Below the pieces are notes generated by a model that made no database searches, had not been told where the DNA came from, and worked only from the letters and a program-made list of their open reading frames with translations. The translations under genes and the position numbers were made by a program. A DNA stretch of 64,000 nucleotides. Source: an uncultured Gemmatimonadales bacterium. GTDB lineage: Bacteria > Gemmatimonadota > Gemmatimonadetes > JACCXV01 > JAHWKZ01. Numbering within the stretch: position 1 is the first letter of the stretch; each line of letters begins with the position of its first letter. Below, one piece after another: positions 1-64,000 of this stretch. The DNA is taken from the NCBI GenBank assembly GCA_947259315.1, contig CAMYLR010000006.1:135687-199686 (forward strand). The letters are read 5' to 3'.

Positions 1-249
1 GCGAAACCCTGTTTTACCAGTTATGTACTCGATCGGTTCGTGCGTGGATCGGCGACGGACATGTCCGCGGTAAGCATCGATTTCACTGGCGGTAAGCGGA
101 CGATCAAAATCGAGATAGAGATCCAACCGTCGGCAACCGAGCACATCGGCCAGCAAGTACTCCGCGGACAATCGAGGTGCGGGGATGCTACGCTTCTGAA
201 AGTACTCGGTGGTAGTGCGAACCAGCGTCAATACCGTCCAGCTCGCCAT
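1..249 (-). CDS. prmC: PrmC release-factor glutamine methyltransferase, N-terminal part (cut by window edge)
   Basis: An ATG at 249 opens a frame of 83 codons that runs off the left end of the window. The translation has the helical N-terminal substrate-binding domain of PrmC/HemK, including the motif HEPIEYITGKTGF near residues 70-82, which matches the canonical EPxxYI.G..F signature. The methyltransferase half lies outside the window. The family methylates the glutamine of the GGQ motif in RF1 and RF2, and prfA is two genes upstream. The gene starts 16 bases after the stop of the divergent PrmC-like gene at 266-1159, and an AGGAG overlaps that stop. This copy looks more canonical than its neighbour, so it is the better candidate for the housekeeping enzyme. 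Confidence 0.8.
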   Translation of the reverse strand, partial: MASWTVLTLVRTTTEYFQKRSIPAPRLSAEYLLADVLGCRRLDLYLDFDRPLTASEIDAYRGHVRRRSTHEPIEYITGKTGFR

Positions 250-265
250 TAAACGAGCCGAGCTC

Positions 266-1159
266 CTAGGCGTGGACGGCCAGGATCGCGTCCTCTTCTC
301 CGTCATCGTCCTCGAGAATCCACTTGATCTCCAGCGGGTGATCGGGATCCTCGTTGACATAATCCTCCAGACCGGGGATCTGCTCATCGTCAACCTGTAT
401 CGCGATCAATCCGCCCGGTCGCAGCCGAAGCGCTGCCTCATCCAACAGATGGCGCACGAGCTCGTCGCCGCTGGGTTCGCCAAAGAACGTCTTGAGAGGC
501 TCCCACTTGAGGCTTTCCTTGGTCAAATACTCCTCGTCGCCGGGATTCAAGTATGGCGGGACGGCACAGATGATGTCGAAGCACGGCTCCGGCCGAAACG
601 CCGACAGCCAATCGGCCGCCATCGGCTGGACTCTGTCGGCGACTCTGTGTCGGGCAGCGTTGCGCTGAATCAGATCAAGGGCCGTGGGATCGATGTCGAC
701 ACAAACCACGTGGTCGGGTTGAATCGGGCCCATCGCTAGCGAAACCCCCAGTGCCCCGCAGCCGGCCCCCAGATCCGCAATCCGCCAACTGTCGCGAGGA
801 ACAGCGCGCTCCTCGACCCACTCCTCGATTTCATCACAGAGCTCTTCGGATTGAAATCGGGGCAGGAACACGCCGTGCCGGATTTCCATGAGCTCATCAC
901 GAAAGTCGGTTACCCCAACGATGTATGGGTACGGTTCGTGTTGCTCGCGCCGTTCGACCAGCTCCCAAAACCGTCGCGCCGCATCGGGATTGACTGTCTC
1001 GTCTCCAAGTTCGTCCAGATCGTCAGGATCCTCGACCCCCAACACGTGTGCCAGCAGCCAAAGCACGCTTGTGTCGGGGAACTCGACCTTGCGCTTCTTC
1101 AACCGCTTCTCGGCTTGGTCCAGCAGTCGATCGACCGTGACGGCGGGAGCGGCCTTCAT
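266..1159 (-). CDS. Divergent PrmC/HemK-like SAM-dependent methyltransferase lacking the NPPY asparagine
   Basis: This 297-residue protein has the PrmC layout: a helical N-terminal domain (about 1-80), the EPYPYIVG linker motif (75-82) and a Rossmann methyltransferase domain with the SAM motif [10 protein letters not shown] (129-138). The acidic residue after strand 2 (VCVDID, 152-157) is also present. However, the catalytic NPPY of PrmC reads VPPY (200-203), and the usual IPRPETE reads LPRFQSE (99-105), so both substrate-facing motifs have changed. The ATG start overlaps the prfA stop by four bases (ATGA), so the two are probably translated together. A canonical prmC follows directly. It may modify another target, regulate, or be inactive; function is not established. 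Confidence 0.75.
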
Positions 1160-2223
1160 CCCGAGATCCGCTCGGCCTGATCAGCCAACACCAAGGCTTC
1201 GACTAGCTCCTCCAGATCGCCATCCAGCACGCCGTCGAGCTTGTACAGCGTCAGATTGATGCGGTGGTCGGTCACACGACCCTGCGGAAAGTTGTAGGTC
1301 CGGATCTTTGCGCTTCGGTCACCGGTACCCACCTGTGCCTTGCGGCTCTGGGCACGCTCGGCCTGCTGTTCCGCGATCCGGCGATCGAGCAGGCGGCTCC
1401 TCAAGACCTTGAGCGCTTTGGCCTTGTTCTTGTGCTGGCTCTTCTCATCCTGGCACTGAACGACCACGCCCGACGGCACGTGCGTGATTCGCACCGCGGA
1501 GTCAGTCGTATTGACGCTCTGTCCGCCGGGACCGGACGACCGAAACACATCGATCTTTAGATCGTTTTCATCGATCTCCACATCGACCTCCTCGGCCTCA
1601 GGCAGAACGGCGACAGTCGCAGCCGAGGTGTGAATCCGCCCCTGCGACTCGGTTTGGGGCACCCGTTGCACCCGATGGACGCCGCTCTCGTGGCGAAGTA
1701 CACCAAACGCACCATCGCCGTGGACGAGCGCGACCGCCTCGCGCACCCCACCGGAGTCAGAGGGCGAGACGTCGATCAGCTCGATGCGCCATCCGTGCCG
1801 TTCAGCGTACCGCGTGTACATGCGCAAGAGCTCGCTCGCAAACAGCGTCGCTTCCTCACCACCGGTTCCCGCTCGGACCTCGATCATCGCGTCTTTGTCA
1901 TCCAGCGGATCACGAGGGACCAAGAGCCGGTGCAGCTCATCGGCCAGCTCCTTGACCTCGGATTCGAGCTCCGGGATCTCCGCCCGGGCCAACTCTTTCA
2001 GATCCGAATCCTCAGATTCGCGCAACACCTCGCGATCATCTTCCAGCCTGCGGTTCACGTTCTCCCACTTCTGCGCGGCTGCCAAGATCGGCTCCAGATA
2101 CCGGTGCTCGCGAGCGAGATCACGCAGCTGATTGCGATCCTGGCTTACCTCGGGGTCGGCCAGCAACCGCTCCACTTCTGCGTGGCGCTCTCTGAGTTCC
2201 TCGATCCTCTGTGTCAAATCCAT
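1156..2223 (-). CDS. prfA: Peptide chain release factor 1 (RF1)
   Basis: This 355-residue class I release factor is of normal length. The peptidyl-tRNA hydrolysis loop GPGGQSVN is present near residue 230. The recognition region reads [14 protein letters not shown], giving the PxT tripeptide typical of RF1 (UAA/UAG reading) and not the SPF of RF2. The N-terminal helical domain and the [15 protein letters not shown] segment are also as expected. The gene lies 34 bases downstream of the rpmE terminator and overlaps the next methyltransferase gene by ATGA, forming a prfA-methyltransferase-prmC block for translation termination. Confidence 0.97.
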
Positions 2224-2256
2224 GTTGGCTCTCTGCCATCAGCGCGAAAACGCAAA

Positions 2257-2279
2257 AGAGCAGGGCCCCGCCCTGCTCT
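2257..2279 (-). terminator. Intrinsic terminator after rpmE
   Basis: A perfect ten-base inverted repeat (AGAGCAGGGC / GCCCTGCTCT, three-base loop) lies between rpmE and prfA. On the minus strand it is followed by TTTTGCGTTTT. This is a good Rho-independent terminator for rpmE, so prfA may depend on readthrough or on a promoter close to its start at 2223. Confidence 0.85.
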
Positions 2280-2329
2280 CGCATTCCGCGGGTCAACCGC
2301 CAGCGCGGTTCCCGCCGTCGCTGACCTCG

Positions 2330-2608
2330 TTAGGCGTCGGCTGTCGCTTCGGCTTCCTCAGCCTCGGTTTCGGCCGAAACTTCGTCCACCGTGGTCTCGC
2401 TTTCGCCATCCGCCATGCCATACTTGGCGCGGAACTTCTCGACTCGTCCGGCTGTGTCCACCAGCTTCTGCTTGCCGGTGAAGAAGGGGTGGCAGTTGGA
2501 GCAGATCTCGATATGGATCTCGGGCACCGTGGACCGCGTCTCTATGATGTTGCCGCATGCGCAGATGATCCGAGACTCGACGTACTCGGGGTGGATTCCG
2601 CTCTTCAT
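2330..2608 (-). CDS. rpmE: 50S ribosomal protein L31 (zinc-binding type) with acidic tail
   Basis: The first 65 or so residues match L31, with the four conserved zinc cysteines arranged as CxC (in IICACGN) and CxxC (in CSNCHPFF), followed by the family core [18 protein letters not shown]31 sits on the central protuberance of the 50S subunit and helps form the bridge to 30S. At 92 residues it is longer than the usual 66-75 because of a Glu/Ala/Thr-rich acidic C-terminal extension of about 25 residues. The ATG start has a GGAG Shine-Dalgarno a few bases upstream. The four cysteines suggest the zinc-replete paralogue. Confidence 0.96.
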
Positions 2609-2649
2609 ATTGGCTCCGGTTTTCTATGGTGAAATAACAGATTCGAGCA

Positions 2650-2679
2650 ATTAAAGGTACGGCCCAGATCGCTTTTCGA
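2650..2679 (-). promoter_or_regulatory. Candidate rpmE promoter
   Basis: On the minus strand a TTTAAT -10-like box lies 18 bases from a TCGAAA -35-like box, in the 85-base gap between lnt and rpmE. The match is moderate (five and four of six consensus bases) and the call is by eye only. Confidence 0.3.
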
Positions 2680-2693
2680 CAAGCACGCTTGGA

Positions 2694-4253
2694 TCAACCC
2701 AACCCCTTCTGCCGACCCCGCACACACAGCCCGGCCCACAGGATAAGCGCCGTCAACGGAGCCCAATTCCCCCAACGCGTATACGGTGTGTCGACCCTGG
2801 GAATCGGAAGGTCGGCGACGACGACCGCGAACGTGTACAGCGAAGTCGCTACGCGGACCCGACCCATCGGATCTACCCAGCCTGATATCCCGGTATTGGC
2901 GGCCCGCAGTACCGGCACGCGACTCTCGACGGCTCGTAGGGCCAAGTGGCTCGCGTGCTGATGCGGTGCAGCGGTGGGCCCAAACCACGCGTCGTTTGTG
3001 ATGTTGACGAGCATCTCCGCACCGTTCCGTACCAAGCGCCGAGACACGTTGGGAAACACGGACTCGTAGCAGATAGTAGCCGCAAAGCTGTACCCACTTA
3101 CAGTCCACGTGGGCCAGGTGCGGCCGGGTGCAAATTGACCGGTCCAGGATGACAACCGCTCGAAGAACGCCGTGGCAGCCCCTGGAATAAAGGGCACTCG
3201 CTCGGCTACCGGAACCAGCCGCCGCTTGGCGTAGCGGCCATCCGCGATCGCTCCTGGCCGCACCAGGTAGGCAGCGTTGTAGACGCGATAGTCGGCGGCG
3301 CTCGAGCCACTTCGACCGCTCAGCGTGTCGGCATCGTTGGTACCGGTGAAGATTGGGGCCTCGATCTCCGACGCCAGACCTGGAACCAGAGCGCGTGCTC
3401 GCGGATCGTAGCGCAAATAAACCGGCACTGCGCTTTCGGGCCACACTACGAGCTGTGGATCCTGCTCGTCCGCACGTCGGGTTAGCCGAACGAGCCGCTC
3501 AAGGGTCTCCTCGATGAACCCCGGGTCCCATTTCCGGTCCTGAGGAACATTGGGCTGAATCGCCGCCGCGCGCAGTGTGGGCCAGTCGTCGGCATCGCGC
3601 TCGAGCTGTCCCAACCGAAGCGCGCCGTAAGCCGGCGCCGCAACAGCAAGCACCGTTGCCACGACCGCCACCCGAACTGGACGCGTGCTCGGCAACAGCC
3701 GAACCAACCGGTACAGCGTCGCCGACAACCCCATCAGCCACAGCGACACCAAGTACGCGCCCCCTAGCTCCGCTGGCTGAATGAGCAGTGGATAGCCGGC
3801 TACCGCGTCGGCCGCGATGGCCCAAGTGAAGCCGAGATCACCAAACGAGCGCAACCACTCGACTGCCGTCCACGCTAGCGGAAACGCGACTACGACCGAC
3901 ACCTCGCGCTGTCGCGCCACCGCGACGGCGAGAGTTGTCAAGCCGCCGTTCAGCGCCATGACCAGGACCGCTGCGATGTAAGCCGGGACCGCCATCGCGC
4001 TGAAGCCGCTGAGGCCCGCGATCCAGTACAGGATGGCACCAAAGAACGCCAGACCAAATAGAAAGCCGCCCGTAAAAGCACGTCGCGGGCGGCGTGCATC
4101 CTCGGTTTCCAGGAATGCCAGCAACGGCCACGGCGCTACCAGCGCCAGCGGCAAGAGGTCCAACGGCGGGAAAGCGAGGGCCAACAGCAGCCCCGACACC
4201 GGCGGCCACCACCACCGGGCGGCGACCGGTGGACGATCGGCCGTCAGATTCAC
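2694..4253 (-). CDS. lnt: Apolipoprotein N-acyltransferase
   Basis: Lnt adds the third acyl chain to outer-membrane lipoproteins at the periplasmic face of the inner membrane. This 519-residue protein has about six hydrophobic segments in its first 210 residues, then a nitrilase-type (CN hydrolase) domain. The catalytic Glu is in VVWPESAVP, the Lys in YAKRRLVPVAERVPF and the Cys in ATICYESVFP. The downstream NITNDAWFG and HASHLALRAVE segments are also typical. The GTG start overlaps the stop of the upstream oxidoreductase gene by four bases. Its presence supports a diderm cell with triacylated lipoproteins, consistent with the many lipoproteins in this window. Confidence 0.95.
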   Translation of the reverse strand: MNLTADRPPVAARWWWPPVSGLLLALAFPPLDLLPLALVAPWPLLAFLETEDARRPRRAFTGGFLFGLAFFGAILYWIAGLSGFSAMAVPAYIAAVLVMALNGGLTTLAVAVARQREVSVVVAFPLAWTAVEWLRSFGDLGFTWAIAADAVAGYPLLIQPAELGGAYLVSLWLMGLSATLYRLVRLLPSTRPVRVAVVATVLAVAAPAYGALRLGQLERDADDWPTLRAAAIQPNVPQDRKWDPGFIEETLERLVRLTRRADEQDPQLVVWPESAVPVYLRYDPRARALVPGLASEIEAPIFTGTNDADTLSGRSGSSAADYRVYNAAYLVRPGAIADGRYAKRRLVPVAERVPFIPGAATAFFERLSSWTGQFAPGRTWPTWTVSGYSFAATICYESVFPNVSRRLVRNGAEMLVNITNDAWFGPTAAPHQHASHLALRAVESRVPVLRAANTGISGWVDPMGRVRVATSLYTFAVVVADLPIPRVDTPYTRWGNWAPLTALILWAGLCVRGRQKGLG

Positions 4254-5302
4254 TGCGCGTCGGTTTCGGGCGCCGGCTCCACCTTCACCTCACGCCCTTC
4301 CGCGGCAGATCGCTGAATCGCCGCCAACGCTCGAGCCAGCGTGAGCTGCTCATCTAGCGGTGGCGCCTCTTCGCGCCCGGCGACAACCTCGCCAAAGAAG
4401 GCGATTTCTCGCTCGTACGACTCCATATAGATGTTCCCGATCGACGGCTGTCCTTGTGGGGTCACATTGACGAGGCTGTCGTGCATCCGCTGAAACACGC
4501 GGATCGGATTCAACAGCCCCGAACCGTCAGTCCCGAACAGATTGAGGAAATGGTGATCCGAATCCATTAGGAAATGCCACGACGTCTCGAGGGTAATGGT
4601 CATGCCATTGGTACACTTGAGCATAGCCACAGCCGAATCTTCGACATCAACGTCGGGCCGCTGGCTGGAGAACTGCGCTACGACTCGCTCCGGCTTCGGG
4701 TAGCCGCACAGCCACAGCGTGAGGTCGAGGAGTTGGACCCCCAGGTCCATCAGAACCCCGCCACCAGCCCGACTGCGCTGATAGTGCCACGCGCCCTTCT
4801 TGAAAGCGTCGCGACGCTTGAGCCAACCCGCTCGGGCATAGAAAATCCCACCCAGGGCGTTGTCTTCGATAAAACTCTTGAGCAAGATCGAGTCGCCACG
4901 GTAGCGATTGTTCATCCCGACGAGCAGGATTCTGCCGCTGCTACGCTGCGCCTCGACGATCGTCTTCACGTCGATGGGTGTCAGGGCTAACGGCTTCTCG
5001 CACAACACGTGACGCCCAGCCTCGAGACAGCGAATCACCGCATCACGGTGGAGATCGCTGGGGAGACAAATATCAACCGCATCGATTTCGTCGATGGCTA
5101 ATAGTTCGTCAATCGACGAAACCGCGTGGCTTACGCCGGTCCGGTCTTTGAGCGCCTTCAGCTTGGTTGTCTCGTTATCACACAGCGCGATTAACTCGAC
5201 GTTGCGCAAGTGACGGTAGGCCGGGAGGTGTGCCACTTGCGCTACAGCACCGGCACCGATTAGTCCAATGCGAACCGGTCTAGACGGCTCGGCAGTCGTC
5301 AT
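4250..5302 (-). CDS. Gfo/Idh/MocA family NAD(P)-dependent oxidoreductase
   Basis: The ATG at 5302 is preferred because it leaves a 10-base gap after ispG and puts the Rossmann fingerprint IGLIGAGAVAQVAHLPAY right at the N-terminus; an open frame further upstream would overlap ispG. The 350-residue product has the family motif CEKPLAL, where the lysine usually contributes to catalysis, and the C-terminal alpha/beta substrate domain (GGGVLMDLGVQLLDL). Substrates in this family are mostly sugars or inositols, often in surface-sugar synthesis, but nothing here fixes the substrate. It sits between ispG and lnt and is probably cotranscribed with both. Confidence 0.88.
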   Translation of the reverse strand: MTTAEPSRPVRIGLIGAGAVAQVAHLPAYRHLRNVELIALCDNETTKLKALKDRTGVSHAVSSIDELLAIDEIDAVDICLPSDLHRDAVIRCLEAGRHVLCEKPLALTPIDVKTIVEAQRSSGRILLVGMNNRYRGDSILLKSFIEDNALGGIFYARAGWLKRRDAFKKGAWHYQRSRAGGGVLMDLGVQLLDLTLWLCGYPKPERVVAQFSSQRPDVDVEDSAVAMLKCTNGMTITLETSWHFLMDSDHHFLNLFGTDGSGLLNPIRVFQRMHDSLVNVTPQGQPSIGNIYMESYEREIAFFGEVVAGREEAPPLDEQLTLARALAAIQRSAAEGREVKVEPAPETDAQ

Positions 5303-5312
5303 CCGATAAGCA

Positions 5313-6368
5313 TTACAGCTCGTCCTCGATCTTGCGAACGAGGGCGTCAACCAATTCTTCCTCGGGTATGGTGTGCTCCTTTTCTCCCTTGAGGTACAAC
5401 AGCCCCTTCTGAACGCCACCCGCGATGCCGATGTCCGCTTCGCGCGACTCCCCGGGCCCGTTCACAGCGCAACCCATAACCGCGATGGTCAGGTTCTTGT
5501 CCAGATGCGCAGTCCGAGCTTCGACCTCGGCCGCCAGCTTGTGAACGTCGACATCCGCGCGACCACAGGAAGGGCAAGCGATCACGTTGATTCCGCTGGG
5601 CCGAAGTTCGAGCACCTGCAGCAGCTTCTTCGCGATCCGTGTTTCGATCAGGGGGTCATCCGCTAGCGAGATCCGAATCGTGTCTCCGATGCCCTCCCCC
5701 AGCAGCGTCCCGATGCCGGCGCACGACTTCACCGTTCCCGCCTCGACCGGGCCAGCCTCTGTCACACCGAGGTGGAGCGGGTAATCACGCAAATCGGCGA
5801 AGCGTCGATACGCGTCTATCATTTTCGGGACGTGCGACGACTTGAGCGAAACGACCACATCTCGAAAATCCATCCGCTCGAGTATCTCGCAGTGCCTGAT
5901 CGCCGATTCGACCATGCCCTCGGCGGTCGGCTCTCCATACTTCTCTAGGATATCGCGCTCAAGCGATCCACCGTTGACGCCGATGCGAATCGGTACGTCA
6001 TTCTCGCGCGCTTTCTCGACCACCGAGCGAACCCGTTTCTCACCACCGATGTTCCCCGGATTGATACGTAGCTTGTCCACTCCCGCATCGAGAGCCAACA
6101 GCGCAACCCGGTAATTGAAGTGAATGTCGGCTACCAACGGGATCGAGATACCCTCTTTGATCTCGGGTAGCGCCTCGGCACTGGCCTCATCGGGAACGGT
6201 CACCCGCACGATGTCACAACCGGCCACCTCCAGATTCCGGATCTGGTTCAACGTCGAGTCGATGTCGGTCGTCTTGGTGGTGGTCATCGATTGCACGCTT
6301 ACCGGAGCGCCGCCCCCGATGGGGACCACACCGACCATGACCTGGCGTGTCGTTCGTCTAGGTAGCAT
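5313..6368 (-). CDS. ispG: 4-hydroxy-3-methylbut-2-en-1-yl diphosphate synthase (IspG/GcpE)
   Basis: IspG performs the penultimate step of the MEP isoprenoid pathway, converting MEcPP to HMBPP with a [4Fe-4S] cluster. The 351-residue bacterial form has a TIM barrel (about 1-255) and a cluster domain. The ligands are visible as C265 and C268 (CPSCGR), C300 (MGCAVNGPGE) and E307. Start ATG gives MLPRRTTRQV, close to the usual family start. It heads a likely ispG-oxidoreductase-lnt unit preceded by an AT-rich leader. Confidence 0.97.
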   Translation of the reverse strand: MLPRRTTRQVMVGVVPIGGGAPVSVQSMTTTKTTDIDSTLNQIRNLEVAGCDIVRVTVPDEASAEALPEIKEGISIPLVADIHFNYRVALLALDAGVDKLRINPGNIGGEKRVRSVVEKARENDVPIRIGVNGGSLERDILEKYGEPTAEGMVESAIRHCEILERMDFRDVVVSLKSSHVPKMIDAYRRFADLRDYPLHLGVTEAGPVEAGTVKSCAGIGTLLGEGIGDTIRISLADDPLIETRIAKKLLQVLELRPSGINVIACPSCGRADVDVHKLAAEVEARTAHLDKNLTIAVMGCAVNGPGESREADIGIAGGVQKGLLYLKGEKEHTIPEEELVDALVRKIEDEL

Positions 6369-6405
6369 CTGTCACGCTTGAGCTAAATCCTCGAAATGCC
6401 TGTAA

Positions 6406-6439
6406 AATATAAAGTTAAGCTCACAGCACGGCTTTTCAA
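6406..6439 (-). promoter_or_regulatory. Candidate promoter region upstream of ispG
   Basis: The 89-base gap before ispG has a marked AT-rich patch. On the minus strand it holds a TTGAAA -35-like box (6434-6439), with TAACTT 16 bases away and TATATT 22 bases away. Neither spacing gives a perfect pair, so the exact promoter is uncertain. Confidence 0.25.
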
Positions 6440-6457
6440 GCCAGCCCGGGACAAACC

Positions 6458-7405
6458 TCAGAACAGGTCGATCACGAACGCGCCGCCCGGCCAACCGTCT
6501 TCAGAGTTTACCGAACGGTTCCCGATCGCGCCCTCGACGACAGCCGCAGTCGCTACATAAACGACCCCGTAGTAACGCCCCGGAGAGCTCGATCGATCGA
6601 GCGGTAAGACCAACTCGAACGACTGACTCGTCGGTTGCCACTCGATCGCCCATGGCGGCACGATCGCTCCCCTACCCTCACCATCGGGATATGGTCCACT
6701 CGGTGGGGACTGGCCGGCCGCGACCCACGCTCTCTCAACCGGCTCCTTCCGCAGGATGACCACCAGCGGTCGCTGCCCGGGGGAACGGACCCGCCCGCGG
6801 ACAACCGTCGCCGAGCGACGCCACCCCCGAACTGGGGCCTCCAGATCGATGTGTTTAGCCACGAACTCTTGAACCACGAAGACGGTGTGTCGCGTCGGGT
6901 CGACCGCGATCCCGATTCCGACGCCGGTCCGGTGCGGGTCAACGATCGACTCGCGATGACCGGCCGAACTCATCAACCACTCTTCGGCATCCTTCACCTC
7001 GAAATCAAACCAGGGGTCGGTCCTAGTCAACAAATCCGAACTGCGTTCTACTCGCCGGAAGATGTTCTCGCGTACGTGAGCGGTCCCGCCAGCTTCAGCC
7101 AGCCGCTCGTACGGCGAATCCCCGCCCCGGCCGTAGTGGCTAAAGAAATTCTCAGCCGCCATCGCCTCGGCATGAGCCTGGGCCACCACGGTAGCCAGCG
7201 AGTCGAGCGTGACCGACGGCGCGTCATTGGCGTTTCGATCCTGGTTAATCAACGTCAGCAGCTCGAGTCGCCCGTTAGCGTATCGATCTGCGATTGGAAC
7301 TGGGTCGGCGCTCGGCTCCGGCGTCGCCACGCGAGCCGATCTCGTCGTTCCGCAGGCGACAGCCACTAAGGCGAGCGACGCGCAAAGAAACTGCTGGATT
7401 TTCAC
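6458..7405 (-). CDS. CAP/SCP-domain lipoprotein
   Basis: A GTG at 7405 (another at 7417 is equally possible) gives a 315-residue protein with a lipoprotein signal peptide ending in LVAVAC-G. The central part is a CAP (SCP/PR-1) domain. It opens LLTLINQDRNAN, has ENFFSHYGRGG with the characteristic His, and continues to HVRENIF, AEEWLMSSAGHRESI and the GVGIGIAVD strand. A C-terminal beta-rich region of about 120 residues follows. Bacterial CAP proteins are extracellular or periplasmic and their activity is mostly unknown. It lies 120 bases downstream of a SpoIID-like gene, a pairing suggestive of cell-wall work. Confidence 0.82.
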   Translation of the reverse strand: MKIQQFLCASLALVAVACGTTRSARVATPEPSADPVPIADRYANGRLELLTLINQDRNANDAPSVTLDSLATVVAQAHAEAMAAENFFSHYGRGGDSPYERLAEAGGTAHVRENIFRRVERSSDLLTRTDPWFDFEVKDAEEWLMSSAGHRESIVDPHRTGVGIGIAVDPTRHTVFVVQEFVAKHIDLEAPVRGWRRSATVVRGRVRSPGQRPLVVILRKEPVERAWVAAGQSPPSGPYPDGEGRGAIVPPWAIEWQPTSQSFELVLPLDRSSSPGRYYGVVYVATAAVVEGAIGNRSVNSEDGWPGGAFVIDLF

Positions 7406-7538
7406 GAACCGCAACACCCAGGGTCGCTCAAGATGGTGGACGTCAAGGCGCGCGACGAGGGGGGATCGAGGCGTACGAAACGTACGCCGCAGATCAAACC
7501 GAGGAGTGCAACGACCACGTCCGCCATCTTCGCGACCC

Positions 7539-8843
7539 CTAGTAGAGACGGGTGATGGTCGTGCCCGGGTAGTATGACCCCAGCACCTCCCCATACCCCA
7601 GCCCAGCACGAGCCCTCGCCATCGCACCGACCTGGCACATCCCGACCCCATGTCCCCATCCCCCACCAACCAGAGACAACTCGGCGACTCGACCCGCTGA
7701 GTACGTTGGCCGTGCCAGGAACATCGTGCTCCTCAGCCAACGCCCCTCGGCGTCAGCAAACAACGTCCGGATGTCATTCTCACTGATTAGGTAGCGACCG
7801 GTAGTCGTCGTGACGGCAACTGTGACCACCCGCCCCTCCGGGGTCGTGTTGAGGATCTCAACGTCTCGGACCGTCCCCGCGCCGGCAGGCGGCAGGGGCA
7901 ATAGCTGGGGCAAGTTACGAGCGATCGTCTCCTCGAGTTGCTCCGCATCAAACGTCGCCGTCCAGCGAAAGTACTTGGACTCTTGACACCAGAAGCCTTC
8001 GCCGTCAGGATGCTGATCACTGACCGACACCAGATACGGCGCCGGTGGGTCATCAAAAACCAGCTCGACCCGCGCGGTGTGTCCACCACAGGTCGAATGG
8101 TAGTAGGCATCGATCAAAGCGCCGTTATAGAGCAACGTCTCGCCGCGAGTTGTCTCGACCGCACGGACGGCTGCCGAGTCGGCCACGTCAGCGAGCCCCT
8201 TGTAAGCTTGGTCGAGCACAGTTCCGTAGATGTCGAATCCCAAGTTGGCTCGACTCCCCATGCGCTTCAGCGCATAAGTTCGGGCCGCCACCGCCTGGGC
8301 GCGCAACGCCTCAAATGCCTCGCTGCCGGCTTGACCAAGCTCCTTTGCCACCACGCCCTCGAGATATGTCTCGATCCCCACGACGTTGACGCCGGTCAGG
8401 GTTCCGTCTGGACGGAGCTGAACCTGCACCGAACCTGGGAGGAGCTGTCCCGCCAGTGAGACTGGCTCAGGGCCTAGAGGGTCGACGATCAACGGGCCGG
8501 TGTGGGGCTCAGAAAGATGGCCGTCGGGGCGTTCCACTCTGAGAGAGTTCTCAAACGGAAGTCGGACGATCCGCCAAGATTCACTACCTTCAATAACGGC
8601 GATCGGAGTGGAGTCACCTTCTTCGTGAATCCACCATCGACCAGCCCCCCCGACCTGCACCGCCGAGTCACCCCACGCGATGCCGACGTGAAGCGTCGGC
8701 TCGTCCACAAACCACGGCTGCCTGGTCTCACCCACGCGCGGAGCGGTGCGCCCACCGCCGCAATTGACGGCAACCACGAATGACAGAACTGCGATCAACA
8801 AAAAAAAGCGCCCACTTGGGGCGCGGCCCGAGCTAGCAGACAC
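7539..8843 (-). CDS. SpoIID/LytB-domain protein, probable peptidoglycan lytic transglycosylase
   Basis: This 434-residue protein starts at GTG 8843, with a hydrophobic N-terminal segment that reaches a cysteine (AVNC). That could be a lipobox, but Asn before Cys is unusual. The SpoIID core begins near VNVVGIETYLEGVVAKE, whose glutamate corresponds to the family's catalytic acid. It continues through AQAVAARTYAL, the metal-linked YYHSTCGGHT motif and the C-terminal GGGWGHGVGMCQVGAMA motif. SpoIID enzymes cleave denuded glycan strands in sporulating Firmicutes, but diderm non-sporeformers carry relatives. A terminator-like hairpin lies inside codons 7-15. Confidence 0.88.
   Translation of the reverse strand: MSASSGRAPSGRFFLLIAVLSFVVAVNCGGGRTAPRVGETRQPWFVDEPTLHVGIAWGDSAVQVGGAGRWWIHEEGDSTPIAVIEGSESWRIVRLPFENSLRVERPDGHLSEPHTGPLIVDPLGPEPVSLAGQLLPGSVQVQLRPDGTLTGVNVVGIETYLEGVVAKELGQAGSEAFEALRAQAVAARTYALKRMGSRANLGFDIYGTVLDQAYKGLADVADSAAVRAVETTRGETLLYNGALIDAYYHSTCGGHTARVELVFDDPPAPYLVSVSDQHPDGEGFWCQESKYFRWTATFDAEQLEETIARNLPQLLPLPPAGAGTVRDVEILNTTPEGRVVTVAVTTTTGRYLISENDIRTLFADAEGRWLRSTMFLARPTYSAGRVAELSLVGGGWGHGVGMCQVGAMARARAGLGYGEVLGSYYPGTTITRLY
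8800..8824 (-). terminator. Terminator-like hairpin inside the start of the SpoIID-like gene
   Basis: On the minus strand GCGCCC-CAAGT-GGGCGC is followed directly by eight T residues. This is a textbook intrinsic terminator shape: six GC pairs, a five-base loop and a U-tract. It sits about 20 bases inside the coding frame of the SpoIID-like gene and just after the stop of the upstream secreted protein. It could terminate the upstream transcript or attenuate the SpoIID-CAP pair. Confidence 0.6.
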
Positions 8844-8847
8844 CCGG

Positions 8848-9318
8848 TTACTCCAGCGATCGGCTCACACGGATTCCGAACTTCCCCTGCGCGACATTAT
8901 CGACATCAACACCCATGTTGAACCCGCTTCTTTCGAACCGCGTGGAGGACTGAAGCCGCGCGTAGGTGAGGAGCGCGCTCCGAGCCCAGCTATCGAAACG
9001 ACTGTCGCTCCACTGATCCGCCATCCACAATCCTACGTCGTGCATGAAACCGCTCCCTCCCGCAGCTCCCGAAGCCACCGGAAAACCGAAGGCCGCAGCG
9101 AGCTCGCGCTCGAATGCTGCATGACGGAGCAGGATCTCGAGTTCGGGAGCTGGCCCCATCGCCAGTCCCTGAGCGGTCACCGCACGTGCATCGAGCGTCG
9201 GACCCACGCCGTTTGACGATGCGGGCTCAGGCTCCGCATGCTGAGCAAGAGCCTCGGACCCGATTGCGAGCGCAACGGCGGCGAGCGCAAACAGCAGGCA
9301 GTTACGGTTGGCATGCAT
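8848..9318 (-). CDS. Secreted hypothetical protein
   Basis: The ATG at 9318 (a GTG nine bases upstream is also possible) gives 156 residues with a clear Sec signal peptide, with likely cleavage after SEALA. The mature part is polar, with HMD/GFMHDVGLWMADQW near the middle, and ends in a short amphipathic stretch GIRVSRSLE, reminiscent of a beta-strand near an outer-membrane C-terminus. I recognise no family. It begins 56 bases downstream of the ssb stop and ends four bases before the SpoIID-like start, so it may belong to a cell-envelope group. Confidence 0.6.
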   Translation of the reverse strand: MHANRNCLLFALAAVALAIGSEALAQHAEPEPASSNGVGPTLDARAVTAQGLAMGPAPELEILLRHAAFERELAAAFGFPVASGAAGGSGFMHDVGLWMADQWSDSRFDSWARSALLTYARLQSSTRFERSGFNMGVDVDNVAQGKFGIRVSRSLE

Positions 9319-9374
9319 GGAAGTCACGATAACCTACTCCCCACACCACCCTCAAGTTCCATGCCGCCGTCAAC

Positions 9375-9830
9375 TTAGAAGGGGAGGTCGTCGTCCTGGT
9401 CGTCGGTATCAGGCCAGTCCACACTGCGGTCATCCCCACCGGCTGGCCCCGGGGCGGCTGAGACCCGCGAGCCAAAATCACCCCGGCCTGCACCGGCTTG
9501 GTCGAGCATGATCATCTGATCGGCGACGATCTCGGTCATGTACCGTTTCTGACCGGTTTTTGCATCATCCCAAGACCGCGTCTGGATCCGACCCTCGATG
9601 TAGACTTTGCTACCCTTTGTTAGATACTGCTGGCAGATCTGGGCCAACCTGCGCCAAGCCACAATGTTGTGCCACTCAGTGTTCTCTTCGGTTTGGCCGT
9701 CGTCCGTCCTGCGACTCCAGTTGGTCGCCAACCTGAACGTCGCCACCTCTATGCCGCTTGCCGTATGCCGGAGCTCCGGGTCGGCACCGAGGTTTCCAAT
9801 CAACATGGCCTTATTCAGACTGCGGGCCAC
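9375..9830 (-). CDS. ssb: Single-stranded DNA-binding protein
   Basis: The GTG at 9830 is preceded five bases away by a perfect AGGAGG, fixing the start. The 151-residue product has the SSB OB-fold ([17 protein letters not shown] at the N-terminus, then [20 protein letters not shown] and [13 protein letters not shown]). A flexible Gly/Asp-rich tail ends in DDDLPF, the acidic tip that recruits replication and repair partners. Length and tail are normal. It follows rodA by 12 bases and is probably cotranscribed with the shape operon. Confidence 0.97.
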
Positions 9831-9842
9831 ACACGCCTCCTC

Positions 9843-11081
9843 TCATGCACGCTTGGTTAAGAATCGCTCATACCATATCTGTCGCCACAGAGCCACCGTC
9901 ACGAAACACACCACGAGAAACGATCCGCCCTTCGAAAGGAACGGTAACGGTAACCCAGTGATCGGTAACAACCCAACCGTCATGGCAGTGTTAATCGCCA
10001 CGTGGCTGGCGATCAACACGACCAAACCAAAGGCCAGGGTACTGCCAAACGCATCTGGATGACGTTCGGCGATTCGGACTCCTTCGACCAAAAGGAGAGC
10101 GAACAGCGTGAACGCGACCAGCACGCCAATGAACCCCAGCTCTTCTCCGAGAACGGAGAAGATAAAGTCTGTCTGTCGTTCGGGAAGGAACGCTAGTCGC
10201 TTCTGGGTGCCCTCCATAAAACCTTTTCCGAACCAGCCGCCCGAACCGATCGCGACCTTGGATTGGATGACGTTCCATCCGGCGCCCCGCGGATCGATCT
10301 CGGGCTCCAGAAAAACCAATAGTCGTTGCTTCTGATAACCGGCCAGAGAGTTCCACAACGGCAGCGCGACGATTCCCATGAGCAGGTTAGTGCTACCAAC
10401 GTATAGCCACGTACCTCGACCGGGATTGAGCAAGAACAGAATGAGACCGACGCCGACGATATAGAATGACCAGAGAGGAAGTGAGAACGTCAGCAGGATG
10501 CTAACGATCGGCGACAAGAGCAGAAACACTAGCAGTGGTGGAGCCCCTGCCCAGAAACAGAGCCCAGCGAGAAGCAGTACGAACACGGTTGCCGTGCCGA
10601 TATCCGGTTGGAGCATCGTCAGCGCGCCCGGAATCGCCATCAGGACCGCCGGTATCGCCAGCGCCGACAGCTCACGGGGCGGGTGCTCGAGAGACGCGAC
10701 CCACCGCGCCACAACGAGAATGGCACCGAGTTTCGCGAACTCCGAAGGTTGGAAACCGAGACTGCCGAACCGAATCCAAGATTTCGCTCCACCGACAGCC
10801 GGAAAAGCCAGCACGACGATCAAAAAGAATACGCCTACTCCGTACACAAACCAACTGGACTTCTCCACGAAACGTAAAGGCAGCACACCGACGGTCGCGT
10901 ACGCGATCAGCGCCACAAACAACCATATGACCTGGTACTGCCAGAACTCCGAGTTCGCGCCCGAAGCAGTCTGCCCAGCGGAGTAGAGCATCGCGAGGCC
11001 ACTCAGCGATAAAACCAGAGCCAGCCCGAGCAGATACCAGTTGTGGGAGATCGTGAGTCGATTGCTGACGAGCTGGGCCAC
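9843..11081 (-). CDS. rodA: Rod-shape peptidoglycan glycosyltransferase RodA (SEDS family)
   Basis: RodA polymerises lipid II during side-wall elongation with PBP2. The 412-residue protein has about ten hydrophobic segments and the SEDS hallmarks GFQPSEFAKLG, the long periplasmic loop with the motif RQTDFIFSVLGEELGF, and HVAINTAMTVGLLPITGLPLPFLSKGGS near the C-terminus. The start is GTG. It begins four bases after the PBP2 gene, the standard rod-complex pairing. Confidence 0.96.
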   Translation of the reverse strand: MAQLVSNRLTISHNWYLLGLALVLSLSGLAMLYSAGQTASGANSEFWQYQVIWLFVALIAYATVGVLPLRFVEKSSWFVYGVGVFFLIVVLAFPAVGGAKSWIRFGSLGFQPSEFAKLGAILVVARWVASLEHPPRELSALAIPAVLMAIPGALTMLQPDIGTATVFVLLLAGLCFWAGAPPLLVFLLLSPIVSILLTFSLPLWSFYIVGVGLILFLLNPGRGTWLYVGSTNLLMGIVALPLWNSLAGYQKQRLLVFLEPEIDPRGAGWNVIQSKVAIGSGGWFGKGFMEGTQKRLAFLPERQTDFIFSVLGEELGFIGVLVAFTLFALLLVEGVRIAERHPDAFGSTLAFGLVVLIASHVAINTAMTVGLLPITGLPLPFLSKGGSFLVVCFVTVALWRQIWYERFLTKRA

Positions 11082-11085
11082 TCCG

Positions 11086-12939
11086 CTACTCGCTGCTCGA
11101 AACCGACTCGCTGAGCGCGATCGGGGGAGGCGGACCTGCGTCGTCGGGTACTAATCCGTTGCGACCATCCAGGTAGGTCTGTACCAGATCGATCGCGATC
11201 GGGCTCTGGGCCGAGCCGCTGCGTCCCTCTTCGACGATGACCGCAACCACGATCTGGGGTCGCTCCATCGGGCCGGCCGCGACAAACCAGCCGTGGTCCG
11301 TGCCACCGTTGTGCTCAACGGTGCCAGACTTTCCGCCGATTGTGTACCGGAGCGGAACCGTGTGTGCGCGATGGAACGCGGTCCCCCGCCAGTCGTTCAC
11401 AACTCCCGTCAGCGAGGCACGCAGGATGTCGAACTGATCGCTGGACAGCGGCAATGTCCCAGCCGACCGGGGCGCCCGATTGGTGTCTCGGATCCGAGGC
11501 GTCCAAAGATGGCCCCCGTTGACGATCGCGGAAACGAATTGCGCTTGTTTGAGTGGCGTCCAGGCGATCTCTCCCTGACCGATCGAGAGGTTTAGAATCA
11601 CGCCTGAGCCCCATCCTCCCGAACCGTACTGCTCGTCGTACCAATCCGCGGATGTCGGATACAGACTCTCCGCCTCGCTCGGCAGGTCGACACCGGTCAA
11701 CCCAGAGAAGCCCCACCCCGATCCGATCCGCGTAATCTCCTCCAGACCGAGAGCCAGACCCAACTGGTAGAAGTACGTGTCGCACGACGTGATAATGGCG
11801 TCCTGCAGCGTGGCCCAGCCGTGAACCGCGTGACAACCAAACCAGCGGCGGCCGAATTGATAACCACCCCGGCACGGGACATCCTCGTACTCGTCCACCC
11901 TCACGACACCGAGTGACATCGCCATCGCTGCCGTTGCCAACTTGAACACCGACCCCGGAGCGTAGCGCGCCTGGACCGCACGGTTCAGCAGCGGTCTCGA
12001 CTCCGCGTTCGCCAGCCGATTCCAGGCTTCAGTGGTCAACCGGCCGCTAAAGACGTTCGGATCGAAAGTCGGATGTGAGTACAGCAGAAGCACTTCGCCG
12101 TTATTGGGGTCAAGCGCCACCACCGATCCCCGCTTGTCCTTCGGAAACAGTTGCGCCGCCCGCCGTTGGAGATCGAGGTCAACCGTCAGGGTCAAATCCT
12201 CACCACGCTTAGGCGGGTCGAAGGGCTTTTCGACCCATGGTCCTATCCACCGACCTCGAACATCCACTTCACGGTACTCCGCGCCCTTCAGACCCTGGAG
12301 CTCGGTTTCGTACATCCGTTCGATACCAGACTTTCCAACGATGTCACCGGGCGCGTATCCCTGTTCTTTTAGGTTTGAGAGCTCAGCTTCCGTGATCTGC
12401 GCGACGTAGCCAGTGAGGTGAGCTGTTGCACGACCGTACGGATAAACGCGTCGGGGTTTGGGTTGAAGCAACAACCCGGGGACGTCGCTGCGCTTCTCTT
12501 CGAGTTTCGAGAGTGTGCGGTAGTCAAGGTCGTCGTCGAGTAGAATCGGCTGCCCCGGTGCAACTTGGTACTGACGTGTCAAGGCCTCGATCTCGTTTTC
12601 ATCAAACTCGAGAATCGATCCGATCTTTTCTATCGACGATGACAGTTCTTCGCTTGATGCTGGAAGTAGCGACACGGAGTATGCCGGCACGTTTTCGGCG
12701 ATAACTTCACCGTCGCGATCGTAGACGAAACCACGAGGTGCGGGCAGTGGAATCGTACGCACTTGGTTGTTTGTTGCGCGCTCCACATGTGAGGCGTGCT
12801 CCACGACCTGCAACCGGAAGAACGTCGCGAGGAGGATACCGAAAACAGCGAGCAAACCGACCCGGGCCATGAGACCGCGTTGGTTACGGTTCTCCGGATC
12901 GAACGGAGCGCCCGACTGCGGATTGAGACTGGTTTTCAA
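11086..12939 (-). CDS. mrdA: Penicillin-binding protein 2 (elongation transpeptidase)
   Basis: PBP2 is the transpeptidase partner of RodA. The 617-residue protein has one membrane helix (about 25-45), the dimerisation domain (PAPRGFVYDRDG, 67-77) and a transpeptidase domain. That domain carries S330-V-F-K333 (nucleophile motif), S385-C-D387 and K537-S-G539-T. The SCD motif in place of SxN is also typical of PBP2. The first codon of the frame is TTG at 12939, next to a GGGGGG tract; an ATG at 12870 would give 594 residues and a shorter cytoplasmic tail. It follows mreD after 95 bases without another gene. Confidence 0.95.
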   Translation of the reverse strand: MKTSLNPQSGAPFDPENRNQRGLMARVGLLAVFGILLATFFRLQVVEHASHVERATNNQVRTIPLPAPRGFVYDRDGEVIAENVPAYSVSLLPASSEELSSSIEKIGSILEFDENEIEALTRQYQVAPGQPILLDDDLDYRTLSKLEEKRSDVPGLLLQPKPRRVYPYGRATAHLTGYVAQITEAELSNLKEQGYAPGDIVGKSGIERMYETELQGLKGAEYREVDVRGRWIGPWVEKPFDPPKRGEDLTLTVDLDLQRRAAQLFPKDKRGSVVALDPNNGEVLLLYSHPTFDPNVFSGRLTTEAWNRLANAESRPLLNRAVQARYAPGSVFKLATAAMAMSLGVVRVDEYEDVPCRGGYQFGRRWFGCHAVHGWATLQDAIITSCDTYFYQLGLALGLEEITRIGSGWGFSGLTGVDLPSEAESLYPTSADWYDEQYGSGGWGSGVILNLSIGQGEIAWTPLKQAQFVSAIVNGGHLWTPRIRDTNRAPRSAGTLPLSSDQFDILRASLTGVVNDWRGTAFHRAHTVPLRYTIGGKSGTVEHNGGTDHGWFVAAGPMERPQIVVAVIVEEGRSGSAQSPIAIDLVQTYLDGRNGLVPDDAGPPPPIALSESVSSSE

Positions 12940-13034
12940 TACCCCCCGAAAATCTGGAAAAGCTTTAAGAGTTCGAACTTAGGATCTCAATCGAGGGGAA
13001 GCAAACTTCGCGCCGACGACCGGCGCAGGGACGA

Positions 13035-13535
13035 CTATCGACCTAGGAAAAGACGCCTGCAGAGCCCCCCGATGAGGGCGGTATAGGCGGCGCTCAGCGG
13101 GCCCTCCCAGAAGAAGCGAGTCTCAAAAGCCTCCCAGCTCCCGGATGCCGCCACCCCAAGGATGAGCACATCGAGGACCAGCTTGCCCCCTGCGAGAAGG
13201 GCTAGATCCACGCCGGGGGTCGTGAGGTAGAGGGTCTCCCGCGATTTGCCCAGGCCATACCCGAGAACCGTCATCCCCAAGGCGTGCAAACCGAAGTGCG
13301 ACAAGACCAACGCGTCGCGGAAGATACCCAGCCCGAACCCGAGCAGAGCCCCGGCCTGGCCGCGCCACGTCAAAGCACCGTAGGTCAGCGCGACGAGCAA
13401 AAAATCTGGCCGGGCACCCCCGATCGCCAATGGATCCTCGAGAACCATCGCCGCCAACAGGCAAAACACCACAAACGTTGCATATCGTTGGCGTGATACG
13501 GTTTGCGCACTCGGCCGCTGGATCGAGGGGGTCAC
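13035..13535 (-). CDS. mreD: Rod shape-determining protein MreD
   Basis: This 166-residue hydrophobic protein has about five membrane helices and the MreD-like segment LGFGLGIFRDALVLSHFGLHALG. Sequence conservation in MreD is low, so the call rests on size, topology and its place between mreC and mrdA. The GTG start overlaps the mreC stop by four bases. MreD is an inner-membrane component of the elongasome. Confidence 0.88.
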   Translation of the reverse strand: MTPSIQRPSAQTVSRQRYATFVVFCLLAAMVLEDPLAIGGARPDFLLVALTYGALTWRGQAGALLGFGLGIFRDALVLSHFGLHALGMTVLGYGLGKSRETLYLTTPGVDLALLAGGKLVLDVLILGVAASGSWEAFETRFFWEGPLSAAYTALIGGLCRRLFLGR

Positions 13536-14464
13536 AAGGAGTCGCCGTCGACCTCGGCTGGCGTGATCGGGTCACCTCCGACAGCCGATGCTCGGCCACC
13601 CAACCGCTCGCCTACCATCGGCGGATGCGCGTAACCGGGCCAGAACAGTCTCAGGTCGTCACCCGCTGAGCCGTCCGATGACGACTCCCGCATGAGGACA
13701 AACACCGCCGTCAACGAACCCAGATCGACTACGGGTTCCACCAGATCGATCTGCTGCAACCCGAGTCGTTGATCTTCCTGGCTAGCAGTGACCTGCCCGA
13801 TCGGGATCCCGCGCGGGAAGACGCCGCCGTAACCCGACGTCACGATTCGATCCCCAGACTCGGAGCGCGCCCTCAGCGGCAGCAACAATCGCAACCGACC
13901 GGCCGCGCTGGGGCGCACAATCCCATACTCGAGATGATCTCCACCGAGCAGCAGAGCACTAGCGCTGAAGTCTGGGTGTGTGTACAGCATGACTTCGCTT
14001 GTGCCCGGCCCGACCGAGACGACCTTGCCCACCAAACCCTCATCGGTCACCACTGGCAGGTTCGGCGTCACGTTGTCGGTACGACCGGCGTCGACGATCA
14101 TCACGCTCGGCGTGGTCGCGAAGTCACGACTGATCACTCTGGCCGCAGTAAGGTGCACCGGCGAATGCTCGGCGAAGTCGAGCAAGTTCCTGAACTCCCG
14201 GTTCTGCGCTCGAACGATGTCCGAATCCGAGAGTTCGATACGTGCCCGTTGAAGCTGACGCCTCAGGTTCGCGTTCTCTGTTCTCAATCGTAAGTAGCCG
14301 CCAAACACCTCACGCACTCGAGACACTGGCAGCGTTACAACGTGATTGACTGATTGGGCGATTGAGTCTTGACGTGAATCGGGTAGCGCTAAGAGGACCA
14401 GCGATGCTGCGGCGCAGGCGATGGCAACGGCTTCAGCACCGCGATCAGGGGGTAGCAGCGGCAT
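13532..14464 (-). CDS. mreC: Rod shape-determining protein MreC
   Basis: The 310-residue protein has an N-terminal membrane helix, a coiled-coil segment (about 60-95; LRTENANLRRQLQRARIELS) and the two beta-barrel subdomains of MreC, seen in VTDEGLVGKVVSVGPGTSEVML and VTSGYGGVFPRGIPIG. MreC is periplasmic and activates PBP2-RodA. It begins 22 bases after mreB and overlaps mreD. Confidence 0.96.
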   Translation of the reverse strand: MPLLPPDRGAEAVAIACAAASLVLLALPDSRQDSIAQSVNHVVTLPVSRVREVFGGYLRLRTENANLRRQLQRARIELSDSDIVRAQNREFRNLLDFAEHSPVHLTAARVISRDFATTPSVMIVDAGRTDNVTPNLPVVTDEGLVGKVVSVGPGTSEVMLYTHPDFSASALLLGGDHLEYGIVRPSAAGRLRLLLPLRARSESGDRIVTSGYGGVFPRGIPIGQVTASQEDQRLGLQQIDLVEPVVDLGSLTAVFVLMRESSSDGSAGDDLRLFWPGYAHPPMVGERLGGRASAVGGDPITPAEVDGDSL

Positions 14465-14486
14465 CAGCCAACGCCGAGCCGTGGAT

Positions 14487-15539
14487 TCAGTTGCGGCCGC
14501 TCAAGACGAGCACGCCGCGATACTTGTCCGGGTCGTCCAATATCCGACCGGTGCCACGGACCACGCACGTCAGGGGTTCCTCATCGACGTTTATGGGAAG
14601 GTTGGTGTTCTCACGCAGCAGCGAGTCGAGACCTCGGAGGAGCGCGCCACCGCCGGTCATCACGATACCACGATCGACGATATCGCTTGCCAGTTCCGCC
14701 GGGGTCCTCTCGAGCGCCTGACGAACAGCGTCGACAACCGCCATGATGGGCTCCTGGATCGCGTCGCGTATCTCGGCCGAGTTCACTCGCACCGTCTTCG
14801 GGATCCCGGTCACAACGTCGCGTCCCTTGACGTCCATGACTTCATCTCCGTTGACGGATTGATAGGCCGAGCCGATCGTCATCTTCACCTGTTCCGCCGT
14901 CGGCTCACCGATCACGATGTTGTAGTCCTTCTTTAGAAAGTGCTGTATCGCCTCGTCGATCTCATCACCACCCACCCGGATCGATATGTCGCTCACAATA
15001 CCAGACAGCGCGATGACAGCGATCTCGGTGGTTCCCCCGCCGATGTCGATCACCATGTTACCGGTTGGTGTTTCCACAGGAAGCCCGACGCCGATCGCAG
15101 CCGCCATCGGCTCGGGGACGAGGTACACCTCTTTCGCGCCAGCCGACTCGGCGCTATCTCGCACCGCCCGCTTCTCGACTTCGGTTATGCCGCTAGGAAC
15201 CGAGATGAGAACTTTCGGGCGTATCGGCATGAGGCGATTTCGCAACACGCGCTTCAAGAAATCGCGGAGCATCTTCTCCGTTACTTCGAAGTCTGCAATC
15301 ACGCCGTCTTTGAGGGGTCTCACAGCGTTGATCCCGGCCGGAGTTCGACCCAACATTTTCTTCGCCTCGAGCCCCACGGCGAGGATCTCACGCGTGTCTG
15401 CGTCCAGCGCGACAACCGACGGCTCGTTCAGGACGATGCCTCGTCCTTTCACATATATGAGCGTGTTGGCGGTCCCAAGATCAACCGATACCTCGCTAGC
15501 CAGAAACGGTCCAGCGTTCGACCTGAGGAAGCTCAGCAC
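14487..15539 (-). CDS. mreB: Rod shape-determining actin homologue MreB
   Basis: MreB filaments position the elongation machinery under the inner membrane. The 350-residue protein has the actin-fold nucleotide motifs: phosphate 1 (VDLGTANTLIYVKGRGIVLNEPS trimmed here to DLGTANT), phosphate 2 (MVIDIGGGTTEIAVI) and the adenosine motif (IVMTGGGALLRGL). A GTG codon starts the frame, giving MLSFLRSNAGPF, seven bases after the dut stop. It opens the mreB-mreC-mreD-mrdA-rodA run. Confidence 0.97.
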   Translation of the reverse strand: MLSFLRSNAGPFLASEVSVDLGTANTLIYVKGRGIVLNEPSVVALDADTREILAVGLEAKKMLGRTPAGINAVRPLKDGVIADFEVTEKMLRDFLKRVLRNRLMPIRPKVLISVPSGITEVEKRAVRDSAESAGAKEVYLVPEPMAAAIGVGLPVETPTGNMVIDIGGGTTEIAVIALSGIVSDISIRVGGDEIDEAIQHFLKKDYNIVIGEPTAEQVKMTIGSAYQSVNGDEVMDVKGRDVVTGIPKTVRVNSAEIRDAIQEPIMAVVDAVRQALERTPAELASDIVDRGIVMTGGGALLRGLDSLLRENTNLPINVDEEPLTCVVRGTGRILDDPDKYRGVLVLSGRN

Positions 15540-15546
15540 GGCGCGC

Positions 15547-16014
15547 TCACCGACCGGTGGACCCGAAACCGCCGACCCCGCGGGTCGTCTCGGGGAGCGC
15601 CTCGACCTCGACTAGATCGAGGCGTGAGACGGACCCGACAACGAGCTGCGCGATGCGGTCACCGCGATTGATCTCGACGACTTCTTGACCCAGGTTCACC
15701 AACAGGACCTTTACCTCACCTCGATAATCAGCATCAACAGTTCCGGGAGCGTTTAGAACAGTAACACCATGCTCGGCCGCCATCCCGGATCGGGGTCGTA
15801 TCTGGCCCTCGCAATTCGACGGCAAGGCGATCGCAAAGCCGGTACCGATCAGCCGCCGCTCTCCGGGAGCTATACGGTGCGCTTCGGCCGCTCGGAGATC
15901 AAGCCCTGCCGCAGCCTTGGTTGCGTATCCCGGCAGCGGCAAATCGTGATCGCCCAGTCGACGAACGGGCAGTCGCTGCGCGGTGTTCAGAGTCGCACTC
16001 TGACCAGAGCTCAT
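15547..16014 (-). CDS. dut: dUTP diphosphatase (dUTPase)
   Basis: This trimeric enzyme hydrolyses dUTP to dUMP, preventing uracil incorporation. All five motifs are present in 155 residues: [43 protein letters not shown] and the C-terminal [11 protein letters not shown] that closes over the substrate. The ATG overlaps the ald stop (ATGA), so its expression is coupled to ald and the pnp operon. Confidence 0.96.
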
Positions 16015-17126
16015 TGAAGCACCTCGTTGGGTTCCCGATAAGCCAGGTCAAACGCCTCTGCAACACCAGGATACGTGACCTCACCCGCCACTACGTTAAG
16101 GCCCAGTCGCAGCGGCTCGCTATCCCGGCACGCCGCCCGCCACCCCCTGGCAGCCAGCTCCCGCGCATAAGGCAAAGTCGCGTTCGTCAAGGCGATCGTC
16201 GAGGTCCGCGGTACTGCGCCCGGCATGTTCGCTACACAGTAATGAACGACGCCGTCAACAACAAAGACCGGATCCTCGTGAGTCGTCGGTCGGCACGTTT
16301 CGATGCAACCACCCTGGTCCACCGCGACGTCCACGATAACCGAACCCGGTTTCATCTGATGAAGGTCTTCACGCGTCACCAAGTTGGGCGCCTTCGCGCC
16401 CGGCAGCAGAACCGCGCCTACGAGCAGATCCGCCCGGCCGAGCATGTCGCGAATGGTGTGAACATCTGAAAAAAGGCAGTCGACGTTGGCCGGCATAACA
16501 TCTTCAAGGTACCGCAGGCGATCGAGGGATATATCGAGAATCGTCACCCGCGCGCCAAGCCCGGCCGCCATCTTGGCAGCGTTCGTGCCGACGACACCTC
16601 CTCCCAGAATGACGACTTCGGCCGGTGGCGTGCCCGGGACGCCACCCAGCAGAATCCCGCGTCCACCCATCAGCTTCTCCAGGTACTTCGCGCCTTCCTG
16701 GATCGCCATTCGACCTGCGACCTCGCTCATGGGAACCAGCAGCGGTAGCGAGCCGTCCGCTTCTTCCACCGTTTCGTACGCTATGGCGACCGATCCGGTC
16801 TCGATCAACCCATCGGTGAGCTCCCGCGAGGCGGCGAAGTGGAAGTAGGTGAACACGATCTGGCCTTCTCTGATCACCTCGATCTCGGAGGCCAGAGGTT
16901 CCTTGACCTTGAGAATCATCTCGCACTCGGCGAATAGTTCCTGCGGTCCGTCCACCAATCGCGCACCGGCTAGCGCGTAGGCTTCATCGTCGAAACCCGA
17001 ACCCTCGCCGGCACCGCACTCGAGCCACACTTCGTGACCATCTCGGCTGAGCACCTCGGCCCCCACGGGCCGCAGCGCGACCCGGTTCTCGTTGGCCTTT
17101 ATCTCTCGCGGTACGCCGATCCGCAT
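16011..17126 (-). CDS. ald: Alanine dehydrogenase
   Basis: The enzyme interconverts L-alanine and pyruvate with NAD+. The 371-residue protein has the AlaDH N-terminal domain ([18 protein letters not shown]), the catalytic region [16 protein letters not shown], the Rossmann motif [19 protein letters not shown] and the C-terminal [23 protein letters not shown]. Length is standard. It lies 11 bases after pnp and overlaps dut. An amino-acid enzyme inserted between pnp and dut is an unusual neighbour, but its start and end are well defined. Confidence 0.96.
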
Positions 17127-17137
17127 GTGTCGCTTTC

Positions 17138-19315
17138 TCAGCTCCGCCGACGTCCGCGTCCAGAGCGCTGTTCGCTGCGCTCCTTCTGACCGCCGTTCTG
17201 CTGACCACCATCGCCAGTCTCTGGTTTCTCGATAAGCGCCTTGCGGGAGAGCTTTACGCGCCCCTGATTGTCGATTCCGATCAGCTTTACCCGCATCATC
17301 TCGCCCTCCGACGTGACATCTTCTACGCGCTCGACACGACGGTGCTCGAGCTCCGAGATGTGTACCAGGCCGTCGCGACCCGGCAGGATCTCGACAAACG
17401 CGCCAAACGTCGTAATGCTCTTGACCGGTCCTTCGTAGATCTTCCCGATCTCGGGCTCCTCGATGATCTTCTCGATGCGGCTCAGAGCCTCTTCTCCGCC
17501 CGCACCATCGATCGAGGCGATCGTGACGGTACCTTCGTCGTCGATGTCGATCTTGGCACCCGTCTCCTCCTGCAGCCCACGGATCACCTTGCCTCCGCTG
17601 CCGATGATATCCCGAATCTTCTGCTTCGGCACCACGATCGTGAGGATCCGCGGAGCGTGTTGGCTGATCGTTTGCCGGGGCCCTTCGAGCGCCTGCTCCA
17701 TCAATCCGAGGATGTGCAACCTCCCGTCGCGGGCTTGCGCTACCGCACGCTCCAAGACTTCGAACGAGACACCCTTGATCTTGATGTCCATCTGAAAGCC
17801 GGTAATCCCGTCGCGGGTCCCGGCAACCTTGAAGTCCATGTCGCCGAGATGATCCTCGATCCCCAGGATGTCCGACAGGATGACGACGTCATCATCTTCC
17901 TTAATCAGCCCCATGGCGATTCCGGCGCACGCCTTGGTGATCGGTACACCCGCATCCATGAGAGACAGCGATCCAGAACAGACCGATGCCATCGAGGACG
18001 AGCCGTTGGACTCGAGGATGTCAGACACGATTCGGATCGTGTAGGGAAACTCTTCGTGGTCGGGAAGGAGGGTGCGCAGTGATCGCTCGGCCAACACTCC
18101 ATGACCGATCTCGCGTCTGCCCGTGCCACCGAAGCGACCCACCTCACCGACCGAAAACGGTGGGAAGTTGTAGTGCAGCATGAACGTCTTGTCCCACTTT
18201 GGATCGAGATCATCGATCATCTGCTGATCCTGCCTCGTCCCCAGCGTGACTACGCCCAACGACTGCGTGTTTCCACGCGTGAAGAGCGCTGATCCGTGCG
18301 TTCGAGGCAATACGCCAACTTCGATCTCGATCGGGCGAATCTCGGTCGGACTTCGACCATCGGCTCGCTTGCTGGTTTTGACGATCGCTCCGCGCATCGT
18401 ATCCGACTCGACATCGTCAATCGCGCGCCGGATTTGAGCCTCGACACCGGCATACTCGTCGCCGAGATCATCGACCATCGCCGTAGCGACCGAGTCGCGA
18501 ACGGTCTCTAGAGCCTGATTTCGCTCATCTTTGTCTGCGATCTGCATCGCCTCTTCGACACCGGGACGTGCCTGCTGAGCGACACGGTCCGTGAGCTCAG
18601 TGTCGATCTCAGGAGGTGACCACGCCATCTCCGGCCGGCCGGCCTCGCGCTTCAGCTCTTCGATGATCGCGCAGATCTTGGCGATCGCCTCGTGCCCGGC
18701 ACGGACCGCGCCGAGCAGATCCGCTTCGGACACCTCGAGTGCTGACCCCTCGACCATTGACACCGAATCCGCCGTGCCTGCGACGACAACGTCAATCGCG
18801 CTCTCTTCCAGTTGGTCAAAGGTGGGGTTGATTACGTACTCACCGTCGACCATTCCGACTCGGACGCCGGCCACCGGTCCCTCGAACGGGATCCCGCTGA
18901 TCGACAGCGCGGCCGCACAGCCAACGATCCCCAATACGTCTGGGTCGTTGTCGCTGTCGTACGAGAGCACCTGACACACCAACTGCGTTTCGTGCATGTA
19001 ACCCTTGGGAAACAGCGGTCGACAGGGTCGGTCGATCAACCTGGCCGACAGTGTTTCCTTTTCGCCCGGGCGACCTTCGCGCTTGAAGAACCCACCAGGG
19101 ATCTTCCCCGCCGCGTACATCTTCTCTCGATACTCCACGAACAGCGGAAACCAGCCCCGACTTGGGTCGGCTTTGGGACTCGCTGTGGCGGTGCACAGCA
19201 CCATCGTCTCACCGTAGCCGATCATGACCGCTCCACCCGCCAACCGCGCGAGCTTACCGGTCTCGATCGTCATCGGCTTGCCACCGAGATCGAGCGTTTT
19301 CTTGATTGTTGCCAT
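17138..19315 (-). CDS. pnp: Polyribonucleotide nucleotidyltransferase (PNPase)
   Basis: PNPase degrades RNA 3' to 5' by phosphorolysis. The 725-residue product has two RNase PH-like domains (about 10-220 and 310-540), a KH domain (RDIIGSGGKVIRGLQEETGAKI) and a C-terminal S1 domain (GKIYEGPVKSITTFGAFVEILPG), followed by a Gln/Gly/Arg-rich tail. The active-site region FSVGEVGRFGGTGRREIGHG is intact. It lies downstream of rpsO, the arrangement seen in many bacteria, separated by 235 bases. Confidence 0.97.
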   Translation of the reverse strand: MATIKKTLDLGGKPMTIETGKLARLAGGAVMIGYGETMVLCTATASPKADPSRGWFPLFVEYREKMYAAGKIPGGFFKREGRPGEKETLSARLIDRPCRPLFPKGYMHETQLVCQVLSYDSDNDPDVLGIVGCAAALSISGIPFEGPVAGVRVGMVDGEYVINPTFDQLEESAIDVVVAGTADSVSMVEGSALEVSEADLLGAVRAGHEAIAKICAIIEELKREAGRPEMAWSPPEIDTELTDRVAQQARPGVEEAMQIADKDERNQALETVRDSVATAMVDDLGDEYAGVEAQIRRAIDDVESDTMRGAIVKTSKRADGRSPTEIRPIEIEVGVLPRTHGSALFTRGNTQSLGVVTLGTRQDQQMIDDLDPKWDKTFMLHYNFPPFSVGEVGRFGGTGRREIGHGVLAERSLRTLLPDHEEFPYTIRIVSDILESNGSSSMASVCSGSLSLMDAGVPITKACAGIAMGLIKEDDDVVILSDILGIEDHLGDMDFKVAGTRDGITGFQMDIKIKGVSFEVLERAVAQARDGRLHILGLMEQALEGPRQTISQHAPRILTIVVPKQKIRDIIGSGGKVIRGLQEETGAKIDIDDEGTVTIASIDGAGGEEALSRIEKIIEEPEIGKIYEGPVKSITTFGAFVEILPGRDGLVHISELEHRRVERVEDVTSEGEMMRVKLIGIDNQGRVKLSRKALIEKPETGDGGQQNGGQKERSEQRSGRGRRRS

Positions 19316-19435
19316 TTCTGTTTTCTCCTGACGGTCTAGCCGGGGCGCGGCATCTGCCGGTCCCCGGCGCTTTGTGAACGCCCGTCAGGCGGAAAGCGGA
19401 AGAAGGTGCGGCACGTTTCGCCGTAAGATATGCGG

Positions 19436-19457
19436 GGTACGAATCGATCATCGTACC
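19436..19457 (-). other. Hairpin in the rpsO-pnp leader
   Basis: A seven-base perfect inverted repeat (GGTACGA / TCGTACC, eight-base loop ATCGATCA) lies in the 235-base rpsO-pnp gap, the largest gap in the window. It has no T-tract, so it does not look like a terminator. In enteric bacteria this interval carries an RNase III-processed hairpin used in pnp autoregulation; equivalence here is only inference. Confidence 0.35.
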
Positions 19458-19550
19458 GCGTACATCTCACGCCGAACACCGCTCTTCCCGCACTCCGTCA
19501 CGGGCGCGAACGAACCGGAGTCGACCCGATCGACGAGCCGACCATGGGCA

Positions 19551-19820
19551 CTACTTCCGGAGGTTTAGCTCCTCCAGGATCTGCCGGTATTGCTGCACGT
19601 CGCTGCTCTTCAAGTAATCGAGCAGACGTCGACGTCGACCCACCATCTTGAGCAGGCCACGCCGGCTGTGGTGATCATGAGGGTGCTGGCGGAAATGCTC
19701 GGTGAGCTCGTTGATCCGCCGGGTGAGAACAGCGATCTGTACTCTACTCGAACCGGTATCAGTCGCGTGTTCCCGGAAACCCTCGATAACCTCGCTCTTC
19801 TGCGAAGAACTCAATCCCAT
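19551..19820 (-). CDS. rpsO: 30S ribosomal protein S15
   Basis: The 89-residue protein matches S15 end to end: the N-terminal [19 protein letters not shown], the rRNA-contacting segment [17 protein letters not shown] and the C-terminal [16 protein letters not shown]15 binds 16S rRNA early in 30S assembly and bridges to 50S. It starts 86 bases after ribF and precedes pnp. Confidence 0.98.
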
Positions 19821-19906
19821 AAACGCGTTATCCCTCGATCGATGTCTGAAATGTGGGAGCTGAGAACATCCAGCAATAATCGTTCAAGATACTATGGGAG
19901 AACGCA

Positions 19907-20833
19907 TTACGCCACCTCATGAGGATCAGCCAGCGCAGTCCGGGCTGCCGCCCGATCACGGCCTAGCTGCGCGGATAGCTCTTCGGGACCCTCAAAGCGT
20001 TTGACCGGCCGCAGGCGGCGCACGAACTCGATACCCACGAGGGCCCCATACAGGGGCTCGCCTGCCCAGTCGAGGAGGTGCGCTTCGAGTCCACCACCCG
20101 TCTCCTCGAACGTCGGTCGCGGGCCAAGATTGGCCATCGCCTCATGTCGCTCACCATCGATCTCGGCGAGAACCGCGTACACGCCCTCGGGAGGCAAACA
20201 CTTGTCGACTTCGAGCTCGAGGTTCGCCGTGGCAAAGCCAAGCGACCGTCCGCGGCCCGAGCCACGCACCACTCGGCCGTACGCCGAGTACGCGCGTCCC
20301 AGTCCGGACGCTGCGATGGAGAGATCCCCGTTCGCGATCGCGCCTCGGATCTTGGTACTGGAAACTGTCTCTTCACCCGACGTGACGGGCCCAACGACAT
20401 CGACCGAGAAGCCTTCCTCTACGCCCAAGCGACGCAACGTCTCGACGTCGCCTTTGCGGTCCTTGCCGAAGCCGTGATCGTAACCGATCACGAGCTCACC
20501 AAGCCTGAGCCGTTGCACCAGAACGTTGCGCACGAATGCTTCCGGTGAGAGCTGGCGCAGTCGATCGTCGAACGGCACCATGACCACGTAGTCGAGCTCG
20601 AACTGTGGCCACAAGAGCCGTCGCTCAATCGGCGTCGTTAACAAACATGGCGCTCGCTCCGGCGCGACAATTCGTAGCGGGTGCGGTTCGAAGGTCACCA
20701 ATACACTCTCGCGATCAGAGGCACGGGCGCGACGCACGATCTCTCTCAGGACTGCTTGATGACCACGATGGACGCCGTCAAAGGTCCCTACCGTTATGGT
20801 AGTGCGCCGTGAACCGGGCAAACCTGCAGTCAA
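19907..20833 (-). CDS. ribF: Bifunctional riboflavin kinase / FAD synthetase
   Basis: RibF makes FMN and FAD. The N-terminal nucleotidyltransferase domain shows TVGTFDGVHRGHQAVL (HxGH-type motif) and the ISSTKIR-like stretch SSTKIRGAIANGD. The C-terminal kinase domain shows GRVVRGSGRGRSLGFATANLE and GVYAVLAEIDGERHEAMANLG. No ATG fits. A TTG at 20833, two bases after the truB stop and near a GAGG, gives 308 residues, the normal size; a TTG at 20821 is the alternative, while the nearest upstream ATG would overlap truB by about 50 bases. Confidence 0.93.
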   Translation of the reverse strand: MTAGLPGSRRTTITVGTFDGVHRGHQAVLREIVRRARASDRESVLVTFEPHPLRIVAPERAPCLLTTPIERRLLWPQFELDYVVMVPFDDRLRQLSPEAFVRNVLVQRLRLGELVIGYDHGFGKDRKGDVETLRRLGVEEGFSVDVVGPVTSGEETVSSTKIRGAIANGDLSIAASGLGRAYSAYGRVVRGSGRGRSLGFATANLELEVDKCLPPEGVYAVLAEIDGERHEAMANLGPRPTFEETGGGLEAHLLDWAGEPLYGALVGIEFVRRLRPVKRFEGPEELSAQLGRDRAAARTALADPHEVA

Positions 20834-20835
20834 CG

Positions 20836-22113
20836 TCAGCGACCCTCGCCATCGGCGTACAGAATGCGACGTGGCGACAGCTGCCATCCATGCGGCTCTC
20901 GGTGAAGCTCCCCCAATCCGACAAACCCACGCGGTCCGTGAAGTTGGACCCAACCCTCCTCCTCCACGCTCGCGTCGAGTTCCCCGATCGTCTGACCGTG
21001 TACGACCGCCGATTGTTGAGACTCGCTCAACTCCATGATCGGCAGCTCTGCGACGGCGGTTGCTGAGGGCCGAATGGCCTCGCGCACGAGATCGGGCTCG
21101 CCCATGACATCCCAGCCGATAGCGGTCTCAACGGTGAAGGGTCCCGATCGAGTCCGCCTGAGCGCTGCGCAGTACCCACCTGTCCCGAGCGCTTCACCGA
21201 TATCACGTGCCAACGCTCGCATGTATGTACCACCACCGCATTCGACGGTCAGCTCCAACTCCGGAAAGACATACCTCTCGATCTTCAAGCTGTGAATCGT
21301 CACCTCGACGTCGGGTAGCGTGACGGTTTCGCCGGCTCGTGCTCGCTGATAGGCCCGCTTCCCCCCGACGTGTTTGGCGGAATACGCCGGCGGCGCCTGC
21401 GCCACACGCCCCGTCCATGCTCCACACACCTCGTCGATCATCTCACGCGTGGGCGCGACCACGCTCTCGGTCTCCGAAAGCTCGCCCTCGGGATCGTCGG
21501 TCGTGCTGCGCCAACCCAGCTGAACGGTGAGTTCGTATGTCTTGTCGTGCCCGCTGCAAAACGGCGCCAACCGGGTCGCAGGACCGATCGCGCAGACGAG
21601 CAATCCGGTTGCAAACGGGTCCAGTGTGCCAAAGTGACCCACCCGGCGCGTTCCCGTCGCCCGCCGAACGACCTGCACCGCATCGTGACTGGTTGGGCCG
21701 GCCGGTTTGTCGATCAATAAAATGCCGACCGGTTCTGGTGGGTCGCCGAGATCGGTCGCGGGGTCGCCCGGATGAAGGCCTCCCAGGATAGTTTCGATTC
21801 TAGCGGCCTCTTCCAGCGTCCGGTCAAGCTCGAACCGTAGCTCTGGCACGTACTTGAGCGTCACCGCATTACCCACCCGCGCGCGAACAAAGCCAGCCGC
21901 CCCACACAAGACCTCCAGCGTGGCCTGTTTTTCCTCCTCGCTGCCGAGCACACTGACATACACCCGGGCAGTTCTGAGGTCCGGTGCGCTCTCTACAGCC
22001 ATCACGGTCGCGAATCCGATCCGTGGGTCCTTGAGCTCCGTACTCAGGACAGCGGCGATCTCCTGCTTGAGGAGTTCATCAACTCGGCGTTTGCGTGGGT
22101 AACCGTGTGCCAT
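20836..22113 (-). CDS. rbfA/truB: RbfA-TruB fusion: 30S maturation factor joined to tRNA pseudouridine-55 synthase
   Basis: One uninterrupted 425-residue frame contains two proteins that are normally separate. Residues 1 to about 110 are RbfA, a KH-like 30S assembly factor, with RKRRVDELLKQEIAAVL, ELKDPRIGFATV and YVPELRFELDRTLEEAARI. After a short linker (about 112-128), TruB begins with PVGILLIDKPAGPTSHD. Its catalytic Asp is D165 in VGHFGTLDPFATGLL, and further conserved segments are KTYELTVQLG and GGGTYMRALARDIGEAL. Both halves look complete. It lies between DUF503 and ribF in the rimP-nusA-infB operon, where rbfA and truB are usually adjacent. Confidence 0.93.
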   Translation of the reverse strand: MAHGYPRKRRVDELLKQEIAAVLSTELKDPRIGFATVMAVESAPDLRTARVYVSVLGSEEEKQATLEVLCGAAGFVRARVGNAVTLKYVPELRFELDRTLEEAARIETILGGLHPGDPATDLGDPPEPVGILLIDKPAGPTSHDAVQVVRRATGTRRVGHFGTLDPFATGLLVCAIGPATRLAPFCSGHDKTYELTVQLGWRSTTDDPEGELSETESVVAPTREMIDEVCGAWTGRVAQAPPAYSAKHVGGKRAYQRARAGETVTLPDVEVTIHSLKIERYVFPELELTVECGGGTYMRALARDIGEALGTGGYCAALRRTRSGPFTVETAIGWDVMGEPDLVREAIRPSATAVAELPIMELSESQQSAVVHGQTIGELDASVEEEGWVQLHGPRGFVGLGELHREPHGWQLSPRRILYADGEGR

Positions 22114-22139
22114 TTGTCCCGCTCTGAATCGTGAATCGG

Positions 22140-22424
22140 TCAGTAGATTTCGGTCTGAACGTTGATGACGCGAAGCTCTGACTCCCTGTCGAGCAAGTCG
22201 AGGATCGAATCGAGGGTTTTCTCAACACTTCGTCGTTGACCGCTCACCACCGCAACCGCTATTTCGGTGCGCTGCCACTTGTCGAGGTGTCCGGTCTCCG
22301 CAATCGAGACGTTGAAGTGCTTGGAGATCCGATCCTTGATGCTTCTCAGGATGAATCGTTTCTCCTTGAGCGATTGTGAACCTTGGATGTGAACGTCGAA
22401 TGTGCCGAGACCGACGATCGTCAT
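22140..22424 (-). CDS. DUF503 (YlxP-like) protein
   Basis: This 94-residue protein matches the DUF503 family: an N-terminal VGLGTFDVHIQGSQSLKEKR, then SIKDRISKHFNVSIAETGHLDKWQRTEI (trimmed), and a C-terminal helix and strand ending VINVQTEIY. The family is common between infB and rbfA in many phyla, and its function is uncertain. Position here is exactly that: 12 bases after infB and 26 before the rbfA/truB gene. Confidence 0.93.
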   Translation of the reverse strand: MTIVGLGTFDVHIQGSQSLKEKRFILRSIKDRISKHFNVSIAETGHLDKWQRTEIAVAVVSGQRRSVEKTLDSILDLLDRESELRVINVQTEIY

Positions 22425-22436
22425 GGCGAGCTAACC

Positions 22437-24668
22437 TTAGGCCAGCGTGCGCTGTATTTCCTCGATCTTATACGCCTCGATGACGTCTCCGACCTTGACA
22501 TCATTGAAGCCCTCAACATTGATCCCGCACTCGAAGCCTTCGCGTACCTCGCGGACGTCATCCTTGAACCGTTTGAGGGAAGCGATCGCTCCCTCGTACA
22601 CCTCCACGCCGTCCCGCACCACGCGCACGCGAGCGGTCCTGGGTATGACGCCATCGGCTACGTGGCAGCCAGCGATGGTGCCCAGTCGCCCCACCTTGAA
22701 GGTTTTGCGCACCTCCGCCGAGCCAAGCACGACCTCTCGCTCCTCGGGTGCCAACAGACCCTCCATCGCCTTGCGCACGTCTTCAGCCACCTCGTATATC
22801 ACGCGATAGAGGCGGATGTCGACACCCTCTCGCTCGGCCGCCGCACGGGCACGAGCATCAGGTCGGACGTGGAATCCAATGATGATAGCGTTCGACGCGG
22901 CAGCCAAGACAACATCGTTCTCGGAGATCGCTCCGACGCCGCGGTGAATTACTGACACCTCGACCTCTTCCGTCGACAGCTTTGTCAACTCGTCCGCGAG
23001 TGCCTCGACCGAGCCTCCGACATCACCCTTGAGGATCACGTTGAGACGCTCGACGCGGCCCGCTTGAACCTGCTCATATAGCTCTTCGAGCGTGGTCGGC
23101 TCCTTCGTTCGACGGAACCCCTGCTCGCGCTGAAGCCGCTGTCGCTTCTGGGCTATGTCCCGCGTTTGACGGTCGCCCTCCAGCACTGCGAAAGAGTCAC
23201 CTGCCTCAGGCACACCGCTGATCCCCAATACGCGTATTGGCGTGGCCGGACCGGCATCGGTGACGTTCTTGCCCCGTTCGTCCAACAACGCGCGGACCTT
23301 CCCGTCGAACAGGCCGCAGATGAACGAATCCCCGAGTTTGAGTGTCCCGGTTGTCACGAGTATCGTCGCCAGCGGCCCCATACCCCGATCCAACTCCGCT
23401 TCGATCACCACTCCGCGGGCGGTTCGATCCGCGTTCGCCTTCAGATCCAGCAGCTCGGCCTGTAGCAGCACCCGCTCCAACAACTCTCCGACACCCTGAC
23501 CGGTCTTGGCACTGACTTCGGTCGCCAACACCTCTCCACCAAACTCCTCGATGATCACACCGTGGTTCGTGAGCTCTTGTTTGACCTTGTCGATTTGAGC
23601 TTCAGGGAGATCGATCTTGTTGATGGCGACCACGATGGGGACGCCCGCGGCCCGGGCGTGATCGATCGCCTCGATGGTCTGCGGCATTACGCTATCGTCA
23701 GCCGCAACAACCAGAATGACAATATCCGTGGTCTGGGCACCTCTGGCCCGCATCGCGGTAAACGCCTCGTGACCTGGTGTATCGATAAACGTCACCCGGC
23801 GGCCATCGCTCAGAGCGACTTCGTAGGCACCGATATGCTGAGTGATTCCACCCGACTCGCCAGCGATGACGTTCGCTTTGCGAATGTGGTCGAGCAGCGA
23901 GGTCTTTCCGTGATCGACGTGCCCCATTACGGTGATCACGGGTGGCCGGGTCGAGAGATCCTCCTCGCTTTCCTCAACATCTTCGGGCTCACTTACTACA
24001 AACGCCTCCTGCCTCTGTGCGGCATACCCAAACTCCTCGCAGATCAGGCTTATCGTGTCGAAATCGAGACGCTGATTCACCGTGACCATGAGTCCGAGAT
24101 CCATGCACGTGGCAATGATCTGAGTCGCCGGAACGCTGATTAGATCGGCCAGCTCAGCGACCGACACAAACTCGGTGACCTTGACCAGATTCTCCGGCTC
24201 GGCCTCGCTGACCTCTGGCGTTTCGCGACGGACTCGCTTCCTACGCCGCGTCCGGCCCTCCATCTTGGCCATCGTTTGGCGAATGTTCTGCTCGACCGCC
24301 TGTTGGTCGACTTTCCGACGTCTGCGGCGGCGACGACGACGGCGCGGTCCCTCTCGGGTTCGACCTTCTGTAGCAGCAGCTTTCTTGTCGGGTTTCGCTC
24401 CCGTCGCTTTGACCTGCGGCTTGGCATCCTCCCGCTTGGCGTGGCGCCGGCGCTTGGCCTCGTCGAGCTTCTTCTTTTTTTCCTCCTCAGCCTGCTTTAC
24501 AGCTTCTTTCTCGGCTTCGAACTTGGCGGCGACCTGAGCGATCGTCTCATCGTCGATCGAAGACATGTGGTTCTTGACCGGGACCTTCATCTCCTTGAGA
24601 AGATTGACCATCGCTTCGCTCGACACGTTAAAGCGCCTGGCAACTTCGTAGATTCGAACCTTAGCCAC
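22437..24668 (-). CDS. infB: Translation initiation factor IF-2
   Basis: IF-2 is the GTPase that places initiator tRNA and joins the subunits. The GTG at 24668, with an AAAGGAG eight bases upstream, gives 743 residues starting AKVRIYEVARRFNVSSEAM. A charged Lys/Arg-rich region (about 60-140) precedes the second IF2-N segment. The G domain shows VMGHVDHGKTSLLDHIRK, DTPGHEAF and NKIDLP. Domains II, III and IV follow, with the C-terminal GCHVADGVIPRTARVRV. The N-terminus is shorter than in enteric bacteria. It overlaps the L7Ae-like gene by eight bases. Confidence 0.97.
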   Translation of the reverse strand: MAKVRIYEVARRFNVSSEAMVNLLKEMKVPVKNHMSSIDDETIAQVAAKFEAEKEAVKQAEEEKKKKLDEAKRRRHAKREDAKPQVKATGAKPDKKAAATEGRTREGPRRRRRRRRRRKVDQQAVEQNIRQTMAKMEGRTRRRKRVRRETPEVSEAEPENLVKVTEFVSVAELADLISVPATQIIATCMDLGLMVTVNQRLDFDTISLICEEFGYAAQRQEAFVVSEPEDVEESEEDLSTRPPVITVMGHVDHGKTSLLDHIRKANVIAGESGGITQHIGAYEVALSDGRRVTFIDTPGHEAFTAMRARGAQTTDIVILVVAADDSVMPQTIEAIDHARAAGVPIVVAINKIDLPEAQIDKVKQELTNHGVIIEEFGGEVLATEVSAKTGQGVGELLERVLLQAELLDLKANADRTARGVVIEAELDRGMGPLATILVTTGTLKLGDSFICGLFDGKVRALLDERGKNVTDAGPATPIRVLGISGVPEAGDSFAVLEGDRQTRDIAQKRQRLQREQGFRRTKEPTTLEELYEQVQAGRVERLNVILKGDVGGSVEALADELTKLSTEEVEVSVIHRGVGAISENDVVLAAASNAIIIGFHVRPDARARAAAEREGVDIRLYRVIYEVAEDVRKAMEGLLAPEEREVVLGSAEVRKTFKVGRLGTIAGCHVADGVIPRTARVRVVRDGVEVYEGAIASLKRFKDDVREVREGFECGINVEGFNDVKVGDVIEAYKIEEIQRTLA

Positions 24669-25011
24669 GTCCGCACTCCTTTTGTGGATCCGGTTTCTGC
24701 GAAGCGACAATATCGGACAATCCACTGGCTATGTGGCGATCGGTGATCGTCAATGCGGCCACCGCCGCACGACCCGTGATCTCACCGAGTTCATCTTTGT
24801 TCCACCCATCGTACATAGCCACACCGTTTTCGTTGAGCCGGTCGACTAGGGTCTCCCTGCGTCTAGGACTCAGATCATCAGCCACCAATGTCGCTGCAGC
24901 CCGCCCCGCCTTCGCCGCGGCGCGCGTCTGCTGCACTCCGATCACGACCCGACCCGAGCGGCGTGCCTGCCGAATCAGGCCGTTGAAGCGAGGCTTGAGC
25001 GTCGGGCCCAC
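24661..25011 (-). CDS. L7Ae-family (YlxQ-like) putative RNA-binding protein
   Basis: The GTG at 25011 gives 116 residues and an ATG at 25035 would give 124; either begins at or just inside the nusA end. The core NGLIRQARRSGRVVIGVQQTRAAAKAG and LVADDLSPRRRETLVDRL follow the L7Ae/YlxQ pattern for kink-turn binding proteins. The usual operon order is nusA-ylxR-ylxQ-infB; here YlxR is absent and this gene abuts nusA directly. It overlaps the infB start by eight bases. Confidence 0.75.
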   Translation of the reverse strand: MGPTLKPRFNGLIRQARRSGRVVIGVQQTRAAAKAGRAAATLVADDLSPRRRETLVDRLNENGVAMYDGWNKDELGEITGRAAVAALTITDRHIASGLSDIVASQKPDPQKECGRG

Positions 25012-25015
25012 TCGA

Positions 25016-26887
25016 TCAACCGTCGTGGTTCTCATCCGCGTCACCGACGCCGGCCTCTGAGCTTTCCACCGCGGTAGTCGGCGACACCCCATCCTCGGCT
25101 GATCGGCGTTCATCCTCCGCTGGGGCCGTCTCGCTGATAACCTTCGGCTCTGGTGATTCGTCCGATTTCGGCTCGGCTGGGACGTACTCACCCTCATCCT
25201 CGTCCCACTCTTCCTCGACCTCAACCGTCAACTCGTCAATCACGCGCGTCAGGAGCTCAGCGGCCTCTTGCGTCATGCCCGGCACCGCAGCCAGATCCTC
25301 GAGGTCGAGGTCGATGATATCGTCGAAACTCTCATAGCCGGCACTGGCCATCGCCTGGACCGTCTCCGGGGTGATCCCAGGAACCTGATCGAGCGCGAAA
25401 TCGCCAGCCGCGATGCCCGGTTCGCTCTCTGCGGTGGTGGTCTCGACCTCCGGCTTACGACCGAAAAGCACCTCTTCTTCCTGGGCCAGGTACTCGGCCT
25501 TGCTAACGAGGTCGATGCGGTACCCGGTGAGCTTTGAAGCCAATCGTACGTTTTGGCCCGAACGACCGATCGCCAAAGAGAGCTGATCCTCTGCGCACAC
25601 CACGGTAGCCCGCTTCTCGGCTCCCTCAGTGTCAACTGGCGCCGCCGTTTCAGCCGGCGCAGGAGCCGCCACCTCAACGGTTTCTTCGGGTGCCGCCTCG
25701 CCGGTGGCCTGAGCCTCGCCCTCCACCGTCGGCACTACTGCTGATGCGTTATCTGCTTCGTCGGTCATGCGTTCCGTTTCGCGCCGTGCGGCCTCCTCCA
25801 GCGATGCCTTCGAAGCCTCCAGCGCCGCCGCCGTTTCCTCGGGACTGGCTGGTTGGGACGGTGCCGGTGCGGCGGTCGGGCCCCGGAAGCGGGTACGCGG
25901 CTTGAACGCAGTCGCCTCTGCCGTCTCGGTGAATAGCCCACCTTCGTCGCCGCCTTCAGGCTCGTGGAGCATGATCTTGTAAACCTCGGCCGGTGACAAC
26001 GCCTGGGCGATGAACTCGCGCGACTCGTCGGTCCATGGCACGATATCGATACGCTCGCCACCCAGCTCCGACACCACCGCCTGGACGCGGCTGCCCTTCA
26101 GACCCACGCACGCACCCACCGGGTCGACGTGCTGATCACGCGACCAAACGGCGATCTTGGAGCGACTCCCTGGCTCGCGCGCGATGGCGCGGATTTCCAC
26201 GATACCCTGAAACACCTCGGGAACCTCAAGCGCAAAGAGAGCGCGCACGAAGTCAGGATGTGTACGACTCAAAATCAGCTGCGGGCCCTTGTTGGTCTCC
26301 CGAATATCGAGCAGCAAGGCGCGCACCGTCTCACCCTGTCTCAGATACTCGCGGCGTACCTGCTCTCTTCCTGGTAGAAGCGCCTCGGTCCGACGATCAA
26401 GGAAAACCAGTGCGTTGCCCCGGTCTACCTGCTGCACCGTCCCGGAAACGAGCTCGCCCACTCGATCGGCGTACTCTTCGCGAATACGGTTCCGCTCTTC
26501 CTCGCGTACCTTTTGAATGATCATCTGCTTGGCCGCCTGAATAGCGTTGCGGCCAAATGTGTTGTAGTCGAGCGGAATCTCCGCCACCTGGCCCGGGACT
26601 GGGTCATCGTCGCCCCACGGCTCGTTGACAAAGGGCAACTGCTTGGCCTCCTCAACCGTCATCTGGCGCGAGGGATCCTCCAGCACCTCTTCGTCAGCGA
26701 CGATCTCCTTCAGCATATAGATGCTGATCTCCCCCGTGACCGGGTCGACGAGTACTTCGGCCTCGGCCTCAGCTCCGTACTTGCGCCGTACAGCCGCCAA
26801 CATGCCGACCTTGACGAGCTCGACGATCTCTGACTTTTCGAGCGCCTTTTCTCGCGTCAGCTGACCAAATGCTTCTAGGATTTCCAT
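25016..26887 (-). CDS. nusA: Transcription elongation/termination factor NusA with expanded KH1-KH2 linker
   Basis: The 623-residue protein has the NusA N-terminal RNA polymerase-binding domain (1-140), an S1 domain (about 143-208), KH1 (about 215-305; GACVGLKGSRVQAVVSELGGERIDI trimmed) and KH2 (about 426-465; QLSLAIGRSGQNVRLASKL). It also has a helix-hairpin-helix region (about 497-555). Between KH1 and KH2, residues about 311-425 are a low-complexity Ala/Glu/Pro/Thr linker, whereas these domains are normally packed together with only a few residues between. A second acidic tail follows the HhH region. It starts 33 bases after rimP. Confidence 0.95.
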   Translation of the reverse strand: MEILEAFGQLTREKALEKSEIVELVKVGMLAAVRRKYGAEAEAEVLVDPVTGEISIYMLKEIVADEEVLEDPSRQMTVEEAKQLPFVNEPWGDDDPVPGQVAEIPLDYNTFGRNAIQAAKQMIIQKVREEERNRIREEYADRVGELVSGTVQQVDRGNALVFLDRRTEALLPGREQVRREYLRQGETVRALLLDIRETNKGPQLILSRTHPDFVRALFALEVPEVFQGIVEIRAIAREPGSRSKIAVWSRDQHVDPVGACVGLKGSRVQAVVSELGGERIDIVPWTDESREFIAQALSPAEVYKIMLHEPEGGDEGGLFTETAEATAFKPRTRFRGPTAAPAPSQPASPEETAAALEASKASLEEAARRETERMTDEADNASAVVPTVEGEAQATGEAAPEETVEVAAPAPAETAAPVDTEGAEKRATVVCAEDQLSLAIGRSGQNVRLASKLTGYRIDLVSKAEYLAQEEEVLFGRKPEVETTTAESEPGIAAGDFALDQVPGITPETVQAMASAGYESFDDIIDLDLEDLAAVPGMTQEAAELLTRVIDELTVEVEEEWDEDEGEYVPAEPKSDESPEPKVISETAPAEDERRSAEDGVSPTTAVESSEAGVGDADENHDG

Positions 26888-26920
26888 ACTCTCACTGCTC
26901 CTATCAAACCCCTATACGTT

Positions 26921-27430
26921 TCATCCCCGGCTCTTTGCTCGGGTCGCCGACCGCCAGTCCACATGCAACTTGGCGTTGGCTATCTCACCGTGTCCAAAGG
27001 TCCATCGGTCTTCGGTTCCACCCACCGAGTCGCGTACGACAACGGCGAACGATCCGTCACCTTGGTCAACGACACCCTCGAGAACACCGGTGAAGCGCTT
27101 GCGACCTTCCCGACCTACTTGGAGACGGATCGCGATCTCCCGACCAACAAAGCGCTCAAAGTCGCGCCGCCGGGAGAGTGGCCGCTCGACGCCGGGGCTC
27201 GAAACTTCGAGTACGTATCTCTCTGGGACCGCCCCCGACGATTCGAGCTCTCGCTCGATCAACCTGGACAACCGAGCGCAATCGTCCAGTGTGACGCCAG
27301 CTTCCTTGTCCACGTAGACCCGTACCACGGGCCGCCCTCTACTCCCGCCGAGCTCCACGTTCACGAGCTCGGCTCCCGCCCGTTCCACGACCGGCTCGAC
27401 CACAACCATCATGCGGTCGATATCGGACAT
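26921..27430 (-). CDS. rimP: Ribosome maturation factor RimP
   Basis: RimP acts in 30S subunit assembly. The 169-residue protein has the N-terminal alpha/beta domain (VEPVVERAGAELVNVELGG, VRVYVDKEAGVTLDDCARLSR trimmed) and the family signature YVLEVSSPGVERPL, then an SH3-like C-terminal domain. The start is ATG with AGAGG upstream. It heads the rimP-nusA-infB operon and begins only 38 bases after the pgeF terminator, so its promoter must be very close or lie within pgeF. Confidence 0.95.
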   Translation of the reverse strand: MSDIDRMMVVVEPVVERAGAELVNVELGGSRGRPVVRVYVDKEAGVTLDDCARLSRLIERELESSGAVPERYVLEVSSPGVERPLSRRRDFERFVGREIAIRLQVGREGRKRFTGVLEGVVDQGDGSFAVVVRDSVGGTEDRWTFGHGEIANAKLHVDWRSATRAKSRG

Positions 27431-27467
27431 CGATCAGCCTCTGCTCTCGGGTCCTTGACGCGGAAGC

Positions 27468-27494
27468 AAAAAAAGTGGGGCCACCGCCCCACTT
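27468..27494 (-). terminator. Intrinsic terminator after pgeF
   Basis: On the minus strand a nine-base perfect stem (AAGTGGGGC / GCCCCACTT, four-base loop) is followed by a run of seven T. It ends the antiporter-glycosyltransferase-pgeF unit immediately before rimP. Confidence 0.9.
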
Positions 27495-27549
27495 CATTAC
27501 CAAATGTACGCGAAACGAGCCCCAAGGCAAGGTGGCGTGTGGTGTCGGG

Positions 27550-28338
27550 TCAGCCTGGGAGGCCAGCAAAAAAGACCATTCGCCCACTATCTGTGCCATC
27601 GCGCCGGTAGCTGTGAAACCGCTCTAGATCGCAGCATGTACAATCCAGGGACGAGACGATCGACGCCCGAGATAGCCCGACGGAGAGGGCCTGGCAGGTG
27701 AGCGCGCCGCGAAGATCGACGCGGTGATCATCCTGACCGCCAGCAAGCCAACGCTCCGTATCCAGCCCCACCCCAGCAGCCCGGAGCGACTCAACCACCT
27801 CCTCACCCACCGGATAGCAGCACGGCCCGATCGCCGGCCCCCAATATGCCATGCATTCGCTGGGCTGAGCACCGTATTCGTCACCGAGCGCCGTCACTGC
27901 CGCAGGTAGAATCCCGCCAGCTACCCCCCGCCAACCGGCGTGAACGAGGGCCAGCGCACCAGCCGACGGCGCGTAGACGAGCGCCGGGACACAGTCGGCG
28001 ACGCTGACGGTGAGCAGTATGCCAGGCGTGTTGACCAAGAAACCGTCTCTAGCCTCGACCTGAACCGTTCCCAGAGCGACCTCGTCGGCGCGAAACAGCT
28101 CCGTCCCATGGACCTGCGATGCTCTAACGACAGCGCGGAAATGCGTTTCAGCCCACGCTTCGAGCTCGCTCTGCGCTGCCCCCGCGTATTCTCTGCCACG
28201 CCCGAAATCCAGCTCACGCATGGTCATACCGGCGAACAGCGGGTGTCCGTCCCAGCGAAGCTCGAGTCGGGGTAGCGGCTCACCGAATCGGGTCTCGATC
28301 GGCATGCCGAAACCGGTGCCCAAATTCTCAACAATCAT
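27550..28338 (-). CDS. pgeF: PgeF/YfiH laccase-domain protein (multicopper-oxidase-like purine/peptidoglycan editing family)
   Basis: The ATG at 28338 overlaps the glycosyltransferase stop as TGATG and gives 262 residues; a longer open frame upstream would run into that gene. Family motifs are SQVHG, SVADCVPALVY and LVHAGWRGVAGG, which carry the metal-ligand His and Cys residues, followed by GPAIGPCCYPVGEEV and the C-terminal DLRGAL and FHSYRRDG. Members have been described as purine nucleoside phosphorylases (human LACC1 relatives) and, in E. coli, as editing misincorporated serine in peptidoglycan precursors. Which role applies here is open. Confidence 0.92.
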   Translation of the reverse strand: MIVENLGTGFGMPIETRFGEPLPRLELRWDGHPLFAGMTMRELDFGRGREYAGAAQSELEAWAETHFRAVVRASQVHGTELFRADEVALGTVQVEARDGFLVNTPGILLTVSVADCVPALVYAPSAGALALVHAGWRGVAGGILPAAVTALGDEYGAQPSECMAYWGPAIGPCCYPVGEEVVESLRAAGVGLDTERWLAGGQDDHRVDLRGALTCQALSVGLSRASIVSSLDCTCCDLERFHSYRRDGTDSGRMVFFAGLPG

Positions 28339-29087
28339 CAATCGGCCAATCGAAACCGCACGACGTGGTAGACCGCTGCGAGACCGTCGCGCCAAGTGAT
28401 TTTCTTGCCGCCAGAATAGTCGCGTCCGTGATACGCAATCGGCGTTTCATAGATCCGATAGCCACGGCGAGCGACTTTGGCGGTGATCTCGGGCTCGATG
28501 CCAAACCGGCTCGACCGGAGCGTCGGCCCGATGTCAGCGATGACCTCACGACGAAACACCTTGGACCCGGTCTCCATATCGGTGAGGTCGAGGTTGTTGA
28601 GCACATTGGAAAACAGCGTCAGCAAGCGATTACCGACAGAGTGCCAGAACAGGTGAGCGCGCTGGGTCCCGCCGAGGAAGCGTGAACCGTAGACGACATC
28701 CGCCACACCTTCCCGAATCGGGCTTATGAGCGCTTCGTAGTCTCGCGGATCGTACTCCAGGTCGGCATCCTGGACCAAGACGATGTCGCCTTCCACCTCG
28801 ACGAAGGCGCGCCGCAAAGCCGCTCCCTTGCCACGGTTTCGGGTCTCGAGGATTACTTTGACCGAGACCTGACGGCCGTCGCCGTCCATGATCCGCTCCT
28901 CACCGCTGGCCACGGCCGATAGGTACTCACGTGTCCCATCGTCCGATCCATCATCGACGACCACGATTTCCTTCTCGAACGGCGTCAGTGCGACCCGCCG
29001 GAGCTGCTCGACAATCGTCGGGCGCTCATTGTAGACGGGAACCACGACCGATAGAAGCAGCGATTCTTTTGCGCTAGGAGAGCCCAC
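28338..29087 (-). CDS. Dolichol-phosphate mannosyltransferase-like family 2 glycosyltransferase
   Basis: This 249-residue GT-A fold enzyme has LSVVVPVYNERPTI at the N-terminus, the VVDDGSDDGTREYL nucleotide site, GKGAALRRAF, and the metal-binding DADLEY motif, and resembles the catalytic domain of DPM1/polyprenyl-phosphate glycosyltransferases. There is no obvious membrane anchor. Such enzymes load a sugar onto a polyprenyl phosphate carrier. It overlaps the antiporter end by 14 bases and pgeF by one. Confidence 0.88.
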   Translation of the reverse strand: MGSPSAKESLLLSVVVPVYNERPTIVEQLRRVALTPFEKEIVVVDDGSDDGTREYLSAVASGEERIMDGDGRQVSVKVILETRNRGKGAALRRAFVEVEGDIVLVQDADLEYDPRDYEALISPIREGVADVVYGSRFLGGTQRAHLFWHSVGNRLLTLFSNVLNNLDLTDMETGSKVFRREVIADIGPTLRSSRFGIEPEITAKVARRGYRIYETPIAYHGRDYSGGKKITWRDGLAAVYHVVRFRLAD

Positions 29088-30342
29088 TCATTCCCGGATG
29101 GACCGGGGGGCGGTCACGGTCGTCCGCCTGACCGGTCTCGGATGGATGTCGCTCGAACAGTAGCTTGAGGACGGGCGGGGTAACCAGCGTCGTGGCCATG
29201 ACCATGATCAATACCGCTGAAAAAACGTCCTGCGTGAGAATCCCGCCAAGAAGCCCAATCTGGGCGAAGATCAGACCCACTTCCCCGCGCGGGACCATTC
29301 CCGCACCGATCGCGAGCTTGTTGATGTCGCCGCGCAATACGCTATAGCCGGCTGCCACCTTGCCGATCACCGCGATGACAAACAAACCGGCTCCAACCAG
29401 AAGGATCTCGTGATTCTCGGCGACTCGCGGGTCGAGAATCGACACGTCGACAGCAGCGCCGATGGACACGAAGAAAATCGGCGTAAAGACATCGGCCACC
29501 GGCTTGATCTGTTCGACGATGGTGTCAAACTGATTGGTTCGCGAGAGTATTAGGCCCGCCGCGAATGCGCCCACGATGGGAGCCAACCCAACGCCATCAG
29601 CAAAGAAGGCCAACATCAGCGCAAAGACGAGTGCAAACGTGACCAGCACACCTCGCACTCGCATGCGGTTGACGAGCTCGAAGATCCACCGCGCCGTGTA
29701 GAGTCCGATCGCCATCGCCACCGCCAAGAACCCCATCGCCAGCGCAAATAGCTTGACGACACCGAAAACCGAGATCGTGCCGGTCGAAGCCAGACCCTCG
29801 ACGACAGCCAGAATCAACAATCCGAGGATATCGTCAATTACCGCTGCCCCGATGATGATTCTCGCTTCAGCGCTGTTGATCTTGCCGAGATCAGTCAGCA
29901 CGCGGGCGGTGATCCCAACCGATGTCGCGGTGAGCGTTGCACCGATGAAGATCGCGGTCAGGCTCGCTCCACCTTCGTAGTAGTACCAGAACAGGTATCC
30001 GAACAGGAACGGGAGTATGATGCCGACGACCGCGACCATCAGAGCAGACGAACCCACGTGAAACATCTCCCGCAGGTCCGTTTCTAGACCGATCTCAAAC
30101 AGCAGGATCGCGACACCGACTTCCGCCAAGACGTGAACCATCGCCCCGTACGGATCGGCAGGATCGACCGGCACCAGCCCCAGTACCGAGGCGCCGACGA
30201 GTACTCCTGCCACCAGCTCTCCCAGAACCGCCGGCTGGCCGATGCGCTCAAACAGCTCGCCCACCAGCTTGGCTGACAGCAGTACAACTATAAAGATGAA
30301 AAAGAAGTGTCCGACTTCGACGAAGTGAGCGGCCTCTTCCAT
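29074..30342 (-). CDS. CPA2-type cation/proton antiporter
   Basis: The 422-residue integral membrane protein has about twelve hydrophobic segments and the CPA2/KefB-NapA-like patterns QPAVLGELVAGVLVGASVLG near the N-terminus, AAVIDDILGLLILA in the middle (the two Asp residues typical of the ion site) and MVPRGEVGLIFAQIGL near the end. It should exchange Na+ or K+ for H+ at the inner membrane. No C-terminal RCK/TrkA-N domain is present. It is the first gene of the antiporter-glycosyltransferase-pgeF unit. Confidence 0.92.
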   Translation of the reverse strand: MEEAAHFVEVGHFFFIFIVVLLSAKLVGELFERIGQPAVLGELVAGVLVGASVLGLVPVDPADPYGAMVHVLAEVGVAILLFEIGLETDLREMFHVGSSALMVAVVGIILPFLFGYLFWYYYEGGASLTAIFIGATLTATSVGITARVLTDLGKINSAEARIIIGAAVIDDILGLLILAVVEGLASTGTISVFGVVKLFALAMGFLAVAMAIGLYTARWIFELVNRMRVRGVLVTFALVFALMLAFFADGVGLAPIVGAFAAGLILSRTNQFDTIVEQIKPVADVFTPIFFVSIGAAVDVSILDPRVAENHEILLVGAGLFVIAVIGKVAAGYSVLRGDINKLAIGAGMVPRGEVGLIFAQIGLLGGILTQDVFSAVLIMVMATTLVTPPVLKLLFERHPSETGQADDRDRPPVHPGMSGLS

Positions 30343-30383
30343 GTCGCTCCGTGCGCTGGCGTGTTCAGCTGGTCAGGAGGATC

Positions 30384-30902
30384 CTAGAACCGGCCGATAA
30401 AAAGATACGGTCGCCACCGCTGGTCAGGGACTGACGCGAAGTACGTAATATGAGTGAACGGGTGCGGTCGACGCGGCGGCTTTGCCAGAGATAGACCAGC
30501 TTGCTCAGGTGTGCGGTTTCCCTTCCGGTTGTTACAGCGCACGCACGCGCAGACCAGGTTCGTCCACGTGTCTCGCCCACCCGCGGAACGGGGAACAACG
30601 TGATCTGTCGTCATCGGTCCCCGGCGCGTGCCGCAGTATTGGCATCGGTAGCTGTCGCGTCGCAGAACGTTACGACGAGTTAACGCAACGCGCTTTTGGG
30701 GGGCATGAATGTAAACCGACAAGCGAACAACGGACGGCAGAGGTACGACACATGACACCGAGTGAACCTCCGAATCGTAGCGCTCAACGATCTCTGCCTT
30801 GCCCAGCACCACCATCACAACCGCTCGCTGCGCCCGACACACCGACAGTGGCTCGTAGTTCTGGTTCAGAACCAAGACTTTCTTTTGAAGCAGCGGGCTC
30901 AT
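30384..30902 (-). CDS. HNH endonuclease family protein
   Basis: The ATG at 30902, four bases after the preceding gene, gives 172 residues beginning MSPLLQKKVLVLNQNYEPL. The HNH core is in the second half: a CQYCG zinc knuckle, TTDHVVPRSAGGRDTWTNLVCAC (the TDHV/P and N/L positions of HNH) and VRCNNRKGNR with the second cysteine pair. This short stand-alone HNH protein is widespread in many bacterial phyla, and its substrate is unknown to me. There is no phage or restriction context nearby. Confidence 0.88.
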   Translation of the reverse strand: MSPLLQKKVLVLNQNYEPLSVCRAQRAVVMVVLGKAEIVERYDSEVHSVSCVVPLPSVVRLSVYIHAPQKRVALTRRNVLRRDSYRCQYCGTRRGPMTTDHVVPRSAGGRDTWTNLVCACVRCNNRKGNRTPEQAGLSLAKPPRRPHPFTHITYFASVPDQRWRPYLFIGRF

Positions 30903-30906
30903 CCGT

Positions 30907-31245
30907 TTACGGTCCCCTGACCTCGTAATTAAAACGCAGCGTGTCGATCCACTCACCGAGCCGCCACGCCGGCACGCGAACGATTTCCTCCCATGCCGCT
31001 GAGATGTTCACCGTCCCGTCTCGTTGGCCGCGCACGCGAAGCCGGTACGGCGACAGCGGTACGCCGAGCTCGTCAGCCGACTCCAACAACGCCTGTTGCA
31101 TCGCCTCCGAGCTGCTCACATCCGCAAAACGAGCCGATTGCTTCATGGCGTCTTTGAAACGCCACGCCCGGATATGAGGCGTTGCGAACAGATAACCAAT
31201 GTAGAGCCCAGCTGCGAGCAGTACCAACCTCAGGAGCGTCGCCAT
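30907..31245 (-). CDS. Small membrane-anchored protein (DUF4845-like)
   Basis: The 112-residue protein has one N-terminal hydrophobic helix (about 4-24) followed by a soluble domain (FKDAMKQSARFADVSSSEAM, then beta-rich RLRVRGQRDGTVNISAAWEE). The layout resembles DUF4845 proteins, a membrane-anchored family of unknown role, but my match is only by pattern. Its ATG overlaps the stop of the LptE-like gene as TGATG, so it is coupled to outer-membrane lipoprotein genes. Confidence 0.6.
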   Translation of the reverse strand: MATLLRLVLLAAGLYIGYLFATPHIRAWRFKDAMKQSARFADVSSSEAMQQALLESADELGVPLSPYRLRVRGQRDGTVNISAAWEEIVRVPAWRLGEWIDTLRFNYEVRGP

Positions 31246-31781
31246 CAGAACTCCTCCACGACGTGGCGAAGGACTTCCTCGGCGATCTTCTCGATCGCAC
31301 GGTCGATCCCCGTCTCCCGATCTTCACCTTCGTCCTCGTTGAATTCGCCCCACTCAATCAACGACCGATTCTGCCACAGCGTCCGCTCTCGAACTTCATC
31401 CAGCAGCTCAATGTCGATCCTCAGCACCACGCGACGCGTGAATACATCCGGGTTTACGGTCTCCCCGGGATCGTAGGAAAGCGCCTCTTCTTCGTAGTTG
31501 AGAATCGCTCCCTGGACAACCAGATCGGCTTCGTCCTCGTCGCTAACGATCTGCAATCGCGACTCGCTGAGGAACTCGTTTATGACTCGCTCGGTGAGTT
31601 GCTGCGTCAGCTGAAACTCGCGCGTCTCGTTGTCGAACGTCGCCACGTAGACAGTATTGAGATGCGACGGTACCGGTGATCGAAAAGAGTAGCCGCAACC
31701 CGCCACGAGAAGTCCTGCCACCAGCCAGAGGCAACGAAACGCATCCAAGCTAAACCGACGGTCTTTCTTCTTTGCGAACAT
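31245..31781 (-). CDS. lptE: LptE-family lipopolysaccharide-assembly lipoprotein
   Basis: The ATG at 31781 gives a 178-residue lipoprotein with a basic n-region and the lipobox LLVAGC-GYSF. The GCGYSFR start, VATFDNETREFQLTQQLTERVINEFL and RLQIVSDEDEADLVVQG follow the LptE/DUF4136-like pattern seen in FCB bacteria. LptE plugs the LptD barrel that places LPS in the outer leaflet. The start overlaps the upstream gene by 32 bases; a TTG at 31748 also gives a good signal peptide. Confidence 0.75.
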   Translation of the reverse strand: MFAKKKDRRFSLDAFRCLWLVAGLLVAGCGYSFRSPVPSHLNTVYVATFDNETREFQLTQQLTERVINEFLSESRLQIVSDEDEADLVVQGAILNYEEEALSYDPGETVNPDVFTRRVVLRIDIELLDEVRERTLWQNRSLIEWGEFNEDEGEDRETGIDRAIEKIAEEVLRHVVEEF

Positions 31782-32481
31782 TGAACACGAGCTGACGCTC
31801 CTTGACGTAATCACGCAAAACGACTTTTCTGGGTGTGTGACGCTCATCCACCGGCTGAAAATCGCTGAATCGTACACGGTAGATCAATCTCCCTGCTCGT
31901 TCCTGACGATACTCGACGAGCCGTGACGAGCTCCCCTCCACCGTAAGCGCGTGGATGGTACCCGCGTCGGCGATGTAGAGCGTGTTGCGCTCATCCTCCG
32001 CGAATGCCGCAGTCCACTCCGCGTTTTGGGTCAGCCGAGTAACGTCGTAGGCCCCGAGCACGGCTCCCAGCACCTCGGGTGATGCCAGCGCCCGTTCGCC
32101 GGTCAGAGCCGCGAACTTCGGGTCACCGAGCGGACCCGTCAGGGTCTTCCCCTCTTGGGGCAAGCGAACGGTCAACATCTCTCCCTCCAGTCGTACGTGT
32201 ACAACCGGGGTATCATGCGGACCGAAAACGTCGGCTTTCAGGGTCTTGGGGTTGGCCCGATACTCGATCGCACCATCGCCCACGAAGCGCCGCCGTCCCT
32301 CGATCAATGTGACAGAGAATATCCGCTTGGTGGCTTCGATCTCGGCGTAGCGAGCCTGCAGTTCGGCCACTAGCGGACCTGGATCGATTCCTGTTTCCGC
32401 GGCCCGGCGAGCCTCGGTTTGGAGCGTTGTAGCGCAAGCGGCAACCAACACTGTGACAAGCGACACGGCGATTCGGGTCAC
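31750..32481 (-). CDS. LolB/DUF4292-like outer-membrane lipoprotein
   Basis: This 243-residue protein has a signal peptide with lipobox VLVAAC and a long beta-rich domain. Features such as FSVTLIEGRRRFVGDGAIEYRA (trimmed), VFGPHDTPVVHVRLEGE and FSDFQPVDERHTPRKVVL resemble the LolA/LolB-like superfamily (DUF4292), which binds lipoprotein acyl chains. The GTG start overlaps the upstream TPR gene by four bases. With the LptE-like gene it forms an envelope-assembly group. Confidence 0.65.
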   Translation of the reverse strand: MTRIAVSLVTVLVAACATTLQTEARRAAETGIDPGPLVAELQARYAEIEATKRIFSVTLIEGRRRFVGDGAIEYRANPKTLKADVFGPHDTPVVHVRLEGEMLTVRLPQEGKTLTGPLGDPKFAALTGERALASPEVLGAVLGAYDVTRLTQNAEWTAAFAEDERNTLYIADAGTIHALTVEGSSSRLVEYRQERAGRLIYRVRFSDFQPVDERHTPRKVVLRDYVKERQLVFNVRKEERPSV

Positions 32482-33371
32482 TCGGTTAGCGCCGCCTCGG
32501 CACGATCGATCTTGGCTTCAAGGTCAGTCGAACCGGCAGGGGTGAGCTCAGCTGCCCGACGATATGCTCTCAGGGCGGCCTCGAGACGACGTTGTTCGTA
32601 GAGAATGTCGCCCAGTTGTTCATGCAGTACACCCGACTCGGGGATCGCTGTGATGCCGGTCACGAGAACTTCCTCGCCAGCCGCCAGACGACCTTGTTCG
32701 ACCAGCGCCCGCCCGAGCCCCTCCCAAGCGCTAGCGTGTCTCGCGTCTATCGTAACCGCTGTTCGAAAGTTGTGTTCCGCCTCTGACCACTGTTCCAGAG
32801 CGAGCAGTGCGCGACCAACCTCGACCCGCAACTCGACCGACTGCGGGCGCAAGTCAGCCGCTGCCTTTAGGTGCGCCAGCGTTCCCGCACTCGAGCCACG
32901 CGCTCGATGGAGTCCGATCAGCTGGAATCGGAGTCGGATGTCCCGGGGCGCCAACCGGGCCGCTTGCTCGTATCCATCGATTGCAGCGTCGTGATCGCCA
33001 CGATGAGACGCAATGATCGCCTGGAGTCTATAAAACGATGCGGCCTGCCCCGGCTCACTACTCTCCAGATCTCGGATCTTGTTAGAAAGCTCGGAGAGCG
33101 CGTCGGCGGCAGGTTCGAGTCGATCCAGTTGGAGCAGGACAGCAGCCCACTCCAGTCGCAGAGTCACGGCCTCCGGATCGAGCTCGACAGCGTGCCGCAA
33201 CCACACCTCGGCGGTGTTCAGGTCGCCCTGATACCGCGCTTCATCAGCCAGATGAAACAGCGTAAGGGCCGCGGCTGGCGGATCCTGTTGCTGAGCGTGG
33301 AGACTGTGGACTCGAGTGGTCAACACGAGACTGAGAGAAGCCAGCAGGACCCACAGCGGTCGCGAGGTCAT
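32478..33371 (-). CDS. Secreted tetratricopeptide-repeat protein
   Basis: The ATG at 33371 (another at 33386) gives 297 residues with a Sec signal peptide ending near VHSLHAQQQ. From about residue 35 on, the protein is built of about seven to eight TPR units, recognisable from repeated A..LL..L/DP.A/Y..AA patterns such as AEVWLRHAVELDPEAVTLRLE trimmed and ALRAYRRAAELTP. TPR proteins are scaffolds. It starts the group with the LolB-like and LptE-like lipoproteins and is divergent from the small lipoprotein gene at 33473. Confidence 0.8.
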   Translation of the reverse strand: MTSRPLWVLLASLSLVLTTRVHSLHAQQQDPPAAALTLFHLADEARYQGDLNTAEVWLRHAVELDPEAVTLRLEWAAVLLQLDRLEPAADALSELSNKIRDLESSEPGQAASFYRLQAIIASHRGDHDAAIDGYEQAARLAPRDIRLRFQLIGLHRARGSSAGTLAHLKAAADLRPQSVELRVEVGRALLALEQWSEAEHNFRTAVTIDARHASAWEGLGRALVEQGRLAAGEEVLVTGITAIPESGVLHEQLGDILYEQRRLEAALRAYRRAAELTPAGSTDLEAKIDRAEAALTE

Positions 33372-33472
33372 TCGGACAGACAGCATAAGGCGGCCAAGAT
33401 AGGAAACCGCGGAAGACAGCCGCAAGCCGCGTCACGCTGGCCGGTCGAGACCAGGCAGCCGATCTTGAGCCC

Positions 33473-33850
33473 GTGTTCCGACGTCTGACTCTCGTGGCGC
33501 TCTTGAGCGCCAGCTCGATTGGTTGCGATGACCGGTCTGAGCCGCCCGTAGCACCAACGACGATCTCGTCTCGAACCTTCGCTCAGGTTTTTGGTGAACT
33601 CGTGGTCGCGCGCATCGAGACGCTACCGGACACCGCAGCCTATCGCTCGCGCCGGAACGCCATCCTGGCTCGTTACGAGGTCGCCCCTGACGACCTGGAG
33701 CGGTTCGTCGCTATCCACGGGTCTGATACCGACTTTATGGCCGGTTTGTACCGCCAAGTCAAAGTTCGCGTGGATTCGCTGTCGGCGATCCGCCCGGATT
33801 CCTTGCGGCGTGCCTCCCAATTCCCGAGGCCCCCAGAGAGCGAGCCCTAG
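33473..33850 (+). CDS. Small lipoprotein (DUF4296-like)
   Basis: This is one of only two plus-strand genes. GTG 33473 gives 125 residues with a short lipoprotein signal peptide (lipobox SSIGC-DD). A helical domain follows, containing RNAILARYEVAPDDLERFVAIHG and DFMAGLYRQVKVRVDSL (both trimmed), spaced like DUF4296, a lipoprotein family of unknown function in Bacteroidota. It diverges from the TPR gene and its stop lies six bases from the guaA stop, so the two are convergent. No function can be assigned. Confidence 0.6.
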   Translation: MFRRLTLVALLSASSIGCDDRSEPPVAPTTISSRTFAQVFGELVVARIETLPDTAAYRSRRNAILARYEVAPDDLERFVAIHGSDTDFMAGLYRQVKVRVDSLSAIRPDSLRRASQFPRPPESEP

Positions 33851-33855
33851 CCCGT

Positions 33856-35430
33856 CTACTCCCACTCGATCGTAGCCGGCGGCTTGCTCGACACGTCATA
33901 GGTCACACGATTGACACCGCGAACTTGGTTGATGATCTGGTTCGCAACCCGACCCAGGAAATCCGGTGAGAACGGGTACCAGTCAGCCGTCATCCCGTCC
34001 TTCGAGGTCACTGCTCGCAGCGCCACAACGTGCTCGTACGTCCGCGCGTCGCCCATCACGCCCACAGCCTTCACGGGCAACAAGACAGCGAACGCTTGCC
34101 ATATCTGATCGTAGAGACCGGCACCACGAATCGCCTGCAGATAAATGGCATCGACTTCGCGCAGCAGCTTCACCCGCTCGGACGTAACCTCGCCCAACAC
34201 ACGAATCGCCAAGCCCGGTCCTGGGAATGGATGCCGCCCGACGATCTCCTCCGGAAGACCGAGCTCACGTCCAACCTGTCTGACCTCGTCTTTGAACAGT
34301 TCGCGCAGCGGTTCCACGATTCCGAGACGCATCGCTTCCGGAAGTCCGCCCACGTTATGGTGAGTTTTTATCGTTGCCGAGGGTCCCCTGACCGACAGCG
34401 ACTCGATCACATCCGGATACAGCGTACCCTGCACCAAGAAATCGATGTCTCCGATGGTGCCGGCAGCGGTCTCGAAAACATCAATGAAACGATGGCCGAT
34501 CCGGCGTCGCTTTTCTTCGGGATCTACGACACCGGTCAGGTCGGCTAAGAAACTCTCTCCAGCGTCTACGGTCTCCAATCGAAAGCCTAAATGTTCGCGG
34601 AATGTTCGCTCGACCTGTAGCCGCTCGTCTTTTCGCAACAAACCGGTGTCTACAAAGATGCACGTCAGGTGATCGCCAATCGCCCGATGCACGAGCGCTG
34701 CGGCCACTGCGGAGTCCACACCGCCCGACAACCCGCAAACGACCCGTCGGTCACCAACCTGGTCATTGATCACGTGCTCGGCCCGGTCGATGAATGACGC
34801 CATAGTCCAGGTCGGTTCGCAACCGCAGACATCAAACACGAAGCTCGATAGAAGCTCCTCGCCGCGTTCGGTATGGACGACCTCAGGATGGAACTGAACA
34901 CCATACCTCCGGGTCTCGGGATTCCCGAACGCGGCCACGGTATCGTCACTTGAGACAGCGTAGCTCACGTACCGATGCGGCACAGCCGTGACCCGGTCTC
35001 CGTGACTCATCCAGACGCTGAGCGCCTGACCAGCCTCGAAGCCTTCGAACAAACCGACCGGCTCCTCAACGATCAGGCTGGTCCGACCGTACTCGCGCTC
35101 GGTGGCTGGCTCGACGCTGCCACCATCGTGCTGGGCCAACAGCTGCATCCCGTAGCAGATCCCCAGTATCGGCAACGGAAGATCGAGTAGACCCGACGGG
35201 GCCTGGGGCGCGTCGGCGTCATAGACGCTCGACGGACCGCCCGACAGAATGATCCCCGCCGGCTTCAGTGCCCGAATTGTGTCGGGGTCTAGGTCGTAAG
35301 GGTGGATCTCGCAGTAGACGCGCTGCTCGCGGATCCGTCGCGCGATCAGCTGCGTGTATTGACCACCAAAGTCGAGGATCAAAACCCACGATCTCGGACG
35401 GTCCTCTGAGCCGGGCAGCTCAGAACTCAT
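33856..35430 (-). CDS. guaA: GMP synthase (glutamine-hydrolysing)
   Basis: GuaA converts XMP to GMP. The ATG at 35430 ([11 protein letters not shown]) gives 524 residues, the usual length, overlapping the phosphodiesterase gene by 11 bases. The glutaminase domain has GGPSSVYD and C92 in GICYGMQLL, with its His/Glu partners in [11 protein letters not shown]. The ATP-pyrophosphatase domain has [15 protein letters not shown], and the C-terminal dimerisation domain ends [18 protein letters not shown]. It is the last gene of a run that begins with tsaE. Confidence 0.97.
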
Positions 35431-35929
35431 GAAACTCGACCGCCGCGGATTCGACCTCGTAGATCGCCAGCGACCCGATCCCTCCGAGCCAGCCACACAC
35501 TTCGCCGGGATTTACGACGATCGTTTTGCCAATCGTCTGAAGATCACGTTGATGGGTGTGACCGTATACGATGAGATCGTAGGTTCCTGCCGCAGCCACA
35601 TCCATGACCCCACGGGGCTCGTGCATCACCAAGACCCGTCGGCCACCGAGCTCCGTCTCCCACCACTGACTCTCCAGTCGAGCACCGACATCCGTAAAGG
35701 CCTTGGAGATCGCAAAGATGTCACCGTCGTTGTTTCCCGTGATCCCATGCAGCGGCGCGTCAAGGCCTGCGAGTTCGCGCACGGCGAATGGCGAACAATA
35801 GTCACCCGCGTGAAGCGCGATATCGATCGCAGCGCGGTTGAGTATCGCTGTGGCTTCCCGGATTCGAATGACATGGTCGTGCGTGTCGCTGATCAGCCCG
35901 ATCCTCACCGCCTCACCCTCCCCGCTCAC
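35420..35929 (-). CDS. YfcE/MJ0936-type metallophosphoesterase
   Basis: The 169-residue protein has the calcineurin-like metal-binding motifs [27 protein letters not shown] (GNND/E type) and the [10 protein letters not shown] and VNPGEVCG C-terminal motifs. Small enzymes of this group cleave phosphodiester bonds in vitro, with uncertain natural substrates. The GTG start overlaps the hisS stop by four bases (GTGA). Confidence 0.9.
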
Positions 35930-37209
35930 GCGGGTGTGCCGTAGATGAGCCTAGCGATGATCTGCTCAACGCTGAGTGTTGTCTCGTTCCCGGTATCGAG
36001 CTCTCTGAACGTCAAGTGGCCACCTTTACGCTCTCGCTCACCGATCAAAATGGCGGCGCGTGCGCTCGCCTGCGCGGCCCGCTTCAGCGCCTTGGCGACG
36101 GATTGATCGGTTAGCGCCAGGTCACCGGCGATACCAGCACCTCGGAGTTGAGTCAGGACCTCGATAGCTGCTCTCCGGTCGTCCGCCGACACTGGGATCA
36201 CGAACACCTCACAGCGGGAGGACGGCGCGGGCAGGCGATCGCGAGCCTCCAGCAGTTCGATGAGAACCGCCTCGCCCAACCCGAACCCGGCCGCAGGTAG
36301 CGTCTGGCCCCCCACGTTTTCCAGCAGGTCGTCGTAGCGGCCTCCGCCGCAGATGGCGCGAAGTTCACCTTTCCGATCGTACATCTCGAAAACAACGCCC
36401 GTGTAGTAGGCGAGCCCGCGGACAACCCCAGGGTCGAATCGACAGAAGTCACCCACGCCGTAGGCATCAAGGTAGGACCTCAACTGTGCCATTCGATCTC
36501 GGTGCTCCCCGAGGTTTGGAAGTCCCATAAACTCGTCTCGGTCGATCATCTGGAGGTCGGCAATGCGCTCTGCGCTATCGGCGGGAATCCCACCCTTGAC
36601 GAAGCTCTCGAGCGCTGGCTTGATACCAAAGCGAGGGATCTTGTCGAGGACCGTATAGACCCATGGTTCGGGTTCTTCAACGCCAGCCTCGGCAAGGAAG
36701 GCGTCTAGCAAGCGGCGATCGCTGTACCGCAACTCAAAGTCGTCGGCGTTCAACCCACACGCGCGTAGCGCATCGACACCGGCTGCCATGATCTCAGCAT
36801 CGGCTTCGACGCCGGCGACGCCGAGGATGTCAAGGTTGAGTTGCCAAAACTCTCGGAATCGACCTCGCTGTGGGCGCTCATAGCGAAACAGCCGCGGGAT
36901 CGAGAACCACTTGATGGGCTTGGACAAGCCTTGGCTTCTCGCGGCGACCATCCGTGCCAGCGATGGCGTCATCTCGGGGCGGAGCGCGATGTGCCGATCG
37001 CCGCGGTCAACAAACGAGTAAATCTGCTCGACAATCTCTTCGCCGGACTTGTCGGTAAACAGCCCGAGGGGCTCGATCACCGGCGCATCGTACTCCTCGA
37101 AACCGTAGCGAAGCGCTACCTCTCGCCAGCGATCCTCGATCCAGCGGCGGATGCGCATCTCATCAGGATAGAAATCGCGCGTCCCGGGAAGGCGGTCAAA
37201 GCGAGTCAT
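35926..37209 (-). CDS. hisS: Histidyl-tRNA synthetase
   Basis: The ATG at 37209 overlaps the folC stop (ATGA) and gives 427 residues, normal for HisRS. Class II motifs are visible: motif 1 around APVIEPLGLF, motif 2 in WFSIPRLFRYERPQRGRFREFWQLN (trimmed) and motif 3 in AAGFGLGEAVLIELL. The HisRS-specific RGLAYYTGVVFEMY is present, as is the C-terminal anticodon-binding domain. An open frame continues upstream but would lie inside folC. Confidence 0.97.
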   Translation of the reverse strand: MTRFDRLPGTRDFYPDEMRIRRWIEDRWREVALRYGFEEYDAPVIEPLGLFTDKSGEEIVEQIYSFVDRGDRHIALRPEMTPSLARMVAARSQGLSKPIKWFSIPRLFRYERPQRGRFREFWQLNLDILGVAGVEADAEIMAAGVDALRACGLNADDFELRYSDRRLLDAFLAEAGVEEPEPWVYTVLDKIPRFGIKPALESFVKGGIPADSAERIADLQMIDRDEFMGLPNLGEHRDRMAQLRSYLDAYGVGDFCRFDPGVVRGLAYYTGVVFEMYDRKGELRAICGGGRYDDLLENVGGQTLPAAGFGLGEAVLIELLEARDRLPAPSSRCEVFVIPVSADDRRAAIEVLTQLRGAGIAGDLALTDQSVAKALKRAAQASARAAILIGERERKGGHLTFRELDTGNETTLSVEQIIARLIYGTPA

Positions 37210-38546
37210 GCGCCTACCGCCGCCTCGGCGGCTTGTCTGCGCACATACGGGGTGTCGGCCGAGGCCAGGCGGAGGTCGACGAGTGCCTCGCCGACAGTGT
37301 GAAAAGACCCGGTCACCAGAACAAACTCCGCATCTCCGCCACGCACGACTGACATGGCGCGCTCGAGTCCGTCGGCTATCGAGTCCGACCACCGCACCCA
37401 GGGTCTCAGCGCTAGCGTGTTGCGAACATGAGCGTGTTCCATGCCGCGCGACTCCGGCGCCGTTCTCAAACCGCATAGCCAACCCCGACTGGCAACGCTC
37501 CGCAGACGGTCGAGCATCGTCGTCCAGGGCTTATCGGCCAGTATCCCAGCCACCAGCACCGCTCGACCGCGCTTCATCGCTTGTACCGACTCCGTCAGCC
37601 GATCGATCGCGGCTTCGTTGTGGGCCACGTCGAGTAAGACCGGGACACCGTCTACCGTCCGCCACTCAGCGCGACCCGGCAGATCCGCGTGCTCCAATCC
37701 AGCCCGAACCACCGTTTCGTCTTGGGGTGGTGTTGTCAGCGTCTCCCAGGCCCACAGGGCTAGTCCCGCCCCAAACGCAAAGTGGTCGCCGGAAACGGGA
37801 AGTGTCAGTCCACGCGCCGAAAAACTCGGACCTGAGTAATCGAATCGAGTGCCCCATGGTGTCTTCTTGCGTACCGACAGCGTGACTTCATCGTGAAGAA
37901 AACGGATCGGGGCGTCGACCCGCGCAGCATGTTGAATCAACGCGGCCCGTACCTCTGATGGACGCGGATCACCAACGAATACCGGCACTCCAGGCTTGAA
38001 TGTGCCTGCCTTCTCGCCGGCGATCGTGATTAGATCCTCCCCGAGATGCTGCTGGTGATCGAGCGCGATGTTGGTGATCACCGTAACCCGTGGGTTGACG
38101 ACTGAGGTTGCGTCAAGACGACCTCCCAGGCCGACCTCGAGGACCCCTACATCGATCTCCTGTTCGGCGAAGTAATCGAGGGCGATAAGTGTCGTCGCCT
38201 CGAAGAACGTCATCTCGCGCTCGATCACAAATTCGCGGACCTGCTCCCAGCCATCGGCCAGCGCCGAAGCGGAGATTGGCTCACCGTCGATTTTGATGCG
38301 TTCTCGGAAGTCGACCAGATGGGGCGACGTGTAGCAACCGGTCTTCACACCGTTGGCAGTGCCCAAAGAAGACAAGCAGGCTGCGGTCGTTCCCTTGCCG
38401 TTGGTGCCGGCTATCTGGACGTAGGGAACGCGGTCCTCGGGGTGACCGGCAGCTTCGCAGTATGCCTGGACGTTGTCGAGACCCATGCGGATCCCGAACT
38501 GTTCCAAACCGTGGAGCTCGTTCAGCGCTTGCTCGTAGTTGCTCAC
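37206..38546 (-). CDS. folC: Folylpolyglutamate synthase / dihydrofolate synthase
   Basis: FolC adds glutamates to folates. The GTG at 38546 overlaps the accD stop (GTGA) and gives 446 residues. The P-loop is in IAGTNGKGTTAACLSSL, followed by YTSPHLVDFRERIKIDG, EVGLGGRLDATSVV, ITNIALDHQQHLGED and LLDVAHNEAAIDRL, all family signatures. It sits between accD and hisS with overlaps at both ends. Confidence 0.96.
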   Translation of the reverse strand: MSNYEQALNELHGLEQFGIRMGLDNVQAYCEAAGHPEDRVPYVQIAGTNGKGTTAACLSSLGTANGVKTGCYTSPHLVDFRERIKIDGEPISASALADGWEQVREFVIEREMTFFEATTLIALDYFAEQEIDVGVLEVGLGGRLDATSVVNPRVTVITNIALDHQQHLGEDLITIAGEKAGTFKPGVPVFVGDPRPSEVRAALIQHAARVDAPIRFLHDEVTLSVRKKTPWGTRFDYSGPSFSARGLTLPVSGDHFAFGAGLALWAWETLTTPPQDETVVRAGLEHADLPGRAEWRTVDGVPVLLDVAHNEAAIDRLTESVQAMKRGRAVLVAGILADKPWTTMLDRLRSVASRGWLCGLRTAPESRGMEHAHVRNTLALRPWVRWSDSIADGLERAMSVVRGGDAEFVLVTGSFHTVGEALVDLRLASADTPYVRRQAAEAAVGA

Positions 38547-39409
38547 TCCTCTTCGGCCAGCGCCTCCCGCCCGAGCATCCAACGCAGGGTGCGCGAGATT
38601 ATGCGCTTCAGCCGGTCACGCGGGACGACGGCGTCCACGAACCCATGTTCCAGCAGGAACTCGGCGGTCTGGAATTCGTCGGGCAGATCCTCTCCAATCG
38701 TCTGCTTTATGACGCGTGGACCGGCGAAGCCAATTTGCGCATGCGGTTCGGCATAAATCACGTCACCGAGCATGGCGTACGAGGCCGTCACCCCGCCCGT
38801 GGTTGGATCGGTGTCGACGGCTATAAAGGGCAACCCGTTTGTCGCCAACTCCGCAAGTAGAGTGCTCGTCTTCCCCATCTGCATGAGGGAAAGGACCCCC
38901 TCTTGCATTCGCGCGCCGCCGCTGGCGGAAACAATGACGAGAGGAATCCGGCGCTCGATCGCACGTTCGATCGCACGAGCCACCTTCTCACCAACCACAG
39001 AACCCATGCTACCGCCCATGAAACCGAAATCCATAACACCGATCGAAACCTCGACGTCATCGATTGCCCCCAAGCCACAGACAATCGCGTCGTTGCGTCT
39101 AGTTCTCTCCCGATACTCTTCCAGCCGCTGAGCATACGACTTGGAGTCGACGAACCCCAAAGCGTCTACGCTTGAGAGATCCGCATCGAGTTCCCGAAAC
39201 GAGCCCTGATCCAATAGCAGCTCGAGGTAATCGTCGGTCCCAACCCTAAAGTGGTGTCCACAGTTACCGCAGACGGAAACGCGCGCCGCCAGATCCTTGC
39301 GGTAGAGGATGTCGCCACATGAGGGACACTTGTGCCACAGTTCACCCGGCAGCTCCTTCCGGGCGGTCGTCGTCTCGATCTTCTTCTTTTCGCGCTTAAA
39401 CCAACTCAT
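38543..39409 (-). CDS. accD: Acetyl-CoA carboxylase carboxyltransferase subunit beta
   Basis: AccD transfers carboxyl from biotin to acetyl-CoA with AccA, starting fatty-acid synthesis. The 288-residue protein has the N-terminal zinc ribbon (CPSCGDILYRKDL ... CGNCGHHF) and the crotonase fold (DFGFMGGSMGSVVGEKVARA, SASGGARMQEGVLSLMQMGKTS). The accA gene is not in this window. It starts 25 bases after rimI and overlaps folC, the common accD-folC pairing. Confidence 0.97.
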   Translation of the reverse strand: MSWFKREKKKIETTTARKELPGELWHKCPSCGDILYRKDLAARVSVCGNCGHHFRVGTDDYLELLLDQGSFRELDADLSSVDALGFVDSKSYAQRLEEYRERTRRNDAIVCGLGAIDDVEVSIGVMDFGFMGGSMGSVVGEKVARAIERAIERRIPLVIVSASGGARMQEGVLSLMQMGKTSTLLAELATNGLPFIAVDTDPTTGGVTASYAMLGDVIYAEPHAQIGFAGPRVIKQTIGEDLPDEFQTAEFLLEHGFVDAVVPRDRLKRIISRTLRWMLGREALAEEE

Positions 39410-39433
39410 AGGGTATGCCCGTAGTCGACGAGC

Positions 39434-39898
39434 CTATCGCTCCCTCTCAATCAGGTCAACCGCCATGATTACTGCGTCCTCTCGAGGCCCAGAGTAATAG
39501 CCGGCACGACGGCCCACCCGCTCAAATCCGTGGTGGGCGTAGAATCGCTGAGCGTCGCGGTTCGATTTACGAACCTCTAGGTACATTCGACGCGCCCCTC
39601 GCTCGCGGGCCGCGGTCCAGATCTCACTGAGCAGCCGGCCACCGACGCCTTGCCCACGGCGCTCGGCGACCACCGCGATATTAGCTAACTCGGCCTCATC
39701 CGCCGCTACCCATCCTACTGCGTAACCAACCACCTCTCCGGGGTCAACACACGCCACCATTCCCAGGCCGCCCGGCAGGTCGACGATCTCGGCAAAGTGC
39801 TCGATATGCCAAGGAGCTGCATAGATCGACTCCTCGATCGACACGACTGGCGCTAGGTCCCCGCTCTCTAAGGAGCGGATCGTCAGCGCCGCGCTCAA
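39434..39898 (-). CDS. rimI: RimI-like ribosomal protein S18 alanine N-acetyltransferase
   Basis: This 154-residue GNAT enzyme has the acetyl-CoA site RRGQGVGGRLLSEI and the RimI-typical MYLEVRKSNRDAQRFYAHHGFERVG. The start is TTG at 39898, sharing TTGA with the tsaB stop; no ATG or GTG fits. It follows tsaE and tsaB, the usual t6A-RimI neighbourhood. RimI acetylates the N-terminus of S18, but in some lineages the protein has other substrates. Confidence 0.9.
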   Translation of the reverse strand: MSAALTIRSLESGDLAPVVSIEESIYAAPWHIEHFAEIVDLPGGLGMVACVDPGEVVGYAVGWVAADEAELANIAVVAERRGQGVGGRLLSEIWTAARERGARRMYLEVRKSNRDAQRFYAHHGFERVGRRAGYYSGPREDAVIMAVDLIERER

Positions 39899-40509
39899 GA
39901 CACATCGACTCCGGGTCGAGCATAGTCCGGTTCGAAACCAGAAGCGTCAGCAACTCGGTAGCGGTCCGGTGATTGCTCAACGAGCGATCCAACTGCCGTG
40001 GCGATCGTTCCGACGGCCGGCATGGCATCCTCGAGCCGGACCTCGGTTGCGCCGCGGGCGAAGGCGGCGATGCGGTCCGGCTCGAGATCGGCCGGCCCGT
40101 GCAACAGCCGCCAGCCTCGGGAACCTGCGCGTTCGCAAACCGCAGCGTAGCGCCGTTCGCGGCGCGCATCAAAAGTAGCACAGACGCGCGACTGATCCGG
40201 CCGCGCGCAGAGCTCGCATACCGCCAACAGGGTCGACGGTGCGTAAAGCGTCACTCCTCTCAACTCGGCCAATGCGACCGCGATCGTAGCACCAATCCTG
40301 AGACCGGTGAACGAACCCGGTCCACCCGGGATCGCCAATCCGTCCAGTTGATCCCATCCGACGTCATTCTCGGTGAGCAGATCGTGGATAGCCGGAACGC
40401 AATCACGAAATGCAGAGCGTGACTCGAGACGTCGCTCAGCTCCGCCGATGGGCAGGTGGAGAGCAACCGCTGCTCGTGGAGTCGCGGTATCGATGGCGAG
40501 CAGCTTCAC
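39895..40509 (-). CDS. tsaB: tRNA threonylcarbamoyladenosine biosynthesis protein TsaB
   Basis: TsaB is the non-catalytic partner of TsaD in making t6A37 of tRNA. The GTG at 40509 overlaps the tsaE stop (GTGA) and gives 204 residues, with the ASKHA-fold N-terminus LLAIDTATPRAAVAL and the family motif DGLAIPGGPGSFTGLRIGATIA trimmed. The C-terminal half is shorter than in some orthologues. TsaE lies immediately upstream. Confidence 0.93.
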   Translation of the reverse strand: MKLLAIDTATPRAAVALHLPIGGAERRLESRSAFRDCVPAIHDLLTENDVGWDQLDGLAIPGGPGSFTGLRIGATIAVALAELRGVTLYAPSTLLAVCELCARPDQSRVCATFDARRERRYAAVCERAGSRGWRLLHGPADLEPDRIAAFARGATEVRLEDAMPAVGTIATAVGSLVEQSPDRYRVADASGFEPDYARPGVDVS

Positions 40510-40991
40510 GTCTGCCCAGCAAGCCAATCGATCAATGCCGACCACCCCTCACCGCGAAACGACATGTCAACCTCACGAACGTCAGGTTTGCGGGGGTCAA
40601 CCTCGAACTTCAGCGTCGCAGCCGGCGAGTCGACGCGTCCAGTGATAAGGGTCGGCCACTCGACGCAGGTGACACCGTCACCCGACAACACGGTGTCGAT
40701 ATCAAGCGTGTCCAAATCGGAGGCCGTGGTCAATCGATACAGATCGACGTGGGTGAAGTGTCGTCGTCCACCGTACTCGAGGATCAGGTTGAAGGTTGGA
40801 CTGGCGATCGGTCCGACAACGCCACATCCGAGACCAACCCCTTGGGCGAACGTCGTCTTTCCTGCCCCCAGCGCGCCCTCGAGCAGGATGACCGAGCCAT
40901 CCGGCGCCAACCGGCCGAAGGCGGCTCCGAGATCGCGCATCGAGCCGGAGTCAGCCACGATGCGACTATAGTTCCGAGCTGACGCACTCAT
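40506..40991 (-). CDS. tsaE: tRNA threonylcarbamoyladenosine ATPase TsaE
   Basis: TsaE is the ATPase of the bacterial t6A complex with TsaB and TsaD. The 161-residue protein has Walker A in EGALGAGKTTFAQG, SPTFNLILEY, the HVDLYRL motif and VTCVEWP. ATG 40991 is two bases after the uvrB stop. It begins the tsaE-tsaB-rimI-accD run. Confidence 0.95.
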   Translation of the reverse strand: MSASARNYSRIVADSGSMRDLGAAFGRLAPDGSVILLEGALGAGKTTFAQGVGLGCGVVGPIASPTFNLILEYGGRRHFTHVDLYRLTTASDLDTLDIDTVLSGDGVTCVEWPTLITGRVDSPAATLKFEVDPRKPDVREVDMSFRGEGWSALIDWLAGQT

Positions 40992-40993
40992 CC

Positions 40994-43048
40994 TTAGCCT
41001 GCCGACTCGAGCCCTATCTTCTCGCGCAGTGTCTTGGGCCGGCGGGACTTGCCCTGCATCTCGCCACGCAACTCGAACAACTCATCGCGCAGCAGCGCCG
41101 CGGTTTGATAGTCCAGCCGCTCGGCGGCGGCTTTCATCTCCGCTTCGATAGACTTTGCCAACTCCTCTCGCTCGAGCTCCTGGGCCATTCCCGCCAATCG
41201 TTCTCGGACCGCACGACCCCGGGGGCTCTGCCCCCCGCGCGAGTCAGCCACCGAGGTGGTTTGGAGAATCTGCTCGCGCGTCTTGTAGACCGTCTCGGGC
41301 TCGATACCGTGGGCCTCGTTGTGGGCTTCCTGGATAGTCCTTCTTCGGTTCGTCTCAGTCATCATCGTGTTCATCGCCTCAGTGACGCGATCAGCGTATA
41401 AGACGACCCTGCCGTTGGAATTCCGCGCGGCTCGCCCCGCGGTCTGAATTAGCGCCGTGGCCGAGCGGAGAAACCCCTCTTTGTCGGCATCCAACACCGC
41501 GACCAAAGAGACTTCCGGCAGATCAAGGCCCTCCCGGAGCAAGTTGATCCCGACGAGAACATCGAAGACATCAGTCCGGAGTCCGCGGATGATCTCGATT
41601 CGCTCGAGAGCACTGATATCTGAGTGCATATACCGCACACGCACGCCGGCGTCGTTGAGATAATCCGCCAAGTCCTCCGCCATACGCTTCGTCAGCGTCG
41701 TAACCAGTACCTTCTCCCCTGCTTCCTCGCGCTGTCGAATCTCCTCCATCAGATCATCGATCTGCCCTTTGACCGGTCTTACGATCACCTCGGGATCGAT
41801 TAGGCCGGTTGGCCGAATGATCTGCTCCACCACGACGCCACCAGACAGTTCCAACTCCCTGTCCGCCGGGGTCGCCGAAACGAAAATCGCTCGCTGCATG
41901 AATTGTTCGAACTCGTCAAATCGTAACGGACGGTTATCGAGCGCCGAGGGTAGGCGATACCCATGTTCCACAAGCGTCTCTTTGCGGGATCGATCGCCTG
42001 CATACATGCCGCCGATTTGTGGAATTGTGACGTGTGATTCGTCGAGTACCAAGAGGAAATCGTCCGGAAAATAGTCGAGAAGGCAGGCTGGCCTTTCACC
42101 GGGTGAGCGGCCAGAGAGGAAGCGTGAGTAGTTCTCAATCCCCGCGCAGTACCCCATCTCTTGCATCATCTCCAAATCGTATCGCGTTCGCATTTCGAGC
42201 TTATGAGCTTCGAGCATTCTTCCCCCCTCACGAAGCTCGACCAACCGCGTTTCCAGTTCGGTCCGAATGTCTTCCAGGGCGTTCTCGATAGTCGGTCGAG
42301 TGGTCACGAAATGCTTGGCTGGATAGATCGCGGCTCGATCCAGGGTCGATATCGTCGTCCCACGCATGGGGTCGATCTTGGCTATCCGCTCGATCTCGTC
42401 ACCCCAGAGCTCGATCCGCACCGCCTGCTCTTCGTAAGCCGGAAACACTTCGATGACGTCGCCCCGTACTCGGAACTTCCCGGGTTCGAAACCGATGTCG
42501 TCGCGCCGGTACTGGATCCGGACGAGGTCCTCCAGAATCTGGTCGCGCGGCGCTTCTGTACCGGTCTCAAGCACCACCATGAGGTCGCGATACTCGCGCG
42601 GACTACCCAGCCCATAGATCGCCGAGACCGAAGCAACCACGATCACGTCGTCGCGCTCGATAAGCGAAGACGTCGTGCGTAACCGGAGGCGATCGATGTC
42701 CTCATTTATGGTGGCGTCTTTTTCGATGTAGGTGTCGGTCGCGGGTATGTACGCTTCGGGTTGATAGTAGTCATAGTAGGAAATGAAGTATTCGACGGCA
42801 TTGTGTGGAAAGAGCTGCCGTAACTCACCGTAGAGCTGGGCCGCCAATGTCTTGTTGTGCGACATGACCAACGTGGGTCGGCCGTAGTTTGCGATCACAT
42901 GACCGATGGTAAACGTCTTTCCGGTCCCGGTCGCACCGAGCAAAGTCTGATACCGACGGCCGTCGGCGAGGCCTTGGGTCAGCTCCGCAATCGCCTTCGG
43001 CTGATCGCCCTTGGGGCTGAGGTCGGTTACGAGCTTAAACTCTGACAT
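40994..43048 (-). CDS. uvrB: Excinuclease ABC subunit B
   Basis: UvrB verifies DNA damage in nucleotide excision repair. The ATG at 43048 gives 684 residues starting MSEFKLVTDLSPKGDQPKAI, a normal UvrB start. It has Walker A (LLGATGTGKTFTIG), the damage-probing beta-hairpin region (FISYYDYYQPEAYIP), DESHVT (motif II), the helicase C-terminal domain and a C-terminal UVR/UvrC-binding segment. A frame extension upstream would enter the gap to the LolA-like gene and lacks homology. Confidence 0.97.
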   Translation of the reverse strand: MSEFKLVTDLSPKGDQPKAIAELTQGLADGRRYQTLLGATGTGKTFTIGHVIANYGRPTLVMSHNKTLAAQLYGELRQLFPHNAVEYFISYYDYYQPEAYIPATDTYIEKDATINEDIDRLRLRTTSSLIERDDVIVVASVSAIYGLGSPREYRDLMVVLETGTEAPRDQILEDLVRIQYRRDDIGFEPGKFRVRGDVIEVFPAYEEQAVRIELWGDEIERIAKIDPMRGTTISTLDRAAIYPAKHFVTTRPTIENALEDIRTELETRLVELREGGRMLEAHKLEMRTRYDLEMMQEMGYCAGIENYSRFLSGRSPGERPACLLDYFPDDFLLVLDESHVTIPQIGGMYAGDRSRKETLVEHGYRLPSALDNRPLRFDEFEQFMQRAIFVSATPADRELELSGGVVVEQIIRPTGLIDPEVIVRPVKGQIDDLMEEIRQREEAGEKVLVTTLTKRMAEDLADYLNDAGVRVRYMHSDISALERIEIIRGLRTDVFDVLVGINLLREGLDLPEVSLVAVLDADKEGFLRSATALIQTAGRAARNSNGRVVLYADRVTEAMNTMMTETNRRRTIQEAHNEAHGIEPETVYKTREQILQTTSVADSRGGQSPRGRAVRERLAGMAQELEREELAKSIEAEMKAAAERLDYQTAALLRDELFELRGEMQGKSRRPKTLREKIGLESAG

Positions 43049-43083
43049 GTCAGCAAATTGCGGGGTTCGGCGCCGCGCGGCGG

Positions 43084-43728
43084 CTACTGGTCGAAGATCT
43101 CCACGTCGGATGGAACTTCGAACCAAAACGCAGCCTCCGCCAGTTTCACGTTCGGCTCTAGGTTGTCGAACGTGTAGCGTGTCGTCACGCCCTCGGCGGT
43201 GCGCGTTTCTACCTGACGCATCAGTCCGGTGGCCTTATCGATCCAGACCTCCAGATCGGTGTAGGGCGCATTGGTGCCGAGTGGCATGAGGGTCAGCTTG
43301 TCGACGGCCACCCCGGCAACGACATCGGCCTGGGTCGATGTGGGCGCATAACTGCCGCGAAGATCCCGCAAGAAAGTGAGCGGGTTCTGGACCCCGCTGG
43401 CCGCTGCCAGCTGGCGGATCACCTGACCTGGCTGACTAGAGGGTAGGTAGATCCAGACGTGAGTCGCATCGTTGACGACGACGTCGCCGGCGGGATCACT
43501 ATATGCGATCCGGAAGCGAGTTGGTGCCTGGTAGGCCAACGTGCCACGCCCTACTGTCGTGCGTTCGAGGACCGGATTCTCCACGTGCTGCGTAAACGTA
43601 GCTCTCAGCGTCGTGAGCTCTGCTAGAGCACGGTCTGCGCGCTGGGCCAATACTTCCGGATCCTGACCACCCAACAACCCTGCCGGGACCATCAGCAATG
43701 CGGCCGTCGATTTCAGCATCCATATCAT
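43084..43728 (-). CDS. lolA: LolA-like periplasmic lipoprotein carrier
   Basis: The ATG at 43728 (a GTG at 43752 and an ATG at 43719 are alternatives) gives 214 residues with a signal peptide ending near GLLGGQ. The mature part matches the LolA fold: LRATFTQHVENPVLERTTVGRGTL (trimmed), FRIAYSDPAGDVVVND and VWIYLPSSQPGQV, ending FEVPSDVEIFDQ. LolA ferries lipoproteins across the periplasm. It is upstream of uvrB and downstream of the RelA/SpoT gene. Confidence 0.88.
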   Translation of the reverse strand: MIWMLKSTAALLMVPAGLLGGQDPEVLAQRADRALAELTTLRATFTQHVENPVLERTTVGRGTLAYQAPTRFRIAYSDPAGDVVVNDATHVWIYLPSSQPGQVIRQLAAASGVQNPLTFLRDLRGSYAPTSTQADVVAGVAVDKLTLMPLGTNAPYTDLEVWIDKATGLMRQVETRTAEGVTTRYTFDNLEPNVKLAEAAFWFEVPSDVEIFDQ

Positions 43729-43770
43729 CGTTTTTCTGTGACCCCGAGTCACCGACGAAGTTCCAGCGTT

Positions 43771-45951
43771 TCAGGCTTCGATTGCGCGATCCGGCGAAAC
43801 ATCCAGTTGTTCAGCGCCAAAATATTCCTTTCTCTCAACCTCAAGAATGCCCTTGATCGCTTTCATCGCCTCGATGACCCGCTTCAAGTGGCCAAGGTCT
43901 GTAACCTCGACCACAAACGTCCCCTCGATCCCGGTTTCGGTCGCCGTAAGATCGGCGCTCTTTATATCAGTCGAGGTTCGCGAAACCGCCCCCGCGACAT
44001 CGGCAAAGAGGCCGCGACGGTCTGTACCGACGACAACCAGCCGAACGATGAACGTCTCCGCACCTCGTGTATCCCACTGTACCTTAATCTTACGATCCGG
44101 CTCATCCGTGAGGTTGAGGATGTTTGGGCAATCCATTCGATGAATTGATACTCCGCGCCCGCGGGTTACGTAACCCATGATCTCGTCACCCGGGATAGGC
44201 TGACAGCACTGGCTGAAACGGACCATCATGTTGTCGACGCCTTGGATGCGCACTCCACCGGGTCGACCCTTGATGCGTTCGACCAGCCGCTCGAATGCCG
44301 ATCCTGGCTCCGGTCCGGTCGACACCTCTTCAGGGTAGAGCGCGTTAACCACCTGAATCGGTGTGAGGTCTCCCCGACCAACCGCAGCGTGCAGCTTCTC
44401 TACGCTGTCGTTTCCGAGCTTCTCAGCGACGCTGTCGAGTTTCTTGTCAGCCGGCTTCTTCACTCGGCGCCGACGGTACTCCTTATCGAGCAGCTCCTTG
44501 CCCAAAATCACCGAGCTGGCGTGCTCTTCAGCCCGGATCGTACGACGAACGATCGACCTCGCTTTTGACGTTCTCACGAAATGGAGCCAATCCCGCGACG
44601 GGCGCTGGCTTGAGCTAGTCAACACCTCCACGGTTTCGCCTGAACGCAGCTCCCGATGAAGCGGGACCATGCGGCCATTCACTCGGGCTCCGGAGCAATG
44701 CATCCCGACCTCGGTGTGAACCTGAAATGCAAAGTCGATCGGCGTCGATCCGGCAGGCAGCTGGATGACATCACCGTTGGGAGTGAAGATGAAGATCTCG
44801 TCTTTGTAGAGATCGATATGCAGGTATTCGAGAAACTCTTCGGGATCCGTCATGTCCTGTTGCCAATCCAGAATCTGACTGAACCACGCCAGCTGCTCGT
44901 CGAGCTGGGTCCCCGTCCGACCCTCCTTGTACTTCCAGTGCGCCGCGATTCCAACCTCTGCTGTCCGATGCATGTCCCAAGTCCGGATCTGTATCTCGTA
45001 CAGTGTTCCGCCTGGACCGAACACGGTCGTATGTAGTGACTGGTACATATTGGACTTCGGCGTGGCGATATAGTCCTTGAAACGCTCGTGGACGGGCGTC
45101 CACAGCGTGTGAATCAATCCTAAGACGTGGTAGCAGTCGCGGACTGTCCTGGTAAGCACGCGAATAGCCAGGAGGTCGTAGATCCCCTCGTATGGTTTCT
45201 GTCGAGAGACCATCTTCTTTTGAATCGACCAGAGGTGCTTGGGCCGACCCGTCATCTCGGCCTCGATGCCGGCCTTCTCGAGCTCTTCCTCAAGCGGCTT
45301 TGCGATAGCGGCAATCATCCGTTCGCGTTCTTTCCGCTTCGCCTTGACCTGCTTGACCAACGAGCGGTACGCGTCCGGCTCCAGGAATTTGAAAGAAAGG
45401 TCCTCCAACTCCCACCGGATCTTTGCCATTCCGAATCGATGGGCGAGCGGCGCATAGATGTCGCGGGTCTCACCAGCGATTCTGAGCCTTTTCTCGGCTG
45501 GTAAGAACTCCAGCGTCCGCATGTTGTGCAGGCGATCCGCGAGCTTGATCATGATGATTCGGAAGTCGCGAGCCATCGAGAGCAAGAGCTTGCGGTAATT
45601 CTCGACCTGGCGCTCTTCACGAGATCTGAACTTCAGGTGGCCGATCTTGGTCACGCCGTCGACGAGCTGCGCGACATCATCACCGAAATCGGATTGGATC
45701 TCTTCGATCGTTGTGTCGGTGTCCTCGACGACATCGTGCAGCAGCGCGGCTGCGATCGTATGCGAGTCGACCAGATTCAGGTCGATGAGGATGCCCGCTA
45801 TCTCTGTGGAGTGTGAGATGAAAGGATCGCCAGAAAGGCGCTTCTGACCACCGTGGGCGCACTCTCCAAAATCGTAGGCGCGCTCGATCAGCTGGAGATC
45901 TAGTCGCTCCGCATGTGGTTCGAGGGACTCAAGGAAGGAGTCTTTATCCAT
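43771..45951 (-). CDS. relA/spoT: RelA/SpoT-family (p)ppGpp synthetase/hydrolase
   Basis: The 726-residue bifunctional-type RSH protein has the HD hydrolase domain with H72-D73 (AALLHDVVEDTDT) and the synthetase domain (RVLTRTVRDCYHVLGLIHTLW trimmed; ATPKSNMYQSLHTTVFGP; RTAEVGIAAHWKYKEG). It also has a TGS domain (IFTPNGDVIQLPAGSTPIDFA) and a C-terminal ACT domain. Intact HD motifs suggest both (p)ppGpp making and breaking, so one RSH may serve the stringent response. It lies between a small unknown gene and the LolA-like gene. Confidence 0.96.
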   Translation of the reverse strand: MDKDSFLESLEPHAERLDLQLIERAYDFGECAHGGQKRLSGDPFISHSTEIAGILIDLNLVDSHTIAAALLHDVVEDTDTTIEEIQSDFGDDVAQLVDGVTKIGHLKFRSREERQVENYRKLLLSMARDFRIIMIKLADRLHNMRTLEFLPAEKRLRIAGETRDIYAPLAHRFGMAKIRWELEDLSFKFLEPDAYRSLVKQVKAKRKERERMIAAIAKPLEEELEKAGIEAEMTGRPKHLWSIQKKMVSRQKPYEGIYDLLAIRVLTRTVRDCYHVLGLIHTLWTPVHERFKDYIATPKSNMYQSLHTTVFGPGGTLYEIQIRTWDMHRTAEVGIAAHWKYKEGRTGTQLDEQLAWFSQILDWQQDMTDPEEFLEYLHIDLYKDEIFIFTPNGDVIQLPAGSTPIDFAFQVHTEVGMHCSGARVNGRMVPLHRELRSGETVEVLTSSSQRPSRDWLHFVRTSKARSIVRRTIRAEEHASSVILGKELLDKEYRRRRVKKPADKKLDSVAEKLGNDSVEKLHAAVGRGDLTPIQVVNALYPEEVSTGPEPGSAFERLVERIKGRPGGVRIQGVDNMMVRFSQCCQPIPGDEIMGYVTRGRGVSIHRMDCPNILNLTDEPDRKIKVQWDTRGAETFIVRLVVVGTDRRGLFADVAGAVSRTSTDIKSADLTATETGIEGTFVVEVTDLGHLKRVIEAMKAIKGILEVERKEYFGAEQLDVSPDRAIEA

Positions 45952-45970
45952 GGTAGCAGCGTGCCCGTTC

Positions 45971-46324
45971 TCATTTCACCGAGAACTCGACCAGTTTCTC
46001 TTGTTCGTTCCATTGCGCCTCGTGGTTTCTGGCCTTCCTGATCTTGATTCCACAGGCATCCAGAAACTGAGCCCCAGAAACGTAGAAGCGTCGGCCCCCC
46101 TGAGGGGACGGTCTCAGCTTGTATGTGGCGCGGGTCGCCCTGACGCGTGGTCTGATCCCCACCTTGCCGCCTTGTCGGTCGTAGAGAAGCTCGACGAACC
46201 CGGCTTTGCCCAACCAGCGATTGCGCACGCCCGGGCTAATCGACAGGTCACCGTTTCTGAGAATCCGAACGGTCGTTTTCCCGGAGGATGGGCCTCGCTG
46301 CGGGAAGTAAGTCTTGAATCCCAT
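45971..46324 (-). CDS. Conserved hypothetical small protein
   Basis: The 117-residue basic protein (ATG 46324) reads as a short beta-rich fold: RILRNGDLSISPGVRNRWLG, then VELLYDRQGGKVGIRPRVRA and the end GAQFLDACGIKIRK. The pattern (a G-D-L-S-I-S start, a D-R-x-x-G turn and a final A-x-x-F-L-D) recalls small AbrB/MraZ-like or plasmid-type DNA-binding proteins, but I cannot name the family. Its stop lies 20 bases before the RelA/SpoT start. The gap upstream (46325-46417) is the most AT-rich stretch seen here and is a plausible promoter. Confidence 0.6.
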   Translation of the reverse strand: MGFKTYFPQRGPSSGKTTVRILRNGDLSISPGVRNRWLGKAGFVELLYDRQGGKVGIRPRVRATRATYKLRPSPQGGRRFYVSGAQFLDACGIKIRKARNHEAQWNEQEKLVEFSVK

Positions 46325-46417
46325 ACCAGACTCCCAAGCGTATGACGTAAAGGACCATTGAATAAAACGTAACCTTATTAATATAACCAGATTCAGCCGC
46401 TGACCAAAGTACCGGGT
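46325..46417 (-). promoter_or_regulatory. AT-rich upstream region, likely promoter
   Basis: This 93-base gap between radC and the small unknown gene contains GGTTATATTAATAAGG and TTTTATTCAATGG on the minus strand, much more AT-rich than surrounding DNA. No consensus -35/-10 pair is certain. It probably drives the small gene and the RelA/SpoT gene. Confidence 0.35.
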
Positions 46418-47107
46418 CTAGATGAGACCAGCGTCCTTGAATGAGAAATAGGAATCAGCTCCTACAATCACATGATCATGGAGAGGGATATCGAGCAACT
46501 GGCCGGCCTCGGCGAGAACGCGCGTGACCTCACGATCTTCGCGACTCGGCGATGGGTCCCCGGATGGGTGATTGTGAGCGATGACCAAACTCGCCGCCGA
46601 GCATGCCATTGCTGGCTTGAACACCTCTCGCGGGTGGACGATGCTCGCGCTCAAGGAGCCCACCGATACCGTCACTTCACTCAGTAGCTCGTTGCGCGTG
46701 TTTAGACACAGTGCCACGAACCGCTCGCGCTCGCGATCCCTGAGCTCGAGCGCCAGGTGACGCCAAACCGCGCGTGGCGTGGCCAACATGGGACATCGTG
46801 CCCGTCGCTCACGCTGAAACCGGCGTCCTATCTCGAGCGCCGCGATCACCCGCGAGGCGGTGGCAGCACCGATGCCCGGCGTGGTCGCCAGCTCGACCAT
46901 CGTCTTTGACGCCAGCTGCCTTAGGCTGGGGCACGAGGCGACGATGTGCCGGGCGACGGCATCTGCCGGTCTCCCGCGGCCACCACTTCCGACCAAGAGC
47001 GTCAGCAGCTCGACGGTGGATAGCGCCGGAGCGCCCAACCGCTCGAGCCGTTCGCGAGGCCTATCCTCGGCTGGCCAATCTTTTATCGAGAGCAGGTCCG
47101 CTGTCAC
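46418..47107 (-). CDS. radC: RadC (JAMM/MPN+ domain) protein
   Basis: The 229-residue protein has the N-terminal helix-hairpin-helix (LATTPGIGAATASRVIAALE) and the C-terminal MPN+ domain with the JAMM metal motif HNHPSGDPSPSREDREVT. The name RadC is historic; evidence for a repair role is weak, and the JAMM fold suggests a metal-dependent hydrolase. The start is GTG. It lies 41 bases downstream of rho. Confidence 0.93.
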   Translation of the reverse strand: MTADLLSIKDWPAEDRPRERLERLGAPALSTVELLTLLVGSGGRGRPADAVARHIVASCPSLRQLASKTMVELATTPGIGAATASRVIAALEIGRRFQRERRARCPMLATPRAVWRHLALELRDRERERFVALCLNTRNELLSEVTVSVGSLSASIVHPREVFKPAMACSAASLVIAHNHPSGDPSPSREDREVTRVLAEAGQLLDIPLHDHVIVGADSYFSFKDAGLI

Positions 47108-47148
47108 GCGGACAGGTCTTGCAAGGCGGGGGCCGGGCTAAACGGGGT

Positions 47149-48291
47149 TCAGCCCGACATGCTGGCGATCAGCTCGGCGTTCGAATCGGTGTTCCGGATC
47201 TTGTCGATCAAGAACTCCGCCGCTTCGGTCGTGCGCATCTCTGATAGGAACCGTCGCAACATCTGTAGCCGCTCGAGATTCTCTTTGGCGTACAGCAACT
47301 CTTCCTTGCGAGTACCGCTGGCCGTAACGTCTATCGCTGGCCAAATGCGTTGGTCAGCGAGCTCCCTCGACAGGACAATCTCCGCGTTGCCTGTGCCTTT
47401 GAACTCCTCGAATATGACTTCGTCTGCACGGCTGCCCGTGTCGATCAGAGCAGTCGCTACGATCGTCAGACTTCCACCGCGATCACCGACTACCTTTCTG
47501 GCCGAGCCAAAAAACCGCTTCGGCGCGTCGAGCGCGCCAGCTTCGATACCACCTGAAAGAGTGCGCCCGCTTGAACGCTCAATCGAGTTGTGCGCCCTGG
47601 CCAAACGGGTGATCGAGTCCAACACCAAGACGACGTCCTTTCCTGATTCGACCAATCGCCGGGCGCGCTCCAAAGCCATCTCGGCCACCTGCACGTGGCG
47701 ATTCGGCGGAAAATCGAACGAGGAAGCCACCGTCTCTCCCCTCCCTAGGGATTCGACCATGCGCTCCATCTCAGTCACCTCTTCAGGCCGCTCATCCACG
47801 AGCAACACGATCAGCTCCGCGTCCGGATCGTTCGTCACCACTCCGCGCATAACCGCCTGCAACAGCATCGTTTTTCCGGCTTTGGACGGCGCCACGATGA
47901 GCGCTCGCTGGCCCTTACCGAGCGGAACGATGAGATCGAGGATGCGGTTTGTGATTCCGGCGCCATTCTGAAGACTGTCATAGGATTTGTCCGAGAGCTC
48001 CAACCGCAGTCTTTCATCAGGATGCGAGGCGCGTAGCTTCTTGAAGTGAGGCCTTGAGCGTGCTTGATCTGGCGGTTCACCGTTCACCGAGGTGACCGTC
48101 GTAAGTGGTGGGAGTTTTCCTTTGCCAGGAGGCTTGCCGATCTCCCCGTCCACGGCGTCACCTTTGCGCAAGCCATACCGTTCGATCAGGCGAGCTGGCA
48201 CGTAAACGTCATCGTCTCCGGGTAGATAGGAGTTCCCGAAACGACGCAGGACTCCGGCCCCCCCCGAAAGACGCTCGAGCACTCCGATCAT
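47149..48291 (-). CDS. rho: Transcription termination factor Rho
   Basis: Rho is the hexameric RNA helicase for factor-dependent termination. The ATG at 48291 with GGAGG six bases upstream gives 380 residues, shorter than most Rho (about 420) because the N-terminal helical domain is reduced. The RNA-binding OB-like region is at about 10-80, and the ATPase has Walker A in IVAPSKAGKTMLLQA and Walker B in ELIVLLVDERPEEVTEM. The Q-loop and R-loop region is in VVLVLDSITRLARAHN. It follows secA by 58 bases. Confidence 0.96.
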   Translation of the reverse strand: MIGVLERLSGGAGVLRRFGNSYLPGDDDVYVPARLIERYGLRKGDAVDGEIGKPPGKGKLPPLTTVTSVNGEPPDQARSRPHFKKLRASHPDERLRLELSDKSYDSLQNGAGITNRILDLIVPLGKGQRALIVAPSKAGKTMLLQAVMRGVVTNDPDAELIVLLVDERPEEVTEMERMVESLGRGETVASSFDFPPNRHVQVAEMALERARRLVESGKDVVLVLDSITRLARAHNSIERSSGRTLSGGIEAGALDAPKRFFGSARKVVGDRGGSLTIVATALIDTGSRADEVIFEEFKGTGNAEIVLSRELADQRIWPAIDVTASGTRKEELLYAKENLERLQMLRRFLSEMRTTEAAEFLIDKIRNTDSNAELIASMSG

Positions 48292-48349
48292 CGTTGTCCT
48301 CCGATTGGAAATGGCGCGCGGTGCTGGCCGCACACGGCTGACCGCGTAA

Positions 48350-51300
48350 TCACCGTCCGTGACACTTCTTGAATTTCTTTCCGCTACCGCACGGACACGG
48401 ATCGTTGCGCCCTACTTTTTCGCCGTCCCGCACGTATTGGGCAGCAACGGGCTGGCCTTCAGCCGTCTCCACACCTGCCGACGTCCGCGTCGCCGGCGAG
48501 ACCGCGGCTGCAGTCTCAGCCATTGCCGGGGCAGCAGCATGGAGTGCCACCTGCTGTCGCTGAAGCCGCTCGCGCCGGCGCCGGTCCTCCGCTGACATCT
48601 GGCCCGGCTCGACGAGCTGTACCCGATATAGAAGCGCCGAAGCGCTGCTTCTCAGGTCGTCCATCATCTCGACGAACATCTCGAATGCTTCTTTCTTGTA
48701 CTCGATCAACGGGTCGCGTTGCCCCCACGCCCGATATCCGATCCCGGTGCGAAGCTGATCGAGTTCGTACAGATGATCGCGCCACTTCTCATCGATCGTT
48801 CGCAAAAGGATCTGTCGGACGATCATCTCGGCGCGCTCAGGTTCCCAGTCTTCGACTCGTCGGTCGAACGCGACGTCCAAGTCGGATTGTATTCGCTCTA
48901 GCAGATCATCGTAGGTAGTCGGTAGCGAGGTATCTTCGTTTTCGTCCGGGGGCTCCGAACCATCAACCAGCGCATCGATCCACTCGAAGGGCAGCAGGAA
49001 CGTACGCATCAGGTCTTCCTTGAGTCCTGGCAAGTCCCATGCCTCAGCATACCCGTCGGGGTCCACGTACTCGTGGAGTTTCTCCTCTGCGGCCCCGGCG
49101 ACGATTTCGCGCGCCTCCTCAAAAACCGTTTCCCGATCGCCGTCGAGCGCGCGTAGCCGCATATCGTAGATGACCTCGCGCTGCTTGTTCATTACATCAT
49201 CGTAATCGAGCAACCGCTTGCGGATCTCAAAGTTGTTTATCTCGACCTTCTTCTGAGCCCGCTCGATCGATTTGGTAACCAACGAGTGAGTGATCACCTC
49301 GCCTTCTTCGGCGCCGAGCTTGTCCATCACGGACGCGATTCGCTCAGAGCTGAAGAGCCTCATCAGGTCGTCTTCCAAGGAGAGAAAGAAACGGCTAGAC
49401 CCAGGATCGCCCTGACGACCGGACCGGCCCCGGAGCTGCCGGTCGATGCGCCGTGCCTCGTGCCGCTCGGTACCAACGATGTAAAGCCCCCAAGGCATGT
49501 CTTCGGTCATTACGCGATCCAGCTCATCGTGAGAGACACCCTCGGGGAGCTCATCTTCGTGCACTTCTGGCCAGTCCCGAGGGACTATCCCCGGCCCGAG
49601 TTTGATGTCGGTGCCGCGTCCGGCCATGTTCGTGGCGATTGTAACCGCTCCCGGCTGGCCTGCTCTGGCCACGATCTCTGCTTCTCGCTGGTGGTGTTTG
49701 GCATTCAACACGCTGTGCGGCAGGTTGCGTCGTTTTAGCAGTCTCGAGAGGGTCTCCGATACTTCGACCGATGTCGTGCCAACGAGAACCGGCCGCCCGC
49801 GTTGGTGTTCGCGCTGGACCTCATCAACTATGGCGTTGTATTTCTCCCGCCGCGTCCGGTATACCAAGTCATCCGAATCTACCCGGCGCACTGGCTTATT
49901 CGTCGGGATCACGACCACATCCATCTTGTAGATCTCGTAGAACTCTCCCTCTTCTGTTTCGGCCGTCCCGGTCATTCCCGCCAGTTTGTCGTACATCCGG
50001 TAGTAGTTCTGAATGGTGACCGTAGCCAAGGTCTGGGTCTCGCCCTCGATCTTGACTCCCTCCTTGGCCTCGATCGCCTGATGCATTCCGTCTGAGTAAC
50101 GCCGGCCCGGCATGAGCCTGCCCGTGAACGTGTCGACGATGACGACCTTGTCGTCCTGTACGACGTACTCGACATCCTTCTCGTAGAGAGCGTACGCCTT
50201 CAGGAGCTGGGCAATATTGTGAATCGTCTCGCTTTTTTCGGCGTAATCGCGCTCGAGCGCCACCCGGCGCTCATTCTTCGCTTGCTCGGAGAGTGAGATG
50301 TCTTCATCCACCTCATGCATCAACTGTGACAAATCCGGGACGATAAACAACTCAGGATCATTTGGGGCGACCTTTTCTCGACCCGCGTCGGTCAGGTGGG
50401 CGTCATGTCCCTTCTCATCCATCGCAAACAAGAGCGCTTCGTCGAGCTCGTGCACCCGCTTGTCACGCATGAAGTCGTTTTCGACTCGCTGGACGAGCTT
50501 CTTGACCCCGGTCTCGTTGAGGACCTTCATCAACCGACGGTGTTTGGGCATGCCTCGTTGTGCTTGAAACAGTTTGATACCCGCTTCGTAAGCAGGGTCT
50601 TCATCACCATCCTCGTCGCCATCTCCATCGAGCAATCGCTCGGCGTCCGCAACCAGTTCGCTCACCACACGTGTCTGATCACGAACGAGTCTCTCGACCA
50701 TTGGCTTTAGCTTACCGAAAGTCGACGACGTGTCTTGTTGTGTGGGTCCGGAAATAATGAGCGGCGTGCGTGCCTCGTCGATGAGCACCGAGTCAACTTC
50801 ATCGATGATCGCAAAGTGATGACCACGCTGGACGCGCCCCTCGGGGGTAACAGCCATGTTATCGCGCAGGTAGTCGAAGCCAAACTGGTTGTTCGTGCCG
50901 TAGGTAACATCACATTGATAGGCTGCGCGGCGATCTTCTTGGTCCATACCGTCCTGGATCACCCCAACGGTAAGCCCCAACCAGCGGAGGATTTCCGCCA
51001 CCCAATCAGAGTCACGGCGAGCTAGATAGTCGTTGACAGTTACTAGATGTGCGCCCTTACCCTCGAGAGCGTTTAGGTACAGCGGCAAGACTGCAACCAA
51101 CGTCTTGCCCTCGCCGGTCGCCATCTCGGCGATTTTCCCTTCGTGAAGCACGACGCCACCGAATAACTGGACGTCATACGGCACCATGTCCCACTCGAAC
51201 TCTTGGCCAGTCACTTCCCAGGTTCGACCCAGGTTCCGGCGACACGCCTCCTTGACGACCGCAAATGCCTCGGTCAGTATGTCATCGAGCTCCTCGCCTT

Positions 51301-51469
51301 CATCAAGCCGGCGGCGAAACTCGTCGGTTTTTGCTTGAACTTGTTCGTCGGAGAGCGACGCCAGCGATTCGGCGAGCTCGTTTGTCTCTTCGATAATCGG
51401 CCATAGCCGTTTTCGCTCGCGGGCATGCTTATCCCCGACGAACATCTTTAGCATCGATTGTAGAACCAC
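48350..51469 (-). CDS. secA: Preprotein translocase ATPase SecA
   Basis: SecA drives proteins through SecYEG. The GTG at 51469 with AGAGG six bases upstream gives 1039 residues. It has Walker A (AEMATGEGKTLVAVLPL), the DEVDSVLIDEARTPLIISGP motif, NBD2 (ATNMAGRGTDIKLGPGI) and the C-terminal zinc-binding SEC-C motif (DPCPCGSGKKFKKCHG). It is longer than the E. coli protein (901), mainly through an acidic DGDGDEDGDED stretch and roughly 60-70 extra residues in the preprotein-crosslinking region, as in Bacteroidota-type SecA. Confidence 0.97.
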   Translation of the reverse strand: MVLQSMLKMFVGDKHARERKRLWPIIEETNELAESLASLSDEQVQAKTDEFRRRLDEGEELDDILTEAFAVVKEACRRNLGRTWEVTGQEFEWDMVPYDVQLFGGVVLHEGKIAEMATGEGKTLVAVLPLYLNALEGKGAHLVTVNDYLARRDSDWVAEILRWLGLTVGVIQDGMDQEDRRAAYQCDVTYGTNNQFGFDYLRDNMAVTPEGRVQRGHHFAIIDEVDSVLIDEARTPLIISGPTQQDTSSTFGKLKPMVERLVRDQTRVVSELVADAERLLDGDGDEDGDEDPAYEAGIKLFQAQRGMPKHRRLMKVLNETGVKKLVQRVENDFMRDKRVHELDEALLFAMDEKGHDAHLTDAGREKVAPNDPELFIVPDLSQLMHEVDEDISLSEQAKNERRVALERDYAEKSETIHNIAQLLKAYALYEKDVEYVVQDDKVVIVDTFTGRLMPGRRYSDGMHQAIEAKEGVKIEGETQTLATVTIQNYYRMYDKLAGMTGTAETEEGEFYEIYKMDVVVIPTNKPVRRVDSDDLVYRTRREKYNAIVDEVQREHQRGRPVLVGTTSVEVSETLSRLLKRRNLPHSVLNAKHHQREAEIVARAGQPGAVTIATNMAGRGTDIKLGPGIVPRDWPEVHEDELPEGVSHDELDRVMTEDMPWGLYIVGTERHEARRIDRQLRGRSGRQGDPGSSRFFLSLEDDLMRLFSSERIASVMDKLGAEEGEVITHSLVTKSIERAQKKVEINNFEIRKRLLDYDDVMNKQREVIYDMRLRALDGDRETVFEEAREIVAGAAEEKLHEYVDPDGYAEAWDLPGLKEDLMRTFLLPFEWIDALVDGSEPPDENEDTSLPTTYDDLLERIQSDLDVAFDRRVEDWEPERAEMIVRQILLRTIDEKWRDHLYELDQLRTGIGYRAWGQRDPLIEYKKEAFEMFVEMMDDLRSSASALLYRVQLVEPGQMSAEDRRRRERLQRQQVALHAAAPAMAETAAAVSPATRTSAGVETAEGQPVAAQYVRDGEKVGRNDPCPCGSGKKFKKCHGR

Positions 51470-51603
51470 CAAAAACCTCTTTGTGCTACGAAGCCTTGCG
51501 CGACGAATCTGCCAAGCAGGCGATAAAGACCTGGCCTTGGCGCCCGGCGCGCGGTTTACCTAGAGCTTCGGTTGGGCGGGGTATTGCCGGTAGAAAAATC
51601 AAT

Positions 51604-52251
51604 CTAGGCCTTTTCCGTCCCAGGATCAACGTGAACCGGGCCTTCGCTCCGGTAGAGGCCATGTTCCAGGATGTAAGCCTCAACAGCTGGTGGCACCCAG
51701 TAACGAATCGATCGTCCACGCCTTACCCGGTCTCGAATCTGGCTCGACGAGATTTCGAGGGCCGGCACCGTCACCGGAGTGTACCCGTCCGCTAGCGGGG
51801 AGTCCGGTAAAGGACCCGGTACCGCCGAACCACCTCGCGATGTCACGACTACCTGTGCTAGCCCGGGAAGCAGCTCGATTCTATCCCACGCCGCCAACTC
51901 GGCCAGATTGTCGAGACCCATTATCACGTGCCACCGGGTGTCCGGCTCGCGCTCCTTGAGCGCCATCAACGTATCAACCGTGTACGAGACACCGCCGCGG
52001 TCGATCTCAATTCGATCGGCAACCAACCTGGCATCTCCAGCTACTGCCAATTCGGTCATCGTCGCTCGATCCCTCGGGCTCGCCTCGGCGTCTCCCTTGA
52101 ATGCGTGCTGGAAGCTCGGCGTTAGCAGCACCTGGTCGAGGTCAAGCGACTCGCGCACGACATGGGCAACAATGAGATGCGCGACGTGCGGTGGGTTGAA
52201 CGTACCCCCGAGGATTCCCTTTTGCTCTCCAGCGCCGGCGCTGTGACTCAC
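51604..52251 (-). CDS. nadD: Nicotinate-nucleotide adenylyltransferase
   Basis: NadD makes nicotinic-acid adenine dinucleotide in NAD synthesis. The 215-residue protein has GGTFNPPHVAHLIVA (HxGH-type motif with HVAH), MGLDNLAELAAW and the C-terminal SSSQIRDRVRRGRSIRYWVP (ISSTxIR type). The GTG start overlaps the bamD stop (GTGA). It lies 131 bases before the secA start. Confidence 0.95.
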   Translation of the reverse strand: MSHSAGAGEQKGILGGTFNPPHVAHLIVAHVVRESLDLDQVLLTPSFQHAFKGDAEASPRDRATMTELAVAGDARLVADRIEIDRGGVSYTVDTLMALKEREPDTRWHVIMGLDNLAELAAWDRIELLPGLAQVVVTSRGGSAVPGPLPDSPLADGYTPVTVPALEISSSQIRDRVRRGRSIRYWVPPAVEAYILEHGLYRSEGPVHVDPGTEKA

Positions 52252-53048
52252 CGGCCGTTGGTTTCCGTTTCGAGTTGTGCGGCTGACAACTCAGCCCCCC
52301 GGCACCCCGATGGGAGTCGATCATCGATCTCGGTCGCGGCGTCTGAATCCGGAAACGTGTCGAACAGGAGGTCGTGCAGCTCGGACGCGCGGTCGCGGAG
52401 TCCCTGCTTGCAGAACGTCTCCGCCAGTAGTGCGTAGCTGGCGGGTAACCAATCCGAGTCGGGATATTTCTCAATCAAGTCTATGAGGTAGATCTCCGCT
52501 GCTTCATACCTCTTGTTGTCAAAGTAAAACTCGGCGTTCAAGTAGGTTTTCTCCGCTAGCTTGTTGCGCAGGCGTCGCCGTTTCTCTCTCGCCTCTTCGT
52601 CGAAGTCGCTACCCGGGTATTCGGTCATCAGGCGCTCGTACATATTGATCGCACGTTCCGTATCGCGCTGGTCGAGCTCCGGCCTCAGCGAAAGTCGCTC
52701 GTAGGATCTGCCAGCTTGGTACAGTGCCGCCGGCGCTTGGTCGCTACGCGGAAAATCGCGCTGGAAGCCGAGATACTCTTGGGCCGCGGTGACCCAGTCG
52801 TCGGTCCCATAGTACGCCTCCGCCGTAAGCCAGCGGGCATCCTCCACGCGCGAATCTTGAGGATAGTTGAAGCTAAAGGCCTGCAGCGCCGAGACAGCTT
52901 CGATGTAGTTCTGACGCTCGTAAAGATCGAGCGCTTGTGCGTATTGCTCGTCAGCCGACAGTACCCGATTCTCGTCGGTGGAAGCACAACCGTAGACAAC
53001 AAGTATGAGGGCTACGCCAACCAGCCAACGTCGAGCGAGTGTGATCAC
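52248..53048 (-). CDS. bamD: Outer-membrane assembly lipoprotein BamD
   Basis: BamD is the essential lipoprotein partner of BamA in beta-barrel insertion. The 266-residue protein has a lipobox VVYGC-AST and about five TPR units, including YAQALDLYERQNYIEAVSAL, the NYPQDSRVEDARWLTAEAYY segment and RYEAAEIYLIDLIEKYPDSDWLP (trimmed). The GTG start overlaps the upstream TPR lipoprotein (GTGA). Confidence 0.9.
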   Translation of the reverse strand: MITLARRWLVGVALILVVYGCASTDENRVLSADEQYAQALDLYERQNYIEAVSALQAFSFNYPQDSRVEDARWLTAEAYYGTDDWVTAAQEYLGFQRDFPRSDQAPAALYQAGRSYERLSLRPELDQRDTERAINMYERLMTEYPGSDFDEEAREKRRRLRNKLAEKTYLNAEFYFDNKRYEAAEIYLIDLIEKYPDSDWLPASYALLAETFCKQGLRDRASELHDLLFDTFPDSDAATEIDDRLPSGCRGAELSAAQLETETNGR

Positions 53049-54016
53049 TCCCGACCTTCTTCTTCATCGAGTACCGACTCTGTATCGGATTCCAGGGGCA
53101 TGCCAAATTCGAGTTGCTTGAGCCTGCGGTATGCGTCTATCGCAGGCCGTGACCGTAGGTCCTCATCGTTATCCACAACTCGTCGATAGTACTCTATCGC
53201 GGCCTCCCGATTGCCAAACCGCTCGTGGAGCCGACCCGTCAAAAGCCGGGCTTCTCCGAGCCGGCTCGCCGGCTCACCCGTCTTGATCATCCTCTGCACG
53301 TTATCCATGGCGCGCACATAGTCCCCGTTCTCGAAAGCGCTTTGCGCCAGCCTCAGCGCGCATGCACCAAGTCGGTAGCGCGCATCCTCGGACAGGGCGC
53401 CATCATCGCCGGCCTCTGACAGATAAGTCTCGAAATACGTGACTGCGGCAACGCAATTGCGCTTTCTGTCGAAAGCATCCCCCAGCCGGACGTACACGTC
53501 CGTTGGCGCACCGCCGGGGTCGAGCGACAGCCCAAGCAGGTAAGCGATCATCGCACGATCATAGTCGGGACGTAGGAAGGCAACGTCGCCGAGTACGTAG
53601 TGTAACCGACCGAGACTCATTGTCGGGTATTGCGCCTGGAGCCAGCCGATCGCTTGCAGTGCCGCAAAAGTGTCCCCGGTGGCGAGCCATCTCTCAGCGT
53701 GCAGATGGTACAGTGCCGCGATCGCGTCCCCGTAGTCGGATCGGCGTTCGATCAGATCGCGAAACCGCTCGTCCGCACCATCGAAATCCTTTGCGGCCAG
53801 CGTCAACTCGGCTGCCTTGAGTCGCAACCCGAACGGTGCATCTGCTCCGGACTCGCTCAGTGCAAGCTCATACTCGACCCGCGCGTCGAGGTGCTCACCG
53901 AGAGCACTGTACCGATCGCCACGGGTCTCATATCGCTGGCCCTCATGCCCGCAGGCGGCAAGACACACCGCCAACCAAACTCCAAGGCTCGCTACCTGCA
54001 GGCTGCCGGATCGCAT
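53045..54016 (-). CDS. TPR lipoprotein of unknown function
   Basis: The 323-residue protein has a signal peptide with lipobox CLAAC-GHE and at least six TPR-like repeats across residues 30-300 (e.g. ARVEYELALSESG, ADERFRDLIERRSDYGDA, AVTYFETYLSEAGDDG, REAAIEYYRRVVDND). The C-terminus is acidic. It is coupled by overlap to bamD, so a role in envelope assembly is plausible, but no specific family is recognised. It follows DUF4254 by one base. Confidence 0.8.
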   Translation of the reverse strand: MRSGSLQVASLGVWLAVCLAACGHEGQRYETRGDRYSALGEHLDARVEYELALSESGADAPFGLRLKAAELTLAAKDFDGADERFRDLIERRSDYGDAIAALYHLHAERWLATGDTFAALQAIGWLQAQYPTMSLGRLHYVLGDVAFLRPDYDRAMIAYLLGLSLDPGGAPTDVYVRLGDAFDRKRNCVAAVTYFETYLSEAGDDGALSEDARYRLGACALRLAQSAFENGDYVRAMDNVQRMIKTGEPASRLGEARLLTGRLHERFGNREAAIEYYRRVVDNDEDLRSRPAIDAYRRLKQLEFGMPLESDTESVLDEEEGRE

Positions 54017-54017
54017 C

Positions 54018-54680
54018 TTACTCTCCCTCGCGCTGCATTGCGGATCGGATCGCCGGGTTCATCTCGGGGTCGTTGTACATCTTGAACTGCCGATAGCGCT
54101 GAAATCGTTTGTTACCAGCTGCTAAGTCGATTGCCAGCGCATCAAGACACGCGGCAAGATCGTCTCGCTGCTGCTCGAGAACCTCCAACCGCTGCAGGCA
54201 CAGGTGGCGATGCGCCTCCGGCGCACCCGATCGATCGGCTTCTTCACGCATGTGATACACCTTGAGGGCCAAAACCGACAGTCGATCGATGATCGCGCCC
54301 GGTGTCTCCGAATGGAGCGGTGCCGTTGGGGATGGCAGATCAGACTCGGCAAGGAGAGCCAGCAGCAAAGAGTCGATACTCTCAATCAGATCGTTCCGCT
54401 GTTGATTCAGCACATCGATCTGTCGCTTGGTCGCGGCTACAACATGGTCGTCGACGTTCGGCCTTCGAGCTTCGTCTTCTTCGTGCCACAGTTGGATGTT
54501 AACGAGATGCTCCTCGCTGATCGCCCGATCGAGCTCAGGCGCTCGACTCGTCGCTGGTGGGGCTTCTAGAACGGAGCGTTCAACCGTGGCCTCGTCGCTG
54601 TGCCACGCGTCGACCATCTCCGCCTGCCAATCGACTAGTCTTTGTGTTGACAACACTGGGTCCTTGGTGCTACCCCTCAC
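54018..54680 (-). CDS. DUF4254 protein
   Basis: The 220-residue, mostly helical protein matches DUF4254 in pattern: EEHLVNIQLWHEEDEARRP and TKRQIDVLNQQRNDLIESID near the middle, with further coiled-coil-like heptads (LQRLEVLEQQRDDLAACLD). GTG 54680 is the start. DUF4254 proteins are found in several phyla and have no established function. It lies between udk and the TPR-bamD pair. Confidence 0.82.
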   Translation of the reverse strand: MRGSTKDPVLSTQRLVDWQAEMVDAWHSDEATVERSVLEAPPATSRAPELDRAISEEHLVNIQLWHEEDEARRPNVDDHVVAATKRQIDVLNQQRNDLIESIDSLLLALLAESDLPSPTAPLHSETPGAIIDRLSVLALKVYHMREEADRSGAPEAHRHLCLQRLEVLEQQRDDLAACLDALAIDLAAGNKRFQRYRQFKMYNDPEMNPAIRSAMQREGE

Positions 54681-54725
54681 GACCGCTCTCTTTGCGCGCC
54701 ATGCTGGCTGCGTCCCGCATCTCGG

Positions 54726-55349
54726 TCATATCGGCACGCCTCGAAGCAGCCGAATGCGACTGGCAACCATGTCAATGGCGATGTCGTTGTACCCTCCCTC
54801 GGGGATGATCACATCTGCATGCCGCTTGGATGGTTCTACGAACTCCTCATGCATTGGCCGCACCGTCTCGAGGTACTGCTGTGTCACGCTGTCCAAGGTT
54901 CGCCCTCGTTCATGAATATCCCGGGTAATGCGGCGCAGCAGGCGGATATCCGACGGCGTGTCGACGAAGATCTTGATATCCAGTAGATCCCGAGCCTCAG
55001 GAAAGTGAAACAGAAGGATACCCTCTACGATCAAGACATCGCGCGGAGTCGTCGAGACGGTCTCCTTGGTTCGTGCATGGGCGATGAAATCGTACACCGG
55101 TCGTTCGATCTCTTGGCCTGCCTTTAGGGCTCGTATGTGCTCAACGAACAGGCCTACTTCGATCGAGTCGGGGTGATCGAAGTTACACCGGTCTCGTTGG
55201 GCCGGCGCGAGATCAACCAGGTCGCAATAATATGCATCCTGTTCCAATATCGTGACCGAGTCGAGATCCAACCGCTGCATGATGTTCGTCGCCACGGTCG
55301 TCTTCCCGGACCCGGTGCCTCCGGCGATTCCTATGACCAACCGATTCAA
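54726..55349 (-). CDS. udk: Uridine kinase
   Basis: Udk phosphorylates uridine and cytidine. The 207-residue protein has Walker A in IGIAGGTGSGKTTVA, DAYYCDL, FDHPDSIEVGLF and RRITRDIHERGR, all conserved in Udk. The start appears to be TTG at 55349 with an AAGG eight bases upstream; the ugd stop is four bases away. It ends 45 bases before DUF4254. Confidence 0.94.
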   Translation of the reverse strand: MNRLVIGIAGGTGSGKTTVATNIMQRLDLDSVTILEQDAYYCDLVDLAPAQRDRCNFDHPDSIEVGLFVEHIRALKAGQEIERPVYDFIAHARTKETVSTTPRDVLIVEGILLFHFPEARDLLDIKIFVDTPSDIRLLRRITRDIHERGRTLDSVTQQYLETVRPMHEEFVEPSKRHADVIIPEGGYNDIAIDMVASRIRLLRGVPI

Positions 55350-55352
55350 GTT

Positions 55353-56672
55353 CTAGCCTTCGCGTCCAATCGTTCGTCTGCCGATCGAGTAGTACGAGAA
55401 TCCGTGCGTTGCCATCGTATCGAGATCAAAAACGTTTCGACCATCGAACACCACCGGTTCTCTCAGCGCCTGCTTGATGCGCTCGAAATCTGGGAATCGG
55501 AACTCGTTCCACTCGGTGACTATGATCAGGGCATCCGCGTCATCGAGCGCCTTGTATGCGTCAGAAACGTATTCGATTTGATCGCCGAGCACGCGCCGAG
55601 CGGACTCCATCGCCACCGGATCGAACGCGACAACCTCTGCCCCACTCGTCAATAGCTCCTCGATGATCGTCAGGGCCGGCGCTTCCCGTACGTCGTCGGT
55701 CTGAGGCTTGAAAGCCAACCCCCAGAGGGCGAAACGACGACCGCTGAGTTCCCCGCCGTAGTGGGAGCGCACTTTCTCGACCAGTCTTTGCCGCTGCCTT
55801 TGATTGACTCGATGCACGGCGTCGATCATGGTGAATTCATAGTCGACCTCGTCCGCCAAGTGTCGAAGCGCTTGAACGTCCTTTGGGAAGCAGGACCCAC
55901 CGAAACCGACACCAGCAAACAGAAACGAAGCCCCCAAACGTCGATCGGTTCCAACACCGGCGCGTACTTGGTCGACGTCCGCGCCCACCTCCTCACAGAG
56001 ATTCGCGATCTCGTTCATGAATGTGATACGACTCGCCAGCATCGCGTTGGCAGCATACTTCGTCATCTCGGCCGAGCGTGTATCCATAAACAGGACCGGT
56101 TTGCCAGTACGAACGAATGGCGCGTACAGGGCTCGCATAACCTCCTCGTCAACCTCGTCCTCGGCCCCCACGATCACGCGATCGGGCTTCAAGAAATCGT
56201 CAACCGCCGTGCCTTCCTTCAGAAACTCGGGGTTCGAGATCACCGAACAGCGGTGCGGATTGGCTTTTGCCAACTCAGTGCGCATGCGATCCGCGGTTCC
56301 CACCGGAACCGTGCTCTTGTTGACCAAGAGCTTTGGCCCGTTCGCATGCTGACCGATCATCTTTGCGACTTCGATGACTCCACTGATGTCGGGTGAGCCG
56401 TCCTCGTGCGAGGGCGTGCCAACGGCGATGAACAAGACTTCGTTGGCTTCCACCGTCGCTATCGGATCAGTCGTGAAGCTGAGGCGACCCTCGGCGACGT
56501 TACGCGCCACCAGCTCCTTCAATCCAGGCTCGTAGAAGGGAATCTTCCCGCCTTTTAACGTCTCGATCTTGCTGGCATCGATATCGCAGCACACGACCTG
56601 ATTGCCCATCTCGGCAAAACAGGTACCCGTTACTAGCCCGACGTACCCCACGCCGAACACTCCCAGGTTCAT
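55353..56672 (-). CDS. ugd: UDP-glucose 6-dehydrogenase
   Basis: The enzyme makes UDP-glucuronate for surface polysaccharides. ATG 56672 with GGAGG eight bases upstream gives 439 residues (a GTG two codons upstream is less well placed). It has the Rossmann motif GVFGVGYVGLVTGTCFAEMG, IAVGTPSHEDGSPD (trimmed) and the catalytic Cys in GFGGSCFPKDVQAL. The C-terminal domain is complete. It is divergently oriented to the NfuA-like gene and is followed by udk. Confidence 0.95.
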   Translation of the reverse strand: MNLGVFGVGYVGLVTGTCFAEMGNQVVCCDIDASKIETLKGGKIPFYEPGLKELVARNVAEGRLSFTTDPIATVEANEVLFIAVGTPSHEDGSPDISGVIEVAKMIGQHANGPKLLVNKSTVPVGTADRMRTELAKANPHRCSVISNPEFLKEGTAVDDFLKPDRVIVGAEDEVDEEVMRALYAPFVRTGKPVLFMDTRSAEMTKYAANAMLASRITFMNEIANLCEEVGADVDQVRAGVGTDRRLGASFLFAGVGFGGSCFPKDVQALRHLADEVDYEFTMIDAVHRVNQRQRQRLVEKVRSHYGGELSGRRFALWGLAFKPQTDDVREAPALTIIEELLTSGAEVVAFDPVAMESARRVLGDQIEYVSDAYKALDDADALIIVTEWNEFRFPDFERIKQALREPVVFDGRNVFDLDTMATHGFSYYSIGRRTIGREG

Positions 56673-56732
56673 GTCCACCCCCTCCGATCGCGGCTGTGCG
56701 GGTCTATCATGATGATTTGCGGGACGGTCGAT

Positions 56733-56760
56733 CTTGGTGTGTCACTACCGACCGACCAAG
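56733..56760. promoter_or_regulatory. Inverted repeat in the ugd-NfuA divergent region
   Basis: CTTGGT and ACCAAG are separated by 16 bases in the 141-base divergent gap, and an overlapping CGGTCG/CGACCG repeat lies nearby. The dyad is in the right place for an operator or promoter element, but six-base arms can arise by chance. Confidence 0.25.
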
Positions 56761-56813
56761 CTATTTTTGATCCGTTCGTCATTCAAGTGCGCAAACCGGC
56801 AACCGGAGTCGGA

Positions 56814-57407
56814 ATGATCAAGCTGACCGAAGAAGCCCGGAGCAAGATCTCAGACGCCCTCAGCAGGGCCACCCCCCCGCGGCGACATCTGAGGATTCAT
56901 GCCAGCGTCGAAGCGGGGACCTTCGCCTATCACCTCGAAGCCCTGACCGACGAGATGGTTACGCCAGACGACACCCTGGTCGACTGTGGCGAATTCGACC
57001 TCGTGTTGGACCCCGAGAGCGCTGAGCGCCTCGCGGGCACCCGAATCGACTATCGGGAGACGCTGGTGGAGAACGGGTTCCGGTTCGATAATCCGAACCG
57101 ACCCGCCAGCCCAACACTCCCCTCCGGAGAGCGAACTGACCTCGAGGGTCCGGTGCCAGATCGCGTTCGGATGTTGCTCGATACCGAGATAAACCCGGCC
57201 ATCGCCGCGCACGGCGGGATGGTCCAGCTCGTCGACGTCCAAGACAACCGTGTTTATTTGGCGTTTGGCGGCGGGTGTCATGGCTGCGGAATGGTAGACG
57301 TGACCCTCAAGCAGGGCATCGAGACACGGATCAGGGAAGCGGTGCCAGAAGTAGCTGAAGTGATCGACACGACCGACCACTCAACGGGAGCCAACCCGTA
57401 CTATTAG
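56814..57407 (+). CDS. nfuA: NfuA-like Fe-S cluster carrier
   Basis: This is the second plus-strand gene. The ATG at 56814 has GGAG upstream and gives 197 residues; the frame is open further upstream but lacks a ribosome site and homology. The N-terminal half (1-95) follows the A-type HesB/IscA fold with ENGFRFDNPN but lacks the usual cysteines, as in E. coli NfuA. The C-terminal NifU domain has GGGCHGCGM (C155, C158), the Fe-S ligand pair. It is convergent with the large radical SAM gene, separated by a strong terminator. Confidence 0.9.
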   Translation: MIKLTEEARSKISDALSRATPPRRHLRIHASVEAGTFAYHLEALTDEMVTPDDTLVDCGEFDLVLDPESAERLAGTRIDYRETLVENGFRFDNPNRPASPTLPSGERTDLEGPVPDRVRMLLDTEINPAIAAHGGMVQLVDVQDNRVYLAFGGGCHGCGMVDVTLKQGIETRIREAVPEVAEVIDTTDHSTGANPYY

Positions 57408-57446
57408 CCGTAGAGCGAACTAGCACGTCTGCCGTGAAGTGAAGAA

Positions 57447-57474
57447 CCGGTCGCGGGAATCATCCCGCGACCGG
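57447..57474 (+). terminator. Intrinsic terminator after the NfuA-like gene
   Basis: A perfect twelve-base stem (CCGGTCGCGGGA / TCCCGCGACCGG, four-base loop) is followed on the plus strand by CTTTTCT. It lies between the convergent NfuA-like and radical SAM genes. The minus side lacks a good T-tract, so it may serve mainly the plus-strand gene. Confidence 0.85.
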
Positions 57475-57486
57475 CTTTTCTGATTG

Positions 57487-59670
57487 CTACAGGTCTATCT
57501 GTACCAACTTGTCGTCGGCAGCAGGCTTTTTCTTGAGCACCATCTGTTCATAGTACTCACGCACCATCGCCGCCTCCCGAGCCGCCTTCTTCGACGCGAG
57601 CCGTTCCTCGTGCGCGTTCTGAGGGCCGTCACCGCGATCACGCACGCGCGAAGCGTCTGCCTCGTGCACATCGAGCGCGTGCTCGTAGTTCTCGAGCGGG
57701 ACTTCTTTCCCACCGGCGAAGATCTCGTGCCGACCGTGCTCCTTGTACCACTCGGCGACGGTGGCGTTCTTGTGCATGTGCTCGATGATGTTCCGCCATC
57801 CGTGTCCGGTGTTGTAGGCGCAGAACGAGATCTCGCCTTCCTGCGTGGCGTAAGGGATGATGCACATCTCGGTGCGCCGGAAGTCATAGTTGAACAGATC
57901 CTGGAACCACATTCCGGCCACAAACAGGAAGTTCCAAGGATCCTTGCGGCGCTCCCAAGCGCCCTCAGCATCGAGGGATCCGTAGTCCTTCCCTGTCAGA
58001 CCGTACGACTTGTCGAACTTCTTCAGCAGCTCCTTGAGATTGAGGCTGGGGGGAGCCTCGAACGGCTTGTAGTTCTTCAGCAGTGCCAGCGCGATCATTG
58101 TGTTCGACAACCACTTCCCACGCGCTGCGTCGGTGACCTTCGAGAAATCGGACGCCAGTCCCGGGATGTCCAAGAACTGAGGCACAGGAGCGAACTCCTT
58201 GGTCTCCTTGTTGAGCATGAACGCCGTCCCGACACCGCAGTTGGGATGGCAGCCGCAGCTCACCTGGCCCCATTCGGCACCCGGCCCGTGCACTACGTCG
58301 GCCAAATCCGAGAACGTCCCCATCAACGACAGCGGGAACCAATCCCGAAGTGGCTCGGTCACGTTGAGCTGCTTCTTCACGTCGTGCGCCATGTGGCTCA
58401 GCGTGTAGCGCTGCCGCATCCGCCGCTCGTCGGTGATCTCCTCATCGCGACCGGTGAACGAAACCGGCTGGAAAGCGATAAAGGCGATCTTCTTGGGGTT
58501 GTCGAGCGCGAACCGCACGATCGGACCGACCTGATCGTTGTTGACGCTGTTTACCAGAGTCGTGACCAGGATCACCTGAACGCCGGCCGCGTACAAGTTG
58601 TCGATCGCCTTCAACTTGACGTCGAACAAGTTGCCGACTTTCCGGTGGGCATTGGCGTCGTTGCCGATGCCGTCGAATTGCAGGTAGGCGAATCGCAACC
58701 CCGCCTCGGCAGCCTCCTTCGTGAACTCTAGGCTCTTAGCGAACTCGATCCCGTTCGTCGCCGCCTGTACCGAGTTGTAGCCGATGTCGCGGCAGTACTT
58801 GACCGCCCGCAAGAAATGCGGCGAGAGCGTCGGCTCGCCACCCGAGAACTGAACCGACATCTGACGCTTAGGCTTGATCTGGAGCGCGTTGTCGAGAACT
58901 TCCTTGATCTCATCCCACTCCAGCTCATGTACGAAACCAACCTGATTGGCGTCCATGAAGCACGGATCGCACATCATGTTGCAGCGGTTTGTCAGATCAA
59001 CCGTCATCACCGCGCCGCGACCATGTTTGATCGTGGAGCTGCCATGGTTGTGCAGATCTCCGTCGTTGTGGGACCGCAAATCACGCCCCGGGAAGTTCGA
59101 CTCGATCCACTCGAGGAACTCCGAGTCGATCGCCATCAAGTCCTCGAAGCGACCGTGATCCGGGCACTCCTTGACCATCCAGATCTGACCGTCCCGTTCC
59201 ACGATCTGAGCCTTGATCTCGCCAACCTTGTCGTTGATCAGGACTGTGTAATCCTCTTCGCCATCGATGATCCGTTGACGGGCCTCGACCACGCACTTGG
59301 GGCACAACGAGTCCGTTTCGCGCGGCCAACCCAGCTTCGGTTTTGACTTCTCCCACGACTTGAGCAGCGGTTTATCGGACCATTTGGGCGTGAACGATGG
59401 GTTCGGACGGTATTGGTTGAAGAGCTGGATTCCACGGAAGAGTCCCGAGGCGACCTTGGTGACACTCCAGTCGAGTGTTTTCGCGAGTCGCTTGCCCACT
59501 CCGAACTTGGCGTTCCCACGTGGATCCAGGTGCCGATCGGGGACCGTGAACGAACTCGTATCGAACTCGCCGGCAGCCCCGTCGCCGTTATCATCCACAC
59601 CGGCGGCTTCGAGCGCTCGGCGCTGGGCCTCAGTGGCCGGGTCGGCGACCTGCGTGTTCACCTTGATCAT
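57487..59670 (-). CDS. Tes/MSS-like radical SAM protein (possible membrane-spanning lipid synthase)
   Basis: ATG 59670 with GGAGG upstream gives 727 residues. The N-terminal region has CPKC (C123, C126) and a later KECPDHG (C169), resembling the rubredoxin-like part of the archaeal tetraether lipid synthase family. The radical SAM motif is LTNRCNMMCDPC (C230, C234, C237), with GGEP at 277-280. Further cysteines are at 472, 474, 478, 603 and 617, which could hold auxiliary clusters. The layout matches the Tes and bacterial MSS groups that join lipid tails; lipid chemistry here is inference. It lies downstream of a second radical SAM gene. Confidence 0.75.
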   Translation of the reverse strand: MIKVNTQVADPATEAQRRALEAAGVDDNGDGAAGEFDTSSFTVPDRHLDPRGNAKFGVGKRLAKTLDWSVTKVASGLFRGIQLFNQYRPNPSFTPKWSDKPLLKSWEKSKPKLGWPRETDSLCPKCVVEARQRIIDGEEDYTVLINDKVGEIKAQIVERDGQIWMVKECPDHGRFEDLMAIDSEFLEWIESNFPGRDLRSHNDGDLHNHGSSTIKHGRGAVMTVDLTNRCNMMCDPCFMDANQVGFVHELEWDEIKEVLDNALQIKPKRQMSVQFSGGEPTLSPHFLRAVKYCRDIGYNSVQAATNGIEFAKSLEFTKEAAEAGLRFAYLQFDGIGNDANAHRKVGNLFDVKLKAIDNLYAAGVQVILVTTLVNSVNNDQVGPIVRFALDNPKKIAFIAFQPVSFTGRDEEITDERRMRQRYTLSHMAHDVKKQLNVTEPLRDWFPLSLMGTFSDLADVVHGPGAEWGQVSCGCHPNCGVGTAFMLNKETKEFAPVPQFLDIPGLASDFSKVTDAARGKWLSNTMIALALLKNYKPFEAPPSLNLKELLKKFDKSYGLTGKDYGSLDAEGAWERRKDPWNFLFVAGMWFQDLFNYDFRRTEMCIIPYATQEGEISFCAYNTGHGWRNIIEHMHKNATVAEWYKEHGRHEIFAGGKEVPLENYEHALDVHEADASRVRDRGDGPQNAHEERLASKKAAREAAMVREYYEQMVLKKKPAADDKLVQIDL

Positions 59671-59790
59671 CAACGTCCTCCTCCATATCGGTGAGGGATA
59701 GACTTAAGCTGGAATCTGGTCAATCCTACTTATCTTAGCCTAAGCCAACCTCAGTGTAAAGCCTCGGAGATTCACTGTTCTACCGCTCAA

Positions 59791-60960
59791 CTAAGCCTGA
59801 GCCCCCCGACTCTGCCACAGCAGGCTCGGCAACGAGTGAGCAAAGCCGCTGGCGGTGTAGAGCACCTCGACTTCGCCGCGGCACGAATACCAGCACGCCG
59901 TGCAGGTGTTTTTGGCGTGAGCTTCGTGGAGCTGGTCCACCACGTGATCGACGTCATCGGTGCGCAGGTTCCCGCACGGCTCGCTCTTGTTGAACTCGAC
60001 ACATTTGGAAACCACCATCTGGTTGTCGATGTTGAACATCGCCTTTCCGGCGATACAGCCCTCGATCCCGTCGTTCGCCGCCACATCGAACTTCTCGAGG
60101 TACTTCTTGTTGGCGTGGAACGTCTCTGGATAACGCCGCTTCAAATCGAGCAGCACCTCGGTGGCGCCATCGAGATGACGCTGGCCCTCGTTCCCCGTTT
60201 TCATAACCGAGTAGGGCTGTACTTGCCAGTAGACACCCAACTCGCGAGCCAGCTCACACAGCGCCCCCATTTGATCCAGGTTGTCGTCGGTCAGCACCGA
60301 GATGATCTGAACCCGCTGGTAGGAGCGGTCGACGCGATTGTCGCGGAGCTGTTCGATCGCTTTTATGGCGCGTTCGAACGCGAACTTGACGCCGCGGTGC
60401 CTGGCGTGCTTCTCCGGGTCTGCGTAATCGATCGACACCGAGCAACCCCACAGACCGGCCTCCCACAGCTGGCGAGCCCGTTTGGGCGTCATCCCTGACC
60501 CGGAGGTCGTCAAATACGGGAAATGATCCCGTGACAGTACTTCGATGATGGTGTGGATGTCGCGCCGGAGCATCGGCTCGCCGCCGGCCAGCGAGACGAT
60601 CACCGAACCCAAGCTGGACAGCTTCTTGGCTCCGACTACGAAGTCCTCAAGCGAGCACTCTTCGTGCGGCTTGAAGTCGTTCTCCCAGTAGGTGCAAAAA
60701 GAGCAACCATAGTTGCAGTTATACGTGACTTGCCACGTCACCCAGACCGGCTGTCCGGTGGCGTACGCCTTTACGAGGCGATACTTCTTGCCCCATCGAG
60801 GTCGCCTATCGTCGGCCAAGTACTCATCGACAGACACCGGTGGACCAATCGGAATTTCGATGACCTCGCTCGACCCGTTCACCCACTCCGCCCCAGGCTT
60901 AGGGCGGCTGGTGGGAGTTGTTTCGGGGAGCAGGGTTTCAAGCGGTATGGGCCTGATCAT
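59791..60960 (-). CDS. Radical SAM protein with SPASM-like C-terminus
   Basis: The 389-residue protein has the radical SAM cluster site NCNYGCSFC (C82, C86, C89) and GGEP (126-129). A C-terminal cysteine set (C302, C320, C329, C353, C356, C360) resembles SPASM/twitch auxiliary-cluster domains. Residues 170-180 (WGCSVSIDYA) match the strand region of this superfamily. The substrate is unknown. It precedes the Tes-like gene by about 120 bases in the same direction, and the pair probably works on a shared substrate or pathway. Confidence 0.88.
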   Translation of the reverse strand: MIRPIPLETLLPETTPTSRPKPGAEWVNGSSEVIEIPIGPPVSVDEYLADDRRPRWGKKYRLVKAYATGQPVWVTWQVTYNCNYGCSFCTYWENDFKPHEECSLEDFVVGAKKLSSLGSVIVSLAGGEPMLRRDIHTIIEVLSRDHFPYLTTSGSGMTPKRARQLWEAGLWGCSVSIDYADPEKHARHRGVKFAFERAIKAIEQLRDNRVDRSYQRVQIISVLTDDNLDQMGALCELARELGVYWQVQPYSVMKTGNEGQRHLDGATEVLLDLKRRYPETFHANKKYLEKFDVAANDGIEGCIAGKAMFNIDNQMVVSKCVEFNKSEPCGNLRTDDVDHVVDQLHEAHAKNTCTACWYSCRGEVEVLYTASGFAHSLPSLLWQSRGAQA

Positions 60961-61058
60961 GCACTCGTCCGCAAAGGGGTAGAGATCGATCGAGCTCCGC
61001 AGTTGATTAGCTGATCGGAAAGTCTAACCGCGCTGTTTTAGTCCTGTCAAATGGTTCG

Positions 61059-62390
61059 TCATGCCGGCCAGATCCGGGCCGCCGATTCCGCGTCTCGTGG
61101 CACCGCCCTTCGGGTGTCGACAACGGCCGGCGCCCAACGCGCCAGGGCACCGTAGTCGACCTCGTCATGGTCGGTCGCGATGACGACCAAATCGAACCCG
61201 CCGACCGTCTCTTGATTGATTTCAATTGACGTCATTCCTTCCCATTTAGCATGTTGCCGGCCGGCTCGAATCACCGGGATGTGTGGGTCGAAATACGCGA
61301 CTTCGGCGCCCTGGCGCTCGAACTCCTCCATCAGCCGATAGCTGGGGGACTCCCGGTCATCGGCCACATTCGGCTTAAACGCCAGGCCGACGATCAACAC
61401 CCGGCTGCCGCCAATGTCCTTGCCTTGGGCGGCAAGCGCCTCGACCGAGCGCTCGAGCACGTATTCCGGCATCCACCGGTTGACCTCCCCCGCGAGCTCG
61501 ACAAACCGCGCGCGCTGCCCGAGTTGATTCGCCTTCCACGCCAGATAATACGGATCGATCGGTATGCAATGCCCCCCCCATCCAGGTCCAGGATCGAAGC
61601 GCATGAAACCGAACGGCTTCGTGGACGCCGCGTCGAGCACCTCCCACACATCGATGTCCATCGCTCGGAGGACGACCTTTAATTCGTTGACAAATGCGAT
61701 GTTGACCGCCCGAAAGACGTTCTCGGCGAGTTTTGTCGCCTCGGCTGTCCGGGCCGATGAAACTCGAACCGTGGACACGACGACTTGGTCGTAGAGCGAT
61801 TCAGCCAGGTCGCCTGATATTCGATCCACCCCACCCACGACTTTGGGAATCGTACGGGTGGTGAACTCGGTGTTGCCGGGATCCTCGCGCTCTGGCGAAA
61901 AGGCCAGGAAGAAATCACGTCCCAAAACCAGACCGGATTCCTCGAGCTTGGCACGCAGGAGCTCGTCGGTCGTGCCAGGGTAGGTGGTCGACTCCAGCAC
62001 CACCAGCTGTCCTGGCCTCAACCGCGTCGCGATGCGCTCGGCCGTACCGACGATGAACCGCATGTCTGGCTCGAGGCTCGACGTCAGCGGAGTAGGCACG
62101 CAAATCAGCAGAGCGTCGGGTTCGGACAGGCGCTCGAAATCGGCCGTGGCCGCAAAGCGCTGCTCCCTCATTGCACCCTCGATCCGACTTTCGGCGAGGT
62201 GCCCGATGTAGCTCTCGCCTCGCTCGAGCTGTTCGATCTTTTCGTTGTCGACATCGAAGCCGAGAACCGAAAAGCCGCGTTCAGCGAACGTCAGCGAAAG
62301 TGGCAACCCCACATAGCCCAGGCCGATCACACCGACCAAGGCGGTGCGCTCTTCGATACGCTGCTGGAGGGTGCTCGCCGGCGTCGTCAC
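61059..62390 (-). CDS. WbpA-type UDP-N-acetylhexosamine dehydrogenase
   Basis: The 443-residue nucleotide-sugar dehydrogenase has VIGLGYVGLPLSLTFAERGF, VCVPTPLTSSLEPD and the active-site Cys in GWGGHCIPIDPYYLAWKA. The GGHCIPIDP form and the Rossmann sequence fit the WbpA/TviB group acting on UDP-GlcNAc, UDP-GalNAc or ManNAc more than Ugd; the substrate is not certain. It starts at GTG. It lies between ftsK and the radical SAM pair, adding a second UDP-sugar dehydrogenase to the region. Confidence 0.88.
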   Translation of the reverse strand: MTTPASTLQQRIEERTALVGVIGLGYVGLPLSLTFAERGFSVLGFDVDNEKIEQLERGESYIGHLAESRIEGAMREQRFAATADFERLSEPDALLICVPTPLTSSLEPDMRFIVGTAERIATRLRPGQLVVLESTTYPGTTDELLRAKLEESGLVLGRDFFLAFSPEREDPGNTEFTTRTIPKVVGGVDRISGDLAESLYDQVVVSTVRVSSARTAEATKLAENVFRAVNIAFVNELKVVLRAMDIDVWEVLDAASTKPFGFMRFDPGPGWGGHCIPIDPYYLAWKANQLGQRARFVELAGEVNRWMPEYVLERSVEALAAQGKDIGGSRVLIVGLAFKPNVADDRESPSYRLMEEFERQGAEVAYFDPHIPVIRAGRQHAKWEGMTSIEINQETVGGFDLVVIATDHDEVDYGALARWAPAVVDTRRAVPRDAESAARIWPA

Positions 62391-62440
62391 CGGTCGAGCG
62401 TCAAGGATGCGCGCACCTTCACGCGAGGTTCCCCGGGGAC

Positions 62441-64000
62441 CTAGGCGGTATCGCGCTCAAGAGGCTCCAAATCCTCGGCCGTCACCAGGACGCGCCGCGG
62501 CTTTGTACCGTCCGGCGGGCCAACGATGTTCGCTCGTTCCAGCTGATCGAGGATTCGCGCCGCGCGGGAGTAGCCCACTTTGAGACGGCGCTGCAGCAGG
62601 CTGGTGGAGCCCTGTTCGTAGTCGACTACGATCCTCGCAGCCGACAGGAACAACTCGTCGCGCTCGTCGAGAGCGGCCATCTCGAGCTCCGAAGCCTCGG
62701 CTATGATGTCGATCGGCGGTGCGATCTCCTCGGCGCCGAGCGCCTCCCCCGCAGCGCGCAAGTACTCGACGATTCTCGTCGTTTCCTCAGTCGATACGAA
62801 CGCCCCTTGAATCCGTACCGGCTCAGCACGGTCAGCCGGCAAGTAGAGCATGTCGCCGTCTCCGAGCAGCTGCTCCGCCCCGTTCGCATCGAGAATGGTG
62901 CGACTGTCGATCTTCGAGGACACCTGAAATGAAATACGAGACGGGAAATTGGCCTTTATCACGCCGGTGATGACGTTGACCGAAGGTCGCTGGGTAGCCA
63001 GCACGAGATGAAGGCCCACTGCACGCGCCATCTGCGCAAGGCGAGCGAGCGGCTCTTCGATTTCGTTCTGAACGGTCAGCATGAGGTCGGCCAACTCATC
63101 GATGACGACTACGATGAACGGCAGCGGATTTGACGGCCCATCGTCATCGTCAATGCCGCGCAAGTCCTCGCCTCGACGTGCGCGCGTGTTGTAGTCATCC
63201 AAGCTGCGGACCCCGTTGGCAGCCAGCAAACGGTAGCGGCGCTCCATCTCCGCCACCGACCACTTGAGCGCTTTGGCCGACTCTCGGTGCTCTACGACCA
63301 CGGGGTGCAAGAGGTGCGGAATGTCGTTATAGGAGATGAGCTCGAGCATCTTTGGGTCGATCATGATGAGTCGCACCTGGTCGGGTCCGTAGCGATACAG
63401 CAGGCTCGTCACGATCGCGTTGATGCAGACCGATTTTCCCGATCCCGTCGCACCGGCAATCAACAGGTGTGGCATCCGTGCGAGATCGGTCACCACCGGT
63501 GCTCCGGCGATCTCACGGCCGAGCACCAATGGGAGGCGGCCACGAAACTCGCTCCAAGCATCGGTCTCTAGCATCTCTCGAATCGTGACCACCCTCGGCT
63601 CGGGGTTGGGGACCTCGATCCCGACCGCGCCACGACCGGGGATCGGAGCCACGATCCGGATCCGCTGGGCGCGCATCGCCAGAGCCAGATCGTTGGAGAG
63701 GTTGGCGATCCGGTTCACCTTGACGCCGGGCGCCGGCTTTACTTCGAACCGGGTGAGCACTGGCCCCGAGTGGATCGCGACCACTTCGCCTTCGACGTTG
63801 AACGAGTGGAGCTTCTCGACTACGAGCTGCGCCATCGCTTCGAGATCCTCGCGGCTGCGCTCAGCACTGCCATCTTCTGAAACCGCTAGCAAGTCGATCG
63901 GCGGCAGGAATCCTTCCGGTTCGATCATCGGTCTCGCAGCGACGGCTCCAGTGCGCGCTGGGCGCTTACTCTTGCGGTTTGCGGGCTCGGTGGCTGGACG
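62441..64000 (-). CDS. ftsK: DNA translocase FtsK (C-terminal part, cut by window edge)
   Basis: The frame stays open to the right window edge, so the N-terminal membrane domain lies outside. The visible part has the FtsK alpha/beta domain (GPVLTRFEVKPAPGVKVNRI trimmed), the motor with Walker A in LIAGATGSGKSVCINAI and Walker B in FIVVVIDELADLM, and the C-terminal winged-helix gamma domain (LLQRRLKVGYSRAARILDQL), which reads KOPS-type DNA polarity signals. FtsK pumps chromosome ends across the division septum. The stop is 50 bases before the WbpA-type gene. Confidence 0.95.
   Translation of the reverse strand, partial: RPATEPANRKSKRPARTGAVAARPMIEPEGFLPPIDLLAVSEDGSAERSREDLEAMAQLVVEKLHSFNVEGEVVAIHSGPVLTRFEVKPAPGVKVNRIANLSNDLALAMRAQRIRIVAPIPGRGAVGIEVPNPEPRVVTIREMLETDAWSEFRGRLPLVLGREIAGAPVVTDLARMPHLLIAGATGSGKSVCINAIVTSLLYRYGPDQVRLIMIDPKMLELISYNDIPHLLHPVVVEHRESAKALKWSVAEMERRYRLLAANGVRSLDDYNTRARRGEDLRGIDDDDGPSNPLPFIVVVIDELADLMLTVQNEIEEPLARLAQMARAVGLHLVLATQRPSVNVITGVIKANFPSRISFQVSSKIDSRTILDANGAEQLLGDGDMLYLPADRAEPVRIQGAFVSTEETTRIVEYLRAAGEALGAEEIAPPIDIIAEASELEMAALDERDELFLSAARIVVDYEQGSTSLLQRRLKVGYSRAARILDQLERANIVGPPDGTKPRRVLVTAEDLEPLERDTA

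Follow-up and report, generated by a model that had tools for sequence, protein, structure and literature searches.

Organization of the rbfA-truB locus

The window, a 64,000-nucleotide stretch of contig CAMYLR010000006.1 from an uncultured Gemmatimonadales bacterium, contains a gene in which RbfA and TruB are encoded by one open reading frame. A first-pass annotation had described a single 425-residue frame holding both domains at 20836-22113 without assigning a strand; the frame is present exactly there and is confined to the minus strand (22113→20836), the plus strand of this interval being interrupted by several stops. The 425-residue protein has a computed mass of 45.9 kDa, in line with the roughly 46 kDa anticipated. 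The features of the locus are listed below, with the basis of each assignment in parentheses.

22437..24725, minus strand: infB (IF-2), upstream of the fusion (Pfam)
22140..22424, minus strand: DUF503 gene, upstream of the fusion (Pfam; same order in locus L031)
20836..22113, minus strand: rbfA-truB fusion gene, 425 codons, ATG start, TGA stop (profile matches)
21778..22113, minus strand: RbfA part, residues 1-112 (Pfam RBFA, AlphaFold2 model, PDB fold matches)
21727..21777, minus strand: linker, residues 113-129, about 17 residues (low AlphaFold2 confidence, species alignment)
20839..21726, minus strand: TruB part, residues 130-425, catalytic domain and C-terminal PUA-type domain (Pfam, fold match)
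21715..21717, minus strand: TTG at Leu133, first in-frame potential start inside TruB (in both species that carry the fusion)
21619..21621, minus strand: codon of catalytic Asp165, corresponding to E. coli TruB Asp48 (alignment)
19907..20953, minus strand: ribF ORF, downstream of the fusion (ORF list, from a TTG; FAD_syn domain)

The local gene order is infB-DUF503-[rbfA-truB]-ribF-rpsO, with a pnp-like ORF, named by eye, past rpsO. The general order nusA-infB-rbfA-truB-rpsO-pnp is common to the window, where nusA was named by eye from its translation, and to E. coli. In E. coli, however, rbfA and truB are two cistrons, which share one base at the rbfA end according to the annotated coordinates. 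Thus, separate neighbours are indeed the usual state of the two genes, as the first-pass annotation had held, both in E. coli and in the relatives with separate genes described below, and a STRING-based survey files the rbfA-truB pair under gene neighbourhood rather than gene fusion (PMC9514032). A scan for promoters and terminators returned nothing above chance. The infB-DUF503-fusion-ribF order is shared with a second species (genome G001, locus L031), and in both species the listed TTG start of ribF lies within the 3′-terminal part of the fusion gene (ribF ORF at 19907-20953 in the window; 3510-4556 in L031). The FAD_syn domain of the ribF ORF begins only at residue 49, and the true ribF start therefore probably lies at or just past the fusion stop.

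Domains and linker of the fusion protein

Each half of the protein carries a complete domain, as had been claimed from the sequence. In the N-terminal part, Pfam RBFA (PF02033) matches residues 7-110 (E 8e-31; 106.8 against a cut-off of 34.7 bits) and TIGR00082 scores 93.4 bits against an NCBIfam cut-off of 51.15. An AlphaFold2 model, run on a 35-sequence alignment, gives this part high pLDDT and a KH fold composed of helices 6-25, 59-71 and 73-83, strands 36-42, 48-54 and 91-96, and a C-terminal helix, 99-112. The AxG sequence is an RbfA motif (PMC9032327), and the type-II KH interhelical kink is found here as A72-A73-G74, between helices 59-71 and 73-83. Foldseek matches to S. aureus and E. 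coli RbfA (8byv_A, 8bxa and 7afq) rank below those to TruB. The fusion thus shares with the RbfA family the complete KH domain, the AxG kink and the C-terminal helix, but its RbfA tail continues into TruB rather than ending. Loss of the C-terminal helix through the fusion was considered and is ruled out, as the helix is intact in the model.

In the C-terminal part, Pfam TruB_N matches residues 150-298 (E 4e-46), TruB_C_2 residues 299-332, and the PUA-type TruB-C_2 (PF09157) residues 358-417 (26.1 against a cut-off of 21 bits), while TIGR00431 scores 224.9 bits against an NCBIfam cut-off of 151.45. The first Foldseek match of the model is E. coli TruB (1k8w_A, E = 7e-30). Residues D165, Y193, R299 and L318 align with E. 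coli TruB positions 48, 76, 181 and 200, which we take to be active-site positions. The catalytic and C-terminal domains, catalytic Asp165 and the 1k8w fold are accordingly shared with the TruB family (TIGR00431, PF01509), from which the fusion differs in that its TruB has no start codon of its own and carries RbfA at its N-terminus. The target base is also present: position 55 is T in 51/51 ARAGORN tRNA predictions, a redundant set (overlapping loci) drawn from the loci of 30 of 44 tRNA matches, with ties broken toward TTC loops.

Conservation was assessed against 29 separate homologues (28 relatives and E. coli). Both fusions keep all 17 RbfA columns that are at least 90% conserved in this set, and all 54 such TruB columns with the exception of one conservative Val-to-Ile change.

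The whole-protein model has a mean pLDDT of 91.7 and consists of two confident domains, an RbfA KH fold and a TruB fold; with a pTM of 0.70 it was read for the domain folds, and no packing between domains is claimed. Between the domains, pLDDT falls below 50 at residues 113-122. The description of this segment as a Gly/Asp/Pro linker is apt for its composition in the window, which is rich in these residues, but the sequence is not conserved between the two species: its codons 111-128 (n = 18) differ by 17 nucleotide changes and retain 56% amino-acid identity, with no indel.

Distribution and origin of the fusion

A genome-wide search of the window genome recovered a single match to each family, RbfA and TruB, both within the fusion frame, and found no extra copy of either gene. 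The suggested search of sister genomes located the fusion in G001 (contig DAOWHI010000029.1), a second species of the genus, where it is likewise 425 residues long, contains no stop and is 82% identical over residues 1-425. The fusion is thus known from two species, both represented by metagenome-type assemblies in many contigs. G001 was assembled independently of the window genome, and the two fusion genes align gap-free across many substitutions. This disposes of the concern that an indel at 21740-21800 had created the frame: a local sequencing or assembly error that took out a stop or frameshift is ruled out as the source of the fusion to the point where its probability is close to nil. Comparison of the two species by the NG86 method, using Biopython's experimental dN/dS routine, gave dN/dS of 0.06/1.00 for the RbfA part and 0.10/0.70 for the TruB part. 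Since synonymous change is large and amino-acid change small, purifying selection is strong on both domains alike. These data confirm the RbfA-TruB fusion as genuine, far beyond chance.

By contrast, the other genera of the order carry separate rbfA and truB genes, in different frames, in all four genomes (loci L003, L004, L005 and L026); in each of these a candidate truB start, set by position only, overlaps the rbfA stop by 4 bp. Among 61 genomes, 30 loci were collected, which leave 28 separate pairs once the two fusions are set aside. In two of the 28, L006 (G059) and L045 (G180), the two genes share a frame that is interrupted once, by a stop codon between them (TAG and TAA, respectively), and these pairs are one point mutation or readthrough away from such a fusion. 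In the other 26 the truB frame stays open ahead of the rbfA stop over 4-517 nt, and over at least 30 nt in 23 of them, so that a single indel near the end of rbfA, in its tail, would be enough to allow fusion of the pair. As a separate observation, the C-terminal tail of the unfused RbfA at L011 (902-1480) is acidic and unusually long, extending roughly 80 residues past the KH domain.

Across the phylum Gemmatimonadota, 395 genomes were drawn and 380 gave a match; among the matches listed, which reach down to about 197.7 bits and below which a weaker fusion could lie, only the two species of the genus (G000 and G001) show a stop-free match over both domains. A fused match would sum the scores of both domains, and a high rank is therefore expected for it. 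Ten single-match genomes were searched again: in eight the match covers one domain or part of one, while G180 and G059 span both with one stop between. Beyond the phylum, the search covered plasmid and viral contig collections. One place covers at least 80% of the query in 24 of 59 matching plasmid records, and 19 of the 20 plasmid matches listed are in two pieces; the one-piece match, S. meliloti pSymB (CP090106), was rejected as a fusion, since its annotation shows two genes separated by 12 bp. The viral contig collection gave no match. No description of an RbfA-TruB fusion was found in titles and abstract openings, mostly from outside subscription journals.

From these arrangements, we infer that a single indel was the joining event. 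Before the fusion, the rbfA stop and truB start would have overlapped in different frames; the indel would have shifted the RbfA reading into the truB frame and skipped the stop, and the joining would predate the split of the two species of the genus. Divergence of the linker from its counterparts in sister genera has obscured the exact joining mutation.

Implications for 30S maturation and tRNA modification

Taken together, the fusion is most likely a bifunctional protein, with two domains that fold and work independently, derived from an overlapping gene pair by an indel. RbfA is described as a gatekeeper that restrains the folding of h28 and of the h44/45 linker (PMC9032327), and bacterial TruB as responsible for U55 and also as a tRNA chaperone (PMC13270999). 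The N-terminal domain would assist late 30S maturation and the C-terminal domain would make pseudouridine-55 in tRNAs, presumably acting also as a tRNA-folding chaperone. The flexible linker would occupy the position of the natural RbfA tail of relatives. We infer that the cell produces the full-length protein and keeps it in one piece, with both activities persisting.

Two routes to a separate TruB bear on this last point. The single chain could be made and then cut within the linker to give two ordinary proteins in the cell; the predicted disorder of residues 113-122 and the variability of the linker sequence are compatible with this, but, when the two species are compared, the same variability leaves little conserved sequence that could serve as a cleavage site, and we regard cutting as improbable. 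Still less credible is that a separate TruB is additionally made from an internal start. Codon 133 is TTG in both species, but a start there would cost Gly130, which is conserved in TruB, and from codon 90 to codon 132 neither species contains an in-frame ATG, GTG or TTG, so that an internal start for full-length TruB is ruled out for lack of a suitable codon. No Shine-Dalgarno-like stretch was seen by eye upstream of TTG 133. If the chain is uncleaved, a 1:1 ratio of RbfA to TruB is automatic, and to this extent the earlier proposal of a fixed ratio stands; as the meaning of the fusion it is not borne out. Nor is the proposal that the fusion ties ribosome assembly to tRNA modification. In the phylum sample the fusion was seen in one genus only, and relatives use two proteins.

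A functional link between the two halves was also weighed. TruB, carried on the RbfA helix whose S. aureus counterpart contacts S7, could alter the behaviour of RbfA on the 30S and so link subunit release to tRNA maturation, either through a larger block of the mRNA path or through easier RbfA release in a lineage without RsgA. The GTPase RsgA promotes release of RbfA from the mature 30S (PMC4436671; PMC9032327), and in E. coli mutations in rbfA that favour dissociation of RbfA suppress the loss of RsgA (PMC9032327). By TIGR00157, RsgA is absent from all six genomes of the order (G000-G005), where PF03193 gives sub-threshold matches only, and is above cut-off in 53/55 other relatives; RbfA release in the order should therefore be RsgA-independent. 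The two remaining genomes outside the order, G054 and G060, give no TIGR00157 match, and their rbfA and truB matches are separate. In S. aureus, RbfA touches S7 through its C-terminal helix, and the authors of that study suggest that in bacteria the mRNA-path block, which the extension of mitochondrial RBFA provides, may come from a different protein (PMC9917171). The fusion model retains the equivalent helix, 99-112, intact.

The tRNA pseudouridine synthase PUS1 belongs to the TruA family. In a study of human mitochondria that calls it a TruB homologue, PUS1 joins RBFA on the same small-subunit assembly intermediate, M1, a likeness to the present fusion; there, however, the two proteins are unfused and the PUS1 catalytic pocket faces away from the rRNA (PMC13294482). 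Against a functional link, RsgA loss is order-wide, yet the genes are separate in 4/4 other members, indicating that tolerance of the loss needs no fusion. RsgA loss and the fusion each look like a single event, so that their association carries no statistical weight, and the linker sequence is poorly conserved. On balance we consider such a link unlikely. Its more elaborate form is a longer shot still: an enlarged gatekeeper in which TruB, placed by the mRNA-exit side of the immature 30S, would block mRNA in the manner of the mitochondrial RBFA extension and, through tRNA capture or sheer bulk, would aid RbfA release, the licensing of new 30S subunits thereby keeping pace with tRNA maturation.

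The bifunctional protein favoured here constitutes a natural covalent link of 30S assembly and tRNA modification. While rbfA and truB are common gene neighbours, we found no physical tie between their products described in the literature surveyed above. The fusion provides a ready reagent for asking if the two proteins ever share a site of action, a question sharpened by the presence of PUS1 on the RBFA-bound mitoribosomal intermediate and by the order-wide absence of RsgA. If the domains are independent, it would be a clean example of an overlapping gene pair fusing without a change of function.

Follow-up and report, generated by a model that had tools for sequence, protein, structure and literature searches.

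The 64,000-nucleotide stretch of DNA analysed here (the window), from an uncultured Gemmatimonadales bacterium, encodes a 728-aa radical SAM protein that, on the joint evidence of sequence profiles and structural modeling, is a homologue of the archaeal tetraether lipid synthase Tes/GDGT-MAS and belongs to a distinct bacterial subfamily. By analogy with the archaeal enzyme, we consider it reasonably likely that this is a bacterial Tes-type lipid synthase of an acidobacterial kind, which would couple acyl chains at their tails, with an ester-linked product of the iso-diabolic type as the likeliest outcome.

A bacterial subfamily of Tes homologues

The gene for the Tes-like protein lies at positions 57487..59670 of the minus strand, and both it and the neighbouring radical SAM frame are present on that strand where the preliminary description had placed them. 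The listed frame of 728 aa opens with a TTG at 59673, but the start is probably the ATG one codon downstream at 59670, which is preceded by GGAGGAGG and gives a protein of 727 aa; residue numbers throughout follow the 728-aa numbering. Pfam detects a radical SAM domain in both frames (E=5e-17 and 9e-21) and, in the Tes-like protein, also the HMPTM zinc ribbon domain. The top NCBIfam model for the latter is Tes (NF045702; E=2.7e-96, 323 bits, against an equivalog cut-off of 450 bits that it does not reach), followed by TrsS at 215 bits (cut-off 490). With Pfam values of 5e-17 and 9e-21 and a Tes value of about 3e-96, these matches lie far beyond chance. MJ0619 (7tol) is the closest solved structure by sequence (E=1.3e-65), and an AlphaFold model (pLDDT 84, pTM 0.85) matches 7tom with a TM-score of 0.85 (on target) and E=3.8e-35, thus displaying the overall fold of GDGT-MAS; the next radical SAM fold is recovered only at E=2e-8.

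The likeness to Tes, which the preliminary description had proposed, is therefore upheld by profile, fold, and catalytic residues. Of the checks suggested there, the HMM search returned Tes as the best NCBIfam model, yet under its cut-off, and the structure prediction gave a model closest to 7tom; the protein does not group among B12, methyltransferase, or peptide-modifying members of the radical SAM superfamily, a placement that would have spoken against the proposal. As to membership in the Tes family proper, the homology stands, but the score below the NF045702 cut-off and the missing cysteines of the N-terminal cluster [Fe4S4]N mark a separate subfamily.

Metal sites and anatomy of the Tes-like protein

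We name the reference residues of MJ0619 as in PMC9433317 and read conservation across clade A, which comprises 106 homologues besides the window protein. From the N-terminus, the protein presents a rubredoxin-type metal site, C124-x2-C127 ... C170-x2-H173 (59155..59304, minus strand; PF23545 and alignment), the radical SAM CX3CX2C motif at C231-C238 (58960..58983, minus strand; Pfam and alignment), and a C-terminal auxiliary cluster region (57820..58239, minus strand; alignment), in which C479, M588, C604, Y608, and C618 correspond to C338, M439, C455, Y459, and C470 of MJ0619. The motifs first noticed in the sequence of this protein are thereby confirmed: LCPKC...CPDH as rubredoxin-type, CNMMCDPC as CX3CX2C, and C479, C604, and C618 as residues aligned to the C-terminal ligands of MJ0619. 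The radical SAM cysteines, the C-terminal cluster ligands, and the equivalents of Met439 and Tyr459 are invariant across the 106 clade A rows, and Gln268, Ser271, and Arg275 (MJ0619 numbering) are also retained in the window protein. At the rubredoxin site, the equivalent of C33 is present in 105 of 106 clade A rows, with a gap in the remaining one, and that of H36 in all 106; the CPxC pair, which precedes the part of MJ0619 covered by the alignment, was identified directly in the sequences.

The stretch equivalent to the MJ0619 [Fe4S4]N ligands C73, C77, and C80 (59017..59067, minus strand) is cysteine-free, HNDGDLHNHGSSTIKHG. These cysteines are found in none of 115 sequences (the window protein, 106 of clade A, and 8 of clade B) and are kept in 10/10 bacterial rows of the true-Tes-like type. 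An extra CxC (SCGCHPNCG or SCSCHPNCG; 58237-58260, minus strand; alignment) precedes the first C-terminal cluster ligand, C479, in the window protein and its aligned clade A and clade B relatives. Upstream of the MJ0619-aligned part, a predicted N-terminal helix (residues 59-88; 59410..59499, minus strand; predicted structure and hydrophobic moment) is strongly amphipathic, with a moment of 0.52 that is equalled in 0.05% of shuffles; as modeled, it would suit a possible docking to the membrane.

Set against the archaeal enzymes (MJ0619, 7TOL/7TOM; MA_1486; Saci_0703), the window protein thus shares the predicted fold, the rubredoxin site, the radical SAM cluster, the C-terminal cluster with its Met ligand, Tyr459, and the Gln268/Ser271/Arg275 loop. 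It differs in having only about 30% identity over the aligned region, a score below the cut-off, and no [Fe4S4]N cysteines, in adding an N-terminal region with an amphipathic helix before the rubredoxin site, a longer insert at that site, the extra CxC, and a C-terminal extension, and in its host, a bacterium without GGGPS.

Genomic context and probable acquisition from Acidobacteriota

Convergent with the Tes-like gene is a gene for an NfuA-type Fe-S carrier (56709..57407, plus strand; Pfam, NCBIfam, and tree), and between the two falls a terminator-like hairpin of 12 pairs with a T-rich tail (57447..57474, plus strand), recognized by consensus match only. A promoter-like TTTACA-17-TAAGAT lies ahead of the Tes-like gene (59732..59760, minus strand; consensus), one of two such sites observed in the region versus 1.3 expected by chance; an Rfam search near the locus matched no RNA element. 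Two further Gemmatimonadota genomes from the same class have paired UDP-sugar dehydrogenase genes that adjoin with a gap of about 65-100 bases and are followed by YfiO-NadD-SecA; in the window, this pair is separated by the SPASM-like gene, the Tes-like gene, and nfuA. The Tes-like gene is carried by each of the four additional genomes sampled in the window family, with a shared order where contigs allow.

The closest named relative is from a Gemmatimonadetes MAG (L035; 83% identity, identical gene order), and the next 79 loci, at 63-77% identity, are nearly all labelled Acidobacteriota; across Gemmatimonadota the gene is patchy. The tree unites the window protein and those of four genomes of its family in one group (100/100), which falls inside an acidobacterial clade, where it branches with nine acidobacterial rows (98/95), and a single clade of the window family with the other sampled Gemmatimonadota copies is rejected (p=0.0004). 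This nesting among acidobacterial copies argues that the window gene was probably acquired by horizontal transfer from Acidobacteriota, the direction being based on nesting under a midpoint root. Further, the window NfuA groups with the Tes-adjacent NfuA of sister acidobacteria (100/100) and not with other Gemmatimonadota NfuA proteins, which suggests that the Tes-like gene and nfuA most likely travelled together.

A conserved neighbourhood in Acidobacteriota was considered and rejected, as the loci share only lineage-specific genes for DivIC, phosphomannomutase, SurE, PCMT, and QueG-like proteins; the exception is nfuA, beside Tes in the sister lineage. Plasmid records yielded only distant radical SAM matches at 24-30% identity. 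Clade B, about 52% identical to the window protein, occurs in two further Gemmatimonadota families (f3 and f5; L177, L178, L179, L010) as well as in Acidobacteriota, and its presence in these other Gemmatimonadota is probably an independent acquisition. One locus labelled Betaproteobacteria (L097) shares a genome family, by search grouping, with Candidatus Acidiferrum, so that its label is probably wrong.

The SPASM-like neighbour

In the window family, wherever contigs allow, the Tes-like gene is immediately preceded by a gene for a 389-aa radical SAM protein with a SPASM-like C-terminus (59791..60960, minus strand; Pfam, NCBIfam, and predicted structure). Across the window's Gemmatimonadota family, its identity is 70-89%, and six cysteines in its C-terminal part are conserved within the same genome family. 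The full SPASM consensus has seven cysteines. Hence, of the SPASM-like set first ascribed to this smaller frame, the six C-terminal cysteines are borne out and the full seven-cysteine consensus is not. Its best NCBIfam model is AhbD (89.9 bits, under the cut-off of 500), and its predicted structure, of moderate confidence (pLDDT 70), is closest to BlsE and SkfB. The protein is absent beside acidobacterial Tes homologues, its adjacency being confined to this one Gemmatimonadota family. The view of the two genes as a general lipid-linking pair is accordingly abandoned, since outside that family the partner has no Tes neighbour.

A SPASM radical SAM protein, Gms, bridges archaeal lipid chains (PMC11186832). 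The window partner resembles the Gms/AhbD type in joining a radical SAM domain to a SPASM-like C-terminus and in having AhbD as its best model, but departs from AhbD in its score (89.9 versus 500 bits) and in a fold nearest to BlsE and SkfB, Gms being compared by description only. That an acidobacterial synthase was here joined to a dedicated and possibly Gms-like lipid-modifying partner, with NfuA supplying Fe-S clusters, in an undescribed two-step pathway, seems to us quite unlikely.

Proposed reaction and its alternatives

If the protein works as MJ0619 does, SAM at its CX3CX2C cluster would give rise to a 5'-deoxyadenosyl radical, which would abstract a hydrogen near the terminus of a first fatty acyl chain; the carbon so activated would then stay attached to a cluster sulfur of the C-terminal [4Fe-4S] site until a second hydrogen abstraction, from a second chain, joined the two tails (Csp3-Csp3) into a membrane-spanning lipid. 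The likeliest product would be an iso-diabolic-acid-type lipid formed from iso-C15 phospholipids with the ester linkage kept. NfuA would probably aid the supply of Fe-S clusters, and the SPASM-like neighbour is a putative accessory limited to this Gemmatimonadota family.

The choice of ester-linked substrates draws on single-family searches of the window genome, which is 96% complete. Searches with PF06050 and PF01869 found no Ger/PlsA-type fusion: these domains (of BcrAD and HGD-D type) lie on separate neighbouring ORFs, and the matches were rejected as Ger because the ORFs are separate and part of a benzoyl-CoA-reductase-like cluster. That set (G000:C26:26731-30679) comprises a 907-aa frame with two PF06050 domains and two PF01869 ORFs, and is found in the window genome and its genus mate but not in the other family members searched. 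A PF06050 match is missing in most of the searched genomes that hold the Tes-like gene. Neither the window genome nor its family has a PcrB/GGGPS-family gene, which makes archaeal isoprenoid lipids unlikely substrates. Since no Ger/PlsA fusion and no GGGPS were found, the coupling of ester-bound iso-fatty acyl chains is favoured over that of ether lipids, and the ether-type product entertained in the preliminary description loses ground as far as Ger/PlsA and GGGPS are concerned. Co-occurrence with Ger/PlsA, which goes with Mss where ether lipids are made, is not seen in the window genome and is unneeded for ester-linked products.

The distribution of the subfamily bears on the product. Copies with at least 57% identity occur in about 108 of 247 Acidobacteriota genomes, counted over the matches listed. 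In the order containing a Gp1 (SD1) genome, a Tes-family match occurs in 119 of 120 genomes. It exceeds the Tes cut-off in 13 of them, and almost all of the remainder are window-like at about 300-336 bits; in another acidobacterial family, 50 of 51 genomes have such a match. Cultured SD1 strains of Edaphobacter, including E. aggregans, contain 12-30% iso-diabolic acid (PMC11354219), and PMC8941075 credits E. aggregans, a brGDGT producer, with only one Tes homologue, which is 32% identical to MA_1486; the identities of clade A to MJ0619 span the same range as this published value. Iso-diabolic acid is also made by Chloracidobacterium (PMC12816986), an uncultured member of which has the gene (L090). 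Linked by taxon and published percent identity rather than by strain, these data on gene distribution and lipids support the coupling of iso-C15 tails. Solibacter usitatus speaks against it, since Tes homologues and brGDGTs are present there with iso-diabolic acid undetectable (PMC10087280).

Two further observations concern acidobacterial paralogues. In three Acidobacteriota genomes of one order (L174, L175, L176), window-type and true-Tes-like genes lie within about 8 kb (in L174, at 8256-10415 and 13858-15492), and this proximity raises the possibility that the two act in one pathway. A divergent paralogue of some acidobacteria (L188, 8832-10721), 41-45% identical to the window protein, lacks the equivalents of C455 and Tyr459, which suggests a different reaction.

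The same chemistry could instead operate on alkyl-ether (diether) lipids to yield brGDGTs, as proposed for Solibacter usitatus: the brGDGT makers E. aggregans and S. usitatus both possess Tes homologues, and Tes tolerates ester and ether lipids alike (PMC9433317, PMC13274423). With PF06050 and PF01869 split over ORFs, no Ger/PlsA fusion, and PF06050 mostly missing from genomes bearing the Tes-like gene, we regard this as unlikely. A distinct subfamily without [Fe4S4]N and with an extra CxC (SCGCHPNCG) beside C479 might also catalyze another radical SAM reaction on lipid chains, bridging them elsewhere or modifying them, much as the radical SAM lipid enzymes Gms and Grs carry out different C-C couplings; the invariance in clade A of Met439, Tyr459, and the C-terminal ligands of Tes, and a predicted fold far closer to GDGT-MAS than to any other solved radical SAM protein, render this very unlikely.

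The MJ0619 family was formerly tied to pterin methylation, whence the name of the HMPTM domain, and the TrsS selenoproteins are related to it. A non-lipid enzyme, to which the second place of TrsS in NCBIfam (215 bits) might point, is nevertheless highly improbable, as Tes outscores TrsS with full-length coverage and the window protein keeps both Met439 and Tyr459, which the distant relatives L014 and L143 lack. Finally, the patchiness of the gene across Gemmatimonadota could hint at an assembly artefact or a decaying passenger, but this is scarcely credible for a gene carried, in shared order where contigs allow, by 4/4 other family genomes sampled, and forming in the window one open frame with intact catalytic residues and a housekeeping region around it. 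Tail-to-tail coupling of ester-linked acyl chains thus remains our preferred reading.

Relation to known systems and significance

Among the acidobacterial Tes homologues reported earlier (Zeng 2022; Halamka 2022), that of E. aggregans, at a published 32%, falls within the range of clade A, and the published top matches from Koribacter (42%) and Solibacter (40%) fit, by identity, the true-Tes-like type, in which the [Fe4S4]N cysteines are kept; the split between this type and clade A is not discussed in the passages of the two papers drawn on here. Mss of Thermotoga and Bacillota is reported to share the catalytic architecture of Tes (PMC13274423). As far as its description goes, Mss parallels the reaction proposed for the window protein in coupling fatty acyl chains tail to tail. 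At E<=1e-20, the Tes model finds nothing in the genome of Thermotoga maritima, compared with 1e-97 for the window protein, so that the two probably represent separate branches. The threshold published for homology to T. maritima Mss is E<=1e-30 with >30% identity.

Among the lipids of Acidobacteria, iso-diabolic acid is a major one, and brGDGTs, which serve as markers of past temperature and pH, are likely to derive from it. The tail-coupling enzyme of Acidobacteria has been described as still unknown (PMC10087280), and we propose the clade A family as a strong candidate for this missing activity. A very common acidobacterial subfamily lacking one Fe-S cluster is now set apart from the true-Tes-like type. 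In the literature searched, no tie of Gemmatimonadota to such lipids was found. With the probable movement of the gene into Gemmatimonadota, these bacteria would, if the proposal is true, be possible sources of such lipids, and the subfamily gene would offer a testable marker for them.
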